Shown piece by piece: positions 1 to 64,000 of a stretch of 64,000 nucleotides of DNA (positions within the stretch are counted from its first letter, which is position 1; every line of letters starts with the position of its first letter). The notes beneath the pieces are model-generated. The model did not search any database. It worked only from the letters and a program-made list of their open reading frames with translations, and was not told where the DNA came from. This stretch comes from Streptomyces sp. P9-A2 (lineage in GTDB: Bacteria > Actinomycetota > Actinomycetes > Streptomycetales > Streptomycetaceae), in contig NZ_JAZIFX010000001.1 of the NCBI RefSeq assembly GCF_036634175.1, positions 5,084,001 to 5,148,000 on the forward strand, in the 5' to 3' direction. The position numbers were made by a program, and so were the translations under genes.

Positions 1-445
1 CCGGTTCGGGTGGCGCGGGCGCGTCCTCCCCGGGCAGCCAGGGGGCCAGCGCCAGCACGGAGGCGACGGCCTCGTGACCGCCCGCGCGAAGGGCCGCTCT
101 GCCGCCCATGCCCAGGCCGGCCAGGCACACGGGAACGTCCCCGTAGCGCCGCACGGTCTCGTCGACGGCCCAGGCGGCGTCCCGCGCGAGATGCGCCTCG
201 CCGCCGTTCCAGCCCCGGTAGCGGTAGTGGACGACATGGACGGCGAGTCCCTCGGTCCGGCCCGCGCGGCCGAGACGGCGTCCCAGTGCGCGTACGGAGG
301 CGGTCGCCACCAAGGGGGACGGCCTGCGGCCGGAGACCGGATCGCCGCCGGGCAGCAGCACCACCACGCCGCCCACCGCCCCCGGATCCGGGCCGAGCGC
401 CCTCCCCAGCCGTGCCCCGTGAACCGGCGTCGCTTGCTGTGCCAT
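1..445 (-). CDS. alpha/beta hydrolase-like protein (partial, C-terminus beyond window)
   Basis: The ATG lies at 445 and the frame stays open to the left edge, giving the first 148 residues. A hydrophobic strand followed by a PGG oxyanion-type turn (residues ~27-34), the VVHYRYRGW segment (71-79) and a nucleophile-elbow-like CLAGLGMGG (108-115) fit the alpha/beta hydrolase fold. The elbow reads G-L-G-M-G, so Gly112 stands where the catalytic Ser is expected; it may be a non-catalytic member. It diverges from add, with about 110 bp between the two starts. The substrate is unknown, and the missing C-terminus prevents a check of the Asp and His positions. Confidence 0.75.
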   Translation of the reverse strand, partial: MAQQATPVHGARLGRALGPDPGAVGGVVVLLPGGDPVSGRRPSPLVATASVRALGRRLGRAGRTEGLAVHVVHYRYRGWNGGEAHLARDAAWAVDETVRRYGDVPVCLAGLGMGGRAALRAGGHEAVASVLALAPWLPGEDAPAPPEP

Positions 446-530
446 GGCAGAACAGTGTCAGAAGCAACGGTGTACGCCACCCTGCCGTGCGGTCACCGTT
501 GGATATCGGCGTATGTGTGCGCCGGGTGAT

Positions 531-542
531 CTACGCGCGTAG
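531..542. promoter_or_regulatory. candidate operator palindrome CTACGCGCGTAG upstream of add
   Basis: This perfect 12-bp palindrome overlaps the Shine-Dalgarno (AGGAG at 541-545) and sits 16 nt before the add start. Identical sequences precede deoC (12683-12694) and the purine nucleoside phosphorylase gene (16508-16519). Its position at the ribosome binding site or start region suits a repressor. The binding protein is not identified. Confidence 0.6.
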
Positions 543-558
543 GAGTTAGAGTGCGCAG

Positions 559-1716
559 ATGACGAGCCAGAGCACTGCGAACACCCCGACCGCGGACCAG
601 ATCCGCCGGGCACCCAAGGTTCTGCTGCACGACCATCTCGACGGCGGCCTGCGCCCCGGCACCGTCGTCGACCTGGCCCGCGAGGCCGGATACACCCAAC
701 TCCCCGAGACCGACCCGGACAAGCTCGGTCTCTGGTTCCGGGAGGCCGCCGACTCCGGTTCCCTGGAACGCTATCTGGAGACGTTCTCGCACACCGTCGG
801 CGTCATGCAGACCCGGGACGCCCTGGTGCGGGTCGCCGCCGAGTGTGCCGAGGACCTGGCCGCGGACGGTGTCGTCTACGCCGAGGTGCGCTACGCGCCC
901 GAGCAGCACCTCGAGGGCGGGCTGACCCTCGAGGAGGTCGTCGAGGCGGTCGACGAGGGCTTCCGCCAAGGGGAGCAGCGGGCCCGGGAGGACGGCCACC
1001 GCATCCGCGTCGGCGCGCTGCTCACCGCCATGCGGCACGCGGCCCGCGCGCTGGAGATCGCCGAACTCGCCAACCGCTACCGGGACCTGGGTGTCGTCGG
1101 CTTCGACATCGCGGGCGCCGAGGCCGGTTACCCTCCCACCCGGCACCTCGACGCCTTCGAGTACCTCAAGCGCGAGAACAACCACTTCACGATCCACGCC
1201 GGTGAGGCCTTCGGGCTGCCGTCCATCTGGCAGGCCCTCCAGTGGTGCGGCGCCGACCGGCTCGGGCACGGGGTGCGCATCATCGACGACATCCAGGTGC
1301 GCGACGACGGCACCGTCGAGCTCGGCCGGCTCGCCTCCTACGTCCGGGACAAGCGCATCCCGCTGGAGCTGTGCCCCAGCTCCAACCTCCAGACCGGGGC
1401 GGCGGCCTCGTACGCCGAGCACCCCATCGGCCTACTGCGCCGGCTGCACTTCCGGGCCACGGTGAACACCGACAACCGGCTCATGTCGCACACGAGCATG
1501 AGCCGGGAATTCGAGCACCTGGTCGAGGCGTTCGGCTACACGCTCGACGACATGCAGTGGTTCTCCGTCAATGCGATGAAATCGGCGTTCATTCCTTTCG
1601 ATGAAAGACTCGCCATGATCAATGACGTCGTCAAGCCCGGTTATGCCGAGCTGAAATCCGAATGGCTGTTCCGGCAGGCCGCTTCCACCAGCGGTTCTGT
1701 CGCCTCGGAGGAATGA
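559..1716 (+). CDS. add: adenosine deaminase
   Basis: Zn-dependent hydrolytic deamination of adenosine/deoxyadenosine to (deoxy)inosine in the cytoplasm, part of purine salvage. The 385-residue protein carries the metal-binding HDH (24-26), the HAGE motif with catalytic Glu (213-216), LGHGVR, and a C-terminal NTDN in place of the usual TDDP-like metal Asp motif. The ATG at 559 is preceded by AGGAG at 541-545. The gene is monocistronic. The shared CTACGCGCGTAG palindrome at its ribosome binding site suggests co-regulation with deoC and the phosphorylase further along. The length is slightly longer than the ~340 residues typical of the family, mainly at the N-terminus. Confidence 0.95.
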
Positions 1717-1856
1717 ACTGGAGAACCTCGGGCATTCGGGAATGCGGGCGGTGTTCACCATTCCCCCGCATTCCGGTGTTTGCGGCCGGTGGTTCCGTCT
1801 GATTACGGTCACCGGACCGCTCACATCGCCGCATCCCATTTCGAGGAAACATCTTC

Positions 1857-2144
1857 ATGAAGCAGTCTGCTGCCAAGACCCTCGGTGTCGCCGCGCTCGG
1901 CGCCGCCTTCGCCGCCGCCGGTGCGGGTGCCGCCACCGCCGCCCCGGCCGTCCCGGACGCCCTTCCGGCGCTGGACACCGCCACCCAGGCCCTTCCGGCG
2001 GAGAACCTCTCCGGCGCGCTGCCGGAGGCGGGGCAGGCACTGGAGACCGGACAGCAGCTCGCCGACGGCCCGGCGCAGCCGGTCGCCGGCCTGCTCGGCG
2101 GCATGCCGCTGCAGGGCTCCGTCAACGGCCTCCCCATCGGCTGA
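1857..2144 (+). CDS. small secreted protein (95 aa)
   Basis: An Ala-rich signal peptide (MKQSAAKTLGVAALGAAFAAAG..., ending about A-T-A-A-P near residue 31) precedes a short hydrophobic-polar mature region rich in Leu, Pro, Gly and Ala that ends in GSVNGLPIG. There are no cysteines and no recognisable catalytic motif. GAGGAAA at ~1841-1847 serves as ribosome binding site. A second protein of the same style lies at 8595-9002 on the other side of the afsQ/sigQ module; the two share a V-(N/D)-G-(L/I)-P-(I/V) motif and an LGG tail. The function is unknown. Confidence 0.85.
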   Translation: MKQSAAKTLGVAALGAAFAAAGAGAATAAPAVPDALPALDTATQALPAENLSGALPEAGQALETGQQLADGPAQPVAGLLGGMPLQGSVNGLPIG

Positions 2145-2197
2145 CGTCCACAGGAGCGTCCCGCCCCGGGCCTGTCCCCGGCGGACCCGCGACCCAT

Positions 2198-2224
2198 GGG
2201 GCGCCCCCGGACCGGGGGCGCCCC
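2198..2224. terminator. GC-rich hairpin terminator
   Basis: Inverted repeat GGGGCGCCCCCGG / CCGGGGGCGCCCC with a minimal loop, located between convergent genes (small secreted protein on +, PspC protein on -). It probably acts on both strands. Confidence 0.75.
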
Positions 2225-2254
2225 ACAGGCGTGCTCACGGGGAGGGCGCGGGCC

Positions 2255-2458
2255 TCACCAGGCGCTCGTCCGGACCTTGTGCTCCGACGGGAGCAGGATC
2301 CACAGCGCTATGTAGAGCAGGAACTGCGGACCGGGCAGCAGGCACGAGGCCAGGAAGACGACCCGCATCGTGGTCGCGGAGGTGCCGAAACGGCGGGCCA
2401 GCGCGGCGCACACGCCGCCGATCACGCGGTTGTCGGTGGGGCGGGCGAGGCGGGACAT
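2255..2458 (-). CDS. PspC domain-containing small membrane protein
   Basis: 67 residues with the PspC pattern: RPTDNRVIGGVCAALARRFG at the N-terminus, then one hydrophobic helix (~31-58) ending in LLPSE. PspC domains are associated with envelope-stress responses; the role here is not shown by context. A GAAGGAG-like ribosome binding site lies just upstream of the ATG at 2458. Its length is typical of single-domain PspC proteins in Streptomyces. Confidence 0.88.
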   Translation of the reverse strand: MSRLARPTDNRVIGGVCAALARRFGTSATTMRVVFLASCLLPGPQFLLYIALWILLPSEHKVRTSAW

Positions 2459-2607
2459 CGTGAACTCCTTCGTGGTCGTGCTGCCGAGTGGCCCACGGGT
2501 GCCGGGGGTCCGGGAACGGCTCCGGGACTGATGCCGGGCCCGGGTTCGGGCCCGGGTCCGGGGCTGTTCCGGCCGGCTTCCGTACGGCTGTTCCTGTGCA
2601 CTCCACG

Positions 2608-3189
2608 TTACGGAGACGAAGGGGGCAAAGCGTCACTCCAGGGGGCGATCCCGACCCTGGCAATCGTCGGGGTCCGACCCTGAGCCGGCTCCTCCCGGTG
2701 GCTCTCCGCCCCCGTACGGTGCAGGTCCCGCCGGCGCAGCCACGCGCGGCCCGCCGGCACCAGGGCGGCGTGCGCGAGGGCCGCGCCCAGGGTGTTCAGC
2801 ATCAGCGCGTCGACGTCCACGACCCGGCCCGGCACCCCGGTCTGCAGCATCTCGATGCCCAGCGACAGCAGCGCCGCCGCGGTCATGGTGCGGATCAGCG
2901 AACCCACCGGTGAGACGTTCAGCCTGCCCCCCGTCATCGGCAGCAGCACACCGAGCGGTGCGAACAGCGCCAGGCCCTCGGCGACCCGGCGGGCCCCCGT
3001 CGCCCAGCCCAGCGCGAAGTCCGCCCGGATGCCGTGAAAAGGGCGCAGATTGGAAGGCATCACCCAGGGGACGCTCAGCGGGCGCAGCGTGCACCAGGCG
3101 ACGAACACGAGATATGCGGCCAGGAGGAGCCCTCCTGTCACACGGATACGGAACGCGGCGGTGCCGCCGACGGGTCCTTGACGCTGCAC
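2608..3189 (-). CDS. VanZ-like family membrane protein
   Basis: 193 residues. An N-terminal hydrophobic helix (~17-36), a TLRP motif, a second helix around ALFAPLGVLLP (~73-82), a third with LLSLGIEMLQ (~107-117) and a fourth around LNTLGAALAHAAL match the VanZ fold (LxPFG...E..Q....R..D..D...N..G). The conserved Glu-Gln, Arg-x-x-D-x-D and N-T-x-G positions are present as EMLQ, GRVVDVDAL and NTLGAA. VanZ relatives have been linked to glycopeptide tolerance, but most Streptomyces paralogues are uncharacterised. The C-terminal ~35 residues are charged and variable. Confidence 0.85.
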   Translation of the reverse strand: MQRQGPVGGTAAFRIRVTGGLLLAAYLVFVAWCTLRPLSVPWVMPSNLRPFHGIRADFALGWATGARRVAEGLALFAPLGVLLPMTGGRLNVSPVGSLIRTMTAAALLSLGIEMLQTGVPGRVVDVDALMLNTLGAALAHAALVPAGRAWLRRRDLHRTGAESHREEPAQGRTPTIARVGIAPWSDALPPSSP

Positions 3190-3331
3190 GAACCCCTAGA
3201 CGCGGCCCCCGGCAGGATCGGTTCCGTGTGGGACCCCGCCGGTCGGGTGAGGCATGCGCCACAGTGCCGCGCGCAGGGCGGCCACAGGCCGCGTACGTGC
3301 CCGGAGCGCGCCCGACGCGATCCGGGAGGCC

Positions 3332-3976
3332 TCACCCGCCGGTGACCGCCGTGGACGGGGGCTCCGCGCTGCCCGGACGGGCCCGGACCTCGTCCGTGCA
3401 CCGGTAGCGGCGCGCCCGCTCGTCGTCCTGGCCGCCCAGGACCACCGAGCCGTCCCCCTCGGCCGCCGCCGAGGCGGAGAACGTGCAGACGATCTGCGCG
3501 AGCGCGTAGGACGTCAGGCTTTCCGGTGGAGCGCTCAGACGCAGCGCGTCCTGTGGGTCACCGGGCCGCGGACCGCTCATGGTCATCCCGTCCCGTACGT
3601 TCGTGGTGTACCCGGCCTCCTTCTCGGCGGGCGTCGGAGACGCCGAGAGCTGGTCCAGCAGCCCTTGCGCCACCTGGGCACGCCGCTGCCCGGAGTCCAC
3701 CGCTCCCTTCGGCATCCGTACCGTCCGGTCGACGGCCACCAGGGACGAGCCGCAGCGCAGGAACACCTGGGCCGGCAGGCCCTGCGCGGGCGGCGAGGCC
3801 CCGTCCGCCTCGGTCTGCGAGCAGCGCACCCGGGAGGGCGCCGGACCGAAGTCGGTCGGCACCTCGGTGGCCTGGATCCCGCACCCCGCGAGCAGCACAC
3901 CGAGCGCGGTGAAGCCGAGCAGCCCGGGGAAGCGGCCTACGCGCACCGGTCGTCCGTTCATCGGTCGTCCGTTCAC
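3332..3976 (-). CDS. AfsQ-locus lipoprotein
   Basis: A 214-residue secreted lipoprotein. The N-terminus has a signal peptide with lipobox LLAGC (Cys at ~32), and the remainder is extracytoplasmic with two further Cys (C52 and C75 region) and a C-terminal Cys pair. The start ATG overlaps the afsQ2 stop by 4 nt, so it is the last gene of an afsQ1-afsQ2-lipoprotein operon, the arrangement known from S. coelicolor. An accessory or sensing role for AfsQ2 is inference. The first ten residues are a tandem MNGRP duplication caused by a 15-bp repeat, so the true start could be either Met. Confidence 0.88.
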   Translation of the reverse strand: MNGRPMNGRPVRVGRFPGLLGFTALGVLLAGCGIQATEVPTDFGPAPSRVRCSQTEADGASPPAQGLPAQVFLRCGSSLVAVDRTVRMPKGAVDSGQRRAQVAQGLLDQLSASPTPAEKEAGYTTNVRDGMTMSGPRPGDPQDALRLSAPPESLTSYALAQIVCTFSASAAAEGDGSVVLGGQDDERARRYRCTDEVRARPGSAEPPSTAVTGG

Positions 3977-5790
3977 CGGGCGTCCCCCTCGGCGTTCTCA
4001 CGCAGGGCGCCGCCCTTGCCGCCGCGGGCCTTCCCGGAGGTGCCGCCCGTGCGCTTCCGCGCGTCCTTGGTGCCTTCGGTGCCCTCGGTCTCCTCCTCCA
4101 TCAGCACGGAGACGTCGCGGGGCAGCCAGAGCGTGAAGACCGCGCCGCCTTCGGGGGCGTTGACCGCGGTGATCTCGCCGCCGTGGGCATGGGCGTTCTC
4201 CAGCGCGATGGACAGACCGAGCCCGCTGCCCTCGGAACGCGGCCGGGAGGCACTGGCCTTGTAGAAGCGGTCGAAGACATGCGGCAGGACGTCCTCGGGG
4301 ATGCCCGGCCCCTGGTCCCGCACCTCGATGATCACCGTGCCTCCGCCTCCGCCTTCGGTGCCGGTCCCGGGATCCGCCCCGGCGTCCGCGGCTTCGTCTG
4401 CCGCTGCCTCGGTACCGCTCGCGCCGTCCGCGCCGTCCGAGGGGTTGCCTCCGCTCCCGTCCCCGTCTTCGTTCCCGTCCCCGCTCTCCTCCCGCACCGA
4501 CACCCGCACCGGCGAGCCGCCGTGCTTGAGCGCGTTGCCGATGAGGTTGGCGAGGATCACGTCCAGCCGGCGCGGGTCGATCCGGGCGTGGATGCCGCGC
4601 TCCGCGTCCAGTTCGACCGCGTCCAGCCAGGCACGGGCGTCGATGCAGGCGGTGATCTGGTCGGCGATGTCGACGTCGTCGAGGACGAGACGGGCGGTGC
4701 CCGCGTCGAAGCGGGTGACCTCCATCAGGTTCTCGACCAGGTCGTTGAGCCGCCGCGTCTCACTGACCACGATCCGTACGGCGGGCTCGACCATCGGGGC
4801 GATGCCGCCGCCCTCGAACTCCAGCTCCTCCTCGAGGACTTCCGTCACGGCCGTGATCGCGGTCAGCGGGGTGCGCAGCTCGTGGCTCATGTCCGCGACG
4901 AACCGGCGGGACGCCTCGTCCCGGGCGGCCATGTCGGCCACCCGTTTCTCCAGCGCCTCGGCCGCCTTGTTGAACGTTCGTGACAGATCGGCCAGTTCGT
5001 CCGTGCCCGACACCCGCAGCCGGGTGTCCAGCTTGCCCTCGCCGAGCCGCCGGGCGGCTGTCCCGAGCCGCTGCACCGGCTTCAGCACGGTCGTCGCCAG
5101 GACCTGCGCCAGCAGCGCGGAGCCGATCAGCGCGAGCCCGGTGGCGATCCCCAGCGACCAGGCGAGCGAGTTGAGGTCCTTGGCCTCCGGCTCCAGCGAC
5201 TTGAGCATGAAACCGGTCGGCCCGCCGCCGATCGTCCGGGTGCCCGCCATCAGGTAGGGGGTGCCGTCGTCGACGATCCGCTGCCAGTACAGGTGGTACG
5301 CGTACTTGTTGGTCGAGGTGATCTTCTGCCGCTCGTTCACCGCCTCGCGCAGCGAGACCGGTACGTCCTGCAGCGAGAAGCCGCTCAGCCCGCCCGAACC
5401 GCCGTACACGGTACGGCCCTCGGGGTCCTCGGCGATCAGCAGTACCGAGAACCGCTGGCTGCTGTTGGCCATCTGTCCCGCGGTGTACTGCAGTTCCTCC
5501 TGCGTCGGCTGCTCGGGCAGCGCACCCGCCCGGTTCTGCATCTCCTGCTCGAAGTCGCCCAGGACCGCGTCCTGCGCGCGGGTGAGCACCGCCTCGCGGT
5601 TGAGCCAGTACGCGATGCCCGACGCGGACACCGCGGCGGTGAGCGCGACCAGCCCGAAGACGACGACGAGCCGCAGCCGCAGACTGGTGAAGCGCAGCCG
5701 GGACCAGACGCCCTTGCGCGCCGCGGACCAGCCGCGGGACCCGCCCTGTTGCTCCCGGTGTTCCTGTTGCTCTTGGTGCTTCTGTGTCAC
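3973..5790 (-). CDS. afsQ2: AfsQ2 sensor histidine kinase
   Basis: Membrane sensor kinase of the AfsQ1/Q2 two-component system, which influences antibiotic production and nitrogen/nutrient responses in S. coelicolor. Order: Gln-rich cytoplasmic N-tail, TM1 (~40-62), extracytoplasmic sensor (~63-205), TM2 (~209-231), HAMP (~232-284), HisKA with FVADMSHELRTPL (His303), HATPase with N-box (415-424), G1 DQGPGIP (492-498) and G2 GSGLGLS (521-527). A ~50-residue Gly/Asp/Glu/Ala low-complexity insert (433-484) splits the N-box from G1. The GTG start overlaps the afsQ1 stop (GTGA), indicating translational coupling. The C-terminal tail is also low complexity (Lys/Gly/Thr). Confidence 0.95.
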   Translation of the reverse strand: MTQKHQEQQEHREQQGGSRGWSAARKGVWSRLRFTSLRLRLVVVFGLVALTAAVSASGIAYWLNREAVLTRAQDAVLGDFEQEMQNRAGALPEQPTQEELQYTAGQMANSSQRFSVLLIAEDPEGRTVYGGSGGLSGFSLQDVPVSLREAVNERQKITSTNKYAYHLYWQRIVDDGTPYLMAGTRTIGGGPTGFMLKSLEPEAKDLNSLAWSLGIATGLALIGSALLAQVLATTVLKPVQRLGTAARRLGEGKLDTRLRVSGTDELADLSRTFNKAAEALEKRVADMAARDEASRRFVADMSHELRTPLTAITAVTEVLEEELEFEGGGIAPMVEPAVRIVVSETRRLNDLVENLMEVTRFDAGTARLVLDDVDIADQITACIDARAWLDAVELDAERGIHARIDPRRLDVILANLIGNALKHGGSPVRVSVREESGDGNEDGDGSGGNPSDGADGASGTEAAADEAADAGADPGTGTEGGGGGTVIIEVRDQGPGIPEDVLPHVFDRFYKASASRPRSEGSGLGLSIALENAHAHGGEITAVNAPEGGAVFTLWLPRDVSVLMEEETEGTEGTKDARKRTGGTSGKARGGKGGALRENAEGDAR

Positions 5791-6482
5791 TGGGGCGGGT
5801 CCAGCCGGTAGCCCACGCCCCGCACCGTACGGATCAAGGTCGGGGACGACGGCACGTCCTCGACCTTGGCGCGCAGCCGCTGGACGCAGGCGTCCACGAG
5901 CCGCGAGTCACCCAGGTAGTCGTGCTCCCACACCAGTCGCAGCAACTGCTGCCGGGACAGTGCCTGGCCCGGACGCCGGCTCAGTTCGAGCAGCAGGCGC
6001 AGCTCGGTCGGCGTCAGCTGCAGGTCCTCGCCGTTCTTCGTCACGGTCATCGCCGAACGGTCGATGACCAGGCTGCCGAAGCTCGCCGAGTCGCTGGACT
6101 CCCGCTCCCCGCGGCGCAGCACCGCCCGGATCCGGGCGTCCAGCACCCTGCCCTGTACGGGTTTGACCACGTAGTCGTCGGCGCCGGACTCCAGGCCGAC
6201 CACGACGTCGATGTCGTCGTTGCGGGCGGTCAGCAGAATGATCGGCAACTGGTCGGTGCGCCGGATGCGCCGGCACACCTCGAATCCGTCGATGCCGGGC
6301 AGCATCACGTCCAGCACGATCAGATCCGGCCGCTGCTCGCGCAGCAGCTTCAGACCGTCCTCACCGCTGGCAGCGGTCGCCACGTGGTGACCCTGGCGCG
6401 TCAGTGAGAGCTCCAGGGCCGTGCGGATGGCGTCGTCGTCCTCGATCAGCAACAGGGAAGGCACAGCATCATTCTGGCCCAT
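5787..6482 (-). CDS. afsQ1: AfsQ1 response regulator (OmpR/PhoB type)
   Basis: Receiver domain (acidic pocket EDDD at 14-17, phosphoacceptor Asp58 in LDVMLPG, Thr in LLTARND, Lys in VVKP) followed by a winged-helix DNA-binding domain (GSLVIDRSA... to RGVGYRLDP). It is phosphorylated by AfsQ2 and binds GTnAC-n6-GTnAC sites. The ATG at 6482 has AGGGAG 6 nt upstream. The family protein usually has about 225 residues, which would correspond to the GTG at 6464 (VPSLLLIEDD); both starts are possible. It is divergent from sigQ with the AfsQ1 box in between, implying direct control of sigQ. Confidence 0.95.
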   Translation of the reverse strand: MGQNDAVPSLLLIEDDDAIRTALELSLTRQGHHVATAASGEDGLKLLREQRPDLIVLDVMLPGIDGFEVCRRIRRTDQLPIILLTARNDDIDVVVGLESGADDYVVKPVQGRVLDARIRAVLRRGERESSDSASFGSLVIDRSAMTVTKNGEDLQLTPTELRLLLELSRRPGQALSRQQLLRLVWEHDYLGDSRLVDACVQRLRAKVEDVPSSPTLIRTVRGVGYRLDPPQ

Positions 6483-6605
6483 GGAGGGCTCCCTGTCCGA
6501 CCCGTGGGGGCAGATGCCCGTTGGGACCGGATAAGAGCGGCTACGCGCACCGACGCGTGTGAAGAAGGTGTGCGCGGTGACGGCTCCGCATCACGGACGG
6601 CTCCT

Positions 6606-6621
6606 GTGACAGGTCTGTGAC
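6606..6621 (+). promoter_or_regulatory. AfsQ1 binding site (direct repeat GTGAC-n6-GTGAC)
   Basis: GTGAC at 6606-6610 and GTGAC at 6617-6621 with exactly 6 nt between them match the published AfsQ1 consensus GTnAC-n6-GTnAC. It lies about 110 bp upstream of the preferred sigQ start and about 125 bp upstream of afsQ1. Confidence 0.8.
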
Positions 6622-6731
6622 AGTCGGCGGACACGGCGATGAAGTCGCCCGGGCAGGATTCTCGTCATCGGCAGGACGGCGAGCGGCACCGCAAGGCGAA
6701 CACACCGGAAGTCCACGACGGGGGGCGCGAG

Positions 6732-7484
6732 ATGAGCACGCTGCACGGCATCAGCACCAGCGCAGTTGTCACGCGCCTGCACGACGTGCACCGGGGTGGC
6801 GAGAAGGCCGGTGCCGCGACCAAACGGGGGTGCGGTCGCGGCACCGGGCGTCACACCGGCTTCATGACGGTGATCGACGCGCCCACGGGGGGCACGGGGA
6901 ACACGGGGGAAACGCACGGGGGAAACGCGTACGGGGAGGAGCAGGGGGAGCGCCGTTCACCGGCGGAGGTGGAATTCACCACCTACGTCCAGGAGCGGCG
7001 AGCCTCCCTGTACGCGACCGCCTATCACCTGACCGGCGACCGCTTCGAGGCCGAGGACCTGCTGCAGAGCGCACTGTTCTCGACCTACCGGGCGTGGGAC
7101 CGGATCAGTGACAAGGCCGCGGTCGGCGGATACCTCCGCCGCACCATGACCAACCTGCACATCAGCGCGTGGCGCCGCCGCAAGCTGAACGAATACCCGA
7201 CCGAGGAACTGCCGGAGACGGTGGGCGACACGGACGCGATGCGGGGCACCGAGCTGCGCGCGGTCCTGTGGCAGGCGCTGGCCCGGCTGCCGGAGCTCCA
7301 GCGCACCATGCTGGTCCTGCGCTACTACGAGGGCCGTACGGACCCGGAGATCGCGGACATCCTCGGCATCAGTGTCGGCACGGTGAAGTCGAGCATCTGG
7401 CGGTCGCTCCGCCGGCTGCGCGACGACGAGGTTCTCAGCTTCGGCCGTGACGAGGAGGACGCCTTCGGCGAGTTGGTCGCCTGA
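6732..7484 (+). CDS. sigQ: RNA polymerase sigma factor SigQ (ECF/SigE-family)
   Basis: Sigma-70 region 2 (TYVQERRASLYATAYHLTGD... RAWDRISD) and region 4 (LARLPELQRTMLVLRYYEG... GISVGTVKSSIWRSLRRLR) identify an ECF sigma factor. Its position divergent from afsQ1 is the classic sigQ position; in S. coelicolor it is an AfsQ1 target. An N-terminal ~75-residue extension before region 2 is basic, then Gly/Thr-rich, encoded by G-run repeats. ATG 6732 (MSTLHG) is chosen because an in-frame ATG at 6639 would leave only 17 nt between the AfsQ1 box and translation; ATG 6864 lacks a ribosome binding site. No anti-sigma gene is adjacent. Confidence 0.88.
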   Translation: MSTLHGISTSAVVTRLHDVHRGGEKAGAATKRGCGRGTGRHTGFMTVIDAPTGGTGNTGETHGGNAYGEEQGERRSPAEVEFTTYVQERRASLYATAYHLTGDRFEAEDLLQSALFSTYRAWDRISDKAAVGGYLRRTMTNLHISAWRRRKLNEYPTEELPETVGDTDAMRGTELRAVLWQALARLPELQRTMLVLRYYEGRTDPEIADILGISVGTVKSSIWRSLRRLRDDEVLSFGRDEEDAFGELVA

Positions 7485-7486
7485 AG

Positions 7487-7674
7487 GTACGGGGGGAGCC
7501 CGGGGGCACGGGGGAAACGGGAAACCGAGGGGATCGGGGGATCTCCAGGGGAACCGGGTGAATCCGGGGGAACGAGTAACGGGGGACGCGAGGACGTCGG
7601 GGGACGTCACCGCGGAGTGGGGGAGCCGCAAGGGATCCGGGGGAGCCCGAGGGGATACGGGGGAGCACAGGGGA
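7487..7674. repeat. G-run-rich segment downstream of sigQ
   Basis: About 190 bp in which runs of 4-6 G recur every ~8-15 nt on the + strand, commonly followed by A or GA (GGGGGAAACG, GGGGGAGCC, GGGGGACG). No coding pattern was found. The same word GGGGGAAACG occurs inside the sigQ N-terminal coding region at ~6905-6928. It is G-quadruplex-prone on the + strand or on sigQ mRNA. Confidence 0.6.
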
Positions 7675-7710
7675 GCGGGACGGGAAGGCCGGGGGGCCTT
7701 CCGGTCCCGC
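7675..7710. terminator. hairpin terminator between sigQ and the kinase gene
   Basis: GCGGGAC-g-GGAAGGCC / GGCCTTCC-g-GTCCCGC with a 4-nt G loop, followed by TTCT. It lies between convergent genes. Confidence 0.75.
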
Positions 7711-7779
7711 TTCTGTGTGCGAGGGGGTCGTGTGCGGTGGGTCAGGTCGGTGTAGTGGCGGCTGTGCGAGCTGTGCGGA

Positions 7780-8451
7780 CTACGCGGGCTGTGCCGGCTG
7801 TGCGGCCGTATGAGCCGCGGCCGTACCGGTTTCGACCCGCCCGCTGCCGCCCCGCGCGGCCGCCAGGCGGGTCAGGGCCTCGTCGCGGTCGCAGGCGTGG
7901 GCGCCGAGCGCGGTCTGGCGGGCGACGATCGACCGCTCCAGCCGCATCAGCCGCCAGCCGCGGCGCAGCAGGAGCGGCACGGACTTGCGGCCCTCCCTGA
8001 GGTCCCGCAGGAAGCGGCGGCGGAAGGTCTTCACCGGACCCCGGCTCAGGCACAGCGCGTCGGCCAGGAGGCCCAGTTCGCCGCAGCGCGTGACGATCTC
8101 CGCGGCGAAGATGCCCTCCGCGATGAACAGCGGGGCGGCGCCGAAGTCCACGTGCGACGCGCCCGTACGGGCGCTCAGCCCGATGTCGTAGACGGGCACA
8201 TCTGTGCGGCCCGTACGGCACAGCCGGTCGATCGCGGCGACGGCGGCGTCCGCGTCCCAGGAGCCGGGGTGGTCCCAGTCGATGTCGGAACTGCCCGTCA
8301 CGAGGGGCAGGGACGGGTCGTCGCCCTCCTTGTAGAAATCGTCGAGCCGCAGCACGGGCAGGCCGGAGCGGGCCGAGAGGAGGGACTTGCCGGAGCCGGA
8401 GGGGCCGCAGAGCAGCACGACACGCGCGGAGAAGGGCGACTGGGAACTCAC
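7780..8451 (-). CDS. uridine kinase-like P-loop protein
   Basis: P-loop NTPase of the uridine/phosphoribulokinase type: Walker A GPSGSGKS soon after the start, VLRLDDFYKEGDD (the DDFY motif of uridine kinases), IDWDHPGSWD, VPVYD and FIAEGIFAAE follow in family order. The probable reaction is ATP-dependent phosphorylation of uridine or a related nucleoside; the substrate is inferred only. The GTG at 8451 is chosen because family members begin a few residues before Walker A; the frame is open to a GTG at 8520, and neither start has a strong ribosome binding site. The C-terminal ~40 residues are a variable Ala/Thr/Gln tail. Confidence 0.82.
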   Translation of the reverse strand: MSSQSPFSARVVLLCGPSGSGKSLLSARSGLPVLRLDDFYKEGDDPSLPLVTGSSDIDWDHPGSWDADAAVAAIDRLCRTGRTDVPVYDIGLSARTGASHVDFGAAPLFIAEGIFAAEIVTRCGELGLLADALCLSRGPVKTFRRRFLRDLREGRKSVPLLLRRGWRLMRLERSIVARQTALGAHACDRDEALTRLAAARGGSGRVETGTAAAHTAAQPAQPA

Positions 8452-8594
8452 GGGACACCAGTCTGAGGCATCGAACGGGTGTTGTACGACCGTACGGGTC
8501 CGTTTTGAGGCGCGTACCACATCTCAACTACGCTGCGCACCGACCCGATTACTCGCTGGGAGTGAGTCGGTGAAGGCAAGAGGTGGAAGCAGCG

Positions 8595-9002
8595 ATGGCC
8601 CGACACGCAGCACCCCGGAAGCCGGCCGCCCGGCGCGCCCTGGTCGCCCTGGCGACCGCGGGAGTGGCCCTGGGAGCGAGCGCGACGACGGCGGCAGCGG
8701 TGGACTCGGAGGCGACCCAGGGCCCGCGCACCACGCGTCCCGCGTCGCTCGGCGCCGTCGACCCGCAGGCCGGTGTCCAGCCCCTGACGGGCACGGTCGG
8801 CCATGTCGCGGGCCCGGTCTCCGGCCTGAAGCCCAACCCGCTGGCCGGTACGGGCGTCGACCCGCTCGACAACGGCGTCGGCACCCAGGTCGCCGATTTC
8901 AGGCCGGTGTCCTCCCAGGACCTGACCGGCCCGGTGGCCCAGGCGGAGTCGGTCGACGGCATTCCGGTCGCCGGGCAGGCGACCGGAATACTGGGCGGCT
9001 GA
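8595..9002 (+). CDS. small secreted protein (135 aa)
   Basis: A long basic N-region (MARHAAPRKPAARR) and a hydrophobic Ala-rich core ending near TTAAA form a signal peptide. The mature part (~100 residues) is rich in Gly, Pro, Val and Asp with no Cys and no catalytic motif. It ends SVDGIPVAGQATGILGG, resembling the end of the 95-residue secreted protein at 1857-2144. GAGGTGG at 8580-8586 is the ribosome binding site. The function is unknown. Confidence 0.85.
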   Translation: MARHAAPRKPAARRALVALATAGVALGASATTAAAVDSEATQGPRTTRPASLGAVDPQAGVQPLTGTVGHVAGPVSGLKPNPLAGTGVDPLDNGVGTQVADFRPVSSQDLTGPVAQAESVDGIPVAGQATGILGG

Positions 9003-9055
9003 GCCACGGCGCGTTCACCGGAACATACGGAATACCCGGAGCGTCCGGAGCGTCC

Positions 9056-9094
9056 GGAGAGCCGCGCCCCTTCCGGACGGGGGCGCGGCTCTCC
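9056..9094. terminator. long perfect hairpin terminator
   Basis: 15-bp perfect arms (GGAGAGCCGCGCCCC and its complement) around a 9-nt loop, between the convergent secreted-protein gene (+) and the aldehyde dehydrogenase-like gene (-). Confidence 0.8.
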
Positions 9095-9114
9095 GGGCTG
9101 CGGCGGCTTCTCCG

Positions 9115-10071
9115 TCAGTAGGCGGAGCCCGAGGCGCCCAGTGAACCCGTCGGGTGCCAGACCGTCTTGGTCTCCAGGAACGCCGTCATGCGGTCGGTGC
9201 CCGGCGTCGCCGTCCAGTTGTCCACAGGCTGTGGACGCAGGACGCGCTTGAGGTTGTCGGCCGCGGCGATCTCCAGTTCCTTCGCGAGCGCCTCGTCGGC
9301 GCCCGCCAGGTCGATCGCGTTGACGTCCTGGTGCGCGGCCAGCGGCGCGGCGATCTCCGCCGTACGGCCGGACAGGATGTTGACCACACCGCCCGGCACG
9401 TCGGAGGTGGCCAGGACCTCGCCGAGCGACAGCGCGGGCAGCGGGAACTTCTCCGAGGCCACCACGACCGCCGTGTTGCCCGTGGCGATCACCGGGGCGA
9501 TCACCGAGACCAGGCCCAGGAAGGACGACTCCTGGGGCGCCAGGACGGTGACCACGCCGGTCGGTTCGGGGGAGGACAGGTTGAAGAACGGGCCCGCGAC
9601 CGGGTTCCCGCCGCCGACGATCTGGGCGATCTTGTCGGTCCAGCCCGCGTACCAGACCCAGCGGTCGACCGCCGCGTCCACCTGCGCCGCGGCCTGCGCC
9701 TGTGACAGGCCCTCCGCGTCGGCGACCTCCGCGGCGAACTGCTCCCGGCGGCCCTCCAGCATCTCCGCGACACGGTAGAGGACCTGACCGCGGTTGTACG
9801 CCGTCGCCCCAGACCAGCCGCCGAACGCCTTGCGGGCGGCGACCACCGCGTCACGGGCGTCCTTGCGGGACGACAGCGGGGCGTTCGCCAGCCAGTTGCC
9901 CTTCGAGTCCGTCACCTCGTACACCCGGCCGCTCTCGGAACGCGGGAACTTCCCGCCGACGTACAGCTTGTAGGTCTTGAAGACGCTCAGCCGCCGCTGC
10001 CCGGTCCGGCCGGCCGTGTCGGCTGCGTCGGCCGTGTCGGTCTTCACGTTCTTGCCGGTCTTCTCAGACAT
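9115..10071 (-). CDS. truncated aldehyde dehydrogenase-like protein lacking the catalytic half
   Basis: 318 residues that align by eye with the N-terminal NAD-binding half of aldehyde dehydrogenases (KLYVGGKFPRSESGRVYEV, WSGATAYNRGQVLYRVAEMLE, EPTGVVTVLAPQ, ATGNTAVVVASEKFPLPAL, PGGVVNILSGR). It stops before the region that would carry the catalytic Cys, and the ELGGK Glu motif is replaced (ALAKELEIAAADNLK). The ATG at 10071 overlaps the end of the upstream full-length dehydrogenase gene by 8 nt, so the two are translationally coupled. It is not a simple pseudogene: the frame is intact and it has its own C-terminus. A structural or regulatory partner of the active enzyme is inference. Confidence 0.85.
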   Translation of the reverse strand: MSEKTGKNVKTDTADAADTAGRTGQRRLSVFKTYKLYVGGKFPRSESGRVYEVTDSKGNWLANAPLSSRKDARDAVVAARKAFGGWSGATAYNRGQVLYRVAEMLEGRREQFAAEVADAEGLSQAQAAAQVDAAVDRWVWYAGWTDKIAQIVGGGNPVAGPFFNLSSPEPTGVVTVLAPQESSFLGLVSVIAPVIATGNTAVVVASEKFPLPALSLGEVLATSDVPGGVVNILSGRTAEIAAPLAAHQDVNAIDLAGADEALAKELEIAAADNLKRVLRPQPVDNWTATPGTDRMTAFLETKTVWHPTGSLGASGSAY

Positions 10072-11659
10072 CGAGGTACGCCTCCAGGCCGTGGCGGCCG
10101 CCCTCGCGGCCGAATCCCGACTCCTTGTAGCCGCCGAACGGCGAGGTGGGGTCGAACTTGTTGAACGTGTTGGACCAGACGACACCCGCGCGGAGCTTGT
10201 TCGCCACGGCCAGGATGCGGGAGCCCTTCTCCGTCCAGATGCCCGCCGACAGGCCGTACGGCGTGTTGTTGGCCTTGGCGACGGCCTCGTCCGGGGTGCG
10301 GAAGGTGAGGACGGACAGCACCGGGCCGAAGATCTCGTCCCGCGCGACCGTGTGCGCCTGGGTGACGCCGGTGAACAGCGTCGGCGCGAACCAGTAGCCG
10401 TTCTCGGGGAGTTCGCAGGGCACCGACCAGCGCTCGGCGCCCTCCGCCTCGCCCTGTTCGACGAGCGAGGTGATCCGCGCGAGCTGCTCCGCGGAGTTGA
10501 TCGCGCCGATGTCGGTGTTCTTGTCCAGCGGGTCGCCCAGGCGCAGGGTGGAGAGCCTGCGCTTGAGGGAGTCGAGCAGCTCGTCGTGGATCGACTCCTG
10601 GACCAGCAGGCGGGAGCCCGCGCAGCAGACCTGGCCCTGGTTGAAGAAGATGCCGTTCACGATGCCCTCGACGGCCTGGTCGATCGGGGCATCGTCGAAG
10701 ACGATGTTGGCGCCCTTGCCGCCGAGTTCGAGCGTGAGCTTCTTGCGGGTCCCGGCGACGGTCCGCGCGATCTGCTTGCCGACCGCCGTGGAGCCGGTGA
10801 AGGCGACCTTGTTCACGTCCGGGTGGGCGACCAGCGCGGCGCCCGCGTCGCCGTATCCGGGAAGGATGTTGACGACGCCCCGGGGCAGACCCGCCTGGCG
10901 GCAGACGTCCGCGAAGAACAGGGCGGAGAGGGGGGTGGTCTCGGCCGGCTTGAGGACGACCGTGTTGCCGGTGGCGAGCGCCGGGGCGATCTTCCACGCG
11001 AGCATGAGCAGCGGGAAGTTCCAGGGAATGACCTGGCCGGCCACGCCCAGGGGGCGCGGGTCGGCTCCGTAGCCGGCGTGGTCGAGCTTGTCGGCCCAGC
11101 CCGCGTAGTAGAAGAAGTGCGCGGCGACCAGGGGCAGGTCGGCGTCCCGGGTCTCCTTGATCGGCTTGCCGTTGTCCAGCGTCTCCAGGACGGCCAGCTC
11201 GCGGCTGCGCTCCTGGATGATCCGGGCGATGCGGAACAGGTACTTGGCCCGTTCGGCGCCGGGCAGCGCCGACCAGGTCGCGAAGGCCTTCCCCGCCGCC
11301 TTCACCGCGCGGTCCACGTCCGCCTCACCGGCCTGCGCGACCTCGGAGAGGACCTCCTCGGTGGCGGGGCTGACGGTCTTGAAGACCCGGCCGTCGGCCG
11401 CCTCGGTGAACTCGCCGTCGATGAACAGGCCGTAGGACGGGGCGATGTCGACGACCGCGCGGGACTCGGGCGCCGGTGCGTACTCGAACACGGACGGCCG
11501 CTTCGGCACGGCCTGCGTGGCCTGTGGGGTCTGCGTGACCTGTGCGGCCGTTGCGCTCCGCGTGGTGCGTGTGGCCGACATGGCGGCGGCGGTGGTCCCG
11601 TCGGCCTCGGTGGCCGCCTCGACGGCTGCCTGCCTGGTCTTCTTGGTCTTCTTGGTCAT
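10064..11659 (-). CDS. NAD(P)-dependent aldehyde dehydrogenase
   Basis: 531 residues. After a ~60-residue Thr/Ala/Gln low-complexity N-tail comes a complete ALDH: PWNFPLLML, FTGSTAVGKQIA, LELGGKGANIVF (general-base Glu) and NQGQVCCAGSRLL (catalytic Cys). It starts 5 nt after the deoC stop and so belongs to a deoC-ALDH-ALDH-like operon. DeoC releases acetaldehyde from 2-deoxyribose-5-phosphate, so oxidation of that acetaldehyde is the likely job (inference from context plus known chemistry). The start may be an internal Met (MSATRTT), since the N-tail is not conserved in the family. Confidence 0.92.
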   Translation of the reverse strand: MTKKTKKTRQAAVEAATEADGTTAAAMSATRTTRSATAAQVTQTPQATQAVPKRPSVFEYAPAPESRAVVDIAPSYGLFIDGEFTEAADGRVFKTVSPATEEVLSEVAQAGEADVDRAVKAAGKAFATWSALPGAERAKYLFRIARIIQERSRELAVLETLDNGKPIKETRDADLPLVAAHFFYYAGWADKLDHAGYGADPRPLGVAGQVIPWNFPLLMLAWKIAPALATGNTVVLKPAETTPLSALFFADVCRQAGLPRGVVNILPGYGDAGAALVAHPDVNKVAFTGSTAVGKQIARTVAGTRKKLTLELGGKGANIVFDDAPIDQAVEGIVNGIFFNQGQVCCAGSRLLVQESIHDELLDSLKRRLSTLRLGDPLDKNTDIGAINSAEQLARITSLVEQGEAEGAERWSVPCELPENGYWFAPTLFTGVTQAHTVARDEIFGPVLSVLTFRTPDEAVAKANNTPYGLSAGIWTEKGSRILAVANKLRAGVVWSNTFNKFDPTSPFGGYKESGFGREGGRHGLEAYLDV

Positions 11660-11664
11660 GGTGA

Positions 11665-12663
11665 TCAGTCCACCGTCACGTAGTCGGGGCCGGAGTAGCG
11701 GCCGGTGGCCAGCTTCTGGCGCTGCATCAGCAGGTCGTTCAGAAGCGAGGAGGCGCCGAAGCGGAACCAGTGGTTGTCCAGCCAGTCCTCGCCGACGGTC
11801 TCGTTGACCAGGACGAGGAACTTGATCGCGTCCTTGGTGGTGCGGATACCGCCGGCCGGCTTCACACCGACCTGGACCCCGGTCTGCGCGCGGAAGTCGC
11901 GGACCGCCTCCAGCATCAGGAGCGTGTTCGCGGGCGTGGCGTTCACCGCCACCTTGCCGGTCGAGGTCTTGATGAAGTCCGCGCCGGCCAGCATGCCGAG
12001 CCAGCTCGCCCGGCGGATGTTGTCGTACGTCGACAGCTCGCCCGTCTCGAAGATGACCTTCAGCCGGGCGCTCGTCCCGCAGGTCTCCTTCACGGCGGTG
12101 ATCTCGTCGAACACCTTCCGGTAGTTCCCCGCGAGGAACGCGCCGCGGTCGATGACCATGTCGATCTCGTCGGCACCGGCGGCGACGGCCTCCCGGACGT
12201 CGGCCAGCTTGACGGCGAGTGGGGCGCGGCCGGCCGGGAAGGCGGTCGCGACGGAGGCCACCTTGACCGTGGAGCCGGCGACGGCCTCCTTGGCCGTGGT
12301 CACCATGTCGGGGTAGACGCAGACCGCGGCCGCGGCGGGGGCCGTACGGTCGGACGGGTCGGGGCGGACCGCCTTCGCGCCGAGCGCCCGGACCTTGCCC
12401 GGCGTGTCCGCGCCTTCCAGCGTCGTCAGGTCGACCATCGAGATGGCGAGGTCGATGGCGTACGCCTTCGCGGTCGTCTTGATCGAGCGGGTGCCGAGAG
12501 AGGCGGCACGCGCCTCCAGACCGACCGCGTCGACGCCGGGCAGTCCGTGCAGGAAGCGGCGCAGCGCGCTGTCGGACGCGGTGACGTCACTCAGCGCGGC
12601 GGGAGCACCGCCTCGCTCGGGTGCCGGTGAGGGCTGGGGGGAGGTGGGTGCAGTGGAGGACAT
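11665..12663 (-). CDS. deoC: deoxyribose-phosphate aldolase
   Basis: Class I aldolase cleaving 2-deoxy-D-ribose 5-phosphate to glyceraldehyde 3-phosphate and acetaldehyde; final step of deoxynucleoside catabolism. The Schiff-base motif GADFIKTSTGKV, VIFETGEL and GVKPAGGIRT are present. The 332 residues exceed the ~220-260 of E. coli DeoC because of an N-terminal extension, typical of actinobacterial forms. ATG 12663 is chosen because the family-like sequence begins soon after it and the operator-like palindrome lies 19 nt upstream. It is first gene of the operon with the two aldehyde dehydrogenase-type genes. Confidence 0.94.
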   Translation of the reverse strand: MSSTAPTSPQPSPAPERGGAPAALSDVTASDSALRRFLHGLPGVDAVGLEARAASLGTRSIKTTAKAYAIDLAISMVDLTTLEGADTPGKVRALGAKAVRPDPSDRTAPAAAAVCVYPDMVTTAKEAVAGSTVKVASVATAFPAGRAPLAVKLADVREAVAAGADEIDMVIDRGAFLAGNYRKVFDEITAVKETCGTSARLKVIFETGELSTYDNIRRASWLGMLAGADFIKTSTGKVAVNATPANTLLMLEAVRDFRAQTGVQVGVKPAGGIRTTKDAIKFLVLVNETVGEDWLDNHWFRFGASSLLNDLLMQRQKLATGRYSGPDYVTVD

Positions 12664-12682
12664 GGTCACCAGCCGAGCATAT

Positions 12683-12694
12683 CTACGCGCGTAG
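12683..12694. promoter_or_regulatory. candidate operator palindrome CTACGCGCGTAG upstream of deoC
   Basis: Second copy of the 12-bp palindrome, 19 nt before the deoC start. On the deoC strand it runs into TAGATAT, a possible -10 element, so a bound protein would occlude the promoter. Confidence 0.6.
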
Positions 12695-12750
12695 CGGCTG
12701 TACAGCCCTTCGGCCGGTCCGGGGACAGGGGCGGGCCCCGTCCTTGTTTC

Positions 12751-12861
12751 CGCCGGATCCCCGCCTTGCCCCCGCCGGATCCCCGCCTTGCCCCCGCCGG
12801 ATCCCCGCCTTGCCCCCGCCGGGTTTCCGCCCTTGTCCCCGCCGGGTTTCCGCCCTGTCCC
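12751..12861. repeat. 22-bp tandem repeat (about five copies)
   Basis: Three identical 22-bp units, each beginning CGCCGGATCCCCGCC (12751, 12773, 12795), then two diverged units of 23 and 22 bp (12817, 12840) in which GGATCC becomes GGGTTTC. It fills most of the interval between divergent deoC and the PH-domain membrane protein gene. No gene was seen in it. Confidence 0.85.
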
Positions 12862-12910
12862 TGCCCACCGCCTGCCTGCGCGGATGCGGGCGTCGGGCAG
12901 AATCGGGGGC

Positions 12911-13735
12911 ATGACGACCCCCGAGCCTCAGCCGTCCGACCGGGAGCCCACCGAGCCTGCCCAGTCCACCGAGCCCGCCGACTCTGCCGACTCCGCCACC
13001 TCCTCCGAACCGTCGGAGTCTTCGGCGGCGTCGGAACCCGCGGACTCTCCGGCAGCGGCTTCAGCGGCGTCGGAGGGATCGGCGGCCTCGGAGCCCAAGT
13101 ACGCCGACCGGGTCTACCGGTCGACCTCGGGGTTCGTCGGCGGCGTGCTGATCCTCGGCCTCGCCTGCTGGCTCGGTGTCGACGCCGTGGTCGTCGGTGA
13201 GGGCGACACCCCGTGGCTGGCGCTCGCCGCGCTGCTGTTCCTCGTGCCCCTGGTAGCCGCCTACACCCTGGTCCCCGCGGTGTACGCCAACGAGGACCGG
13301 CTGCGCGTCCGCAACCCCTTCCGCACGATCACGCTGCCCTGGGGGCGGGTGGTCTCGCTGCGCTCCGGCTACACCAACGAGGTCTTCTCGGACGAGGGCG
13401 ACAAGTACCAGCTGTGGGCCCTGCCCGTGTCGCTGCGGGCCCGCAAGAAGGCGTCACGGCGGGACCTGCGGGCCATGGGGGACCGGGCGCTGGGCGCCGA
13501 GGCATCCCTGGGAGGGGGCGCGGCCCGGCGCGGGAGTTCCGCCGCGGGCGTCTCGGACCGGCAGGTCGAGCGGGCGCAGACCGACCGCTCGATGGACGAA
13601 CTGCGTGAGCTGCACGAGAGCCGTGGAAGCGGGGCGGGCGCGCAGGGCGAGGCGAGCGTGCGGTGGTCCTACGAGATCATCGCCCCCTCGGTGGCCGGCG
13701 CCGTGCTGCTGGCGGTCCTGCTGGGGCTCGGCTGA
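12911..13735 (+). CDS. PH-domain-like membrane protein
   Basis: 274 residues. An acidic Ser/Ala/Glu/Pro low-complexity N-tail (~1-62) is followed by YADRVYRS, two TM helices (~72-90 and ~95-115), then a soluble segment with ANEDRLRVRNPFRTITLPW that matches the short bacterial PH (DUF-type) domain, a charged linker, and a C-terminal TM helix. The ATG at 12911 follows a G-rich ribosome binding site. The family has no assigned biochemical role. It is divergent from deoC. Confidence 0.82.
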   Translation: MTTPEPQPSDREPTEPAQSTEPADSADSATSSEPSESSAASEPADSPAAASAASEGSAASEPKYADRVYRSTSGFVGGVLILGLACWLGVDAVVVGEGDTPWLALAALLFLVPLVAAYTLVPAVYANEDRLRVRNPFRTITLPWGRVVSLRSGYTNEVFSDEGDKYQLWALPVSLRARKKASRRDLRAMGDRALGAEASLGGGAARRGSSAAGVSDRQVERAQTDRSMDELRELHESRGSGAGAQGEASVRWSYEIIAPSVAGAVLLAVLLGLG

Positions 13736-13765
13736 GGGACCTCGGCCGACCGGGGGGCGCGGTAC

Positions 13766-13803
13766 GTCAGGAGGGGCTGCCGGATCCGGCAGCCCCTCCT
13801 GAC
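13766..13803. terminator. bidirectional hairpin terminator
   Basis: Perfect inverted repeat with 17-18-bp arms (GTCAGGAGGGGCTGCCGG and complement) followed by GCTTTT, between convergent genes. Confidence 0.85.
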
Positions 13804-13871
13804 GCTTTTCCGCATGCTTCCCCGCGCGTTCTCCCGTGCGTTCTCCGGCGTGTGGTCCCCACGCCGGTCGC

Positions 13872-15518
13872 TCAGATGCCGGCCGCCGCCTTCAGGTCCC
13901 GCTTGATCGCGGTCAGCAGGGCCGCCGCCTCGGTGCGGGCCGCGGGAAGATCGTCCCGGGCGGTGACCGGGACGACGACCTCCAGGTAGCACTTCAGCTT
14001 GGGCTCCGTACCGCTCGGACGGACGATGACGCGGGCGCCCCGGAGGGCGTAACGCAGGCCGTCGGTGGGCGGCAGGGCGTCCGTGCCCCGGGTCAGGTCC
14101 TCGGCCTCGGTGACCGGCAGGCCGGCCAGTTCGGCCGGGGGGTTCTCCCGCAGCCGGCGCATCGCGTCCGCGATGAGGGAGAGGTCCTCGACGCGGGCGG
14201 AGAGCTGGTCGGTGGCGTGCAGGCCGTGGGTCACGGCGAGGTCGTCGAGGAGGTCCAGGAGGGTGCGGCCCTCCTCCTTCAGCTCGGACGCCAGCTCGGT
14301 GAGGAGCAGAGCGGCCGTGATGCCGTCCTTGTCGCGGACGCCGTCCGGGTCGACGCAGTAGCCCAGCGCCTCCTCGTAGCCGTAGCGCAGGCCCTCGACC
14401 CTGGCGATCCACTTGAAGCCGGTCAGCGTCTCCTCGTACGGCAGACCCGCCTGCTCGGCGATGCGGGCGAGGAGGGACGACGAGACGATCGACTCGGCGA
14501 ACGTGCCGGTCGCCCCGCGGCGGACCAGATGGGCGGCGAGCAGCGCCCCCACCTCGTCGCCGCGCAGCATGCGCCAGCCGCCGTCACCGCTCGTGCTCAG
14601 GTTCTTGACGGCCGCGGCGCAGCGGTCGGCGTCCGGGTCGTTGGCGATGACCAGGTCCGGCTCCGCCTCACGGGCCGCCGCGAAGGCCAGGTCCATCGCC
14701 CCGGGCTCCTCCGGGTTGGGGAACGCGACGGTGGGGAAGTCAGGGTCGGGTTCGGCCTGCTCGGCGACCAGGACCGGTTCGGGGAAACCGGCCCGCGCGA
14801 AGGCGGCGAGCAGAACGTCCTTGCCGACGCCGTGCATCGCCGTGTAGACCGTGCGGGCGGTACGGGGGGAGCCCTCGGCCAGGACCGCGTCCGTGCGGGC
14901 GAGGTAGGCGTCCAGGACGGAGTCGTCCAGGGTCTCCCAGCCGGCGTCGGGGCGGGGTACGTCGTTCAGGGACCCGACGGCCGCGATCTCGGCGGCGATC
15001 TCCGCGTCGGCCGGGGGGACGATCTGGGAGCCGTCGCCGAGGTACACCTTGTAACCGTTGTCGCGGGGCGGGTTGTGACTGGCGGTGACCTCGACCCCGG
15101 CGACCGCGCCGAGGTGCCGTACGGCGAAGGCGAGCACCGGCGTGGGCAGGGGCCGGGGCAGGACGGCGGCCCGGAGCCCGGCGCCCGTCATGACGGCGGC
15201 GGTGTCGCGGGCGAAGTCCGCCGACTTGTGGCGGGCGTCGTAACCGATCACGACGAGGCCGCCGGTGTGCCCCTGCCGCTCGAGGTACGCGGCGAGGCCG
15301 GCGGCGGCGCGGATGACGACGGTGCGGTTCATCCGCTGGGGGCCGGCACCCAGCTCGCCGCGCAGGCCCGCGGTGCCGAACTGGAGGGTGCCGCTGAAAC
15401 GGGCGGTGAGTTCGGTGACGTCGCCGGCGTCGAGGAGCGCCGCGAGTTCCGCGCGGGTCTCGGGGTCGGGGTCCTCGGCGAGCCAGGTGCGGGCGCGAGC
15501 GGTCAGGTCGTCGTGCAC
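13872..15518 (-). CDS. phospho-sugar mutase (phosphomannomutase/phosphoglucomutase family)
   Basis: 548-residue alpha-D-phosphohexomutase: phosphoserine loop TASHNPPRDNGYKVY, Mg-binding DPDADRCA, sugar-binding EETLTGFKWIA and phosphate-binding RPSGTEPKLKCY are all intact. It interconverts hexose (or pentose) 1- and 6- (5-) phosphates. Its place between deoC and a purine nucleoside phosphorylase raises the possibility that it acts as the phosphopentomutase linking the two; the family includes such enzymes, but the sequence alone does not decide. The ATG at 15518 opens with a typical MHDDLTARARTWLAEDPDP start. Confidence 0.92.
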   Translation of the reverse strand: MHDDLTARARTWLAEDPDPETRAELAALLDAGDVTELTARFSGTLQFGTAGLRGELGAGPQRMNRTVVIRAAAGLAAYLERQGHTGGLVVIGYDARHKSADFARDTAAVMTGAGLRAAVLPRPLPTPVLAFAVRHLGAVAGVEVTASHNPPRDNGYKVYLGDGSQIVPPADAEIAAEIAAVGSLNDVPRPDAGWETLDDSVLDAYLARTDAVLAEGSPRTARTVYTAMHGVGKDVLLAAFARAGFPEPVLVAEQAEPDPDFPTVAFPNPEEPGAMDLAFAAAREAEPDLVIANDPDADRCAAAVKNLSTSGDGGWRMLRGDEVGALLAAHLVRRGATGTFAESIVSSSLLARIAEQAGLPYEETLTGFKWIARVEGLRYGYEEALGYCVDPDGVRDKDGITAALLLTELASELKEEGRTLLDLLDDLAVTHGLHATDQLSARVEDLSLIADAMRRLRENPPAELAGLPVTEAEDLTRGTDALPPTDGLRYALRGARVIVRPSGTEPKLKCYLEVVVPVTARDDLPAARTEAAALLTAIKRDLKAAAGI

Positions 15519-15657
15519 GTGTCGGTCAGCCTCTCGAATGGTTCGTTGTGTCGTCCCGCCCCGCGAAGAGGCCCCGTCGCAGGGCCCCGGGCGCGGGGCC
15601 CGGCACGGGCCCCGCGGAAGGGCGCCGGGAGAAGGGGTCCTGCCGGAGGGGGTTCCC

Positions 15658-16482
15658 CTACAGGCGGCCCAGTACCTGGGTCAGGAGGGTGCCCATCCGG
15701 GTGGCCGAGTCGCGGCCTGCCTGGAGGACCTCCTCGTGGTTGAGGGGTTCACCGGTCATACCGGCGGCGAGGTTGGTGACCAGGGAGATGCCGAGCACCT
15801 CGGCGCCCGCCTCCCGCGCCGCGATGGCCTCGAGCACCGTCGACATGCCCACGAGGTCCGCTCCGATCACCCGTGCCATGCGGATCTCCGCCGGGGTCTC
15901 GTAGTGCGGGCCGGGGAACTGGGCGTAGACGCCCTCCTCCAGGCTCGCGTCGATCTCCTTGCACAGGGCCCGCAGCCGCGGGGAGTACAGGTCGGTGAGG
16001 TCGACGAAGTTGGCACCGACGATGGGGGAGGTGGCGGTGAGGTTGATGTGGTCGCTGATCAGGACCGGCTGGCCGGGGCGCATGCCCTCGCGCAGTCCGC
16101 CGCAGCCGTTGGTCAGGACGACCGTCTTGGCGCCGGCGGCGACGGCGGTGCGGACGCCGTGCGCGACGGAGGCCACGCCGCGGCCCTCGTAGTAGTGGGT
16201 GCGGCCCAGGAAGACCAGGGCGCGCTTGGTGCCGATGCGGTAGGACCGGATCGTGCCCCCGTGGCCCTCGACCGCGGGCGGCGGGAAACCGGGCAGCTCG
16301 GTGACCGGGAACTCGGCGTCGGGGGTGCCGAGGGCGTCCACGGCCGGTGCCCAGCCGGAGCCCATCACGAGGGCGACGTCGTGGGTCTCGGCGCCCGTGA
16401 GCTCACGCAGGCGCGCGGCTGCGGCGTCGGCTGCGGCGTGGGGGTCGCCCTGGATGTCGTCCGGAAGAAGAGAAGCGTTCAC
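15658..16482 (-). CDS. purine nucleoside phosphorylase
   Basis: Trimeric-type (PNP/MTAP class 2) phosphorylase of 274 residues converting inosine/guanosine and Pi to base plus ribose 1-phosphate. Family motifs: MGSGWAP phosphate loop, [62 protein letters not shown]. The GTG at 16482 is chosen because upstream sequence is not family-like and the palindrome at 16508-16519 falls 25 nt before it. With add, deoC and the mutase it completes a nucleoside-to-central-metabolism route. Confidence 0.93.
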
Positions 16483-16507
16483 GCGGATGAGAGTAGCCGG
16501 TGTTCGC

Positions 16508-16519
16508 CTACGCGCGTAG
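16508..16519. promoter_or_regulatory. candidate operator palindrome CTACGCGCGTAG upstream of the purine nucleoside phosphorylase gene
   Basis: Third perfect copy in this window, 25 nt before the GTG start. Extended identity with the other copies (ATCTACGCGCGTAG on one strand at all three) suggests a site of at least 14 bp. Confidence 0.6.
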
Positions 16520-16739
16520 ATGTCGTAGCTCACGGGCTTGCGATCGTTGTCCTGTCGTTTCCGGCGAGGAGGCGGGGAACGGGTCGAATCCGATGCCCGC
16601 CGTCGCGCGCCCGCCGTCGCGCCCGCCATCGCGCCCACCGTCGTACGGGCGGCGTCGCACGGGCGACGTCAAGGAGGAAGCGTCCACGGGCGGGCCCCAC
16701 GGGCCGGTGCGCGAAGCCGCTCCGTGTGAGCGCCCGCGC

Positions 16740-17288
16740 TCAGCAGGGGCGCTTGCGCAGTTCCATCACGTAGTCGTGGGGCGCGCCCGCGGATTCCGCC
16801 GCGTCGGCGACCTGGCCCAGGTAGCGGGCCGAGGGCAGACCGCCCTCGTAGGTGTTCAGGACGTAGGTCCAGGCGGATTCCTCGCCGTCCAGGGTGTGCA
16901 CGCGGACGCGGGTGCGCCGGTATATGTCCAGGCTCGTGCCCTCCCAGCGGTCCATGGACTCCTCGTCCATGGGGGCGATGTCGTACAGCGCGACGAAGAC
17001 CTGTGCGAAGTGGTCCTCGACGATCGTCGCGAGCGCCCCGGCCCCGCTCTCCTTCGGGTTCCCGGTTCCGCTCCCGAACCCGGTTCCGCTCCCGACTCCT
17101 GTCCCGGTTCCGTCCTCGGCAGACAGGCCGCCGTCCGGTCCGTCCGGCCAGGGAAGACCCCAGGTGTCGCCCCCGAAGGTCAGCCGCCACCCGTTCAGCC
17201 AACCGGTGGCACGCAGCGGCGAATGCGGGGCGCGGCGGGACATCAGCCGCGCGTCGAGGTTGCCGGCGTACGCGGCGTAGAGCGACAT
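16740..17288 (-). CDS. gamma-glutamylcyclotransferase-like protein
   Basis: The N-terminus MSLYAAYAGNLD fits the Y(G/A)xxxN substrate loop of gamma-glutamylcyclotransferase/AIG2-like folds; WRLTFGG, VFVALYDI and WEGTSLDIYRR follow in the expected order, and AWTYVLNTYEGGLPSARYL supports the assignment. Total 182 residues. A Gly/Thr/Ser low-complexity insert of ~25 residues (about 57-80) interrupts the fold after PDGPDGGLS and is probably a surface loop. It is divergent from the lpdA-type gene. The substrate is unknown. Confidence 0.82.
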   Translation of the reverse strand: MSLYAAYAGNLDARLMSRRAPHSPLRATGWLNGWRLTFGGDTWGLPWPDGPDGGLSAEDGTGTGVGSGTGFGSGTGNPKESGAGALATIVEDHFAQVFVALYDIAPMDEESMDRWEGTSLDIYRRTRVRVHTLDGEESAWTYVLNTYEGGLPSARYLGQVADAAESAGAPHDYVMELRKRPC

Positions 17289-17385
17289 GGTGGAGAGCGT
17301 ACGGCAGCCGCACCGAGGGCCACTCCGGTAACAAGGGAGCCACGGCCGGACCCCGGGGCGGTCGCACGGTGAAGTGTGCGGGACA

Positions 17386-18834
17386 ATGGAGTACGTGACT
17401 CGGATCGTGATCATCGGTGGCGGACCCGGCGGATACGAAGCGGCGCTGGTGGCCGCTCAGCTCGGCGCGGAGGTGACCGTCGTCGACAGTGACGGCCTGG
17501 GCGGGGCGTCGGTCCTCACCGACTGCGTGCCGTCCAAGACTCTGATCGCCACGGCCGAGGTGATGACCACCTTCGACTCCTCCTACGAGGAACTGGGCAT
17601 CATCGTCGCCGACGACACCCCGCACATCGAGCAGGCCGCCCGAGTGGTGGGCGTGGACCTGGGCAAGGTGAACCGCCGTGTGAAGCGGCTGGCCCTGGCC
17701 CAGTCGCACGACATCACCGCGTCCGTGACGCGGGCCGGCGCGCGGGTGCTGCGCGGCCGCGGACGGCTCGAGGGCATGCAGGCCCTGGACGGATCGCGCA
17801 AGGTCGTCGTCCGGGCCGCCGACGGGACCGAGGAGACGCTGACCGCCGACGCGGTGCTCATCGCCACCGGCGGCCACCCGCGCGAACTGGCCGACGCCAG
17901 GCCGGACGGCGAGCGCATCCTGAACTGGACCCAGGTGTACGACCTGAACGAGCTCCCCGAGGAGCTCATCGTGGTCGGTTCCGGTGTGACCGGTGCCGAG
18001 TTCGCCGGCGCGTACCAGGCGCTGGGCTCGAAGGTCACGCTCGTGTCGTCGCGCGACCGGGTGCTGCCGGGCGAGGACCCGGACGCCGCCGTGGTGCTGG
18101 AGGACGTCTTCCGCCGCCGCGGGATGAACGTCATGGCGCGCTCGCGCGCCCAGTCCGCCAAACGGGTCGGGGACCGGGTGGAGGTGACGCTCGCGGACGG
18201 GCGGGTCATCACCGGGTCGCACTGCCTGATGGCGGTGGGCGCCGTCCCGAACTCCGCGGGCATGGGGCTCGAGGAGGCCGGGGTCAGGCTGCGCGACTCG
18301 GGGCACATCTGGACCGACCGGGTCTCCCGTACCGGCGCCCCCGGCGTGTACGCGGCCGGTGACGTCACCGGGGTCTTCGCGTTGGCGTCGGTGGCGGCGA
18401 TGCAGGGACGCATCGCCATGTACCACTTCCTGGGCGACGCGGTCGCCCCGCTGAACCTGAAGACCGTCTCGTCGAACGTGTTCACCGACCCGGAGATCGC
18501 CACCGTCGGCTACACCCAGGCCGACGTCGACGCGGGCAAGATCGAGGCGCGGGTCGTGAAGCTGCCGCTGCTGCGCAACCCCCGCGCGAAGATGCAGGGC
18601 ATCCGCGACGGGTTCGTCAAGATCTTCTGCCGGCCGGGCACCGAGATCGTGGTGGGCGGCGTCGTGGTCGCACCACGCGCCTCGGAGCTGATCCACCCCA
18701 TCTCGCTCGCGGTCGACAACAACCTGACGGTCGAGCAGATCGCGAACGCCTTCACCGTGTACCCCTCGCTGTCGGGTTCGATCGCCGAGGTGGCACGGCA
18801 GTTGCACACGCGGAAGGTGCCCGGGGAAGCCTGA
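17386..18834 (+). CDS. lpdA: LpdA-type NAD(P)H quinone reductase (pyridine nucleotide-disulfide family)
   Basis: FAD motif GGGPGGYEAALVAAQLG, NAD motif VVGSGVTGAEFAGAY, AAGDVTG and a C-terminal dimerisation domain ending in HPTLSG-like YPSLSGSIAEV. The active-site loop reads GGASVLTDCVPSKT: only the second Cys of the redox pair remains and the C-terminal HP dyad is replaced. That is the pattern of mycobacterial LpdA (an NAD(P)H:quinone reductase), not of true lipoamide dehydrogenase. ATG 17386 or GTG 17395 (VTRIVIIGG) could be the start. Confidence 0.9.
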   Translation: MEYVTRIVIIGGGPGGYEAALVAAQLGAEVTVVDSDGLGGASVLTDCVPSKTLIATAEVMTTFDSSYEELGIIVADDTPHIEQAARVVGVDLGKVNRRVKRLALAQSHDITASVTRAGARVLRGRGRLEGMQALDGSRKVVVRAADGTEETLTADAVLIATGGHPRELADARPDGERILNWTQVYDLNELPEELIVVGSGVTGAEFAGAYQALGSKVTLVSSRDRVLPGEDPDAAVVLEDVFRRRGMNVMARSRAQSAKRVGDRVEVTLADGRVITGSHCLMAVGAVPNSAGMGLEEAGVRLRDSGHIWTDRVSRTGAPGVYAAGDVTGVFALASVAAMQGRIAMYHFLGDAVAPLNLKTVSSNVFTDPEIATVGYTQADVDAGKIEARVVKLPLLRNPRAKMQGIRDGFVKIFCRPGTEIVVGGVVVAPRASELIHPISLAVDNNLTVEQIANAFTVYPSLSGSIAEVARQLHTRKVPGEA

Positions 18835-18876
18835 CGAGCCCGGCCCGGCCCCGCCGAGGCCTTACCGACTCGCCGT

Positions 18877-18903
18877 CAACTCCCCGTTGGTCACAGGGAG
18901 TTG
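18877..18903. terminator. stem-loop after lpdA
   Basis: 8-bp arms CAACTCCC / GGGAGTTG with an 11-nt loop, 43 nt after the stop codon. The arms are short, so a terminator or an operator are both possible. The following ~140 bp are AT-richer and hold the promoter of the DeoR gene. Confidence 0.45.
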
Positions 18904-19044
18904 CGGGACGTGTGTGCGGTATGAGCGACACAACCAAGCCATCACTTGGCGCTTATACCACTTGACGGTCGGGTGTGCGAACAACTTCTGCTATTCAGCG
19001 TAAAGTGCTGAAAGTGGACGGTCGCTGGAGTTACTGTCAGTTTC

Positions 19045-20007
19045 GTGTTCGCTGCAGAACGTCGCCAATTGATCCTCGAAATGGTGCGAGCGAACGGGGC
19101 CGTGTCGCTCCGTGAACTCGCCCGCGTCGTCCAGACCTCCGAAGTGACCGTACGGCGGGACGTGCGCGCGCTGGAGGCAGAAGGACTCCTCGACCGACGG
19201 CATGGCGGTGCGGTACTGCCGGGTGGTTTCACGCGAGAGTCCGGCTTCCCGCAGAAGTCCCATCTCGCGACCGCCGAGAAGACCGCCATCGCCGACCTCG
19301 CCGCGAGTTTCGTGGAGGAGGGCGAGGCCGTCGTGGTCGGTGCGGGCACCACCACGCAGGAGCTGGCGCGCCGGCTGGCCCGGGTGCCCGGGCTGACCGT
19401 CGTCACCAACTCCCTGCTCGTGGCCCAGGTGCTGGCGCACGCCAACCGGGTCGAGGTCGTGATGACCGGCGGCACGCTGCGCGGTTCGAACTACGCCCTC
19501 GTCGGCAGCGGTGCCGAACAGTCCCTCCAGGGGCTGCGGGTGTCCAGGGCCTTCCTCTCCGGCAGCGGGCTGACCGCCGAGCGCGGGCTGTCCACGTCCA
19601 ACATGCTGTCGGCCTCCGTCGACCGGGCGCTGGTGCAGGCCGCCGCGGAGGTGGTGGTCCTCGCCGACCACGGCAAGCTCGGCATGGACACCATGTTCCA
19701 GACCGTGCCCACGGACCTCATCACCCGCCTGGTGACGGACGAGCCGCCCGCGCACGACGACCGCGCGGGCACGGAGTTGCAGGCGCTCGCCGACCAGGGC
19801 GTCCAGATCGCCGTGGCCGGAGCGCCGGGAGGCACCGCGGGCCCGGGGGGTGACGGGGCCCCGGCACGTCAGCAGCAGCGCCGGGACATGCCGCTGCCGG
19901 GGCCCCGTCGACAGGGTCCGGGACTGCGGTCGGCGGTGGGCCTGGGAGCGGCCGAGCAGGCCCAGAACACGGAGCGGGCACGGGTCGCGGACCTGCGCAG
20001 ACGGTGA
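19045..20007 (+). CDS. DeoR-family transcriptional regulator
   Basis: N-terminal DeoR helix-turn-helix (RRQLILEMVRANGAVSLRELARVVQTSEVTVRRDVRALEAEGLLDRRHGGA, split here by family convention) and a C-terminal sugar-phosphate-sensing DeoRC domain with GAGTTTQELARRL, VVTNSLLVAQ and VVLADHGKLG. The GTG at 19045 begins the usual FAAERRQ. The last ~60 residues (after ~262) are Gly/Pro/Arg-rich and not part of the domain. The effector is unknown. It is the only DeoR-type regulator in the window and a reasonable, unproven candidate for the CTACGCGCGTAG sites. Confidence 0.9.
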   Translation: MFAAERRQLILEMVRANGAVSLRELARVVQTSEVTVRRDVRALEAEGLLDRRHGGAVLPGGFTRESGFPQKSHLATAEKTAIADLAASFVEEGEAVVVGAGTTTQELARRLARVPGLTVVTNSLLVAQVLAHANRVEVVMTGGTLRGSNYALVGSGAEQSLQGLRVSRAFLSGSGLTAERGLSTSNMLSASVDRALVQAAAEVVVLADHGKLGMDTMFQTVPTDLITRLVTDEPPAHDDRAGTELQALADQGVQIAVAGAPGGTAGPGGDGAPARQQQRRDMPLPGPRRQGPGLRSAVGLGAAEQAQNTERARVADLRRR

Positions 20008-20080
20008 GCACACGGCAGGCGGTGAACGCGGGGTGGCCCGTGGGCACTCGATAGCCGCGTAGACCTGAGGTGGGCCCGTA

Positions 20081-20129
20081 CGCACGAGGCGCCCGGCGGA
20101 CCTACCTGGTCCGCCGGGCGCCTCGTGCG
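20081..20129. terminator. 22-bp-arm hairpin terminator
   Basis: Perfect 22-bp arms (20081-20102 and 20108-20129) around TACCT, between the convergent DeoR and acyl-CoA carboxylase alpha genes. It almost touches the carboxylase stop codon. Confidence 0.85.
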
Positions 20130-20138
20130 TCGTACGGA

Positions 20139-21911
20139 TCAGTCCTTGATCTCGCAGATGGCCGCGCCGGAGGTGACGGAGGCGCCGACCTGTGCGCTGA
20201 GGCCCTTGACGGTGCCGGAGCGGTGGGCGTTCAGCGGCTGTTCCATCTTCATGGCCTCCAGGACGACGACGAGGTCGCCTTCCTTGACCTGCTGGCCCTC
20301 CTCCACCGCGATCTTGACGATGGTGCCCTGCATCGGGGAGGCGAGGGTGTCGCCGGAGGCGACGGGACCGGACTTCTTCGCCGCGCGGCGTTTGGGTTTG
20401 GCCCCGGCCGCGAGGCCGGTGCGGGCCAGCGACATGCCCAGCGAGACGGGCAGGGAGACCTCCAGGCGTTTGCCGCCGACCTCGACGACGACCGTCTCGC
20501 GGTCGGCCTCCTCGTCGGTCTCGGTGTCCACGGCCGCGGTGAAGGGTTTGATCTCGTTGACGAACCCGGTCTCGATCCAGCGGGTGTGGACCGTGAAGGG
20601 ATCGGCGGAGCCGGTGAGCTCGGGGGCGAACGCGGGGTCCCTGACCACGGCGCGGTGGAAGGGGATGGCGGTGGCCATCCCCTCGACCTGGAACTCGTCC
20701 AGGGCGCGGGCCGCCCGCTGGAGCGCTTCCTGACGGGTGCGGCCGGTGACGATCAGCTTGGCCAGCAGGGAGTCCCAGGCCGGGCCGATCACGCTGCCGG
20801 GTTCGACGCCAGTGTCCAGGCGCACGCCCGGGCCGGTCGGCGGGGCGAACGTGGTGACGGTGCCGGGGGCGGGCAGGAAGCCGCGGCCCGGGTCCTCGCC
20901 GTTGATGCGGAACTCGAAGGAGTGGCCGCGCAGCGGCGGGTCGTCGTAGCCGAGTGCCTCGCCGTCGGCGATGCGGAACATCTCGCGCACCAGGTCGACG
21001 CCGGCGACCTCCTCGGTGACCGGGTGTTCCACCTGGAGGCGGGTGTTGACCTCCAGGAAGGAGATCGTGCCGTCGGCGCCGACCAGGAACTCCACCGTGC
21101 CGGCGCCGACGTAGCCGGCCTCCTTGAGGATGGCCTTGGACGCCGCGTACAGCTCTGCGGTCTGCGCGTCGGACAGGAACGGCGCCGGGGCCTCCTCGAC
21201 CAGCTTCTGGTGCCGGCGCTGCAGCGAGCAGTCGCGGGTGGAGACGACGACCACGTTGCCGTGGGTGTCGGCCAGGCACTGGGTCTCCACGTGCCGCGGC
21301 TGGTCGAGGTAGCGCTCGACGAAGCACTCGCCGCGGCCGAAGGCGGCCACCGCCTCGCGGACCGCGGAGTCGTACAGCTCGGGGATCTCCTCGAGGGTGC
21401 GGGCGACCTTCAGGCCGCGGCCGCCACCGCCGAACGCGGCCTTGATCGCGATGGGCAGGCCGTGCTCCTTCGCGAAGGCGACGACCTCGTCGGCGCCGGA
21501 GACCGGGTCGGGGGTGCCCGCGACCAGGGGCGCGCCGGCGCGCTGGGCGATGTGGCGGGCGGCGACCTTGTCGCCGAGGTCGCGGATGGCCTGCGGCGGC
21601 GGGCCGATCCAGACCAGTCCGGCGTCGAGGACGGCCTGGGCGAAGCCGGCGTTCTCGGAGAGGAAGCCGTAGCCGGGGTGGAGGGCGTCGGCCCCCGATT
21701 CGCGGGCGGCCTTCAGCACCTTGTCGATGTCGAGATAGCTGGTCGCGGGAGTGTCACCGCCCAGGGCGAACGCCTCGTCCGCGGCGCGGACATGCAGAGC
21801 GTCCCGGTCCGGGTCCGCGTAGACGGCCACGCTCGAGATACCGGCATCCCGACAGGCTCGGGCCACGCGGACAGCGATTTCGCCACGGTTGGCGATGAGC
21901 ACCTTGCGCAC
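20139..21911 (-). CDS. accA2: acyl-CoA carboxylase alpha subunit (biotin carboxylase + biotin carboxyl carrier)
   Basis: 590 residues. Biotin carboxylase domain from [18 protein letters not shown]-grasp [10 protein letters not shown] and [15 protein letters not shown] Lys/Arg-rich linker is followed by a C-terminal biotinyl domain with [11 protein letters not shown] (biotinylated Lys in AMKM). It carboxylates biotin with bicarbonate and ATP for acetyl-/propionyl-CoA carboxylation, supplying malonyl- and methylmalonyl-CoA. Length and order match S. coelicolor AccA2. Its beta and epsilon partners lie 2 kb away on the same strand but in a separate unit, and BirA beyond. Ribosome binding site GGAGGGAGCC precedes ATG 21911. 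Confidence 0.93.
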
Positions 21912-22275
21912 GATTGAGGCTCCCTCCTTGAATCAAGCCGAGTTTAGGGACTGCCGACACGGCACTACGACCCGTCCCCAAGGGTGAGCTTGCCCACACG
22001 GAGCGTGATTCGAGGCTCGCTCGACCCGCGAAATCCCATGTCACACCTTGGTACGCAAGACTCCTCCGGGAAACCCTAACCGTCCCATGTGGTCAAGGTC
22101 TCTGTGAGAGCGTGCTGCGGCCCACTCTGTTTTTTTGTCGAGTCCCTACGAATGGCCCAATGATTCTTTGCCGTTCGCGGGACCCTTGTCCCTGGCTTTA
22201 CTTATCAGTAACGTTCGCGCTGCCTCGAACGCACTCGGGGTAACCACAGTCGTGCTCGGAAGTGGGCGGGGGCCG
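21912..22275. other. divergent intergenic region accA2 / membrane protein
   Basis: 364 bp with no convincing gene. Holds the accA2 promoter region (AT-richer, 21940-22080), a T7 run at 22130-22136 and the TTACT-n4-AGTAA inverted repeat at 22198-22211. The frame of the downstream membrane protein is open back to 22135, but only with a TTG start. Confidence 0.6.
22198..22211. promoter_or_regulatory. inverted repeat TTACT-TATC-AGTAA, candidate operator
   Basis: 5-bp perfect arms, AT-rich in a GC-rich setting, in the region between accA2 and the membrane protein gene. It resembles TetR-type half-sites seen near fatty-acid genes, which is inference only. Confidence 0.4.
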
Positions 22276-22800
22276 GTGGTCCGCAGGCCGGTGGCGTGGA
22301 TCGTGGCACTCGTGCTCTTCGCCGAAGGGCTCGGCGTCGCCGCCCTGAACTGGTTGCTCGGGGTCGTCGTCGACCGGCAGCACATGTCACTGGCAGGCCT
22401 CGACCCGCACATGACGTCGGTGTCCTCGAAGGCCTCCGGCGTCGTCCTCGGGCTCTGTTTCGCCCTGTGCGGCCTCGTCGCGCTGCTGGTCGCCCTGCGC
22501 GACCGCGCGCCCGCCGGGGCGGGCCGGGCCCTGCTGATCAGCGCCGCCGTGGTGCACGCGCTGCTGGGTGCCTTCGCGTGGGGACTGGTCGGCGCGTCCG
22601 CGTTCCTCTCCATGGTGACGGTGCTCGCCCTCATCGTGCTGCTCCTGATGACGTACGACCCCGAGGGCCGCCTCGGAGGACCCGCCGACGTCACCGGACC
22701 CGCAGACGTCACCGGACCCGCCGTACCCGCGGGCGGGGGCGGTGGATCCGGTGACGACGGGTCCCCGGTCACCTCTCCGGCGGCGCCCACAGCTGCGTGA
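22276..22800 (+). CDS. integral membrane protein (four TM helices)
   Basis: 174 residues with hydrophobic segments at about 8-30 ([21 protein letters not shown]), 52-75, 84-100 and 102-125, then a hydrophilic Gly/Pro/Val tail with two PADVTG repeats. No enzymatic motif. GTG 22276 is preferred because it follows a G-rich ribosome-binding-like stretch and precedes RRPVAW, where the membrane domain begins; GTG 22252 is also possible. The 3' end overlaps the end of the convergent maf gene by 32 bp. Confidence 0.7.
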
Positions 22801-23395
22801 TGCCCACGCCCAGCCGGGCCAGCAGACGGCGCACCAGCGGCAGGCTGATGCCGATGACGTTTCCGTGGTCGCCGTCGATGCCCTCGATGAACGGGGCCGA
22901 GCGGCCGTCCAGGGTGAACGCCCCCGCGACATGGAGCGGTTCGCCGGACGCGACGTAGGCGGCGATCTCCTCGTCCGAGGGCTCGCCGAAGCGGACGACG
23001 GTCGACGCGGTGGCGGAGGCGTACCGGCTGCCGTCCGCGGTGGTGTCGTAGACGCAGTGGCCGGTCTGGAGGATGCCCGCGCGGCCCCGCATCGACTTCC
23101 AGCGCGCGGTGGCCTCCTCCGCGTCCGCGGGCTTGCCCAGGGCCCGCCCGTCCAGTTCGAGCACCGAGTCGCAGCCGATCACCAGGGCGCCCAGCGCCTC
23201 CGGCTTCGCCGCGACCACGGAGGCCTTCGCCTCGGCGAGGGCGAGGGCCAGCTCGGCCGGGGTGGGCGCGGTGACGGCGTCCTCGTCGACTCCGCTGACG
23301 ATCACTTCGGGGGTGAGTCCGGCCTGGCGGAGCAGCCCGAGCCGGGCGGGGGACTGGGAGGCGAGCACGAGCCGACGGCGGGGCTGATCTGTCAT
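22769..23395 (-). CDS. maf: Maf-family nucleotide pyrophosphatase
   Basis: 208 residues beginning with [21 protein letters not shown], the Maf signature (S-x-S-P-x-R), followed by [25 protein letters not shown], a [12 protein letters not shown] segment and [19 protein letters not shown]. Maf proteins hydrolyse non-canonical or canonical NTPs to NMP and pyrophosphate and can delay division. ATG 23395. Genes for acyl-CoA carboxylase epsilon and beta lie upstream on the same strand with MmpB between, a conserved Streptomyces arrangement. Confidence 0.93.
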
Positions 23396-23472
23396 GCGAT
23401 CAGCGTATCGGCGGATCCGCCCCCCGGCGTGGCGGCCGGACGCCCCGCCCGGCCGCCCGACGACCGCACGCC

Positions 23473-23601
23473 TCACCGCACGCCGATCACGATCATCGCC
23501 AGCACCATGGCCAGCGCCACGAGAACGCCCAGCCGCCGCAGCATCTCCTGCGCATCCCGCAGTTCCTTCGGCGGTTCGTTCTCGGGGTCGGACCACAGCA
23601 T
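23473..23601 (-). CDS. mmpB: MmpB, small morphogenic membrane protein (42 aa)
   Basis: 42 residues: [16 protein letters not shown] at the N-terminus then one TM helix ([19 protein letters not shown]). The sequence is the recognised MmpB pattern conserved across Streptomyces. The ATG at 23601 overlaps a GGAG ribosome binding site (ATGGAGAGCATG), and an in-frame ATG 9 nt upstream (23610) is an alternative. It sits between maf and the acyl-CoA carboxylase genes. The molecular function is not established by sequence. Confidence 0.75.
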
Positions 23602-23748
23602 GCTCTCCATCGTCCGGCCGCCCGTCCCGGCACCGCCTGAGTACGCGTACTCAACTTCCCGGCATGCCGGCGCGGTCATCACGCGGGGCCCGCGAGCCCG
23701 GCCCGATCCGGACGACGGGCTCGGGCTCGGGCTCGGGCTCCAGGGTCT

Positions 23749-23924
23749 GTCCGGCGGATCAAGCCGGAGGAGGGAGTAGACACGATGGGGGTACCCCCTG
23801 CTCGAGCTCGTCGAGAGCTCGGGGGAGTCGGCGAGTGACGACAACGCCGCTGGGGGTCCCCCCTGCTCGAAGAGCTTGGGGGAGGGCGTGCCGGCCCCCG
23901 CGTCTCCGGCATGATCCGCCGGAC
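23749..23924. mobile_element. MITE-like palindromic element with terminal inverted repeats
   Basis: 176 bp bounded by 19-bp inverted repeats (GTCCGGCGGATCAAGCCGG at 23749-23767; 23906-23924 is its complement with one mismatch). Inside lie two related hairpin modules, GGGGGTACCCCCTGCTCGAG...GGGGGA (23787-23826) and GGGGGTCCCCCCTGCTCGAA...GGGGGA (23852-23883). I recognise this as a dispersed Streptomyces intergenic repeat. No transposase is encoded. The right end is 4 nt from the stop codon of the epsilon-subunit gene. Confidence 0.7.
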
Positions 23925-23927
23925 GCC

Positions 23928-24140
23928 CTAGGCCCCCGGCCAGTACGTCCGCGACCAGGCCGCCTGCCCCGGCCGGGGCAGGAGCCGGCCGGCGAGGCGG
24001 GACGGGTCGGACCAGGAGTCGCGGGGAGCGGGCGCGCCGGACGGCACGGCGGACGCCGCCGCGGCGCGTGCGCGGACCACCGCCAGTGCGGCGGCGAGTT
24101 CCTCCGGGGTCGGGTTGCCCCGTACGACCTTGATCGTCAT
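23928..24140 (-). CDS. pccE: acyl-CoA carboxylase epsilon subunit
   Basis: 70 residues: MTIKVVRGNPTPEELAAALAVV followed by an Ala-rich linker and a W-SDPSRL...PGQAAWSRTYW tail is the actinobacterial AccE/PccE pattern. The small epsilon subunit binds the beta hexamer and raises activity of the alpha-beta complex. It starts 16 nt after pccB, with which it forms an operon. A mobile-like repeat abuts its 3' end without disturbing the frame. Confidence 0.92.
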   Translation of the reverse strand: MTIKVVRGNPTPEELAAALAVVRARAAAASAVPSGAPAPRDSWSDPSRLAGRLLPRPGQAAWSRTYWPGA

Positions 24141-24156
24141 GGTGGCTCCAACAGGT

Positions 24157-25761
24157 TCAGAGGGGGATGTTGCCGTGCTTCTTCGGGGGCAGGGATTCTC
24201 GTTTGGTGCGCAGCTGGCGCAGTCCGCGGACGATGTGGCGGCGGGTGTCGGACGGCATGATCACCGCGTCGATGTAGCCGCGTTCGGCCGCCGCGTAGGG
24301 GTTGAGCAGCGCGTCCTCGTACTCCTGGATCAGCCGGGCGCGGGTGGCCGCCGCTTCTCCTTCTCCGGCGGACTGCGATTGGGTGAGGGTGCGGCGGTGC
24401 AGGATGTTGACGGCGCCCTGGGCGCCCATCACCGCGATCTGCGCGGTGGGCCACGCCAGGTTGAGGTCGGCGCCCAGGTGCTTGGAGCCCATGACGTCGT
24501 AGGCGCCGCCGAAGGCCTTGCGGGTGATGACGGTGATCAGCGGGACGGTCGCCTCCGCGTACGCGAAGATCAGCTTGGCGCCGCGCCGGATGATGCCGTC
24601 GTGCTCCTGGTCGACACCGGGCAGGAAACCGGGCACGTCGACGAAGGTCAGCACCGGCACGTTGAAGGCGTCGCAGGTGCGCACGAAGCGGGCCGCCTTC
24701 TCGGAGGCGGTGATGTCCAGGCACCCGGCGAACCGCATCGGCTGGTTGGCGACGATGCCGACCGGGCGGCCCTCCACCCGGCCGTAGCCGGTGACGATGT
24801 TCGGCGCGAACAGCGGCTGCGTCTCGAGGAACTCGCCGTCGTCCAGGATGTGCTCGATCACCGTGTGCATGTCGTAGGGCTGGTTCGCGCTGTCCGGGAC
24901 GATCGTGTCCAGCTCGCGGTCCTCGGCGGTGACGGTGAGGTCCGCCTCCTCCGGGTAGGCCGGGGGGTCGGAGAGGTTGTTGGACGGCAGGTACGACAGC
25001 AGCTGCTTGACGTACTCGATGGCGTCCTTCTCGTCCCCGGCCATGTGGTGGGCCACGCCCGAGGCGGTGTTGTGGGTGCGGGCGCCGCCCAGCTCCTCGA
25101 AGCCGACGTCCTCGCCGGTGACCGTCTTGATGACGTCGGGGCCGGTGATGAACATGTGCGAGGTCTGATCGACCATGACCGTGAAGTCGGTGATCGCGGG
25201 GGAGTAGACCGCGCCGCCCGCGCACGGGCCGACGACCAGGCTGATCTGCGGGATCACCCCGGAGGCGTGGGTGTTGCGGCGGAAGATCTCGCCGTAGGCG
25301 CCCAGCGAGGCCACGCCCTCCTGGATCCGGGCGCCGCCGGAGTCGTTGATCCCGATGACCGGGCAGCCGGTCTTCAGGGCGAAGTCCATGACCTTGACGA
25401 TCTTCTGTCCGTACACCTCGCCCAGCGCCCCGCCGAAGACCGTGAAGTCCTGTGAGAACACGGCGACGGGACGGCCGTCGACCGTGCCGTACCCGGTGAC
25501 GACGCCGTCGCCGTAGGGACGGTTGGCCTCCAGCCCGAAGTCGGTGGAACGGTGCCGGGCGAACTCGTCCAGCTCGGCGAACGACCCCTCGTCGAGCAGC
25601 AGATCGATCCGCTCACGGGCCGTCAGTTTGCCCTTGGCGTGCTGCTTCTCCACGGCCCGTTGCGAACCGGCGTGCGTCGCCTCGTGAATGCGCCGCTGGA
25701 GGTCCGCGAGCTTGCCCGCGGTCGTACGAATGTCGGGCTGCTGCACTTCCGGCTCGGACAT
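24157..25761 (-). CDS. pccB: acyl-CoA carboxylase beta subunit (carboxyltransferase)
   Basis: 534 residues. It has N- and C-terminal carboxyltransferase halves: [15 protein letters not shown] (oxyanion-forming GGAR), [16 protein letters not shown], then [29 protein letters not shown] and [15 protein letters not shown]. The Asp in the YDVMGSK/CC region is the residue position that tunes acyl-CoA chain length in this family; Asp favours propionyl-CoA. It transfers carboxyl from biotin to propionyl-CoA (and perhaps acetyl-CoA). ATG 25761 with GGGAGCCG upstream. It forms an operon with pccE and is divergent from birA. Confidence 0.93.
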
Positions 25762-26028
25762 CGGGATACGGCTCCCTGCCTGCTCAAAAGGGGGGACGGT
25801 TACTCATCCGTAGCGTAGTGGGGGCCCTGCGGATCGGCAGTGCGGTGTTTCCCACACCGCACCCCCCTTCACAGACCGGGCAACGGACTCGGGCCCGCCC
25901 CTGATCCGCCCTCGCGATCCGGCCCCCTGATCCGCCCTCATGATCCGTCCCCCGGGCCCGACCCGATGATCTGTTCTCCTGATCCGTCCCCGATGCGGGG
26001 CGGAGGACGTCGTACCTAGGCTGGCGGT

Positions 26029-26925
26029 ATGACGAAGCCACCGGATGACGATGACCCGACCGGCCCGGCCCTCCCGCCGGCCCCGGGACGCTGGACCGAC
26101 CTCGACCGCCCGCCGCTGAACGCCGTCGGCCTGCGCAGGGGCCTGGTGCGCGACGGCGGGCTGTGGCGGCAGATCGACGTGGTGCAGCGCACCGGTTCCA
26201 CCAACTCCGACCTGGTGGCCCGTGCCGAGAAGGGGACGGCCGACGAGGGGTCCGTGCTCGTCGCGGAGGAGCAGACCGCCGCGCGGGGCCGCCTGGACCG
26301 GCAGTGGACGGCCCCGGCCCGCTCCGGCCTCTTCTTCTCCGTCCTGCTCAGGCCCGTCGAGGTGCCGGTGGCCCGCTGGGGCTGGCTGCCGTTGCTCACA
26401 GGCGTCGCGGTGGCCACCGGACTGTCCCGGACGGCGGGCATCGACACGGCCCTGAAGTGGCCCAACGACCTCCTCGTCACCGTCGGCGGCGAGGAGCGCA
26501 AGGCCGCCGGAATCCTCGCGGAGCGGGCCGGGGACGGCGGGGTGGTGATCGGCGTCGGAGTCAATGTCAGCCTGCGCGCCGACGAACTGCCGGTGCCCAC
26601 CGCCGGGTCCCTGGCACTGGCGGGCGCGGTGACCACGGACCGGGACCCCCTGCTGCGGGGCGTGCTGCGGTCGCTGGAGGACTGGTACGGGCGCTGGCGG
26701 ACGGCAGGCGGCGACCCGGCCGCGAGCGGCCTGCAGGAGACGTACACGGCGGGGTGCGCGACCCTCGGGCGGGCGGTGCGGGCCGAGCTGCCGGGCGACC
26801 GGGTGCTGGTGGGCGAGGCGGTCGCCGTCGACGGGGACGGGCGCCTGGTGCTGGCCACGGAGGAGGGGGTCCAGGAACCGGTGGGGGCGGGCGACATCGT
26901 GCACGTACGCCCCGTCGTCCCGTAG
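26029..26925 (+). CDS. birA: biotin-[acetyl-CoA carboxylase] ligase
   Basis: 298 residues, no N-terminal helix-turn-helix, so it is a monofunctional (group I) biotin protein ligase. Motifs: QRTGSTNSDLVARA, ARGRLDRQWTAP (biotin/AMP loop), LKWPNDLLV with the catalytic Lys region, KAAGILAE and VIGVGVNV. A C-terminal SH3-like cap ends at GDIVHVRP. It attaches biotin to the AMKM lysine of AccA2 encoded 4 kb away. ATG 26029. The ~110 bp before the promoter contain degenerate TGATCCG(C/T)CC direct repeats (25897-25995). Confidence 0.94.
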   Translation: MTKPPDDDDPTGPALPPAPGRWTDLDRPPLNAVGLRRGLVRDGGLWRQIDVVQRTGSTNSDLVARAEKGTADEGSVLVAEEQTAARGRLDRQWTAPARSGLFFSVLLRPVEVPVARWGWLPLLTGVAVATGLSRTAGIDTALKWPNDLLVTVGGEERKAAGILAERAGDGGVVIGVGVNVSLRADELPVPTAGSLALAGAVTTDRDPLLRGVLRSLEDWYGRWRTAGGDPAASGLQETYTAGCATLGRAVRAELPGDRVLVGEAVAVDGDGRLVLATEEGVQEPVGAGDIVHVRPVVP

Positions 26926-27136
26926 GCCCCGCCGTCCCGTGGACCCCGTTGACCCGGGGGGCGGGTGAGGGGCGCACGCGGGCACGGGTGCGGATGCGTA
27001 CGGTGGGTACCCCGATGCCGGGTGCGCCGGTCGTGCCTCCCGTCGGCGCGACCGGACGGAGTGAGCTGGGGCACACCTGCCGTAGAGTTGAGGCCGGTCG
27101 AGACATGGCCGTGGCAGATCGGAAGGGCAGCAACGC

Positions 27137-28306
27137 GTGACCGTCGACGACTCGGGCTCCGGAACGGAAGCGCAGGGCCGCGCGGAGCCTTCGCCATCCT
27201 CGGCCTCGCGCAAGCAGCGCGAGCGGGGGGACGACTCCCGTCCCGCCGACAACGGCGAGGACCCGCTCGCTCTGCGTCTCGAACAGCTCATCCTGGGTGC
27301 CGAGCGCCGTTACACCCCCTTCCAGGCGGCCCGCAGTGCCAGCGTCACCGTGGAAATGGCCACGCGCTTCTGGCGGGCCATGGGGTTCGCCGACGTCGGA
27401 CAGGCCAAGGCATTGACCGAGGCCGACGTCCTGGCCCTGCGCCGGCTGGCCGGTCTGGTGGAGGCGGGGCTGCTGAGCGAGGCCATGGCCGTGCAGGTGG
27501 CGCGGTCCACGGGACAGACCACCGCGCGACTGGCCGAGTGGCAGATCGACTCCTTCCTGGAAGGGCTGACCGAGCCGCCCGAGCTGGGCATGACCCGCAC
27601 CGAGGTCACGTATCCCATCATCGAGCTGCTCCTGCCCGAGCTGGAGGAGTTCCTCGTCTACGTCTGGCGGCGGCAGCTCGCCGCCTCGGCCGGGCGGGTG
27701 CTCCAGGCCGCCGACGACGAGGAGATGGTGGACCGGCGGCTCGCCGTCGCGTTCGCCGACCTCGTCGGGTTCACGCGGCTGACCCGGCGGATGGAGGAGG
27801 AGGAGCTCGGCGAACTCGTCGAGGCCTTCGAGACGACCGCCGCCGACCTCGTGGCCGCGCGCGGCGGGCGGCTCATCAAGACCCTCGGTGACGAGGTGCT
27901 CTACGCCGCCGACGACGCGGGAACGGCCGCGGAGATCGCCCTGCGGCTGATCGAGACCATGGCGAACGACGAGACGATGCCGGAACTCCGGGTCGGCATG
28001 GCCTTCGGCACCGTCACCACCCGGATGGGCGATGTCTTCGGGACGACGGTGAACCTGGCCTCCCGGCTCACCTCGATAGCTCCTCGGGACGCCGTACTCA
28101 TCGACACCGCCTTCGCCGAGGAACTGATCCGCACCGGTGACGCGCCCGCCTCCGAGGCCGCCGCTGCCGAGGCGGCGGCCGCGGCGGAGAAGGAGGGCGA
28201 GGAGCCGCCGACGTACCGCTTCGGGCTGCAGCCGATGTGGCAGCGGCCCGTGCGTGGCCTGGGCGTGGTGGAGCCGTGGCTGCTCACGCGCCGGGACAGT
28301 CCCTAG
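27137..28306 (+). CDS. cya: class III adenylate cyclase
   Basis: 389 residues. After a charged N-tail comes a helical regulatory region (~45-190) with a MerR-like HTH-type segment (RYTPFQAARSASVTVEMATRFWRAMGF), then the cyclase homology domain: FADLVGFTRLT (metal Asp), TLGDEVLYA (second metal Asp), GMAFGTVTTRMGDVFGTTVNLASRL (transition-state Asn/Arg). The order and length match the single Streptomyces Cya that makes cAMP for germination and aerial growth. The GTG at 27137 follows GGAAGGG at 27121. A low-complexity Glu/Ala insert lies near residues 335-355. Confidence 0.93.
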   Translation: MTVDDSGSGTEAQGRAEPSPSSASRKQRERGDDSRPADNGEDPLALRLEQLILGAERRYTPFQAARSASVTVEMATRFWRAMGFADVGQAKALTEADVLALRRLAGLVEAGLLSEAMAVQVARSTGQTTARLAEWQIDSFLEGLTEPPELGMTRTEVTYPIIELLLPELEEFLVYVWRRQLAASAGRVLQAADDEEMVDRRLAVAFADLVGFTRLTRRMEEEELGELVEAFETTAADLVAARGGRLIKTLGDEVLYAADDAGTAAEIALRLIETMANDETMPELRVGMAFGTVTTRMGDVFGTTVNLASRLTSIAPRDAVLIDTAFAEELIRTGDAPASEAAAAEAAAAAEKEGEEPPTYRFGLQPMWQRPVRGLGVVEPWLLTRRDSP

Positions 28307-28339
28307 AGGTTTTCGGAGTTCTCCGGCCACCCTTGGGGG

Positions 28340-29092
28340 TCAGCCCTTGAGGTGGGGGCCGCCGCCCACGCACAGGCCGATGACCGGTACGCAGAGGACG
28401 GGGTCGTCGTCCGGTGCGCCCGGCCGGTCCGGCGGTGGGGGCGGGGTCTGCCGGTCCGGGGGCCGAGGCCGCGGCGGTGTGCGGGCCGGAGGCGTCGGCG
28501 GGGGAGTGGGGCCGTCCGGCGGGGCGCCGGCGGGGGCCGGCGGCTTCGGGGCCCCTGGCGTGTCCGGGGTGCTCGGGGCGCCCGGAGCGCCCGGAGCGCC
28601 CGGAGTGGTGGGGGACGAGGCCACGACGGTCGGTGCGGCGGTGCTGCCCGGGGTGGCCGGGGTGAGCAGTGGCGCGCTCTGACCGCCCAGGGCGGTGGTC
28701 GAGGAGGGACCGGCCCCCGGGGCCGGGACGGCCGGAGCAGTGGCGCCGCCCGTGCCGGGGCCCGTGGCGCCCGTGCCGGGGCCCGTGGCGGGGCTCGTGG
28801 CGGTCGAGGGGTCCGGGACGACCGGGCGGGGGCCGGCCTCCGCGCCGATGTCCGCGGGCCCCGGGGCGGACGCCAGGCGTACGAGGCTCAGGGCGCCCGC
28901 GGTCAGCGCCAGCCCGCCGCCGGCCAGCAGGAGTTTCCGGGGGCGGGGTCTGCGGTGGCGGCCCCGGATGCGCGCGCTGAAGAGGCCGAATCCGGTGTGT
29001 GCCGGTGAGTCCTCGGCCGTCTCCGGTCCGATGGACCGCGGTTCGGTCGCTCTGGTCGGTTCGGTCGCTCTGGTCGGCGTGTTCGTCGGCAT
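28340..29092 (-). CDS. membrane-anchored proline-rich secreted protein
   Basis: 250 residues. A cytoplasmic N-tail contains a duplicated TRATEP motif, then a basic patch RIRGRHRRPRPRK, one TM helix (LLLAGGGLALTAGALSLVRLA) and a long extracytoplasmic Pro/Gly/Thr/Ala region with repeated PGAPGAP and PPPP stretches. It ends in a short Cys-containing domain, CVPVIGLCVGG. An excellent ribosome binding site (GGGGGAGGAATCACC) precedes ATG 29092. It is convergent with cya and divergent from the enoyl-CoA hydratase gene. The function is unknown; the Pro-rich stalk suggests a wall-spanning linker. Confidence 0.78.
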   Translation of the reverse strand: MPTNTPTRATEPTRATEPRSIGPETAEDSPAHTGFGLFSARIRGRHRRPRPRKLLLAGGGLALTAGALSLVRLASAPGPADIGAEAGPRPVVPDPSTATSPATGPGTGATGPGTGGATAPAVPAPGAGPSSTTALGGQSAPLLTPATPGSTAAPTVVASSPTTPGAPGAPGAPSTPDTPGAPKPPAPAGAPPDGPTPPPTPPARTPPRPRPPDRQTPPPPPDRPGAPDDDPVLCVPVIGLCVGGGPHLKG

Positions 29093-29305
29093 GGTGATTC
29101 CTCCCCCTGCGTACGCGCCCCCACGCGCCGCTGTGCATCGCACGCTAGGGCTTCCCGTACGGGACCGGACCCGAGTGGCCGGAATGTCACTCGAACGGGT
29201 GGACGGGGGGTGATGAGGGAACTGGACGCGCGCCCTTTTGCCGGAGGGTGTCCGACTGCGATGATCGGGACGACGGATGTTAGCCAGCGTTAACCGGAGG
29301 CTGTC

Positions 29306-30106
29306 GTGAGTGAGGAACGGTTCGGGGAGTTCGTGCTGGTGCGGCGGCATGAGCAAGGGCATGTCGCGGAGCTCGTCCTCGACCGGCCCCAGGCCATGAA
29401 CGCCGTCTCGACCGCGATGGCCCGGTCCCTCGCCGGAGCCTGCGCGGCGCTGGGGAGGGACCCGGCCGTACGAGTGGTGGTGCTGACCTCGTCGCACGAG
29501 CGGGCCTTCTGCGTGGGGGCCGATCTGAAGGAGCGCAATTCCTTCAGCGACGCCGATCTGGTGCGTCAGCGGCCGGTGGCACGCGGGGCCTACACCGGCG
29601 TGCTGGAGCTGCCGGTGCCGACGGTGGCGGCGGTGCACGGGTTCGCGCTGGGCGGCGGATTCGAACTGGCCTTGTCCTGCGATGTGATCGTCGCCGACCG
29701 TACGGCCGTGGTGGGTCTGCCCGAGGTTTCCGTCGGGGTGATTCCGGGCGGCGGCGGTACCCAGCTGCTGCCCAGACGGGTGGGCGCGGCGCGGGCCGCC
29801 GAGCTGATCTTCACGGCGCGCCGGGTGGAGGCCGCCGAGGCCCGGGAGCTGGGACTCGTCGACGAACTGGTGGAGACGGGCCGGGACCGGGAGGAGGCGC
29901 TGGTCCTGGCTGCCCGGATAGCCGCCAACTCGCCGGTGGGGCTGCGGGCGGCCAAGCGGGCGCTGAGGCTCGGGCAAGGGCTGGACCTGCCCGCCGGCCT
30001 CGAGGTGGAGGACGCCGCCTGGCGGTCGGTGGCGTTCTCGGGCGACCGTGCGGAGGGCGTTGCCGCCTTCAACGAGAAGCGCAGGCCGAACTGGCCGGGG
30101 GAGTAG
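29306..30106 (+). CDS. enoyl-CoA hydratase/isomerase family protein
   Basis: 266-residue crotonase-fold protein: LDRPQAMNAVSTAMARSL, FCVGADLKERNSFSD (oxyanion-hole Gly-Ala-Asp-Leu), AAVHGFALGGGFELALSCDVIVAD and LPEVSVGVIPGGGGTQLLPR. The catalytic Glu position after the second loop is present (PEVSVGVIPGGGG). It hydrates enoyl-CoA in beta-oxidation or acts on a related thioester; the exact substrate is unassigned. GTG 29306 follows GGAGG with 5-nt spacing. It stands alone, next to cya and the diguanylate cyclase gene. Confidence 0.9.
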   Translation: MSEERFGEFVLVRRHEQGHVAELVLDRPQAMNAVSTAMARSLAGACAALGRDPAVRVVVLTSSHERAFCVGADLKERNSFSDADLVRQRPVARGAYTGVLELPVPTVAAVHGFALGGGFELALSCDVIVADRTAVVGLPEVSVGVIPGGGGTQLLPRRVGAARAAELIFTARRVEAAEARELGLVDELVETGRDREEALVLAARIAANSPVGLRAAKRALRLGQGLDLPAGLEVEDAAWRSVAFSGDRAEGVAAFNEKRRPNWPGE

Positions 30107-30129
30107 AAGCGGCGCCGGACCGCTGGAGC

Positions 30130-30286
30130 GGAGCATCCGCCGCCGGGGGGAGTGTCGCCGGTCAGAGCGGAGCGGTGGAGCGGGAGGGGTGGCAGAGGGG
30201 GAGGGCGGGAGGAGCGGGCGAAGCGGCGGAGCATCCGCCACCGGGGAGAGCGTCGCCGGTCCGAGCAGAGCGGTAGGGGCGGGAGG
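30130..30286. repeat. ~60-bp imperfect direct duplication
   Basis: Two copies (starting 30130 and 30228) of a segment beginning GGAGCATCCGCC and continuing to GGGAGG, differing at several positions, separated by a purine-rich G/A tract. It is in the intergenic region between the enoyl-CoA hydratase and diguanylate cyclase genes. No gene was seen. Confidence 0.6.
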
Positions 30287-30372
30287 AGCGGGAGGGGCGG
30301 CGGGGCATGGTGGTACTTCCCGTTTGCTCCTTAAATATCCCTGTTCGCGCTGAACGTCCTTAGCCTGGAGGG

Positions 30373-31524
30373 ATGGGTGAGGACAGCCGGCTGGCGGCGG
30401 TGGTGACGCTGGCGCAGGGCATGGCCGCCGCGCACAGTTCGCGGGAGGTCTGGCGGGCCGCGGCCCGCGGGGCCCGCCGGGCGCTCGGCGGGAGTTTTGC
30501 CGCACTGTCGGTGTGGGAGCGCGAGCTGGGGCGGCTGCGGGTCCTGGTCAACGTCGGTGAACTGGCCGAGGGTGAGGAGGAGTTCCCGGACGATGAGGCC
30601 TACCCGGTGCACCAGTTCGCCGAGATCACCGAGTTCCTGCATGAGCGGTGGGCGGCCGGTGGCGGCGAGCCGGACGCCTGGGTGGAGACCGCCCGGGGAA
30701 CGACGGAGGGACAACCCGGCTACACCCACCAGAGGGTGGCGGCCCTGCGCCGGCGAGGGCGCGGCTGCTGCGTGGTCGCCCCGATCGTGCTGCACGGGCG
30801 GGCGTGGGGCGAGCTGTATGTGGCCCGGCCGACCGGTGCCCCCGTCTTCGCGCGGGGTGACGCCGACTTCGCGACGGTGCTGGCCGCCGTCGTCGCCGCC
30901 GGGATCGCGCAGACCGAGCGGCTGGAGGAGGCGCGGCGGCTCGCGTACACGGACGCGCTCACCGGGCTGGCCAACCGCCGGGCCGTGGACGTGCGGCTCG
31001 ACGAGGCGATCGAGCGGCACCGCCGGGACGGAGCTGTCGTCAGCCTCGTCGTGTGCGATCTGAACGGGCTCAAGCGGGTCAACGACACGCTGGGGCATGC
31101 CGTCGGCGACCGGCTCCTCGAGCGGTTCGGGACCGTGCTGTCCCTGTGCGGGGCCATGCTGCCCGGTGCCCTGGCGGCGAGGCTGGGCGGGGACGAGTTC
31201 TGTCTGCTGGCGGTGGGGCCGTCCGCCGACGAGGTCGTCAAGGCGGCCGACGAAGTCTGCCGTCGCGCCGTGGAGTTGGAGATCGGGGACGGGGTGGCCT
31301 GCGGGGTGGCCTCCACCGGGGACGCCATCGGGCCGGTGCGCTCCGCCCGGCGGCTGCTCCGGTTGGCCGACGCGGCGCAGTACCGCGCGAAGGCCGAGCG
31401 GGCGTCCCGTCCCGTCGTGGCCGGACGTGAGGGCCCGGGTGACCCGGTCGTGAGCCTGGTGGACGAGCCGGCGGGGAAGCCGGACGGGGAGCGGCGCCGG
31501 TTCCGGGGGCGGCACTCGCCGTAG
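30373..31524 (+). CDS. cdgE: GAF-GGDEF diguanylate cyclase
   Basis: 383 residues. An N-terminal GAF-like sensory domain (~15-180; LAAVVTLAQGMAAAHSS ... APIVLHGRAWGELYVARP) precedes a GGDEF domain with DALTGLANRRA, VCDLNGLKRVNDTLGHAVGD and an intact signature RLGGDEFCLLA, so it should make c-di-GMP from GTP. No I-site RxxD is obvious five residues upstream of the signature. c-di-GMP controls Streptomyces development through BldD and WhiG/RsiG. The gene name rests on domain order and locus position from memory. The ATG at 30373 follows TGGAGGG. Confidence 0.88.
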   Translation: MGEDSRLAAVVTLAQGMAAAHSSREVWRAAARGARRALGGSFAALSVWERELGRLRVLVNVGELAEGEEEFPDDEAYPVHQFAEITEFLHERWAAGGGEPDAWVETARGTTEGQPGYTHQRVAALRRRGRGCCVVAPIVLHGRAWGELYVARPTGAPVFARGDADFATVLAAVVAAGIAQTERLEEARRLAYTDALTGLANRRAVDVRLDEAIERHRRDGAVVSLVVCDLNGLKRVNDTLGHAVGDRLLERFGTVLSLCGAMLPGALAARLGGDEFCLLAVGPSADEVVKAADEVCRRAVELEIGDGVACGVASTGDAIGPVRSARRLLRLADAAQYRAKAERASRPVVAGREGPGDPVVSLVDEPAGKPDGERRRFRGRHSP

Positions 31525-31619
31525 GGCCTGTCCGGCACACACCCGTCGTTCGCCCGGAGGGCGGGCGTATCGGTGACAAGGGGGCGGGCGTGTCGGTAAG
31601 GGGTGATCGCGGTCCCCGG

Positions 31620-31630
31620 TGATGACATCA
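31620..31630. promoter_or_regulatory. palindrome TGATGACATCA upstream of hutH
   Basis: 5+5 bp perfect palindrome around one A, 27 nt before the chosen hutH start, within the AT-richest part of the intergenic region. Operator or chance; no family assigned. Confidence 0.35.
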
Positions 31631-31657
31631 TTGAATTCACTGCGTACGCTCCTGAAT

Positions 31658-33283
31658 ATGGATATGCATACCGTGATGAACGGGGAAGACGTGAAGCGCG
31701 GCCTGGAAAGGGTGGTGGTGGGTGACGGACGGGCGGCCGGGGTAACCGCGTCCGACGTGCTCGCCGTGGCGCGCGGCGGTGCCCGCGTCGAGCTCTCCGG
31801 CGAGGCACTCACCGCCCTCGCCGCGTCCCGCAGGATCGTGGACGCCCTGGCCGCCGAGCCGGACCCCGTGTACGGGGTGAGCACCGGCTTCGGCGCCCTG
31901 GCGACCCGGCACATCGGCCCCGAGCTGCGTGCCCGGTTGCAGCGCAACATCGTCCGCTCGCACGCCGCGGGCATGGGACCCCGCGTCGAGCGCGAGGTCG
32001 TCCGCGCCCTGATGTTCCTGCGGCTGAAGACCCTCTGCTCCGGGCACACCGGCGTACGCCCCGAGGTCGCGCAGATGATCGCCGACGTGCTGAACGCCGG
32101 GATCACCCCCGTGGTGCACGAGTACGGTTCCCTCGGCTGTTCCGGCGATCTGGCTCCGCTGTCCCACTGCGCGCTCACCCTGATGGGGGAGGGGGAGGCC
32201 GAGGGGCCCGACGGGGCCCTGCGGCCCGCCGGCGATCTGCTCGCCGAGCACGGGATCCGGCCCGTCGAACTGCGCGAGAAGGAAGGGCTCGCCCTCCTCA
32301 ACGGCACCGACGGCATGCTCGGCATGCTGATCATGGCCCTCGCCGACCTCGACACCCTCTACCGGTCCGCCGACGTCACGGCCGCGATGAGTCTGGAGGC
32401 GCTGCTCGGCACCGACAAGGTGCTCGCCCCCGAACTCCACGCCATCCGCCCCCACCCGGGCCAGGCCGCCAGCGCCGCCAACATGCTGGCCGTGCTCGCC
32501 GGTTCGGGGATGACGGGGCATCACCAGGACGACGCCCCCCGTGTCCAGGACGCCTACTCGGTGCGCTGCGCCCCGCAGGTGGCGGGCGCCGGACGGGACA
32601 CGATCGCGCACGCCCGGCTGGTCGCCGATCGCGAACTCGCCGCTGCCATCGACAATCCGGTGGTGCTGCCCGGCGGCACGGGTTCAGGGACGTTCGGCTC
32701 CGAGGGCGGGCGGGTGGAGTCCAACGGCAACTTCCACGGCGCCCCGGTGGCCTATGTGCTGGACTTCCTCGCCATCGCCGTCGCCGATCTCGGCTCCATC
32801 GCCGAGCGCCGTACCGACCGGCTGCTGGACAAGAACCGCAGCCATGGGCTGCCGCCGTTCCTCGCCGACGACCCCGGTGTCGACTCCGGTCTGATGATCG
32901 CTCAGTACACGCAGGCCGCGCTGGTGAGCGAGCTGAAGCGGCTGGCCGTACCGGCGTCGGCGGACTCGATCCCGTCCTCCGCGATGCAGGAGGACCACGT
33001 CTCGATGGGCTGGTCGGCCGCGCGCAAGCTGCGTACCTCGGTCGACAACCTCACCCGGGTCATCGCCGTCGAACTGTACGCCGCCGCGCGTGCGGTGGAG
33101 CTGCGCGAGGGGCTCACCCCGGCGCCCGCGACCCGGGCCGTCGTCGAGGCCGCGCGACAGGCCGGTGTGGGCGGGCCCGGCCCGGACCGTCATCTCGCGC
33201 CCGACCTCGCCGCCGCGGAGGCGTTCGTACGGGACGGACGACTGCTGACGGCGGTGGAGAAGATCACAGGCCCGCTGCGGTGA
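31658..33283 (+). CDS. hutH: histidine ammonia-lyase
   Basis: First step of histidine degradation: L-His to trans-urocanate and ammonia. Motifs: VYGVSTGFGALATRHI, GSLGCSGDLAPLSH (the Ser-Gly of the self-formed MIO group), GLALLNGTDGMLG, SVRCAPQVAGAGRD and QEDHVSMGWSAARKLR. The first MIO residue is Cys rather than the common Ala (CSG instead of ASG). The start is taken at ATG 31658 (MDMHTV), where Streptomyces HutH proteins begin, rather than upstream Met codons. A Gly/Ser/Thr insert (GGTGSGTFGSEGG) sits before VESNGNFHG. No other hut genes are adjacent. Confidence 0.93.
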   Translation: MDMHTVMNGEDVKRGLERVVVGDGRAAGVTASDVLAVARGGARVELSGEALTALAASRRIVDALAAEPDPVYGVSTGFGALATRHIGPELRARLQRNIVRSHAAGMGPRVEREVVRALMFLRLKTLCSGHTGVRPEVAQMIADVLNAGITPVVHEYGSLGCSGDLAPLSHCALTLMGEGEAEGPDGALRPAGDLLAEHGIRPVELREKEGLALLNGTDGMLGMLIMALADLDTLYRSADVTAAMSLEALLGTDKVLAPELHAIRPHPGQAASAANMLAVLAGSGMTGHHQDDAPRVQDAYSVRCAPQVAGAGRDTIAHARLVADRELAAAIDNPVVLPGGTGSGTFGSEGGRVESNGNFHGAPVAYVLDFLAIAVADLGSIAERRTDRLLDKNRSHGLPPFLADDPGVDSGLMIAQYTQAALVSELKRLAVPASADSIPSSAMQEDHVSMGWSAARKLRTSVDNLTRVIAVELYAAARAVELREGLTPAPATRAVVEAARQAGVGGPGPDRHLAPDLAAAEAFVRDGRLLTAVEKITGPLR

Positions 33284-33341
33284 CACACCGGGGCCGCCCG
33301 GAGATCACGGTCAAGGTCATCTCAAGGCAACGTCAAGCGAG

Positions 33342-33680
33342 TTAAAAGTCGAGGCGCTCCCGGCGTACCGAGTAGACGACGAAGCCCGCGCCGAGGGTGA
33401 GGCAGGCGGTGCCGCCCACGACGTACGGCGTGCTGTTGAAGCTGCCGGTGTCGGCGAGTCGGACCTCGCCGGCGGTGCCGTCGTACGACGCGGTCGAGGT
33501 GCTGGTCGAGGTGCTGGAGATGACCCTCGCCTGCTCTGTGACCTGCGGAGACGGGCTTGCCGGAGTGGTTCCTTCAGCCGGGGTGTCCGAGGTCGCGTTG
33601 GCGGACGGGACGAACCACAGGGCGCACAGGAGGGTGCCTGCGGCGGTGGCTGTCAGCAACGGGCGGAGAGCGGATGACAC
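33342..33680 (-). CDS. small LAXTG-type cell-wall-anchored protein
   Basis: 112 residues: signal peptide (hydrophobic core LLTATAAGTLLCALWFVPSANA), a ~45-residue Ser/Thr-rich mature part (SSTSTSTSTASYDG), then a C-terminal sorting signal LADTG, a hydrophobic stretch (PYVVGGTACLTLGAGFVVYSV) and a positive tail RRERLDF. LAXTG motifs are the substrates of Streptomyces class E sortases that attach chaplins. The GTG at 33680 has AAGGGG 11 nt upstream. The mature Ser/Thr region may be glycosylated (inference). Confidence 0.82.
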   Translation of the reverse strand: MSSALRPLLTATAAGTLLCALWFVPSANATSDTPAEGTTPASPSPQVTEQARVISSTSTSTSTASYDGTAGEVRLADTGSFNSTPYVVGGTACLTLGAGFVVYSVRRERLDF

Positions 33681-33788
33681 GGAATATCGATCCCCTTGTG
33701 GCGCTGGCGAATTGGCCGTGTGGACTGATGTTAGTGAAAATCTCGGGTCACGGGAAAGTCACGGGAGCGGGAGTCGTACGCTCCGGGC

Positions 33789-34247
33789 ATGAGCACTCCA
33801 GAGACATCGCGATTTGTACGGCTTCGGGTTGACCTCGTTCTCGAGGTCGACGATGTGGACGCCGTGACCGGCGCCGCGCTTGCCAGGGTCGCGGACGACG
33901 ACGACCTGTCCGCGGAGGAGCGGGTGCCCGCCCGGGACGCGGTGGCCGCCGACATGGCCGAGGCGCTCGCGTACCTCGTCGACCCGTTCGGTCTGGTCGG
34001 CGACGTGCCGGGGGTGGAACTCCAGCAGGCCTCGTGGAGCAGTGAGCAGATCGCCTACGACCCGGACTCGCCCGAGTGGGACCTCGACGAGGACCTCAAT
34101 GAGGACCTCGACGGGGACGGCGACGAGGTCCTCGACGGGGACGGCGGCGAGTTCTACGGCAACGGGTCCGATGGGGCGTCAGGTAGCGACATGAGTGACA
34201 TTTCGGGCGAAAGCGGCAGATGGCTGGAAGTAGGCATTGCTCGTTAA
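33789..34247 (+). CDS. acidic protein of unknown function (152 aa)
   Basis: ATG 33789. An N-terminal ~95-residue conserved-looking part (RFVRLRVDLVLEVDDVDAV, AADMAEALAYLVDPFGLVGDVPGVEL) precedes a strongly acidic repeat region (DLDEDLNEDLDGDGDEVLDGDG) encoded by imperfect GACCTCGACGAGG-type DNA repeats. No signal peptide or TM helix. Asp-rich repeats could bind divalent metal, but no canonical EF-hand is seen. I do not recognise the family. Confidence 0.75.
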   Translation: MSTPETSRFVRLRVDLVLEVDDVDAVTGAALARVADDDDLSAEERVPARDAVAADMAEALAYLVDPFGLVGDVPGVELQQASWSSEQIAYDPDSPEWDLDEDLNEDLDGDGDEVLDGDGGEFYGNGSDGASGSDMSDISGESGRWLEVGIAR

Positions 34248-34565
34248 TCCACCAATGGTGACGAACTGTGAAATATGACGCAATGCTCGCAAGTGGGGGG
34301 CGTGGAAGGCGGGTTGCGTCGAGGGGAGGTGACTGGCCGGCACGGTTTGGGGAAATCGTGACCCCGGGCGGCAACCGTCGCCCGGGCCGTGACGTCTCAG
34401 GTGACGCGCGGGCCGAACAACCCCCTCCCCGGCCGCGATGGACGTGGTGAGCCCCACATTCGCGGCCCGTATGGAACGGGATCTACCGGTCGTAGCGTTG
34501 AAGTGTTTGACGGGGACTCTCGGCTTCGGGTGCGGGGGCCCGTGGGGTTCGGGGAAGCGGCGACG
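34248..34565. other. intergenic region with a possible ECF-type promoter for the L,D-transpeptidase
   Basis: 318 bp without a convincing gene. GGAAC at 34473-34477 with GCGTTG about 17 nt downstream (34495-34500) resembles a SigE/ECF envelope-stress promoter. The rest is GC-rich upstream sequence with an AT-richer patch at 34243-34285. Confidence 0.4.
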
Positions 34566-35834
34566 ATGGAGAAGCGTGTGATGACGGAAGGTAAGCGGCG
34601 CAGGGGTCTGATGGCTGCGTCCGCTCTGCTCGGTGGAGTGATGGTGCTCTCGGCGTGTTCCGGCGGCGGTGAGGACGCCGACTCCGGTGGGAGCGGCAAG
34701 GGCACATCGCAGGCCCAGGTCGACGAGGCGGCGGCCAAGAAGACCTCCGAGGCCCAGATCAAGATCACGCCGAAGGGCGGCTCGACCAACGCCTCCATCA
34801 ACAACTCCGCCGCGGTCGCCGTCACCAAGGGCACGCTCACCGAGGTCACGATGACGACCTCCGACGGCACCGCCGTCGAGGGTGAGATCACCGCGGACAA
34901 GAAGAGCTGGAAGCCCAGTGTTCAGCTGGAGCGCGCCACCACCTACAAGCTGACGGCCACCGCCGAGGACTCCAAGGGGCGCGCCGCCCACGAGAACGCC
35001 TCGTTCACCACGGTCTCCCAGGACAACAGTTTCATAGGCAACTTCACCCCGGACGACGGCTCGACCGTGGGCGTCGGCATGCCGGTGTCGATCAACTTCG
35101 ACAAGGCGATCGCCAACAAGGCCGAGGTCCAGAAGGGCATCACCGTCTCCAGCAGCAGCGGCCAGGAGGTCGCCTGCCACTGGTTCAACGCCAACCGCAT
35201 GGACTGCCGTCCCGAGGACTACTGGCAGGAGAACTCCACCGTCACCCTGAAGCTGGCGCTCGACGGGGTCGAGGGTGCCGAGGGCGTCTTCGGCGTCCAG
35301 CAGAAGACGGTCAACTTCAAGATCGGCCGCAACCAGGTCTCGATCGTCGACGCCGCGACCAAGCAGATGAAGGTCACGCAGGACGGCAAGACCGTCCGGA
35401 CGATCCCGATTTCCGCCGGCTCCCCCGAGAACAAGACGTGGGAGGGCCAGATGGTCGTCTCCGAGAAGTTCAAGGAGACCCGGATGGACGGCGCGACCGT
35501 CGGCTTCACCGACGACGACGGCAAGGGCGAGTACGACATCAAGGACGTGCCGCACGCCATGCGCCTGAGCAACTCCGGCACCTTCCTCCACGGCAACTAC
35601 TGGGGCGCCAAGTCCATCTTCGGCAGCGCCAACACCAGCCACGGCTGCATCGGCCTGGCCGACACCCAGGGCGCCGACGACCCGAACACGCCGGGCGCCT
35701 GGTTCTACGACAACTCGATCGTCGGTGACGTGGTCGTCGTGAAGAACACCGGCGACAAGACCGTCGCCCCGGACAACGGCCTCAACGGCTGGAACATGGA
35801 CTGGGCCCAGTGGAAGGCGGGCTCGGAGGTCTGA
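34566..35834 (+). CDS. L,D-transpeptidase lipoprotein with Ig-like domains
   Basis: 422 residues. Lipobox LSAC (Cys ~33), a Ser/Gly-rich spacer, two Ig-like domains (~65-150 and ~150-255) and a YkuD catalytic domain with FLHGNYWG and SHGCIGL (catalytic Cys). It forms 3-3 peptidoglycan crosslinks between meso/LL-DAP residues outside the membrane. ATG 34566 has GGAAG 8 nt upstream; an in-frame ATG at 34581 (MTEGKRRRG) with GGAG is an alternative and both keep the signal peptide. Confidence 0.93.
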   Translation: MEKRVMTEGKRRRGLMAASALLGGVMVLSACSGGGEDADSGGSGKGTSQAQVDEAAAKKTSEAQIKITPKGGSTNASINNSAAVAVTKGTLTEVTMTTSDGTAVEGEITADKKSWKPSVQLERATTYKLTATAEDSKGRAAHENASFTTVSQDNSFIGNFTPDDGSTVGVGMPVSINFDKAIANKAEVQKGITVSSSSGQEVACHWFNANRMDCRPEDYWQENSTVTLKLALDGVEGAEGVFGVQQKTVNFKIGRNQVSIVDAATKQMKVTQDGKTVRTIPISAGSPENKTWEGQMVVSEKFKETRMDGATVGFTDDDGKGEYDIKDVPHAMRLSNSGTFLHGNYWGAKSIFGSANTSHGCIGLADTQGADDPNTPGAWFYDNSIVGDVVVVKNTGDKTVAPDNGLNGWNMDWAQWKAGSEV

Positions 35835-35879
35835 CACCGGCCGCCCGGCACCAGCCGGTACCCCTGCCCGACCCACCCG

Positions 35880-35923
35880 ACCGATGCCGCCGTCCGCCCT
35901 TCCGGGCGGGCGGCGGCATCGGT
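35880..35923. terminator. 20-bp-arm hairpin terminator
   Basis: ACCGATGCCGCCGTCCGCCC pairs with 35904-35923 with one wobble around TTCC, 46 nt after the transpeptidase stop. Confidence 0.8.
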
Positions 35924-36245
35924 CCGTTCAGGCGGCCCGGACCTCTTCTCATGCGGCTCTTATCCCGGGCTCAACACTTCATCACGAGGCGTCCCTGGCT
36001 TGCCCTCATCGAATCCTCCTTGCGTGGAAATCCCCGACTCCAGCTGGGGGAGGAAACGCATCCCTGTTTCGGAGCCGCGCAGCGGCGGAGTGCACTCCGC
36101 CGACTACCCGACACGGATTGCTCACACAGAAACTGATAGAATGTGAGACATAGCGCAGCAGGTCAAGCGGGCTTTCAAGTACCGCTTCTACCCCACGGAC
36201 GAGCAGGCAGCAGAGCTGTCCCGCACGTTCGGCTGCGCCCGCCTC

Positions 36246-37358
36246 GTGTACAACAAGGCGCTGGAAGAGCGCACCACCGCCTGGTACGGCGAGCAGCGCC
36301 GCATCTCCTACATCCAGTCGTCGGCCGCCCTGACGGAGTGGAAGAAGACCGAGGAACTCGCCTTCCTGACGGAGGTGTCCTCGGTGCCGCTTCAGCAGGC
36401 CCTGCGCCACCTGCAGACGGCGTTCGCGAACTTCTTCGCCGAGCGGGCGAAGTACCCGCGCTTCAAGTCGAAGAAGAAGTCCCGGCAGTCGGCCGAGTAC
36501 ACGCGCTCCGGCTTCACGTGGCGTGACGGCAGGCTGACGTTGGCAAAGATGTCCGCCCCGTTGGACATCCGCTGGTCCCGTCCCCTTCCCGAGGATGCCA
36601 AGCCGTCCACGGTGACCGTTTCCCGCGACGCCGCGGGCCGCTGGTTCGTGTCCCTGTTGTGCGAGGACACCATCACCCCGGCTCCGGCCACCGATCAGGC
36701 GGTCGGCATCGACGCCGGGATCACGTCGCTGGTGACGCTGTCCACCGGGGAGAAGGTCACCAACCCCCGCCATGAACGCCGTGACCGGGCCCAGCTGGCT
36801 CGCGCGCAGCGGGAACTGTCCCGGAAGACGAAGGGATCGGCGAACCGGGAGAAGGCCCGCCGGAAGGTGGCCCGCGTCCATGCGCGGATCGCCGACCGGC
36901 GCCGGGACTTCCTGCACAAACTGTCGACTCGACTCGTCCGTGAGAACCAAACGGTCGTGATCGAGGACCTCACCGTCCGCAACCTGGTCAAGAACCACAC
37001 GCTGGCGCGCGCCATCTCGGACGCGTCGTGGACCGAGCTGCGGACGATGCTGGAGTACAAGTGCGCCTGGTACGGGCGCACCCTCGTGACCGTCGACCGC
37101 TTCTTCCCCAGCTCGAAGCTGTGCGGGGTCTGCGGCACGGTGCGGGAGAAGCTGCCGTTGAGCGTCCGCGAGTGGACGTGTGACTGCGGCGCGGTGCATG
37201 ACCGCGACGTGAACGCGGCACGCAACATCCTGGCCGCCGGGCTGGCGGCGTCTGCCTGTGGAGACGGTGTAAGACCTCAACGGGAGTCCTCCCGGACGGG
37301 GCGGTCGTCGGTGAAGCAGGAAACCCGGCGGGCAACCGCTGGACTCCCCCGCTTCTAG
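36246..37358 (+). CDS. tnpB: RNA-guided endonuclease TnpB (IS605 OrfB family), N-terminus disrupted
   Basis: The RuvC active site is complete: VGIDAGITS (Asp), VVIEDLTVRNL (Glu), HDRDVNAARNI (Asp). The zinc finger (CGVCG ... CDCG) is also intact. The normal N-terminus (VKRAFKYRFYPTDEQAAELS) is encoded in frame from 36162, but the only upstream in-frame ATG (36141) is followed at once by TGA (36144). No ATG, GTG or TTG occurs in frame again until GTG 36246, the start given here, which loses about 33 residues. It is either inactive or uses a non-standard start. The C-terminal end overlaps the expected omega-RNA region. Confidence 0.85.
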   Translation: MYNKALEERTTAWYGEQRRISYIQSSAALTEWKKTEELAFLTEVSSVPLQQALRHLQTAFANFFAERAKYPRFKSKKKSRQSAEYTRSGFTWRDGRLTLAKMSAPLDIRWSRPLPEDAKPSTVTVSRDAAGRWFVSLLCEDTITPAPATDQAVGIDAGITSLVTLSTGEKVTNPRHERRDRAQLARAQRELSRKTKGSANREKARRKVARVHARIADRRRDFLHKLSTRLVRENQTVVIEDLTVRNLVKNHTLARAISDASWTELRTMLEYKCAWYGRTLVTVDRFFPSSKLCGVCGTVREKLPLSVREWTCDCGAVHDRDVNAARNILAAGLAASACGDGVRPQRESSRTGRSSVKQETRRATAGLPRF

Positions 37359-37370
37359 GCGGAGGAGGAA
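37250..37370 (+). ncRNA. probable omega-RNA (reRNA) scaffold at the tnpB 3' end
   Basis: In the family the guide RNA scaffold spans the end of tnpB and the element's right end. Here that interval ends with a hairpin (37344-37367) and GGAAGTCA, so the guide portion would be the next ~16-20 nt, which lie in the ABC permease remnant. Boundaries are by analogy only. Confidence 0.4.
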
Positions 37371-37511
37371 GTCAAGTTCTTCACCTACCTGAGGCGCGAA
37401 CTGCGCCGCCGCAGAAAGGCGGCCCTCGTCGTCGCCTCCGGTCTCGCACTCGGCATCGCGCTGGTCATCGTCGTCAGCTCCGTGTCCTCCGGGATGGGCA
37501 AGGCGCAGGAA
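37371..37511 (+). pseudogene. ABC transporter permease, N-terminal remnant
   Basis: Immediately after the tnpB element, in one frame, is KFFTYLRRELRRRRKAAL then VVASGLALGIALVIVVSSV and SSGMGKAQ: the cytoplasmic start and first TM helix of a MacB/FtsX-type permease. The start codon position is occupied by element sequence (GTCAAG), and after ~45 codons the sequence runs straight into the ribosome binding site and start of the ATPase gene; the periplasmic and remaining TM parts are absent. The residual frame closes at a TGA inside the ATPase gene (37599). Confidence 0.8.
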
Positions 37512-37522
37512 GGAGTTGACCC

Positions 37523-38206
37523 ATGTACGAACTCAAAGGCGTCACCCGGCGCTACCCCCGGGGCAAGGAAACCGTTCACGCCCTCGACGGCGTCGACCTG
37601 ACGATCCCCGACGGCGACCGGCTCGTCATCCAGGACCCCACCGGCGGCGGCAAGTCCACCCTGCTGCAGATGCTCGGCGGACTCGACCGTCCCAGCTCCG
37701 GCGAGATCATCCTCGACGGCACCGACCTGGCCAGGCTGCCCGAGGCCCGGCTCACCCGGGTGCGCAGCGAGAGCATCGGCTTCGTCTTCCAGTCCTTCAA
37801 CCTGATCCCGACCCTCACCGCACAGGAGAACGTCGAGACCGCGCTGGTCCCGCTCGGGGTGAGGACGAAGGAGCGGCGCGAGAAGGCGGCCGAGGCGCTG
37901 GCCGCGGTCGGACTCGGCGAGCGGCTCGGGCACCTGCCCGCCGAGATGTCCGGCGGCCAGCAGCAGCGGGTGGCCATCGCGCGGGCGCTGGTGAAGGAGC
38001 CGAAGGTGCTGCTCGCCGACGAACCCACCGGAAACCTCGACGAGTCGATGCGCGACGAGATCATGGAGGTCCTGATCCGGATGTGGAAGGAACTCGGGCT
38101 CACCTTCGTCATGGTCACCCACGACTCGACCCTGGCGAAGCAGGCCCCGCGCGTGGCGACCATCCGCAAGGGCCGCATCACGGTCGAGGAGAACCCGGGC
38201 GCCTGA
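37523..38206 (+). CDS. ABC transporter ATP-binding protein (MacB/LolD type), orphaned
   Basis: 227 residues: Walker A DPTGGGKST (an Asp where Gly is usual at the first position), Q-loop FVFQSFNLIPTLTAQEN, signature MSGGQQQRVAIARAL, Walker B VLLADEPTGNLDE and H-loop MVTHD. Typical of ATPases paired with FtsX-like permeases that extrude lipoproteins or peptides. Its own permease has been reduced to the fragment directly upstream, and none follows, so it probably has no dedicated partner. ATG 37523 with AAGGAG at 37510-37515. Confidence 0.9.
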   Translation: MYELKGVTRRYPRGKETVHALDGVDLTIPDGDRLVIQDPTGGGKSTLLQMLGGLDRPSSGEIILDGTDLARLPEARLTRVRSESIGFVFQSFNLIPTLTAQENVETALVPLGVRTKERREKAAEALAAVGLGERLGHLPAEMSGGQQQRVAIARALVKEPKVLLADEPTGNLDESMRDEIMEVLIRMWKELGLTFVMVTHDSTLAKQAPRVATIRKGRITVEENPGA

Positions 38207-38528
38207 CCGCCACCGCCGCGCGGCAGCGTTCCCCGTACGCGGAACGCACGGGGAACGCACGGGGAACGACGCACGCTTCCGATCCGGGGTACGAGCCCCG
38301 CGGCCGGGAGCGTGTGGCCGCCCGTCACTTTCCCGCGGAGAGCTGTTCGTCGGCCGTCGCGGGGTCCGGGCACGGGGCGCAGGGTTCGCGCGTTCCGGCG
38401 CGGCGGCCGGCGGCCGGTGGTCGACGGTCGGCGGCAGTGCCTGAGTGCGGTCGTCGGCCGTGTCGGACACGGGGCCGCGTGCGCGGGAGGCCCGAGCGGG
38501 CGGGCCAGCACGCGGGGCGCCCGACGGT
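38207..38528. other. intergenic region without recognised gene
   Basis: About 320 bp of GC-rich sequence between convergent genes. It starts with a short GGAACGCACGG direct repeat (38240-38270) and is otherwise unremarkable. Long frames here are composition artefacts. Confidence 0.6.
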
Positions 38529-38567
38529 GCGCTCCCGGCCGGGGTGGGACCTCGCGGCCGGGAGCGC
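38529..38567. terminator. hairpin terminator of the MoxR-VWA operon
   Basis: GCGCTCCCGGCC / GGCCGGGAGCGC arms (12 bp) with a 15-nt loop, 12 nt beyond the stop of the DUF5682-like gene on the minus strand. Confidence 0.7.
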
Positions 38568-38578
38568 GTTGTCGTCGG

Positions 38579-41500
38579 TCAGGTGCCGGCGAGGAGGGAC
38601 TCCAGCGCCGTCGCCGAGTCCGGATGACGGGCGGTCAGGACCGCGCCCGCCGGGGCCGCCGGGGCGGCGGTGGGTGCCCAGCCCTCCGTGCAGCCGAGCA
38701 GGTCCGCCACCGCGTCGCAGGTCGCCGGATGCGCGGTCAGCAGCGCTGTGCCCGCCACGCCCGCCGTGCCCGCCGGGGCGGTGGCCGGTGCCCACCCTTC
38801 CGCGCGGCCCAGCAGCTCCGCCAGCGCGTCGAACGCGGCGGGATGAGCCGGTGCCAGCGCGACGCCTCGGCGGACACCGGCCGCCTGCCCCGCCGCCCGT
38901 GCCGCGCGGCGTACAGGGACCGGAGCCGGTGCGCGCCACGGCGGCACCCACGCGTCCAGCGCCGCGAGCCGGGCCGGGAAGATCCGTCCGGCCTCGCGGA
39001 TCAGCAGCGGGGCCAGGTCCGCGGCGCCCGCCCGCAGCGTGCCGATCAGCGTCGGGAGCCATGGCAGCAGCACCGCGTCGGGCAGCCGCCCGAACGCGTT
39101 CGACACCGCCTCCACGACCACGTCCGCCAGACCCGGCACCGGCTCCAGCGCGTGCACGAAGCCGCTCAGGTAGCGCGGATACGCGGGCACCACCAGCGGG
39201 TTGGCCAGCAGTTCGTCGCACCGCGCCCGCAACCGCTCGCGGGAGAGGGTGCCGAGCTGCACCTGCGCCGCCCACAGCAGTGCCGTCTTCGACGGGTCCT
39301 CGGGGTGGGACTGCGCGACCGACAGCTCCAACTGCGTCCTGTCGCAGCCCAGCGAAAGCGCCAGGCTCTCCATGCTGAACAGGAAGCCCAGCATCGCGGC
39401 GACCTGACCCGTCGTCGCGTCCTCGTCCGTGAACGCGGTCGGCAGCAGGGTGCAGTAGTGCGCGTAACCGGCCTTGACGAAGGACTCGAGCCACGGCGGC
39501 AGCACCGGCTCGCTCGTCCGGTAGTACGCGAGCAGCCGGCGCACCCGGCGCAGCACCTCCGGCGCCCCGTCGACACTGCGCTCGGACGTCAGGACCGCCA
39601 GCGCGCGCGTGCCCAGCTCGTCGGTGAGACGCCGGCCGCCGCCCAGGTACAACGCCGCGTCCTCGACGGCTTCCAGGACCGCCGCCGCCGTCGCCTGCGG
39701 AGCGTAGGCGGCGCGGCGCAGGCGCTGCTCCAGGACCTGCTCGATGCTGACGCCGTCGTAGCCGAGCTCGATGAGGGCCCGCTGGTGGGTGCCGAGCGCC
39801 AGGTCCCACGACTCCTGGACCGACCGCTCGCCCAGCGCGCGCTCGCCCATGACGGTCCGGGCCGCGCCCTGCGGCAGCAGCCGGCGCAGCATCCACAGCA
39901 CGTCGGAGCAGTCCCGCAGCTCCGGCCGGGACGCCATGTCCAGCAGGGCCCGCCGCACGCCCCGCTGCTGGAGTTTCAGCCCCAGCGGCTCCAGCCGGTC
40001 GTGCACGTCGCGGGCCAGGGGAGGCAGCGAGTCGTAGCCGACCCGGCCGACCCGGTCGCCGCCCATCATGATCTCGACGAGCCGCCGGACGTCCCGCCGG
40101 CCCGGCACCGCGTCCTTCTCGATGCAGGTGACCGCCGCGTCCTGGAAGTCGTACGGCGTGGGCTTGGCCCGGTCCCGCATCCCGGCGAGCAGGATCGACG
40201 TCTCGAAGACGGCGATCGCGTCGGCGGTGGAGGCGAGATAGCCGCCTCGCCGGGCCGCGCTCACGATGTCCACGGACCAGCCGACGAGTTCGGCCTCGTC
40301 CAGCGCGTCCAGGACCGGCCGACGGCCCAGGAAGCCGGACAGCATGTCCGTCGCGGCGGGCCGCGCCGCCCCCGCCGCCGGTACGGCGGTCTGCTTCGCC
40401 CGGGACTTCTTCGTCCCGGCCTGGCCCGCCAGCCGGTACGGCCGGACCCGGGTGCGCTCGAGGCTCTTCGCCCACTCGGTCGCCGCGATGGACACCGAGC
40501 CGGCGGCGAGACCGAACTGCGCCTCGATCGCCGCGTGACTGGACGGGATGAGCCCGTGCTGCCAGGTGGTGGCGGAGCGCGGCGAGATCTCGTACGCGGC
40601 GGAGCCGGCCACGCCGAACTCCTCCACCCTGCTGGCCGCGTGGAACGCGCCGCAGACGTACAGGCAGTCCTCGGGGTCGGTGCCGGTCGCGGCCAGGTGC
40701 TCCCGCATCCGGGTCCACATGTACCGCTCGCGGTCCTCGTCGACCCGCACCCGTGACGGGTCGCCGGGGGCGAGCCGCCGGAACAGGCTGCCGATGAGGA
40801 ACATGACCTGGCGGTAGGTGTCGTGGTCGCCGTCGCCGAGCGGCAGCTCGACGTACTGGTGCCACCACTCCGACCAGTGCCGCACCTTGCCGTGCCGCAG
40901 CAGGTGCTCCTCCAGTTCGGCGAAACGCGGCCGCAGGTCGCCGATCTCCACGCCGACGGCCTCGCCGTGCAGCGCGGTCTCCGTCGCGTCCTCGTCCGCG
41001 GCGGTCCCGTCCGCGGCGGTCCTGTCCCCGTCCGGCCCGTCCCCGGCCGTCTCCGGGGTGTCGCGGCCCCGGCTGTCCCACTGGAAGACGTGGTCGGAGG
41101 ACCGGTCGACGAGGACCAGCTCGACGTCCGGCGTGTCCAGCGCGTACGCGATCGCCTGGTACTCGGCGGACGCCTCGGTGATCGGTGCGACCACCGACAG
41201 CGGCGCCCACTCGGGCGGGAAGCCGTCCACCTCGCTCGCGAACGCCTGGACGGCCACCGGGAGACGGCAGTTGCGCAGTTCGGTGAGGAGCGGCGCCATG
41301 TCCTCGCACAGCTCCAGGTACACCACCTTGGGCTGCTTCTCGCGCAGCCGGCGGGCCATCGCGAGGGCGGAGGCGGGCGAGTGGTGGCAGACGGGGAAGA
41401 TCTCCAGCGGCTCGCGCACCGCGCGGTCCACGTCGTCGACCATGCCGAGGAGGATGCCCTCCAGGGCGTCCGGCCCGCCGGCGAACGTGGCCGCGGCCTC

Positions 41501-41593
41501 GTGGAGCTGTCCGCGCAGCCCCGCGAACGTGTTCTCCCGCGCCGCGCGCGTGCTCTCCCGCACGACGGGCGCGCTCTCGGGTGCGGCGCTCAT
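38579..41593 (-). CDS. DUF5682-like (YehM-related) protein of a MoxR-VWA operon
   Basis: A 1004-residue, mostly helical cytoplasmic protein. The N-terminal third has conserved-looking motifs LEIFPVCHHSPASALAMARRL and KVVYLELCEDMAPLLTELRNC with an EVDGFPPEWAPL segment, reminiscent of TraB/erythromycin-esterase-like folds. The middle carries CLYVCGAFHAASRV and the C-terminus is Ala/Leu-rich helical repeats. The ATG overlaps the moxR stop (ATGA). It resembles the large partner found with YehL-type AAA+ and VWA proteins. The biochemical role is unknown. A short Asp/Ala/Thr/Glu low-complexity loop lies near residues 175-210. Last gene of the operon. Confidence 0.8.
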   Translation of the reverse strand: MSAAPESAPVVRESTRAARENTFAGLRGQLHEAAATFAGGPDALEGILLGMVDDVDRAVREPLEIFPVCHHSPASALAMARRLREKQPKVVYLELCEDMAPLLTELRNCRLPVAVQAFASEVDGFPPEWAPLSVVAPITEASAEYQAIAYALDTPDVELVLVDRSSDHVFQWDSRGRDTPETAGDGPDGDRTAADGTAADEDATETALHGEAVGVEIGDLRPRFAELEEHLLRHGKVRHWSEWWHQYVELPLGDGDHDTYRQVMFLIGSLFRRLAPGDPSRVRVDEDRERYMWTRMREHLAATGTDPEDCLYVCGAFHAASRVEEFGVAGSAAYEISPRSATTWQHGLIPSSHAAIEAQFGLAAGSVSIAATEWAKSLERTRVRPYRLAGQAGTKKSRAKQTAVPAAGAARPAATDMLSGFLGRRPVLDALDEAELVGWSVDIVSAARRGGYLASTADAIAVFETSILLAGMRDRAKPTPYDFQDAAVTCIEKDAVPGRRDVRRLVEIMMGGDRVGRVGYDSLPPLARDVHDRLEPLGLKLQQRGVRRALLDMASRPELRDCSDVLWMLRRLLPQGAARTVMGERALGERSVQESWDLALGTHQRALIELGYDGVSIEQVLEQRLRRAAYAPQATAAAVLEAVEDAALYLGGGRRLTDELGTRALAVLTSERSVDGAPEVLRRVRRLLAYYRTSEPVLPPWLESFVKAGYAHYCTLLPTAFTDEDATTGQVAAMLGFLFSMESLALSLGCDRTQLELSVAQSHPEDPSKTALLWAAQVQLGTLSRERLRARCDELLANPLVVPAYPRYLSGFVHALEPVPGLADVVVEAVSNAFGRLPDAVLLPWLPTLIGTLRAGAADLAPLLIREAGRIFPARLAALDAWVPPWRAPAPVPVRRAARAAGQAAGVRRGVALAPAHPAAFDALAELLGRAEGWAPATAPAGTAGVAGTALLTAHPATCDAVADLLGCTEGWAPTAAPAAPAGAVLTARHPDSATALESLLAGT

Positions 41594-42711
41594 GACAGCG
41601 TCGCGATCGCGTCCCGGCCGCCCTCCAGGAACTCGGGCCACGAGCCGCCCTGCTCCTTGCTGCGCGGCTCGACGACACCGTGCAGGTACTTGTTGAGGAT
41701 GGCCAGGTCCTCCGGCTCACGGCGGGCGAGGGAGCCGACGAGCGAGGAGGCGAGGGAACGGGCGGTCAGGGTGCGCTCACCGAAGAAGTTGCTGTGCAGG
41801 ACCGCGTCCTCCAGCACACCGATCTGCTCGGCCGTCGACAGCGCGGACTCCAGCTTCTCGTCGTCGCTGCCGGCCGCGGCGGCGGAGGCGCGCAGGTCGG
41901 CGAAGCTCTGGAGCAGCACGTCGAGCAGGGTCGGCGGCACCTCCAGCTCTATCGAGTGACGGCGCAGCAGCTCCTCGGTGCGGAAGCGGACGATCTCGGC
42001 CTCGCTCTTCTTGTTCGTCATGACCGGGATGCGGACGAAGTTGAAGCGGCGCTTCAGCGCGGACGAGAGGTCGTTGACCCCGCGGTCGCGGCTGTTGGCG
42101 GTGGCGATGACCGAGAAGCCGGGCTTGGCGAAGACGATGTTGTCGCTGCCGCCGCTCTCCAGCTCCGGCACCGAGATGTACTTCTCGGAGAGGATGGAGA
42201 TCAGCGCGTCCTGGACGTCGCTGGTGGAACGCGTCAGCTCCTCGAAACGGCCGATCGACCCGGTCTCCATCGCGGTCATGATCGGCGAGGGGATCATCGA
42301 CTCCCTGGACTGGCCCTTGGCGATGACCATGGACACGTTCCAGGAGTACTTGATGTGGTCCTCGGTGGTGCCGGCCGTGCCCTGCACCACGAGGGTGGAG
42401 TTGCGGCTGATCGCGGCGGACAGCAGCTCGGCCAGCCAGCTCTTGCCGGTGCCGGGGTCACCGATCAGGAGCAGGCCGCGGTCGGAGGCGAGGGTGACGA
42501 TGGAACGCTCGACGAAGCTCCGGTCGCCGAACCACTTCTGGGAGACCTCCCGGTCCAGGCTGTCGGAGCGCTCCGAGCCGAGGACGAACAGCCGGACCAT
42601 CTTCGGCGACAGCCGCCAGGAGAAAGGCTTGGGACCGTCGTCGACCGACTCCAGCCAGTCCAGCTCCTCGGCGTACTTGATCTCGGCGGGCGCGCGCAGC
42701 AGGTCGGACAT
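41590..42711 (-). CDS. MoxR-family AAA+ ATPase (YehL-like)
   Basis: 373 residues. Walker A LIGDPGTGKS (84-91 core), a Walker-B-like region IGRFEELTR, a long insert with SWNVSMVIAKGQSRESMIPSPIMTAME (the pattern of the YehL subfamily, here split), sensor 1 VIATANSRDRGVNDLSSALKRRFNFV with arginine finger region and a C-terminal lid. MoxR ATPases act as chaperones that remodel partners together with VWA proteins. It lies between the VWA gene (104 nt upstream) and the DUF5682-like gene (4-nt overlap). ATG 42711 with GGAAAGG upstream. Confidence 0.9.
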   Translation of the reverse strand: MSDLLRAPAEIKYAEELDWLESVDDGPKPFSWRLSPKMVRLFVLGSERSDSLDREVSQKWFGDRSFVERSIVTLASDRGLLLIGDPGTGKSWLAELLSAAISRNSTLVVQGTAGTTEDHIKYSWNVSMVIAKGQSRESMIPSPIMTAMETGSIGRFEELTRSTSDVQDALISILSEKYISVPELESGGSDNIVFAKPGFSVIATANSRDRGVNDLSSALKRRFNFVRIPVMTNKKSEAEIVRFRTEELLRRHSIELEVPPTLLDVLLQSFADLRASAAAAGSDDEKLESALSTAEQIGVLEDAVLHSNFFGERTLTARSLASSLVGSLARREPEDLAILNKYLHGVVEPRSKEQGGSWPEFLEGGRDAIATLS

Positions 42712-42739
42712 CAGGTGAGGGCCTTTCCGTTCAGGGCTC

Positions 42740-42808
42740 GAAGAAAGAAGTCGGGAGAAGCTGGGGAGAAGTCGCGAGAAGGGGAGGGAAGTCCGGGCGG
42801 GAGGGAAC
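42740..42808. other. purine-rich tract between VWA and moxR genes
   Basis: About 70 bp almost entirely G/A on the + strand, with repeated GAGAAG and AGAAG words (pyrimidine-rich CTTCTC in the operon mRNA). It is the only intergenic gap of size (104 bp) in the five-gene operon. Confidence 0.6.
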
Positions 42809-42815
42809 GGACGGA

Positions 42816-44300
42816 TCAGGTGAGAAACGTCTTGAGCTCGTGCACGAGCTTCTTGATGTGACCGGAGATCACCGGCGTGCCGAGGTCCTTGAAGCGCTCC
42901 CGGAACCACGGGTTGACGCTGCCGCGCCCGGCGCTGGTCACCGAACCGACCGGGATGAACTTCGCGCCCGAGCGATGGACGGCGGACATGCTCTCGAACA
43001 GCTCGTCGGTACGCCATTCGTAGAAGTCGGAGATCCACACCACGACGGTGTTGCGCGGCTCGGCGATCTTCGGCTGGGCCAGCGCCATGGCCACGGTGCC
43101 GTCCGTGCCGCCGCCGAGCTTGGTGCGCAGCAGGGTCTCGAACGGGTCGTGCGCCCAGGGCGTGAGGTCCAGCGCCTGGGTGTCGTAGGCGATCAGGTGG
43201 ACGTCCACCTTCGGCAGCCCGGCGAAGATGGAGGCCAGGATGGTGCAGTTGACCATCGAGTCGACCATGGAGCCCGACTGGTCCACGACGACGATCAGCC
43301 GCTGCGGTGTCGTCTTGCGGCTGGTGTGCCGGTAGTAGAGGCGGTCGACGTAGAGCCGCTCCTCCTCCGGGCTCCAGTTGGTGAGGTTCTTCCAGATGGT
43401 CCGGTCGATGTCGAGGTTGCGGAAGACCCGCTTCGGCGGGACGGACCGGTCGATGTCGCCGACCGTTGCCTTCTCCACCTGGGTGCGCAGGACAGCGGAG
43501 ACCTCGTCCACATAGCGGCGGATCAGCGACTTGGCGTTCGCCAGGGCCACGCCGGAGAGGTTGTCCTTGTCCCGCAGCAGCTGCTCGATCAGGGACATGC
43601 TCGGGGTCAGCCGCGCGGCCAGCCGCGGGTCGGCCAGCACCTCGCGCAGCCGCATCCGTTTGACCAGACCGGCCTCGAGGGAGCCGAGTTCCGGGCCGAT
43701 GGCGGGGATCAGCCGGCTGAGGTCGGGTGTGCGCCGGCCACCGCCGGTACCGGTGGGGCTGACACCCTGGCCGCCCGCGCCGGCACCCACCGCCCCGACG
43801 CCGCCCGCGCCGGCGCGTCCGCCCCGCAGGTCGCCGGGCCGGCAGCCGAGCGCCCGCTCCAGCCAGCCCGCGTCGGACTGCCAGCGGGACAGCTGCTCGG
43901 CGGTGACGGCGCCGCAGCCGGTGGAGAAGACGTTCAGCAGGACCTTGGAGACGAGGGCCGCGCGCCGCACCTCGGCGGCCCGGTCGCGGGTGTCGTCCTC
44001 CTCCGGCCCGGGGGCCATCAGCCCGTCGAACTCGGCGGCCAGCTCCGGGTGCCGCTGCACCACGGAGTCGACGGAGGCGCCCGGGTCGAGCAGCGCGGAC
44101 GGCAGCCCGATGTCCTCGACCACGGCCAGGCTCGCCGACTCCAGCGAGGCCTGCTCCTCGGGGTCGAACAGCCGGGCCAGCAGCCGCCAGTAGAGCACCT
44201 GGCGCCGGTTGTCGTTCGGGTCGGGCACGGCGGACTCCGCAGGTGCGGAGGGCCGGGACGGGCCGGGCACAGTGGTCGGTGCGGTGGTGGGGTCGGTCAT
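42816..44300 (-). CDS. VWA domain-containing protein of the MoxR operon
   Basis: 494 residues. A helical N-terminal part (NRRQVLYWRLLARLFD..., ~30-320) with a Gly/Ala low-complexity linker (~165-190) precedes a C-terminal von Willebrand A domain with intact MIDAS: VVVDQSGSM (DxSxS, ~339), the Thr position in GGGTDGT, and ISDFYEW (Asp). MIDAS VWA proteins bind metal and a protein partner and typically act as adaptors for MoxR ATPases. The ATG overlaps the stop of the preceding gene by 4 nt. Confidence 0.9.
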   Translation of the reverse strand: MTDPTTAPTTVPGPSRPSAPAESAVPDPNDNRRQVLYWRLLARLFDPEEQASLESASLAVVEDIGLPSALLDPGASVDSVVQRHPELAAEFDGLMAPGPEEDDTRDRAAEVRRAALVSKVLLNVFSTGCGAVTAEQLSRWQSDAGWLERALGCRPGDLRGGRAGAGGVGAVGAGAGGQGVSPTGTGGGRRTPDLSRLIPAIGPELGSLEAGLVKRMRLREVLADPRLAARLTPSMSLIEQLLRDKDNLSGVALANAKSLIRRYVDEVSAVLRTQVEKATVGDIDRSVPPKRVFRNLDIDRTIWKNLTNWSPEEERLYVDRLYYRHTSRKTTPQRLIVVVDQSGSMVDSMVNCTILASIFAGLPKVDVHLIAYDTQALDLTPWAHDPFETLLRTKLGGGTDGTVAMALAQPKIAEPRNTVVVWISDFYEWRTDELFESMSAVHRSGAKFIPVGSVTSAGRGSVNPWFRERFKDLGTPVISGHIKKLVHELKTFLT

Positions 44301-45691
44301 TTCCGGAGCAGCCTTCCGGCTCGTTCGCGGAGCGCGTCGACGGCGCCGGTGGCGGCCTTCTCCGCGCGGACGCCGGCCTTGTCGGTGGTGCCTCCGGCCC
44401 ACGCCCCGGCGTGCACCGCGACGGCCTTCTTCCGCACGGTCTTCTCCACGGCCAGCGGCTGGACGTGGAACTCCCCGGCGTCCCACCGGAGCAGCGCGAT
44501 GCACGCGCCGGACACGGCGACGGCCTCGGCGGTGAGCGGTCCGGCGGCCGGTATCCGGTCGGTGTCGACGGCCAGGCGGTGCCCGGCGATCCGGAACGCG
44601 ACCCCGTCGTCGTCCTGCTCCGCCTCGTACCCCTCCAGCAGGACGGGGACGGAGATCCGGGCCGGGTGCCGGTCCAGCGGCGCGGTCGCCGCCGCGGCGG
44701 CGGTGGGCAGGGCCACGCGCGCGGTGGCGAGGGAGTCGGCCGGCTCGCCCATGCGGGCGTGCGCGCCGTCCCAGACCAGGTCGCCCTCGGCGGTGACGGG
44801 CATCGCGCCGAGGTCCATCGCGCGGCCCTCGCTCACCGCGGTCAGCAGGGACAGGTGGGGGCGCAGCAGCTGCCACAGGCCCGCCCCGACGACGGTGTCG
44901 GGCTTCGGGACGGACGCGGCGGCCCGTACCAGCCGGGACGCGCCGCCGTCGGCGGGCTCGAACACCGCGTGGACCTGGGCCTGTACGGCGGTCGCGTGCT
45001 CCTGCACGTCGATCCCGAGCGGCAGCAGACGACCGGTGGCCGTGTCCGCCGCGGGGGCGCCGGTCGCACCCGGCAGCGTCAGGAGCAGAGCGCGCGACCA
45101 CAGGTCCGCCCACCGGCGTACCGGGATCCGCTCCAGGGTGGCCCCCGGGCAGGACGCGGCGAGTTCGGCGGCGAACCCGTCCAGCAGCGTGGCCTGCCGG
45201 CGCAGCGCCGGGTCGGGCAGCATCGCCGTGACGACGGGCGCGGCGCCGCCGACCAGCTCGTGGTCGATGCCCTGCCAGCCGGCGCGCGCGAGGTCGCTCA
45301 GCCAACTGCGGGCGGCGGCGAGGAGGTTCGCGGTGTGGTCCGCGCCACCGGCCCCGCCCGGGGCGGCCTCCTCGGCGACGGGCCGGCCGACGGCCTCCGT
45401 CACGCGGGCGGTCAGCGCGTCGTGCACCGAGCCGAGCAGGGCGGCTCGGGCGGCGGCGAGCGCGACGAAGTGGTCCTCGCCCGCGGCCCCGGCCACCGTC
45501 TTGTCGGCCGCCTCGGCGACGCGCGCGGCGAGCGGGGTTCCGGCGACGGCGTCGGCCAGTTCCACCACACCGGCGGCCTGGTCGGGCTGCGGCCGGAGCA
45601 GACCGGCGACGAGCGCCGCGTCGAAGGCGTCCACGGCCGCGAGGGCCTCGTCGAGACCGTCGACGGGGTCGAACAGCAGATCGGCACGCAT
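44297..45691 (-). CDS. protein of unknown function in the SWIM-VWA-MoxR operon
   Basis: 464 residues, Ala/Leu-rich, with no signal peptide or TM helix. The N-terminal half is helical (ALVAGLLRPQPDQAAGVVELADAV; AARSWLSDLARAGWQGIDHEL), the C-terminal half more beta-like (ISVPVLLEGYEAEQDDDGVAF, HRLAVDTDRIPAAG, ALLRWDAGEFHVQPLAVEKTVRKKAV). I do not recognise a family and see no catalytic motif. Four-nt overlaps on both sides (SWIM gene upstream, VWA gene downstream) mean it is made in step with them, suggesting a stoichiometric component. Confidence 0.82.
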   Translation of the reverse strand: MRADLLFDPVDGLDEALAAVDAFDAALVAGLLRPQPDQAAGVVELADAVAGTPLAARVAEAADKTVAGAAGEDHFVALAAARAALLGSVHDALTARVTEAVGRPVAEEAAPGGAGGADHTANLLAAARSWLSDLARAGWQGIDHELVGGAAPVVTAMLPDPALRRQATLLDGFAAELAASCPGATLERIPVRRWADLWSRALLLTLPGATGAPAADTATGRLLPLGIDVQEHATAVQAQVHAVFEPADGGASRLVRAAASVPKPDTVVGAGLWQLLRPHLSLLTAVSEGRAMDLGAMPVTAEGDLVWDGAHARMGEPADSLATARVALPTAAAAATAPLDRHPARISVPVLLEGYEAEQDDDGVAFRIAGHRLAVDTDRIPAAGPLTAEAVAVSGACIALLRWDAGEFHVQPLAVEKTVRKKAVAVHAGAWAGGTTDKAGVRAEKAATGAVDALRERAGRLLRK

Positions 45692-46194
45692 CAGGCCACC
45701 GCCCTCGTCGTCGGGAACCACTGCATCTCGGGCAGCGGCGCGGTGCTCGGCGCGAGCTCCAGGTACGCCAGGTGCCGCAGGAACCGGCTGAACACGGGCG
45801 CCGCGGCCGAGGTGTCGCCCTGCGCGGGCCGCGTGCGCGTCATGGCGGTGGTGACGGAGTCCGCGTCGAGCCCGCCGTCCGCCACCTCGACCTTCAGGTA
45901 CCGGGCCACGCGCTCGGCGCCGTACTGCAGCACGGCCTCGTCGACCAGCGCCCGGATGTGGTTGCAGAACCACCCGCGCGCGCCGCCGCAGGGGCGGTTG
46001 TTGTTGGTGCTGCACGCGAACGCGTAGGTCCCGGCGGCGACGGACGACACGTACACGCGCCCGATGTCCGACCCGCTGGAGACCACCCCCTGCAGCCGGC
46101 CGTCCGCCAGCTCGACGAACGGCACCTTGGACAGCTTCCGCGGCCTCGCGGGCGGCACCACCCGCGCCGTGCTCGACTTCTCCCAGACGGACAA
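45691..46194 (-). CDS. SWIM zinc-finger protein, first gene of the MoxR-VWA operon
   Basis: The SWIM pattern is seen as AFACST then a spacer with CGG and WFCNHIRALV (C-x(n)-C-x-H), preceded by an aromatic/beta region (VWEKSSTARVVPPARPRKLSKV; GRVYVSSVAAGTYAF). SWIM domains bind nucleic acid or protein. The TTG at 46194 has AGGGGAG 8 nt upstream and gives 167 residues; an in-frame GTG at 46236 gives 181 but lacks a comparable ribosome binding site. It overlaps the next gene by ATGA. The spacing between the first and second Cys is shorter than in many SWIM proteins. Confidence 0.8.
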   Translation of the reverse strand: MSVWEKSSTARVVPPARPRKLSKVPFVELADGRLQGVVSSGSDIGRVYVSSVAAGTYAFACSTNNNRPCGGARGWFCNHIRALVDEAVLQYGAERVARYLKVEVADGGLDADSVTTAMTRTRPAQGDTSAAAPVFSRFLRHLAYLELAPSTAPLPEMQWFPTTRAVA

Positions 46195-46564
46195 CGCACC
46201 ATCTCCCCTGCATGCGAAAGCAGATGTCCACGCCACCTCGGCGCAACACGATCGAAGCTATCCCCGACCACTGACATCGAGAGTGGTGCGCAGGTCCCGG
46301 GAGGCGGGGCTCGGGGTTCGGGCCCCGGCAGCCGGACGCGGATCCCACGCGCCCGTCCGCGCGCCCCCAATTCGTCGATCCCGTAACGGAAGCCCGGCGG
46401 TGGTGTCACAGATTCCCGTCGACTTGGGGTTCTCCCCAGCAGCCCCTTGAGGCGCTTGAACACGGCTCGGCATACTGCATCATCCGGGGGGTGCGCACAT
46501 GCGTACGAGACCACCCCCGGCCGGGTGATGGGGAATCAGCCCGGTACATCAGCTAGGGGGAACC
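46195..46564. other. divergent promoter region: SWIM operon / secreted protease
   Basis: 370 bp without a gene. Carries the promoter of the five-gene operon on the left (AT-richer GATAGCTTCGATCG on the minus strand near 46250) and that of the protease on the right. Confidence 0.6.
46447..46476 (+). promoter_or_regulatory. possible promoter of the subtilase gene
   Basis: TTGAGG (46447-46452) and CATACT (46471-46476) with 18-nt spacing, about 90 nt before the start codon. Fits a vegetative -35/-10 pair. Confidence 0.35.
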
Positions 46565-49500
46565 TTGCGCAGACAAGTGAAGAGAGCGCGCGCGACGGGC
46601 GCGGCCATGGTCGCCACGGCAGCCGCCGTGGCGCTCGTGGCGGGCATGACCGGCCCGGCGTCGGCGAACGGGGAACGGACGGCCGCGGACACCGCGGCCG
46701 GTACCGCCGCACAGACGTCGTCCTCGCTGAAGGCCAAGCACCGCATCACCCTCATCACCGGCGACCGGGTCGCCGTGGACGCCAAGGGCCGCGTCGTCGG
46801 CCTGGAGCGGGCCAAGGGCCGGGAGCACATACCCGTCCAGATCCGCAGGTCCGGCGGCCACACCCACGTACTGCCGGCGGACGCCGCCCGGCTGATCGCG
46901 AGCGGCCGGCTCGACCGGCGGCTCTTCGACATCACCGAACTCGGCAAGGACTCCACCCGACGCTCCCAGCAGCGCGGTCTGAAGGTCATCGTCGGGTACC
47001 AGGGCCGCGCCGCCGCCGCGAAGTCCGACGTCCGCGACGCGGGCACGCTCCGCCGGACCCTCGGCACCCTGAACGCGGACGCCGTGCAGACCCCGCACGA
47101 GGACACGCCCGACCTGTGGAAGGCGGTCACCGACGGCGACCGGACCGCGTCCGGCATCGCCCACGTCTGGCTCGACGGCGTCCGCAAGGCCGCCCTGGAC
47201 AAGTCCGTCGCGCAGATCGGCACCCCCAAGGCGTGGGCCGCCGGCTACGACGGCAAGGGCGTGAAGATCGCCGTCCTGGACACCGGTGTCGACGCGACCC
47301 ACCCGGACCTGAAGGGCCAGGTGACCGCGTCCAAGAACTTCACCACCGCGCCGAACACCGGCGACAAGGTCGGCCACGGCACCCACGTCGCCTCCATCGC
47401 GGCCGGTACCGGCGCCAAGGGCGGCGGTAAGTACAAGGGTGTCGCCCCCGGTGCCAAGATCCTCAACGGCAAGGTCCTCGACGACTCCGGCTTCGGTGAC
47501 GACTCCGGCATCCTCGCCGGCATGGAGTGGGCGGCCGCGCAGGGCGCCGACGTCGTCAACATGAGCCTGGGCGGCGGAGACACGGCGGAGATCGACCCGC
47601 TGGAAGCGGCGGTCAACAAGCTCTCCACGGACAAGGGCATCCTGTTCGCCATCGCCGCGGGCAACTCCGGCCCCAAGTCGATCGGTTCGCCCGGCAGCGC
47701 CGATGCCGCCCTCACCGTGGGCGCCGTCGACGACAAGGACAAGCTCGCCGACTTCTCCTCCACCGGCCCCCGCACCGGCGACGGCGCCGTCAAGCCGGAC
47801 GTCACCGCGCCCGGCGTCGACATCACGGCCGCCTCGGCGAAGGGCAACGAGATCGCCAAGGAGGTCGGCGAGAAGCCGGCCGGCTACATGTCCATCTCGG
47901 GCACGTCGATGGCGACCCCCCATGTCGCGGGCGCGGCCGCGCTCCTGAAGCAGCAGCACCCCGACTGGACCTACACGGAGCTGAAGGGCGCGCTCACCGG
48001 CTCCACCAAGGGCGGCGCGTACACGCCGTTCGAGCAGGGCTCCGGGCGGGTCCAGGTCGACAAGGCCATCCAGCAGACGGTGATCGCCGACCCGGTCTCG
48101 GTGAGCTTCGGCGTCCAGCAGTGGCCGCACACCGACGACAAGCCCGTCACCAAGCCGCTGACCTACCGCAACCTCGGTACCAAGGACGTCACCCTGAAGC
48201 TGACGTCCACCGCCACCAACCCCAAGGGCAAGGCGGCCCCGGCCGGCTTCTTCACCCTGGGCGCCACTACGGTGACGGTCCCCGCGGGCGGCACGGCCTC
48301 CGTCGACTTCACCGTCAACACCAAGCTCGGCGGCACCACCGACGGCGCGTACTCGGCGTACGTGGTCGCGACCGGCGGCGGCCAGAGCGTCCGCACGGCC
48401 GCGGGCGTGGAGCGGGAGGCCGAGTCCTACGACGTGACGCTCAAGGTCCTCGGCCGCAACGGCAAGGCGACCGCCGACTACATGGCCGGCCTGAGCGGCA
48501 CCTCCGGCGCGGCCACCGACGAGTGGTACATGCCCTACGACCCCGACGGCACCGTCACCGTCCGCGTACCCAAGGGCGACTACGTCCTGGACGCCGCGGT
48601 GTTCGCCGGCTCCGACCCGCAGAAGTTCGACGGCGCCGACTGGCTCTCCCAGCCGAAGCTGAGCGTCACCAAGAAGACCACGGTCACGCTGGACGCCCGT
48701 AAGGCCAAGCCGGTGAAGATCACCGTGCCGGACAAGGCGGCCAAGCCGGAGTTCGCCTCGGCCGACTACACCGTGGAGACGAAGAACGGCCTCTACGGCT
48801 TCGGCTGGTGGCTGGAGTCGTACGACAACTTCCGTTCCGCCCACCTCGGCCCGCAGATCACCGACGGCTCGCTGAGCCAGCAGTGGGACGCCCACTGGAG
48901 CAAGGGCACCAAGGCGCAGTACGACACCGTCGCCGGCGGCAAGGTCAAGAAGCTCGCCACCGGCTACACCCGCGCCTACAAGGCGTCCGAACTGGCCACG
49001 GTGCAGGTCGGCCTGGGCGCCGCGGCGAGCGGCAAGAAGGGCGCGCTCAGCGCCATCGGCTGGCTGCCGGACAGCTACTCCGCCTCCTCGGTCGGCATCC
49101 CGCAGACCCTGCCCGGCACCCGCACCCTGTACCTGTCCACCACGGGCGGGGTGCAGTGGGGCCTCGACTTCGAGCAGCAGAGCGGCGTCGACGCCGAAGG
49201 CTGGCCGATCATCGACTCCGGCTACACCTTCGGTGGCGCCTTCACCTTCAAGGCCGGCAAGAAGTACTCCAAGACCGTGAACACGGCCGTCTTCGGGCCG
49301 CGACTCACCTCGGACTACGGCCTTTTCCGCGAGGGCAACGACATCTACGGGTTCCTCCCGCTGTTCGCCGACGGCAAGGGCAACCCCGGCTCCTCGAAGT
49401 TCACCTCGGTCACCACCAGCCTGTACCGCAACGGCACCAAGGTCGGCTCCCACGACGACCCACTGTTCGGCGAGGAGGCGTTCAAGGTGCCCTCCGCCGA

Positions 49501-49918
49501 CGCCTCCTACCGGCTGACGACCTCGGTCAAGCGCAGTTCCAAGGTCGCCGCCGCGTCCACCCGCATCGACGCGAGCTGGACCTTCCGCTCCAAGAAGGTC
49601 TCCGGCATGAAGCAGCTGCCCGCCTCCTCGGCCCGCTTCCAGGCGGTCACCGGGCTGGACAGCAAGGTCACGGCGGGCAAGAAGGTCACCTTCCCGGTCA
49701 CCGTCGAGGGCGCGGCCAAGGGCAAGAACCTCAAGTCGCTGACGGTGTGGGTCTCCTACGACGCCGGGAAGACCTGGAAGAAGACCACCGTCACGAAGGG
49801 CAAGATCACCGTCAAGAACCCCGCGAAGAAGAAGGCGATCTCCTTCCGCGCCAAGATCACCGACAAGAAGGGCAACACGTCGACGATCTCGATCCACAAC
49901 GCCTACTACGGCAAGTGA
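46565..49918 (+). CDS. secreted S8 family serine peptidase (subtilase)
   Basis: 1117 residues. Signal peptide (cleavage near ASANG, ~35), a prodomain (~55-200), a catalytic domain with VLDTGVD (Asp239), GHGTHVASI (His271) and SGTSMATPHVAG (Ser448), then ~600 residues of beta-rich C-terminal domains (LTYRNLGTKDVTLKL; TVETKNGLYGFGWWLESYDNFRSAHLG), probably substrate- or wall-binding. The TTG at 46565 is preceded by AGGGGGA. It is exported to degrade protein outside the cell. The size and domain order match large Streptomyces subtilases. Confidence 0.95.
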   Translation: MRRQVKRARATGAAMVATAAAVALVAGMTGPASANGERTAADTAAGTAAQTSSSLKAKHRITLITGDRVAVDAKGRVVGLERAKGREHIPVQIRRSGGHTHVLPADAARLIASGRLDRRLFDITELGKDSTRRSQQRGLKVIVGYQGRAAAAKSDVRDAGTLRRTLGTLNADAVQTPHEDTPDLWKAVTDGDRTASGIAHVWLDGVRKAALDKSVAQIGTPKAWAAGYDGKGVKIAVLDTGVDATHPDLKGQVTASKNFTTAPNTGDKVGHGTHVASIAAGTGAKGGGKYKGVAPGAKILNGKVLDDSGFGDDSGILAGMEWAAAQGADVVNMSLGGGDTAEIDPLEAAVNKLSTDKGILFAIAAGNSGPKSIGSPGSADAALTVGAVDDKDKLADFSSTGPRTGDGAVKPDVTAPGVDITAASAKGNEIAKEVGEKPAGYMSISGTSMATPHVAGAAALLKQQHPDWTYTELKGALTGSTKGGAYTPFEQGSGRVQVDKAIQQTVIADPVSVSFGVQQWPHTDDKPVTKPLTYRNLGTKDVTLKLTSTATNPKGKAAPAGFFTLGATTVTVPAGGTASVDFTVNTKLGGTTDGAYSAYVVATGGGQSVRTAAGVEREAESYDVTLKVLGRNGKATADYMAGLSGTSGAATDEWYMPYDPDGTVTVRVPKGDYVLDAAVFAGSDPQKFDGADWLSQPKLSVTKKTTVTLDARKAKPVKITVPDKAAKPEFASADYTVETKNGLYGFGWWLESYDNFRSAHLGPQITDGSLSQQWDAHWSKGTKAQYDTVAGGKVKKLATGYTRAYKASELATVQVGLGAAASGKKGALSAIGWLPDSYSASSVGIPQTLPGTRTLYLSTTGGVQWGLDFEQQSGVDAEGWPIIDSGYTFGGAFTFKAGKKYSKTVNTAVFGPRLTSDYGLFREGNDIYGFLPLFADGKGNPGSSKFTSVTTSLYRNGTKVGSHDDPLFGEEAFKVPSADASYRLTTSVKRSSKVAAASTRIDASWTFRSKKVSGMKQLPASSARFQAVTGLDSKVTAGKKVTFPVTVEGAAKGKNLKSLTVWVSYDAGKTWKKTTVTKGKITVKNPAKKKAISFRAKITDKKGNTSTISIHNAYYGK

Positions 49919-49944
49919 GCCGGCCGGCCCACTGCTGAGCAGGG

Positions 49945-49986
49945 GCGGGGGCCCGCCGGAAGCCATGGCTTCCGGCGGGCCCCCGC
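49945..49986. terminator. perfect 21-bp-arm palindromic terminator
   Basis: The full 42-bp segment is self-complementary (centre CCATGG), 26 nt after the protease stop and convergent with the following gene. Confidence 0.85.
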
Positions 49987-49998
49987 GCGTGCCGCCCC

Positions 49999-51117
49999 TC
50001 AGTGCGGCAGCGTCGCCGGGCTGCCGCCGTTGGCCTCGTAACCCGCGACCGCCAGGGCCCGGTAGACCGCGAACTCCGCGGCGGGGTCGGGGGACAGGGT
50101 CCAGGGGAGCGCGCCGACATGGCCGTCGATGTGCATCAGCTGGGTCATGGCCTCCGCCCAGCGCTCACCGCGGACCAGGAAGAAGACCAGCAGGTGCCGG
50201 ACGTGCGCCGCCATCGGGTCGTCGGGGCGGGCCGCGTGCACCGCGTGCAGCGCGCCGTGGACCGCCTTCGTCACCACCTGGCTCTGGTAGAAACCGCTGA
50301 CCAGGTTCACCTCCGGCAGGTGCTCGAACACCGCGAACAGCGGCATCGCGGCCAGCAGCGAACCCTGCGGCGCCCGCGCGGCCGCGGCCTCCGCGAACGA
50401 GTACGCCAGCTCCCGCGAGCCGTGCCACTTCTCGCACCAGTAGTGCAGAGCGGCCAGATGCGCGCCCATGTGGGCCGGCGCACGGTCCAGGATCTTCAGC
50501 CAGACCTGCTCGAAGTCCTTCCGCTCGTAGGCCAGTCCACGGGCCACCGAGAGCTCCACGATGTACGGGACCGGGTCACCGGGGGCCAGCAGCGCCGCCT
50601 CGCCGCACGCCGCCTTCGCCTCCTCCATGATGATCCGGAACTCGTCCGTCCCGCGCGTCGCCGTACGCCACGCCTGCTGCACCAGGAACTCGGCGTGCAC
50701 CGCCGCGCCCCCCGCGTCCTTGGGCACCTCCGCACGCCACACCCGCAGCCACTGCCCGCCCGGCGACTCGCCGGCCCCGCCGGGCCGCGCGGCGAGCTCC
50801 AGCGAGGCGGCGCCCGCGAAGGCCTGCACGCGCTGCCAGCGCAGCTCGCTCGTCGCGTCGGTGCCGGCCAGCAGCTGCCGGGCCCCGCGGTAGTCCTGGG
50901 TGCGCTGCACCAGGTCCAGGACGTCCAGCAGGTCCTGGTCGGGGCCGGGCATGCGGACGTCCAGTTCCTCCTCGAGGGCGAAGCCGTACCCGGCCGGGTC
51001 CGCCGCGTCGGGGTGGCCGGCCGGCACCTGCGTGATCCCGCCGCGCCCGCGCCTCAGGAACGGCAGCACCACGAAGCCGATCATGACCATCGCGAGCAGG
51101 ACCAAGAGAATCTCCAT
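49999..51117 (-). CDS. membrane-anchored helical-repeat protein of unknown function
   Basis: 372 residues: an N-terminal TM helix (MEILLVLLAMVMIGFVVLPFL) followed by a basic patch and a long helical region that looks TPR/DUF-like (DLLDVLDLVQRTQDYRGARQLL; WEKRLR-style RWQRVQAFAGAASLEL; HMGAHLAALHYWCEKWHGSRELAYSFAEAAAARAPQGSL; a conserved-looking WCEKWHGS). The catalytic or binding function is not evident. It is divergent from metB, 106 bp apart. Confidence 0.8.
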   Translation of the reverse strand: MEILLVLLAMVMIGFVVLPFLRRGRGGITQVPAGHPDAADPAGYGFALEEELDVRMPGPDQDLLDVLDLVQRTQDYRGARQLLAGTDATSELRWQRVQAFAGAASLELAARPGGAGESPGGQWLRVWRAEVPKDAGGAAVHAEFLVQQAWRTATRGTDEFRIIMEEAKAACGEAALLAPGDPVPYIVELSVARGLAYERKDFEQVWLKILDRAPAHMGAHLAALHYWCEKWHGSRELAYSFAEAAAARAPQGSLLAAMPLFAVFEHLPEVNLVSGFYQSQVVTKAVHGALHAVHAARPDDPMAAHVRHLLVFFLVRGERWAEAMTQLMHIDGHVGALPWTLSPDPAAEFAVYRALAVAGYEANGGSPATLPH

Positions 51118-51223
51118 GTCTCAAGCGAACCAGATCGCGTCGGTACTTGGCCAACGTGGTGCCGGGCCTGTGGACGACCCGGCTGCCGTCATCGGGTGCG
51201 CGGGCGGACTACCCTCGGTGCAC

Positions 51224-52381
51224 ATGAGCGACACGCACATCAGTCAGCACTTCGAGACCCTCGCGATCCACGCGGGCAACACGGCCGATCCCCTCACCGG
51301 CGCGGTCGTGCCGCCGATCTACCAGGTCTCCACCTACAAGCAGGACGGGGTCGGCGGCCTGCGCGGCGGCTACGAGTACAGCCGCAGCGCCAACCCGACC
51401 AGGACCGCCCTGGAGGAGAACCTCGCGGCCCTGGAGGGCGGCCGCCGCGGCCTCGCGTTCGCGTCCGGGCTGGCGGCCGAGGACTGCCTGCTGCGCACGC
51501 TGCTCGCCCCCGGCGACCACGTGGTGATCCCGAACGACGCGTACGGCGGAACGTTCCGCCTGTTCGCGAAGGTCGTCGCCCGCTGGGGCGTGGAGTGGTC
51601 GGTGGCCGACACCAGCGACCCGGCCGCCGTCCGGGCCGCCCTCACCCCGAAGACCAAGGCGGTGTGGGTGGAGACCCCCTCCAACCCGCTGCTCGGCATC
51701 ACCGACATCGCCGCCGTCGCCCAGATCGCCCGGGACGCGGGCGCCCGCCTCGTCGTCGACAACACCTTCGCCACCCCGTACCTCCAGCAGCCGATCGCGC
51801 TCGGCGCGGACGTCGTCGTGCACTCCCTGACCAAGTACATGGGCGGCCACTCGGACGTCGTCGGCGGCGCCCTGGTCACCGGTGACACGCAACTCGGGGA
51901 GGAGCTGGCCTACCACCAGAACGCGATGGGCGCGGTCGCCGGACCGTTCGACTCCTGGCTGGTGCTGCGCGGCGCCAAGACACTCTCCGTGCGCATGGAC
52001 CGGCACAGCGAGAACGCCACCAAGGTCGCCGACATGCTCAGCCGGCACGCGCGCGTGACGAGCGTCCTCTACCCGGGGCTGCCCGAGCACCCCGGCCACG
52101 AGGTCGCCGCCAAGCAGATGCGGTCCTTCGGCGGCATGATCTCCTTCCGCGTGGAGGGCGGCGAGGAAGCGGCCGTCGAGGTCTGCAACCGGGCCAAGGT
52201 CTTCACGCTCGGCGAGTCCCTGGGCGGTGTCGAGTCGCTGATCGAGCACCCCGGACGCATGACGCACGCGTCCGTCGTGGGCTCCGCCCTCGAGGTCCCC
52301 GCCGACCTGGTGCGCCTCTCCGTCGGCATCGAGAACATCGACGACCTGCTCGAGGACCTCCAGCAGGCACTCGCCCGTTAA
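51224..52381 (+). CDS. metB: cystathionine gamma-synthase (or gamma-lyase)
   Basis: 385-residue PLP enzyme of the Cys/Met metabolism family: IHAGNTADPLTGAVVPPIY, YEYSRSANPTRTALE, FASGLAAEDC, VVDNTFATPYLQQP and the PLP lysine in HSLTKYMGGHSD, plus SLGGVESLIEHPGRMTHAS. It joins O-acyl-homoserine and cysteine to cystathionine, or cleaves cystathionine; the two activities are hard to separate by sequence. The ATG at 51224 is chosen over upstream extensions because IxQHFETLAIHAG is the family N-terminus. Confidence 0.9.
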   Translation: MSDTHISQHFETLAIHAGNTADPLTGAVVPPIYQVSTYKQDGVGGLRGGYEYSRSANPTRTALEENLAALEGGRRGLAFASGLAAEDCLLRTLLAPGDHVVIPNDAYGGTFRLFAKVVARWGVEWSVADTSDPAAVRAALTPKTKAVWVETPSNPLLGITDIAAVAQIARDAGARLVVDNTFATPYLQQPIALGADVVVHSLTKYMGGHSDVVGGALVTGDTQLGEELAYHQNAMGAVAGPFDSWLVLRGAKTLSVRMDRHSENATKVADMLSRHARVTSVLYPGLPEHPGHEVAAKQMRSFGGMISFRVEGGEEAAVEVCNRAKVFTLGESLGGVESLIEHPGRMTHASVVGSALEVPADLVRLSVGIENIDDLLEDLQQALAR

Positions 52382-52395
52382 GGGTCTGCCGGAGA

Positions 52396-52617
52396 ACAAC
52401 ATGTGGGTGGTTAGCGCGCTGACTTGCGGCATCAAGTCCGGAAACCCACAGGTTGTCTCCCTGCGAACCCTGACGACCTTACCCGCGACAGCGAGCGGGC
52501 TCCCGGCGCCCTGCGACTTGGCCGCCGGCGTTGTCGCGGGTGAGGTCGTAAGAAGCAGGCCCCAGGGGCCGTCGAAACCCGTACGCACGGGGTGGAGCCG
52601 TACCCGACGGCGGCTCC
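52396..52617. ncRNA. candidate structured RNA downstream of metB (four consecutive stem-loops)
   Basis: Stem 1: ACAAC-a-TGTGGGT (52396-52408) with ACCCACA-g-GTTGT (52444-52456), enclosing GACTTG-cggcat-CAAGTC (52421-52438). Stem 2: 18 bp, ACGACCTTACCCGCGACA (52473-52490) with 52532-52549, one wobble. Stem 3: GGCCCC-a-GGGGCC (52558-52570). Stem 4: GGAGCCG / CGGCTCC (52594-52617). It is far more structure than a single terminator between convergent genes needs. Strand and function are unknown. Confidence 0.45.
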
Positions 52618-52665
52618 GCCCCTGCCGTACCCGGCTCGGAGCGAGGGGGCCGTGCACGGCGGGGC

Positions 52666-53190
52666 TCAGGAGGAGGGCTGCTCCTCCTGCCCCGGTACGT
52701 CCGGGGCCGACATCCGCGCGGACAGGGCGCCGTTGAAGCGCGTGAGGAGCGCGCAGAAGGCCTCGCGCTCCTCCTGCTCCCAGTCCTGCGTCAGTTCGGC
52801 CATCAACTGACGCCGTGAGGAACGCACTTCCTCCAGGCGTGCGTGCCCGCGCGGAGACAGTTGGAGCACCACCGCCCGGCCGTCCTCGGGGTGCGAGGTG
52901 CGTTTCACCAGGCCGGTGTCGACCAGCGGGGCCACCTGACGGGTGACCGTCGACGAGTCGATGCCCATGCTCGCGGCGAGCGCCTTGACCCCCATCGGGC
53001 CTTCGCTGTCGAGGCGGTTGAGCAGCAGATAGGCGGCGCGGTCCATGAAGGTGCGCGCCTGGCCGACGCCGCCGAGCCGGGTCTGTTCGGCGCGGCGGGC
53101 GAACAGCGCCACCTCGTGCTGCAGCGTGTCGAGGAGGCCGGTGTCACCGACGGTCGTCGTGTCCATCGACATGTCAGGTGTTGTGGGCAT
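52666..53190 (-). CDS. MarR-family transcriptional regulator
   Basis: 174 residues with the MarR winged helix: RAAYLLLNRLDSEGPMGVKALAASMGIDSSTVTRQVAPLVDTGLVKRTSHPEDGRAVVLQLSPRG in overall pattern (helices, recognition helix around SSTVTRQV, wing DGRAV). Dimerisation helices flank it. The ATG at 53190 lacks a strong ribosome binding site; internal ATGs at 53169 and 53163 are possible. It diverges from the threonine ammonia-lyase gene, 145 bp apart, which is a plausible but unproven target. Confidence 0.88.
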   Translation of the reverse strand: MPTTPDMSMDTTTVGDTGLLDTLQHEVALFARRAEQTRLGGVGQARTFMDRAAYLLLNRLDSEGPMGVKALAASMGIDSSTVTRQVAPLVDTGLVKRTSHPEDGRAVVLQLSPRGHARLEEVRSSRRQLMAELTQDWEQEEREAFCALLTRFNGALSARMSAPDVPGQEEQPSS

Positions 53191-53334
53191 GGCCGGAGGC
53201 TCACTTCGTGAAGGGCTGCTAATTGGGGGACAGGGTACGCGGCCGGGAGGCGGCCCGTACCGGCGCTGGGGAAAGCCGGGTCCGCCCGCCGGCCGCCGCG
53301 CACGCCCGCGCCCGTGAACTGCGATGCTGGAGTC

Positions 53335-54564
53335 ATGAGCTACGGCACGGCTGACTCCTTGCGCACCGTCACCCTCGACGATGTGCGCGGTGCCCGGAAG
53401 ATGCTCCAGGGTGTCGCGCGGGTGACCGCGATGGAGAGCAGCAGACACCTGTCCCGCACGGTGGGCACCCCGGTGCACCTGAAGTGCGAGAACCTCCAGC
53501 GCACGGGTTCGTTCAAGCTGCGCGGCGCGTATGTCCGGATCGCCGGGCTGCTGCCGGAGCAGCGCGCCGCCGGTGTCGTCGCCGCGAGCGCCGGAAACCA
53601 CGCGCAGGGCGTCGCGCTCGCGTCCTCGCTGCTCGGGGTGGGCTCGACGGTGTTCATGCCGAAGGGCGCCCCGCTGCCGAAGATCAGCGCCACCCGGGAG
53701 TACGGGGCCGAGGTGCGCCTGCACGGCCAGGTGGTCGACGAGGCACTGGTCGCGGCGGAGGCGTACGCGGCCGAGACGGGCGCCGTGCTCATCCATCCCT
53801 TCGACCATCCCGACATCATCGCGGGCCAGGGCACCGTGGGACTGGAGATCCTGGAGCAGTGCCCGGAGGTGCGCACGATCGTCGTCGGTACCGGCGGCGG
53901 TGGGCTGATCGCCGGGATCGCGGTCGCGGTGAAGGCACTGCGGCCGGACGTACGGATCATCGGGGTGCAGGCGGAGGGCGCGGCCGCGTATCCGCTCTCG
54001 CTGGCGGCCGGGTACCCGGTGTCGGTGCGCAACCCGGCGACGATGGCCGACGGGATCAAGGTGGGGCGGCCCGGCGACGTGCCGTTCGGGATCGTCGGCG
54101 AACTGGTGGACGAGGTCCGCACCGTCACCGAGGGCGAGCTGTCGGCCGCGCTGCTGCTGTGCCTGGAGCGGGCCAAGCTGGTCGTGGAGCCGGCCGGCGC
54201 GAGTCCGGTCGCGGCGCTGCTGAGCCGTCCCGACTCCTTCGAGGGGCCGGTCGTGGCGGTGCTGTCCGGCGGCAACGTCGACCCGGTACTGATGGAGCGG
54301 GTGCTGCGGCACGGGATGGCGGCGCAGGGCCGCTACCTGGCCGTACGGTTGCGGCTGGCGGACCGGCCGGGCGCCCTCGCGACGCTTCTCGGGGCATTGT
54401 CAGTGGCCGACGCTAACGTCCTCGACGTGAGCCATGTACGGACCGACCCCCGGCTCGGGCTCACGGAGGTGGAGGTCGAAGTGCACCTCGAGACGAAGGG
54501 CCCGGCGCACCGCGCCGAGGTCGACCGGATCCTGCGCGACGCGGGCTACACGATCATCGACTGA
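53335..54564 (+). CDS. ilvA: threonine ammonia-lyase (threonine dehydratase)
   Basis: 409 residues. PLP lysine in RTGSFKLRGAY, SAGNHAQGVA, the glycine-rich phosphate loop GTGGGGLIAG, and a C-terminal ACT-type regulatory domain (YLAVRLRLADRPGALATLLGAL). It converts threonine to 2-oxobutanoate and ammonia. The single short ACT domain resembles the catabolic/AMP- or valine-responsive short form rather than the long E. coli IlvA. ATG 53335 with CTGGAG directly upstream. Its product 2-oxobutanoate feeds isoleucine and propionyl-CoA pools. Confidence 0.93.
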   Translation: MSYGTADSLRTVTLDDVRGARKMLQGVARVTAMESSRHLSRTVGTPVHLKCENLQRTGSFKLRGAYVRIAGLLPEQRAAGVVAASAGNHAQGVALASSLLGVGSTVFMPKGAPLPKISATREYGAEVRLHGQVVDEALVAAEAYAAETGAVLIHPFDHPDIIAGQGTVGLEILEQCPEVRTIVVGTGGGGLIAGIAVAVKALRPDVRIIGVQAEGAAAYPLSLAAGYPVSVRNPATMADGIKVGRPGDVPFGIVGELVDEVRTVTEGELSAALLLCLERAKLVVEPAGASPVAALLSRPDSFEGPVVAVLSGGNVDPVLMERVLRHGMAAQGRYLAVRLRLADRPGALATLLGALSVADANVLDVSHVRTDPRLGLTEVEVEVHLETKGPAHRAEVDRILRDAGYTIID

Positions 54565-54610
54565 CTCAGCGGTCACCCTTTGTCACTCGTACGTGTCAAT
54601 GCGTTGAGAG

Positions 54611-54626
54611 ACGCGATACATCGCGT
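54611..54626. promoter_or_regulatory. palindromic operator candidate ACGCGAT-ac-ATCGCGT
   Basis: 7-bp perfect arms around AC, followed by TATGGT (possible -10), about 140 nt before the ABC exporter ATPase start. Typical of a TetR/PadR-type site overlapping a promoter. Confidence 0.55.
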
Positions 54627-54764
54627 TATGGTGTGTGTCGTGCGTCCCGCCCCGGCGCGACAGGGGTGATCGAGGGCGACAAGGCACGGAATGGCACGAC
54701 AAGGAATGGCGCAGCGCACATTCCTGGGCTTTTCAGAAGATTCCCAGATGACGTGGAGACTCAT

Positions 54765-55865
54765 ATGCCAGGCGCCATCTATGCCGAAGGCCTGGTGAAG
54801 ACCTTCGGCGACGTAAAGGCACTGGACGGTGTCGACCTCGATGTTCCCGAGGGCACCGTCCTGGGCCTGCTCGGGCCGAACGGCGCGGGCAAGACCACCT
54901 CCGTCCGCTGCCTGACCACCCTGCTGCGCCCCGACCGCGGAAGGGCGGTGGTCGCCGGTATCGATGTGCTCAAGCACCCTGACGCCGTGCGCCGCTCCAT
55001 CGGCCTGTCCGGCCAGTTCGCGGCGGTCGACGAGTATCTGACCGGCCGCGAGAACCTGCAGATGGTCGGGCAGCTCTACCAGATGCGGGCCAAGGCGGCG
55101 AAGGCGCGCGCGGACGAACTGCTGGAGCAGTTCCACCTCGCGGACGCCGCCGACCGCACCGCGAAGACCTACTCCGGCGGCATGCGCCGACGGCTCGACC
55201 TCGCGGCGGCCCTCGTCGTCTCACCGCCCGTGATGTTCATGGACGAGCCGACCACCGGCCTAGATCCGCGCAACCGCCAGCAGCTGTGGGAGGTGATCAA
55301 ACAACTCGTCTCCGGCGGTACGACGCTGCTGCTGACCACCCAGTACCTGGAGGAGGCCGACCACCTCGCGCACGACATCGCGGTGGTCGACCGGGGCCGG
55401 GTCATCGCCCAGGGCACCTCCGACCAGCTCAAGGCCCGCACCGGCGGGGAGCGCGTCGAGGTCGTGGTGCACGAGCGGGAGCACATCCAGGCCGCCTCCG
55501 CCCTCCTGGACAGGTTCAGCCTGCGCGGCTCGGACCAGGGTGACACCAAGGTCGAGGAGCACATGCGCAAGATCACCACACCGGTCTCCGGCGGCGCGAA
55601 GCTCCTGGCCGAGATCATCCGCGAACTCGACATCCGCGGCATCGAGATCGACGACATCGGTCTGCGCCGCCCGACCCTCGACGACGTCTTCCTCTCCCTC
55701 ACCGGTCATGTCGCGGAGGCCGGGGGAGAGGACGGCGGGCCACCCGGCGCCGGACGGGGCAGCGCCGGACAGGGCAGCGCCGGACGGGGCAGCGCCGGAC
55801 AGGGCAGCGCCGGACAGGGCGGCGCTGGACAGGGACATCCGCACAGGAAGGAGGCCGCCAAGTGA
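54765..55865 (+). CDS. DrrA-type ABC exporter ATP-binding protein
   Basis: 366 residues: Walker A LLGPNGAGKTTSVRCL, Q-loop GQFAAVDEYLTGREN, signature YSGGMRRRLDLAAAL, Walker B VMFMDEPTTGLDP and the DrrA-family C-terminal domain (RPTLDDVFLSLTGH). The ATG at 54765 has GGAG 7 nt upstream. After GHVAEAG the last ~35 residues are Gly-Gln/Arg-Gly-Ser-Ala pentapeptide repeats encoded by a 15-bp minisatellite. The stop overlaps the permease GTG (GTGA). It probably exports a drug or lipid-like compound; the substrate is unknown. Confidence 0.92.
   Translation: MPGAIYAEGLVKTFGDVKALDGVDLDVPEGTVLGLLGPNGAGKTTSVRCLTTLLRPDRGRAVVAGIDVLKHPDAVRRSIGLSGQFAAVDEYLTGRENLQMVGQLYQMRAKAAKARADELLEQFHLADAADRTAKTYSGGMRRRLDLAAALVVSPPVMFMDEPTTGLDPRNRQQLWEVIKQLVSGGTTLLLTTQYLEEADHLAHDIAVVDRGRVIAQGTSDQLKARTGGERVEVVVHEREHIQAASALLDRFSLRGSDQGDTKVEEHMRKITTPVSGGAKLLAEIIRELDIRGIEIDDIGLRRPTLDDVFLSLTGHVAEAGGEDGGPPGAGRGSAGQGSAGRGSAGQGSAGQGGAGQGHPHRKEAAK
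55747..55836 (+). repeat. 15-bp tandem repeat within the DrrA-like gene (six copies)
   Basis: Units of the form GCGCCGGAC(G/A)GGGCA at 55747, 55762, 55777, 55792, 55807 and 55822, the last two diverged. In frame they encode A-G-(R/Q)-G-S. Confidence 0.9.
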
Positions 55866-56707
55866 GCGCCGTCACCGACGCCGTGCGGATCGCGGCACCC
55901 GGAAACCCCCTCGCCCAGTCGATCCGGGACTCCCTGATCGTCGCCAAGCGCAACCTGATCAGGATGGCCAGGATTCCCGAAGTGGTCATCTTCGGGCTCG
56001 TCCAGCCGATCATGTTCGTGGTGCTGTTCTCCTACGTGTTCGGCGGGTCCATGAACATCGGGGGCACCACGAGCCCGCAGGTCTACCGCGAGTTCCTGAT
56101 GGCCGGCATCTTCGCCCAGACCGTGACCTTCGCCACCGCCGGAGCCGGTGCGGGTATCGCGGAGGACATGCACAAGGGGCTCATCGACCGCTTCCGTTCC
56201 CTGCCCATGGCCCGCGGCGCGGTGCTCACCGGCCGTACCCTCGCCGACCTGGTGCAGACGGCGCTCACCCTGCTGGTGCTCGCCGTGGTCGCCCTGCTGG
56301 TCGGCTGGCGCACCCACACCGGCGCCGGCGAGGTGCTCGCCGCCTTCGGGCTGCTGCTGCTCACCGGATACGCGTTCACCTGGATCGGCGCGGTCATCGG
56401 CCTGTCGGTCCGCTCCCCGGAGGCGGCCACCTCCGGCGGCCTGGTGTGGCTCTTCCCGGTCACCTTCGTGTCGAACGCGTTCGTGGACACCGATCAGATG
56501 ACCCCCTGGCTGCGTCACATCGCGGAGTGGAATCCGTTCAGTGCCACCGTCCAGGCCTGCAGGGAGCTCTTCGGCAACCCCGGAGTCTCCACCTCGGACG
56601 CCTGGCCCATGCAGCACCCGGTGTGGGCCTCGCTGATCTGGTCGGTCCTGATCATCCTCGCCTTCAGGACGCTCGCCGTACGCAAGTACCGTTCGGCGAC
56701 GGCATGA
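55862..56707 (+). CDS. DrrB-type ABC-2 permease
   Basis: 281 residues with the ABC-2 layout: an amphipathic N-terminal helix (RDSLIVAKRNLIRMARIPE), six TM segments (VVIFGLVQPIMFVVLFSYVF first; LADLVQTALTLLVLAVVALLVGW; LLLLTGYAFTWIGAVIGL; LVWLFPVTFVSNAFV; SLIWSVLIILAF last) and the EDMHKGLIDRFRSLPMAR coupling motif. It pairs with the ATPase just upstream, whose stop overlaps its GTG start. Confidence 0.93.
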   Translation: MSAVTDAVRIAAPGNPLAQSIRDSLIVAKRNLIRMARIPEVVIFGLVQPIMFVVLFSYVFGGSMNIGGTTSPQVYREFLMAGIFAQTVTFATAGAGAGIAEDMHKGLIDRFRSLPMARGAVLTGRTLADLVQTALTLLVLAVVALLVGWRTHTGAGEVLAAFGLLLLTGYAFTWIGAVIGLSVRSPEAATSGGLVWLFPVTFVSNAFVDTDQMTPWLRHIAEWNPFSATVQACRELFGNPGVSTSDAWPMQHPVWASLIWSVLIILAFRTLAVRKYRSATA

Positions 56708-56712
56708 CAAAA

Positions 56713-56749
56713 CCCCCGGCAGCCTCCCGTGAGGGAGAGCCGCCGGGGG
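56713..56749. terminator. hairpin terminator of the exporter operon
   Basis: CCCCCGGC...CTCCC / GGGAG...GCCGGGGG imperfect stem with GTGA loop, 5 nt after the permease stop. Confidence 0.75.
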
Positions 56750-56807
56750 CCCGGTCATGGACCCGCGGGTGCGGAACGCAGGGGGAGCCGGCTGGAGCCG
56801 GCGCGGG

Positions 56808-57305
56808 TCAGCCCTTGTACGGCTCGGCCTTGAGGATCTTCACCGAGGCCTTCTTGCCGTTCGGCAGCTCGTACTCCGCTTCCTCGCCGACCTTGTGGCC
56901 GTTCACCCCGGTACCCAGCGGGGACTGCGGTGAGTACGTCTCGATGTCCGAACTCGCGTATTCGCGCGAGGCGAGGAGGAAGGTCAGCGTGTCGTCCTCG
57001 TCGCCGTCGAAGGCGATCGTGACGACCATGCCGGGCCCCACCGTGCCGTCGGCCGCCAGCGCCTCGCCGACCTTGGCGTCCTCGAGGAGCTGGGTGAGCT
57101 GCCGCACGCGGAGCTCCTGCTTGCCCTGCTCCTCCTTGGCCGCGTGGTACCCGCCGTTCTCCCGCAGGTCGCCCTCCTCGCGCGCGGCGGCGATCTTCGC
57201 GGAGATCTCCGTACGCGCGGGACCAGTAAGGTACTCAAGCTCGTCCTTGAGCTTGTTGTACGCCTCCTGGGTCAGCCAGGTGACGTTCTCGCTGGTCTGG
57301 GTCAC
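56808..57305 (-). CDS. greA: transcription elongation factor GreA
   Basis: 165 residues. N-terminal coiled coil (LTQEAYNKLKDELEYL ... EISAKIAAAREEGDLRENGGYHAAKEEQ with the acidic tip D/E residues) and C-terminal FKBP-like domain (SPLGTGVNGHKVGEEAEY). It rescues backtracked RNA polymerase by stimulating transcript cleavage. The GTG at 57305 has GAGGAGC upstream. Actinobacterial GreA is slightly longer than E. coli's owing to an insert in the C-terminal domain (DGDEDDTLTFLLASREYASSD, shown in part). Confidence 0.95.
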   Translation of the reverse strand: MTQTSENVTWLTQEAYNKLKDELEYLTGPARTEISAKIAAAREEGDLRENGGYHAAKEEQGKQELRVRQLTQLLEDAKVGEALAADGTVGPGMVVTIAFDGDEDDTLTFLLASREYASSDIETYSPQSPLGTGVNGHKVGEEAEYELPNGKKASVKILKAEPYKG

Positions 57306-57488
57306 TGGTGCTCCTCGTAGGTACGTGGGAATACAAAGCATCGCCCTCCCTGAAGGATGTTCCTCCACGGATGGGCGAAACCACGAGCCTAACAATTCAA
57401 CGGCGGAAGGGGGAGGACATAAGCCACCGGAGTCATGTTTCCGCAGGTCGAAGAGGGGTCGATACCCGCAGGACCGGTCGGGTCGGAC

Positions 57489-57887
57489 TCAGTCCGCGTG
57501 GCACCCGATGAGCTCGGCCGAGGAGCCCGGAGAGGTCGTGCGGAGCGTGACGACCTTGTCGATGCGGGTGTCGTCCCCGCCGAAGCGGAAGTCGGCGCGG
57601 CCCACCTCGGCGCCGTCCGCGGCCTGGGACCGCACCGTGCAGTAGCCCTCGACCCCGGCGTCCTTGTGCACCTCCAGGCGCACCTGCACCGCGGTCTTCG
57701 AGGTGTCGAAGCCGATCAGCTCACCGCTGATCTCGTTCTTGACGACGTAGTGGTAGCCGAACCAGCCGAACAGGGCGAGCATGACCACGGCCAGGGCCGC
57801 GCCGGTGATCTTGAGAACGCGGTCGGCACGTTCGTCCGAAGAGCGGCCGTAACGGCCCTCGGGCGGTCGCGTGCTCGCCGTACTCAT
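57489..57887 (-). CDS. DUF4307 membrane protein
   Basis: 132 residues: a short Arg/Asp-rich N-tail, one TM helix (ITGAALAVVMLALFGWFGYHYVV) and an extracytoplasmic beta-rich domain with two Cys (EGYCTVRSQ; LIGCHAD), probably disulfide-linked. The pattern SGELIGFDTSKTAVQVRLEVHKD and the C-terminal Cys match DUF4307, an actinobacterial family next to mca and greA. The function is unknown. Confidence 0.88.
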   Translation of the reverse strand: MSTASTRPPEGRYGRSSDERADRVLKITGAALAVVMLALFGWFGYHYVVKNEISGELIGFDTSKTAVQVRLEVHKDAGVEGYCTVRSQAADGAEVGRADFRFGGDDTRIDKVVTLRTTSPGSSAELIGCHAD

Positions 57888-58094
57888 GATCGTCTCCTCG
57901 GCAGGAACGGGACGCGTGCCCCCCCGGAAAGGCCCGGAACCGGGCTCCCGGAATTATTCATCCCCGGCTTCGGTCACTATAGAAGCCTTCCGTCCACCGC
58001 CCGCCCGCCGCCCCACCGCGACGTCCCACGGGACGGCCGCCGGCGGAAGCGCGTGCCGGGTGCGCGGGGCGCCTACCGACTTGAGGAATGAGTC

Positions 58095-58976
58095 TTGACT
58101 GACCAGCTGCGACTGATGGCCGTGCACGCCCACCCCGACGACGAGTCGAGCAAGGGCGCGGCCACCATGGCGAAGTACGTGTCCGAGGGGGTGGACGTGC
58201 TGGTCGTGACCTGCACGGGCGGGGAGCGCGGCTCCATCCTCAACCCCAGGCTGCAGGGTGATCCGTACATCGAGGAGAACATCCACGAGGTCCGCAGGAA
58301 GGAGATGGACGAGGCCCGGGAGATTCTCGGGGTGAAGCAGGAATGGCTCGGCTTCGTCGACTCCGGTCTGCCCGAGGGCGACCCGCTGCCCCCGCTGCCC
58401 GAGGGCTGCTTCGCCCTCCAGGACGTGGTCAAGGCGGCCGGTGAGCTGGTGCGGAAGATCCGCGCGTTCCGTCCCCAGGTGATCACCACCTACGACGAGA
58501 ACGGCGGCTACCCGCACCCCGACCACATCATGACCCACAAGATCACGATGGTGGCGTTCGAGGGCGCGGCGGACACCGGGACGTACCCGGAGGACGAGTT
58601 CGGCCCGGCCTTCCAGCCGCTGAAGGTCTACTACAACCAGGGTTTCAACCGGCCCCGCACCGAGACGCTGCACCAGGCGCTGCTGGACCGCGGCCTGGAG
58701 TCGCCGTACGGGGACTGGCTCAAGCGCTGGGCGGAGTCCGAACGCAAGGAGCGCACGCTGACCACGCACATTCCGTGTGCGGACTTCTTCGAGATCCGTG
58801 ACAAGGCGCTGATCGCGCACGCCACACAGATCGACCCCGACGGGGGCTGGTTCCGGATCCCGATGGAGATCCAGAGGGAGGTCTGGCCCACCGAGGAGTA
58901 CGAGTTGGCGAAGTCCCTCGTGGCCACCTCCCTCCCCGAGGACGACCTCTTCGCGGGCATCCGCGACAATGCCTGA
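58095..58976 (+). CDS. mca: mycothiol S-conjugate amidase
   Basis: 293-residue LmbE-like Zn amidase: AVHAHPDDESSKGAATMA (metal HPDDE), TCTGGERGSILNP, TTYDENGGYPHPDHIM (second metal His) and a C-terminal region with EIRDKALIAHATQIDPDGGWF. It hydrolyses mycothiol-toxin conjugates to release a mercapturic acid for export. The TTG at 58095 follows TTGAGGAATGAG. The stop is overlapped by the next small gene. It is divergent from the DUF4307 gene. Confidence 0.95.
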   Translation: MTDQLRLMAVHAHPDDESSKGAATMAKYVSEGVDVLVVTCTGGERGSILNPRLQGDPYIEENIHEVRRKEMDEAREILGVKQEWLGFVDSGLPEGDPLPPLPEGCFALQDVVKAAGELVRKIRAFRPQVITTYDENGGYPHPDHIMTHKITMVAFEGAADTGTYPEDEFGPAFQPLKVYYNQGFNRPRTETLHQALLDRGLESPYGDWLKRWAESERKERTLTTHIPCADFFEIRDKALIAHATQIDPDGGWFRIPMEIQREVWPTEEYELAKSLVATSLPEDDLFAGIRDNA

Positions 58977-59226
58977 TATGAGCGCAAGCGCACACCTGGC
59001 AATGAGCCACCTGGTCACCCTCGCCGAGTACGACAAGGACAAGGTCACCCCCGGTGCCCTCGGCTTCATCGTGTTCGCGGTGATGGCCCTGGCGGTCTGG
59101 GGCCTGATGAAGTCGATGACCCGGCACATGAACCGGGTGGACTTCGCCGAGCCCGGGTCCCGGGCGGCGGAATCCGAGAACGCCGGGCAGCCGGCCGCGG
59201 ACGCGGCAGGGAAGAAGCAGGGCTGA
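58969..59226 (+). CDS. small membrane protein coupled to mca
   Basis: 85 residues: a short N-tail, AEYDKDKVTPG, one TM helix (ALGFIVFAVMALAVWGLMKSM) and a hydrophilic cytoplasmic tail. ATG 58969 overlaps mca by 8 nt; ATG 58978 just after the mca stop is an alternative. A conserved companion of mca in Streptomyces. The function is unknown. Confidence 0.82.
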   Translation: MPDMSASAHLAMSHLVTLAEYDKDKVTPGALGFIVFAVMALAVWGLMKSMTRHMNRVDFAEPGSRAAESENAGQPAADAAGKKQG

Positions 59227-59227
59227 T

Positions 59228-59264
59228 CCGCGCAGTCTTCCGACGGTTCCGGAAGGCTGCGCGG
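59228..59264. terminator. hairpin terminator of the mca operon
   Basis: CCGCGCAG-t-CTTCCG / CGGAAG-g-CTGCGCGG stem with a 7-nt loop, starting 2 nt after the stop. Its right arm merges into the tandem repeat array. Confidence 0.75.
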
Positions 59265-59456
59265 CAGCACACCACGCGGCAGCACACCACGCGGCAGCAC
59301 GCTGCGGGGCGGCACACCACGCGGCAGCACGCTGCGGGGCGGCACACCACGCGGCAGCACGCTGCGGGGCGGCACACCACGCGGCGGCACACCACGCGGC
59401 GGCACACCACGCGGCGGCACACCACGCGGCAGCACGCTGCGGGGCGGCACACCGCG
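59262..59456. repeat. 15-bp tandem repeat array, 13 units
   Basis: Thirteen 15-bp units without gaps in four variants: A CGGCAGCACACCACG, B CGGCAGCACGCTGCG, C GGGCGGCACACCACG, D CGGCGGCACACCACG. Order A A B C B C B C D D D B C', so B-C behaves as a 30-bp higher-order unit. It is non-coding on the expected frames; long open frames through it reflect the multiple-of-three period. Confidence 0.93.
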
Positions 59457-59612
59457 GTGTCACCCGTGTCACAGGGTGGCCCGCGTCACAGCTGTGCCTG
59501 CCCGCTCACCCGCTCGCCCAGCCGGGTTGCTCGCGTCGCCGCGCCGCCGGTCGACGCGGACCCACGGCAGGGTCTCGTCGGCCTGCTCCGGGCGGCCGAT
59601 CCAGGACGTCTT

Positions 59613-59690
59613 CCGCCACCGGCCCGCCCCGCCACCGCCCCGCCACCGGCCCGCCCCACCACTGCCCCGCCCCACCCCGCCCCGCCACCG
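59613..59690. repeat. C-rich degenerate repeat (CCGCCACCGGCCCGCCCC type)
   Basis: Several imperfect copies of CCGCCACCGGCCCGCC with CCCGCCCCACC variants in the 3' flank of the NB-ARC gene. Between it and the 15-bp array (59457-59612) and from 59691 to 59791 no gene was seen. Confidence 0.65.
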
Positions 59691-59791
59691 GCGAACAGCA
59701 GCCGGCAGCAGCAGTCACCAGGAGCAGTCACCAGCGGTTCCGGCGGCGCCGGCCGGGCCCGCCGGACACGAGGTCCTGGAGCACACCGGCG

Positions 59792-62700
59792 TCACCCCAC
59801 CGGGCCGCCCCGCGTCTTCGACCCCATGGGCACCCCCATCACCTCGCGTGCGTGGCGGCTGGGGACCATGCCCAGGCGCCAGGCCTGCCAGCCCGCCTCC
59901 AGGCTCGCCCCCCGCTCCAGCAGCAGCTGGTAGGCGTCCACGTAGTCGCCCAGCTTCTCGTCGCGGGTGGCGTGCGTGGTCCGGCCGAGCTGGGCCAGCT
60001 CCTCCTGGGCCACCGCCGTACCCACCTCCGTACCGCCCGGGGCCGCGTACGGGAGCAGGGTGCAGCGCAGGAACCGCGCCCAGTCCTCGCCGCGCCGGTC
60101 CCCGTAGGACGCGAACAGCGCCGCCGCCTCGTCGCACAGGGCCAGCGCCTGCTGGGTGCGGGCGTTGCCCGCGTCGACGACCGCCAGCTCGAGGCAGGTC
60201 CACGCCTCGCCGTGGGCCACCCCGATGCGCTGGAAGTCCGCGCGGGCGTCGACCAGCAGCTGACGGGCGAAGCCGGAGTTGCGCAGCGAACCGGTCTGCG
60301 CGGCCCGCTGGTCGCGGGTGACGCGGGCCGAGTGGTGCCGGGCGCAGGCCAGCCCGTACACGTCCCGCATCCGGGAGAACATGGTGCGGGACCGCTCCAG
60401 TTCGCGCACCGCCAGGTCCAGGTCGCCGGTCTCCTCCAGTGCCTGGCCCAGGTAGTACAGCGTCCACGCCTCCCCCCGCGCGTCCTCGTTGTCCCGGTGC
60501 CGGGCGGTGGCCCGCCGCAGGTCCTCCACGGCCGGCGAGGCGTCCCCCTCGATCAGCCGGGCACGGGCCAGCTGGGTCAGCGCCCACGCCTCGCCGCGGG
60601 CGTCGCGGGTGCGGCCGTACAACTCGAGCGCGGTGCGCAGTTCCGTCTGGGCGCGGGGGACGTCGCCCATCCGCAGGTTCAGCTGCCCGAGCTGGAAGTG
60701 CGCCCAGGCCTGGCCGTGCACGGACTCGCCCGCCCGGTGCAGCACCAGCGACTCGGTGAGCAGGTCCAGGGCCTCGGACAGCCGGGCCCGGTCGCGTTCC
60801 ACCGCGGCCAGCGCGTGCATCGTCCACGCCCGGTCGGTGGCCAGCTGGGGCGCGGACTGCAGGTCCATCGCCTCCCGCAGCCGCGCCGAGGCCTCCGTCA
60901 GATTGCCCTGGTGGTGCAGTGTGATGCCCAGCGAGGTCAGCGCCCGCGCGGCGCCCGCGTCGTGATGCGCCTCCCGGTACAGGTCGACCACCGACGTCAG
61001 GGTCGTCCGCGCCTTGTCCAGTTCGCCCAGCTGCCGGGCCGCGATACCGGTGCGCCACTGCACCGAACGCACCAGCAGTCCCTCGTCCACGGTCTGCGCC
61101 AGCTCGTTGATCTCCCCGAGCCGGTACAGGTCGCCGCGCAGCAGGCAGTAGTCGCACAGGGCGCCCAGGAGGTTCAGCACCGCCCTCCGGTCGACGCCCT
61201 CCGCGTGCCGCAGTGCCGCCGTGATGAAGCTCGACTCGTCGTCCAGCCAGCGCAGCGCCTCGTCCAGGGACGTGAAGCCGTACGGGCCGAAGCGGTCCGA
61301 GCGGGTCGACATGTTCCCGTCGACCAGCCGCAGCACCGAGTCGGCCAGCTCGGCGTAGTTCACGATCAGCCGCTCCTGCGCCGCCGCCCGCTCGGCCGGG
61401 TCCTCCTCGTCGAGGAGACGGGCCAGTGCGAAGGCGCGGACGAGGTCGTGCAGCCGGTAGCGGCCCTGCCGCACCGGGGTGATCAGACCGGCCCGGGACA
61501 GCGCCTCCAGATGCCGCCGGCCCTCGGCCTCGTCGGTGCCGAGCACCGCGGCCGCCGCTGCCGCGCCCAGCGAGACCCGGCCCGCCAGCGCCAGCCGCCG
61601 CAGCAGCCGCCGCAGTGTCTCCGGCTGGTCGGTGTAGCGCAGCCACAGGGCGCGCTCGACCGGGTCGACCGGTCCGTAGACGCTCAGGTCCGAGGCCAGC
61701 GCACGCGGTGAGCGCGCACCCAGTGAGGAGCCGGCGATCCGCAGCGCCAGCGGCAGCCCGCCGCACAGTTCCCGGATCCGGTCGGCGGACTCGGCGTCGT
61801 AGGGCTCGGACAGGTCCTGCGCGGCGGCGGTCAGGAGTTCCTCCGAGCCCGCCGGGTCCAGCGCCTCCACCGGCAGCTGGTGCACCCGGGCCGGCAGGTC
61901 GTCCGGCAGGCCGAGCGGAGCCCGGGAGGTCACCAGGACCAGGCTGTCGGAACGCTCCGGCAGCAGGGTGCGGACCTGCTGCGGGTCCGCGGCGTCGTCG
62001 AGGACGATCGTCACCGGCATGCCCGTCACATGCTGGTGGTACAGCTCGCTCAGCCGTCTGACCTGCTGGTCGGGCGAGGACCGCTCACGGAACAGCAACT
62101 GCTCGCGGGGCGCCCCCAGCCGGTTCAGCAGATGCAGCAGCGCGTCCCGGGTGGGCAGCGGCGCCTCGCCGGGGCTGTCGGCGCGCAGATCGACCACGCA
62201 GGCGCCGCGGAAGTGGTCCTTCAGGTCGTGCGTGGCGCGCACCGCGAGCGTGGTCCGGCCGCTGCCGGGCGCCCCGTACAGCACCACCACCGTGGGCAGT
62301 GTCTCCGTGGTCGCGCGCGCGGCCTGCGCCCACTGCCGGATCTGCGCCATCTCCCGCCGCCGCCCCGCGAACGTCCCCACCGGCTCGGGCAGTTGGCCGA
62401 ACGACTGCTCGAGGACACTGCGCCCGCGGGCCGCCGCGCTCTTGTCGGCGCCGCGCAGCCGCGGTCCCGTCCGCCGGGACCCGGTGGACGCGGCGAGCAT
62501 CCGCTGCTGGTCCAGGAACGGCCGGATGCCGCGCACCTCCAGCGCCGTCAGCCACTGCAGCCGCAGCTGCTCCGGTCCGCCCGGCTGGCTCACGGCGCCG
62601 GCCCGGTGGTGGGCGGCGGGCACATGCGCGCCCACGACCTTCACCACGGTCGCCGCCGCCCCGGCCACCCCGACGGCCACGCCCGCGCCGAGCGCCGTCC

Positions 62701-63010
62701 CGGTCCCGGTGCCGAGGAAGAGGTCGGCGACCACGGCCGTCGCCCCGGCCACCCCGGCCACCAGTAACGGCGTCCCGGCGCCCTCACGGGCGTACCGCTG
62801 GCGGAGGGTGAGCTGTCCGGCCGCCGCGTCGTCCAGAGCACGGGTGTACGCCTCGTACTCCTCGGCCGCCGTCCGCGCCATCGCCTCCAGCGCGCCGCGT
62901 GCCCGGGACACCAGCAGCTTCCCGTCGGTGCGCCCGCCCGACCGGCGCACCTCTTCCTCCACAGCCCGTGCCAACAACCGCTCGGCGTCCGCACGATGAC
63001 TGTCCCGCAT
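59792..63010 (-). CDS. membrane-anchored NB-ARC (STAND) ATPase with TPR repeats
   Basis: 1072 residues. N-terminal helical part (~1-60), two hydrophobic segments (~68-90 and ~92-125) forming a membrane hairpin, then an NB-ARC domain: P-loop [11 protein letters not shown] (Arg252 replaces the Walker A Lys), Walker [31 protein letters not shown] (GLPL motif) and LHDLVRAFA (MHD-like). About ten TPR-type repeats follow to the C-terminus (e.g. [19 protein letters not shown]). There is no SARP DNA-binding domain as in AfsR. ATG 63010 has GGGGGAC upstream. The ligand is unknown. Confidence 0.88.
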
Positions 63011-63336
63011 GTCACGTCCCCCTCCGGGGGCCCCGGCCGCCCCCGGTGTGCCCGGGTGTCCTGGGGTCCCTCCCGTCCCCTCCCCGAGACCCTTTCGGGT
63101 TATGCGTGAGCCTGGTGTCCTGTGCACGCCATATCTCGGGGAGGGAGGACAAGCCGCCGCCCGAGGAGACCCCCGGGCGGGCACCCGAGGAGACAGCCGG
63201 GCGGGCACCTGGGCGGGGCATCCGGGCCGGCACCCGGCCGGGCGCTTGGGTAGCGGACAGCGGACAGCGGACAGCGGACAGCGGCCGGGTACCCGGCCGC
63301 AGCGGTGCCGTGCCGGTCCTGGGGCAGGATGGACCC
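63011..63336. other. divergent intergenic region with short repeats
   Basis: 326 bp. AT-richer promoter-like stretch at 63095-63135, two copies of a CCCGAGGAGAC...CCGGGCGGGCAC unit (63158-63215), and the 7-bp tandem repeat at 63252. No gene was seen. Confidence 0.6.
63252..63284. repeat. 7-bp tandem repeat AGCGGAC, about 4.7 copies
   Basis: Four exact AGCGGAC units plus AGCGG, about 55 bp before the downstream start codon. Copy number is likely variable between strains. Confidence 0.9.
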
Positions 63337-64000
63337 ATGCCGAACCGACTGGCCCACGAGACGTCCCCCTACCTCCTTCAGCACGCCGACAACCCCGTCG
63401 ACTGGTGGCCCTGGTCGGACGAGGCCTTCGCCGAGGCGCGCGAGCGGAACGTGCCCGTCCTGCTGAGCGTCGGGTACGCGAGCTGCCACTGGTGCCATGT
63501 GATGGCGCACGAGTCGTTCGAGGACCGGGCCACCGCCGACTACCTGAACGCGCGCTTCGTGAGTGTCAAGGTGGACCGCGAGGAGCGCCCCGACGTGGAC
63601 GCCGTCTACATGGAGGCCGTGCAGGCGGCGACCGGGCAGGGCGGCTGGCCGATGACGGTGTTCCTCACCCCGGACGCCGAGCCGTTCTATTTCGGCACCT
63701 ACTTCCCGCCCGAGCCCCGCCAGGGCATGCCGTCCTTCCGGCAGCTGCTCCAGGGCGTGCACCAGGCCTGGGACGAGCGCCGGGAGGAGGTCGCCGAGGT
63801 CGCCGGGAAGATCGTGCGGGACCTGGCCGGACGGGAGATCTCCTACGGCGACGCGCAACCGCCCGGCGACGAGCAGCAGTCGCAGGCACTGCTCGGCCTG
63901 ACCAGGGAGTACGACCCGCAGCGCGGCGGATTCGGCGGGGCGCCGAAGTTCCCGCCGTCCATGGTGATCGAGTTCCTGCTCAGGCACCACGCCCGCACCG
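63337..64000 (+). CDS. thioredoxin-domain protein, YyaL/DUF255 family (partial)
   Basis: N-terminal 221 residues before the window ends. [46 protein letters not shown] (CHWC active-site-like pair), [19 protein letters not shown] and [16 protein letters not shown] are the signature of the N-terminal thioredoxin-like domain; a helical six-hairpin glycosidase-like domain normally follows. The ATG at 63337 follows GGGGCAGGATGG. The physiological role in bacteria is not known. Confidence 0.92.

Follow-up and report, generated by a model that had tools for sequence, protein, structure and literature searches.

The locus lies within a 64,000-nucleotide stretch of the Streptomyces sp. P9-A2 genome (here, the window; contig NZ_JAZIFX010000001.1). 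Our ORF calls returned five minus-strand genes with the same coordinates that an earlier sequence-only reading of this DNA had assigned. From first to last these encode a finger protein of 167 aa (45691..46194; TTG start, with relatives starting M-S-x-W-E), a 464-aa protein (44297..45691), a VWA protein (42816..44300), a MoxR-type AAA+ ATPase (41590..42711) and a 1004-aa protein (38579..41593). The 104-nt gap between the VWA and MoxR genes is as that reading described it. Of the three ATGA overlaps that it listed, those at the 464-aa/VWA and MoxR/1004-aa junctions are present; the finger/464-aa junction is instead TGATG, a 1-nt overlap. The closing terminator that it proposed corresponds to a G+C-rich hairpin directly past the last stop codon (38529..38567, minus strand), for which folding of the region 38510-38585 gave dG -46.9 kcal/mol (z -4.71); the hairpin is terminator-like, although it lacks a T-tract.

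Co-occurrence of the five genes had been named as the check on their linkage, and we ran it on the 80 best among 536 relatives and on nine further loci, which, with one duplicate, make 88 distinct loci. Gene set, order and strand were identical in all 81 distinct loci uncut by a contig end, so the arrangement is more than chance. The five genes form one operon. A single scan of viral contigs found no viral relatives.

The MoxR and VWA assignments of the sequence-only reading are borne out. The ATPase (Walker A GDPGTGKS) is the counterpart of YehL: its profile matched YehL with E 2e-82 (searched set: 16 proteins), it is 45% identical to the canonical paralogue of the same genome, and Walker A is present in 89 of 90 MoxR sequences. 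The VWA protein, counterpart of YehP, matches PF05762 (VWA_CoxE; E 5.8e-28); its profile matched YehP at 2.2e-48 (set of 16 proteins), identity to the canonical paralogue of the same genome is 29%, and the MIDAS motif D-x-S-x-S occurs in all 89 VWA sequences. The call of the large protein as DUF5682-like holds at the level of profiles but not as a Pfam match of its own. Alone, the 1004-aa protein matched no Pfam family at E<=1, PF18934 included; a profile of 87 sequences from its family matched, within a set of 16 proteins, an Iodobacter DUF5682 protein (6.7e-19), the canonical DUF5682 protein of the same genome (6.5e-9) and YehM (1.5e-7). PF18934 matches eight of the nine members of a mixed alignment; the positions H-H-x-P, Glu and G-x-x-H are invariant across nine DUF5682 proteins, and both His motifs recur in 86 of the 87 window-type sequences. 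The C-terminus of the 1004-aa protein carries a repeated HP...A..LL motif. Judged by these profile matches, the 1004-aa protein is kin to DUF5682/YehM.

The first protein had been read as a SWIM zinc finger, a label that we do not retain. Its atypical finger, C-x7-C-x7-C-x-H (CSTNNNRPCGGARGWFCNH, residues 61-79; 45958..46014, minus strand), is found in 83 of 84 sequences (one locus counted twice), and the canonical SWIM spacing C-x-C-x(4-25)-C-x-H in none of the 84. The Pfam SWIM model PF04434 matched the protein neither in a Pfam scan nor in a search of its own genome, and two distant relatives likewise checked gave no match. Because of this missing match and the altered Cys/His spacing we class the protein, on sequence grounds, as SWIM-like and not as a SWIM protein. 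The 464-aa protein, which the sequence-only reading could not place and took for an addition, is probably not one. In 11 of the 88 distinct loci a single reading frame joins it to the finger protein, so that the two genes together would equal one YehQ-like protein (E. coli YehQ has 614 aa, against 167 + 464 aa here). Profile alignment of the 464-aa family with the YehQ body is colinear but weak (P 0.017), and the C-terminal half of a 464-aa relative was modelled as OB-like beta barrels. Most likely, then, the 464-aa protein corresponds to a YehQ-like protein body that is encoded apart from its zinc finger; a DUF5691 identity found no sequence support in profile comparison. DUF5682 and VWA are in turn fused in both of the large proteins scanned, and these fusions, together with those of the finger and 464-aa proteins, suggest that the joined proteins are physical partners.

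The operon is a divergent yehLMPQ-type system. In E. coli K-12, genes for MoxR, DUF5682, VWA and finger proteins are clustered as here (yehLMPQ, with the DUF4132 gene yehI); MolR we take to belong to the same locus. The yehLMPQ parallel had already been drawn in the sequence-only reading; sequence-level homology upholds it for three of the five window proteins, and gene content for the rest. Gene order differs, however, the finger protein is split into two genes here and its finger pattern altered, no DUF4132 gene adjoins the window operon, and the large protein has about 1000 aa where the E. coli one has 759. The same genome also encodes a canonical DUF5691-SWIM / MoxR-DUF5682-VWA cluster (L006), with three homologous core proteins and the same promoter motif; unlike the window operon, it is arranged as two divergent units and has a PF04434-matching SWIM finger and an extra DUF5691 protein. 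NorQD and RavA-ViaA combine a MoxR ring with a VWA adaptor, as we propose here, but their clients are respiratory enzymes, and the abstracts consulted describe no finger/OB or DUF5682 partner.

The damage-type promoter at this operon is a new observation. A motif of the RecA-NDp/P1 (PafBC) type, TGTCAGTG-GTCGGGGA-TAGCTT (46255..46276, minus strand), lies 60 nt upstream of the TTG that starts the first gene; it departs from the consensus for actinobacterial LexA/RecA-independent damage promoters, tTGTCRgtg-N8-TAnnnT (PMC5656591), only at the first, lower-case base, and shuffles of the window gave a chance expectation of 0.00. Of 83 distinct loci, 78 have the pattern TGTCRGTG-N8-TAnnnT upstream of the first gene; among the other five, one is N-masked, three have near-matches and one (L023) is degenerate. 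Among spacers of 4-12, a length of 8 is the only one that occurs. Conservation of the motif itself follows from selecting copies by the motif; mean conservation was 0.50 over the 45 nt before it and 0.62 over the 50 nt after it, and a second T in the -10 block (TAnnTT), which is outside the search pattern, is present in 79 of 79 motif copies (one locus counted twice). As to separate start sites, which had been proposed as evidence against a single operon, the damage-type motif is found before the first gene and none within the 104-nt VWA-MoxR gap; sigma-70 consensus promoters number 0 in the region. LexA was rejected as common regulator because its box is rare upstream: within 300 nt, exact copies of GAAC-N4-GTTC stand in 1 of 84, and tolerating one mismatch raises this to 8 of 84.

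As a positive control, 800 kb of the same genome gave seven core motif matches, six of which coincide with gene starts or lie a short way ahead of them; the genes so marked include recA, uvrC and one for a DinG-like helicase. A moaA-like gene, identified by reading its sequence, has the motif too. A relaxed promoter pattern gave 5 further matches per 400-kb stretch, which we excluded from the evidence; separately, crude LexA-box patterns run over the E. coli stretch gave three loose matches, which we left unused. Paralogous systems carry the motif as well: the canonical SWIM operon in 21 of 21 loci and the DUF4132-first (E. coli-like) system in 2 of 2, and in the neighbourhood of yet another version, with MoxR and a large VWA protein, the motif stands before a DUF4132-type gene some 5 kb off (3/5 loci). 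A PafC-type HTH/WYL protein (HTH_PafC+WYL) and a second WYL protein are encoded near pafA. The mycobacterial PafBC (RecA-NDp) regulon has in common with this genome both the promoter consensus and PafB/PafC-like genes; the literature consulted describes PafBC function in mycobacteria, and its motif makes the window operon a candidate member of the regulon.

Given its damage-type promoter, the operon probably works in DNA-damage survival. From what was observed, namely the gene set and its paralogy, the fusions, the conservation of the promoter motif and the presence of PafB/PafC-like genes, we infer induction, complex formation, nucleic-acid binding, a client, a substrate and a mechanism. We give an even chance to the view that the cassette encodes a MoxR/VWA machine, inducible by DNA damage, whose task is to remodel repair complexes or nucleoprotein. 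DNA damage would produce single-stranded DNA, which would activate PafBC as in mycobacteria (activation by ssDNA is described in passages of PMC11804915), and PafBC would bring RNA polymerase to the operon's promoter, TGTCAGTG-N8-TAnnnT. The MoxR ATPase ring may then pull or twist the VWA adaptor in the manner of NorQD, with the DUF5682 protein as partner of the VWA protein, and the finger plus OB-like subunit (the split YehQ-like protein) would recognize the substrate, most likely nucleic acid or nucleoprotein. The machine could dismantle or reset protein complexes on damaged DNA, or mature a repair factor. The sequence-only reading had left maturation, quality control and defence open; the promoter evidence favours a DNA-damage response, which it had not named.

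The same promoter could instead serve as an infection alarm in an anti-phage or anti-mobile-element defence system, with the MoxR-VWA pair as switch, the finger/OB part sensing foreign nucleic acid and DUF5682 as effector. We consider this unlikely. First, the window-type system is indeed patchy in the genus (35 of 150 genomes) and also occurs on plasmid-labelled records of Streptomyces (0.93 and 0.97 Mb) and Embleya, and in Iodobacter the E. coli-like version has a plasmid copy with restriction genes in its vicinity; yet 143 of the 150 genomes encode one or more other YehL-type MoxR proteins, so that patchiness does not extend to the entire family. Second, the ternary conflict systems treated in passages of Kaur et al. 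2020 (PMC7159879) include MoxR-vWA pairs and share with our system both this core and a patchy distribution, but Pfam, which may lack some of the models, matched no VMAP, iSTAND, FtsH or beta-propeller partner and no known effector domain in the five proteins, and its bpMoxR model scored 13.6 bits, where the cut-off is 27. Third, the MoxR protein matched mad8 (mads models) in PADLOC at 1e-6 and others more weakly, and the NCBIfam MadB ATPase at 3.3e-8, far below the model cut-off; these MoxR matches span the common AAA+ region only. The best PADLOC match of the remaining four proteins was that of the VWA protein to TerY (0.0058), the other three having none.

Fourth, the flanks vary, which would suit defence. 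In a survey of 89 loci plus the window, with ORFs called by a crude GC3 rule, the largest neighbour families, an esterase and a NAGPA protein, were found in 19 and 16 of the 90 loci. From the 968 flanking ORFs, 10 representatives were scanned with Pfam and PADLOC; these scans did bring up an N6 methylase, whose family flanks 5 loci (mad2 3.3e-23, mad1 6.5e-5, type I methylases 9.4e-77), and a borderline EVE match, whose family flanks 7, but no defence gene common to the flanks, and we rejected a defence island. What the defence option raised by the sequence-only reading retains is weak AAA+ matches in PADLOC and the patchy distribution, with no constant defence neighbour.

A chance that we rate as small is that the machine is a CoxDE/NorQD-like chaperone for metal-cofactor or enzyme maturation, its client encoded elsewhere and needed after damage. 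Finger and OB-like parts are not known in maturases of this kind. The VWA protein does belong to the VWA_CoxE family, and the moaA-like gene has the same promoter motif; excerpts of PMC13036017 describe NorQD remodelling a linker for metal insertion, and excerpts of PMC8533742 mention DUF4132 and MolR alongside molybdate metabolism. The flanks, however, vary, and the commonest of the neighbours that were scanned share no metalloenzyme family.

That DUF5682 is a TraB/TIKI/ChaN-like hydrolase, and the machine a damage-triggered protease or cell-death device, we hold to be very improbable: the invariant His and Glu positions would suit it, but the resemblance to this superfamily is putative, and neither Pfam, searched to E 10, nor PDB sequence profiles matched a TraB/TIKI-like fold.

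If the operon encodes a DNA-damage-inducible remodelling machine, the reading may extend further. Tentatively, and with more doubt than confidence, we suggest that every branch of the yeh-type MoxR-VWA-DUF5682-finger family, across bacteria, serves as a dedicated DNA-damage machine, placed under varied damage regulators and acting on a nucleoprotein complex on damaged DNA. The regulators would then be the P1/PafBC motif in Streptomyces, DdrO for the DUF4132 gene in Deinococcus (where the DUF4132 protein DRA0166 is upregulated upon DdrO depletion) and LexA for the WGR protein MolR in E. coli (for which LexA regulation is reported). These two cases also serve as an independent hint in favour of the damage reading of the window operon. 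The family would then act in repair as a bacterial remodeller of the AAA+/VWA kind; we found no described counterpart of such a machine, and Streptomyces would hold one common copy plus several accessory copies. Yeh-type systems are widespread and without a function in the literature that we searched, in which we found no mention of DUF5682, and two or more of the names yehL, yehM, yehP and yehQ in just two papers, each name printed once. A LexA/RecA-independent damage response in Streptomyces was left unshown by PMC9380542, and the motif at recA, uvrC and the DinG-like gene reopens that question. For the yeh-type systems themselves, the conserved damage promoter, carried by three paralogous versions and lying near a fourth, provides a concrete phenotype to test.

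The cassette lies at 38579-46194 of the window on the minus strand, where direct reading of the sequence bore out five genes (finger protein, 464-aa body, VWA, MoxR and the 1004-aa large protein); the window itself covers 5,084,001-5,148,000 on the larger of the contigs in an 8.39 Mb genome, and its G+C content runs from 67 to 77% along its length. The nearest named relatives found belong to Streptomyces, which we take as the genus. The gene junctions are, in order, TGATG, ATGA, a 104-nt gap and ATGA; the sequence-only reading had counted three ATGA overlaps and one 104-bp gap, of which the gap and two overlaps stand and the third overlap is TGATG instead. The proposed closing terminator corresponds to a strong, terminator-like hairpin 3' of the last stop codon. 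ATPase and MIDAS motifs are intact in the cassette proteins. The C-terminus of the large protein (38579-38845) carries three copies of a repeat, HP-x(3-4)-x-A-x3-LL; a search with this pattern finds one copy in each of three distant relatives.

Relatives were sought with a large-protein alignment in one genome per species (84,980 species), which yielded 536 encoding stretches; the best 80 of these 536 plus nine further loci gave 89 loci, 88 of them distinct. Co-occurrence of the five genes, whose absence had been set beforehand as the refuting test, was kept in all 81 uncut loci, on one strand and in the same order, the remaining seven being interrupted by contig ends. In a genus sample of 150 genomes the window-type MoxR (E below 1e-200) was found in 35 and any MoxR match in 146; at least one MoxR match not of the window type was present in 143, a row count that does not separate the versions. 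The large protein was matched in six of 296 members of a phylum sample, five of them strongly. Records labelled plasmids also carry the cassette (loci L012, L027, L026 and L028; Streptomyces, 0.93 and 0.97 Mb; Embleya, 3.1 and 5.7 Mb), the Embleya records perhaps being chromosomes.

Profile comparison showed homology of the window-type proteins to YehL, YehP and YehM, so that the proposed yehLMPQ parallel holds for these counterparts. The window's genome also holds the canonical cluster, in which the DUF5691 and SWIM genes are transcribed away from those for MoxR, DUF5682 and VWA. The E. coli-like version (DUF4132-MoxR-DUF5682-VWA-YehQ) was found in other genomes of the genus. At five loci of the genus a MoxR gene adjoins a very large VWA ORF, which is a DUF5682-VWA fusion in both Pfam-scanned cases, L111 and L114; in these (10854-14642 and 10353-14237, respectively) MoxR is accompanied by a single DUF5682/VWA_CoxE protein, which makes a two-gene version of the system. 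Finger and body are likewise joined by natural fusions. Three E. coli-type proteins (P0253, P0315 and P0317) each combine VWA domains with long YehQ matches in a single chain, which may be another natural fusion in the family or a frame-change product. An E. coli-like version on an Iodobacter plasmid (L010, 10019-16702) has its YehQ-like part split over two genes, amid type I restriction genes and transposases.

A tally of the 9-mers that precede the first gene brought out TTGTCAGTG, which 73 of the 84 loci have at about -83. The full motif TGTC[AG]GTG-N8-TAnnnT (46255-46276 in the window) precedes the first gene in 78 of 83 distinct loci (79 of 84 fetched), with seven other copies in 1.9 Mb scanned on both strands; spacers of 4-7 or 9-12 occurred in 0 of 84. 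Of the five loci without it, L032 is masked, L065, L027 and L028 have near-matches, and L023 is degenerate. A second full copy, at 54398-54419 within an ilvA-like coding region, is probably fortuitous. By sequence, the cassette motif matches the published consensus, tTGTCRgtg-8-TannnT, of the damage promoter that works independently of LexA and RecA in mycobacteria (PMC5656591). This promoter is used by PafBC (PMC6789036, PMC8223512), which is activated by ssDNA (PMC11804915), and the motif extends to other Actinobacteria (PMC8223512). An M. smegmatis mutant in pafBC contains less of several proteins, among them a von Willebrand factor protein as well as MoxR1 and MoxR2, not necessarily of yeh type (PMC5656591).

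Two paralogous versions carry the motif as well, and a third has it nearby. It was present in 19 of 19 newly fetched canonical SWIM operons, as well as L006 and L112 (the 19 include L176, whose SWIM gene our script left uncalled, with the motif in the same place and direction), and in both DUF4132-first loci (L110, L181). For the two-gene version it stands ahead of a 284-289-aa gene about 5 kb from MoxR in three of five loci (L113, 3542; L117, 3789; L118, 3427), this gene being DUF4132 by Pfam in both scanned, L113 and L118; L111 and L114 have no such motif-preceded gene.

As a control we took two 400-kb stretches of the same genome (G000 C1:5880000-6280000 and 1360000-1760000), not a random sample but picked for recA and the paf locus, whose positions we presumed from S. 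coelicolor gene order. Their seven core matches lie at recA, uvrC, a DinG-type helicase, a DSHCT helicase near the paf locus, a moaA-like gene and an unknown 145-aa gene, with one intragenic; recA, uvrC and both helicases were Pfam-checked, whereas the names DinG and moaA come from reading the sequence. The neighbourhood of pafA holds PafC-type and WYL genes. Motifs at the recA, uvrC, helicase and moaA-like genes suggest a LexA/RecA-independent regulon in Streptomyces, and for the genus in general our data disagree with an initial search in S. venezuelae, in which conservation of the PafBC motif was not detected (PMC9380542). In the openly accessible literature just two papers contain at least two of the names yehL, yehM, yehP and yehQ, the accessible PafBC papers searched name no yeh-type genes, and no mention of DUF5682 was found in a search of open-access rather than subscription papers.

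MoxR and VWA proteins work as ring ATPase and adaptor in NorQD (PMC13036017). The cassette flanks include an N6 DNA methylase family in five loci (that of L033, 3641-5299) and a borderline EVE-domain family in seven (that of L044, 3123-3623). The MoxR protein weakly matches a mads defence model in PADLOC, and the flank methylase representative further mads models, also weakly; together with the patchy distribution, we count these matches against a role in damage remodelling. With three paralogous versions carrying damage-type promoters and a fourth lying near one, the simplest reading is that the cassette would be induced by damage and would remodel nucleoprotein or repair complexes.
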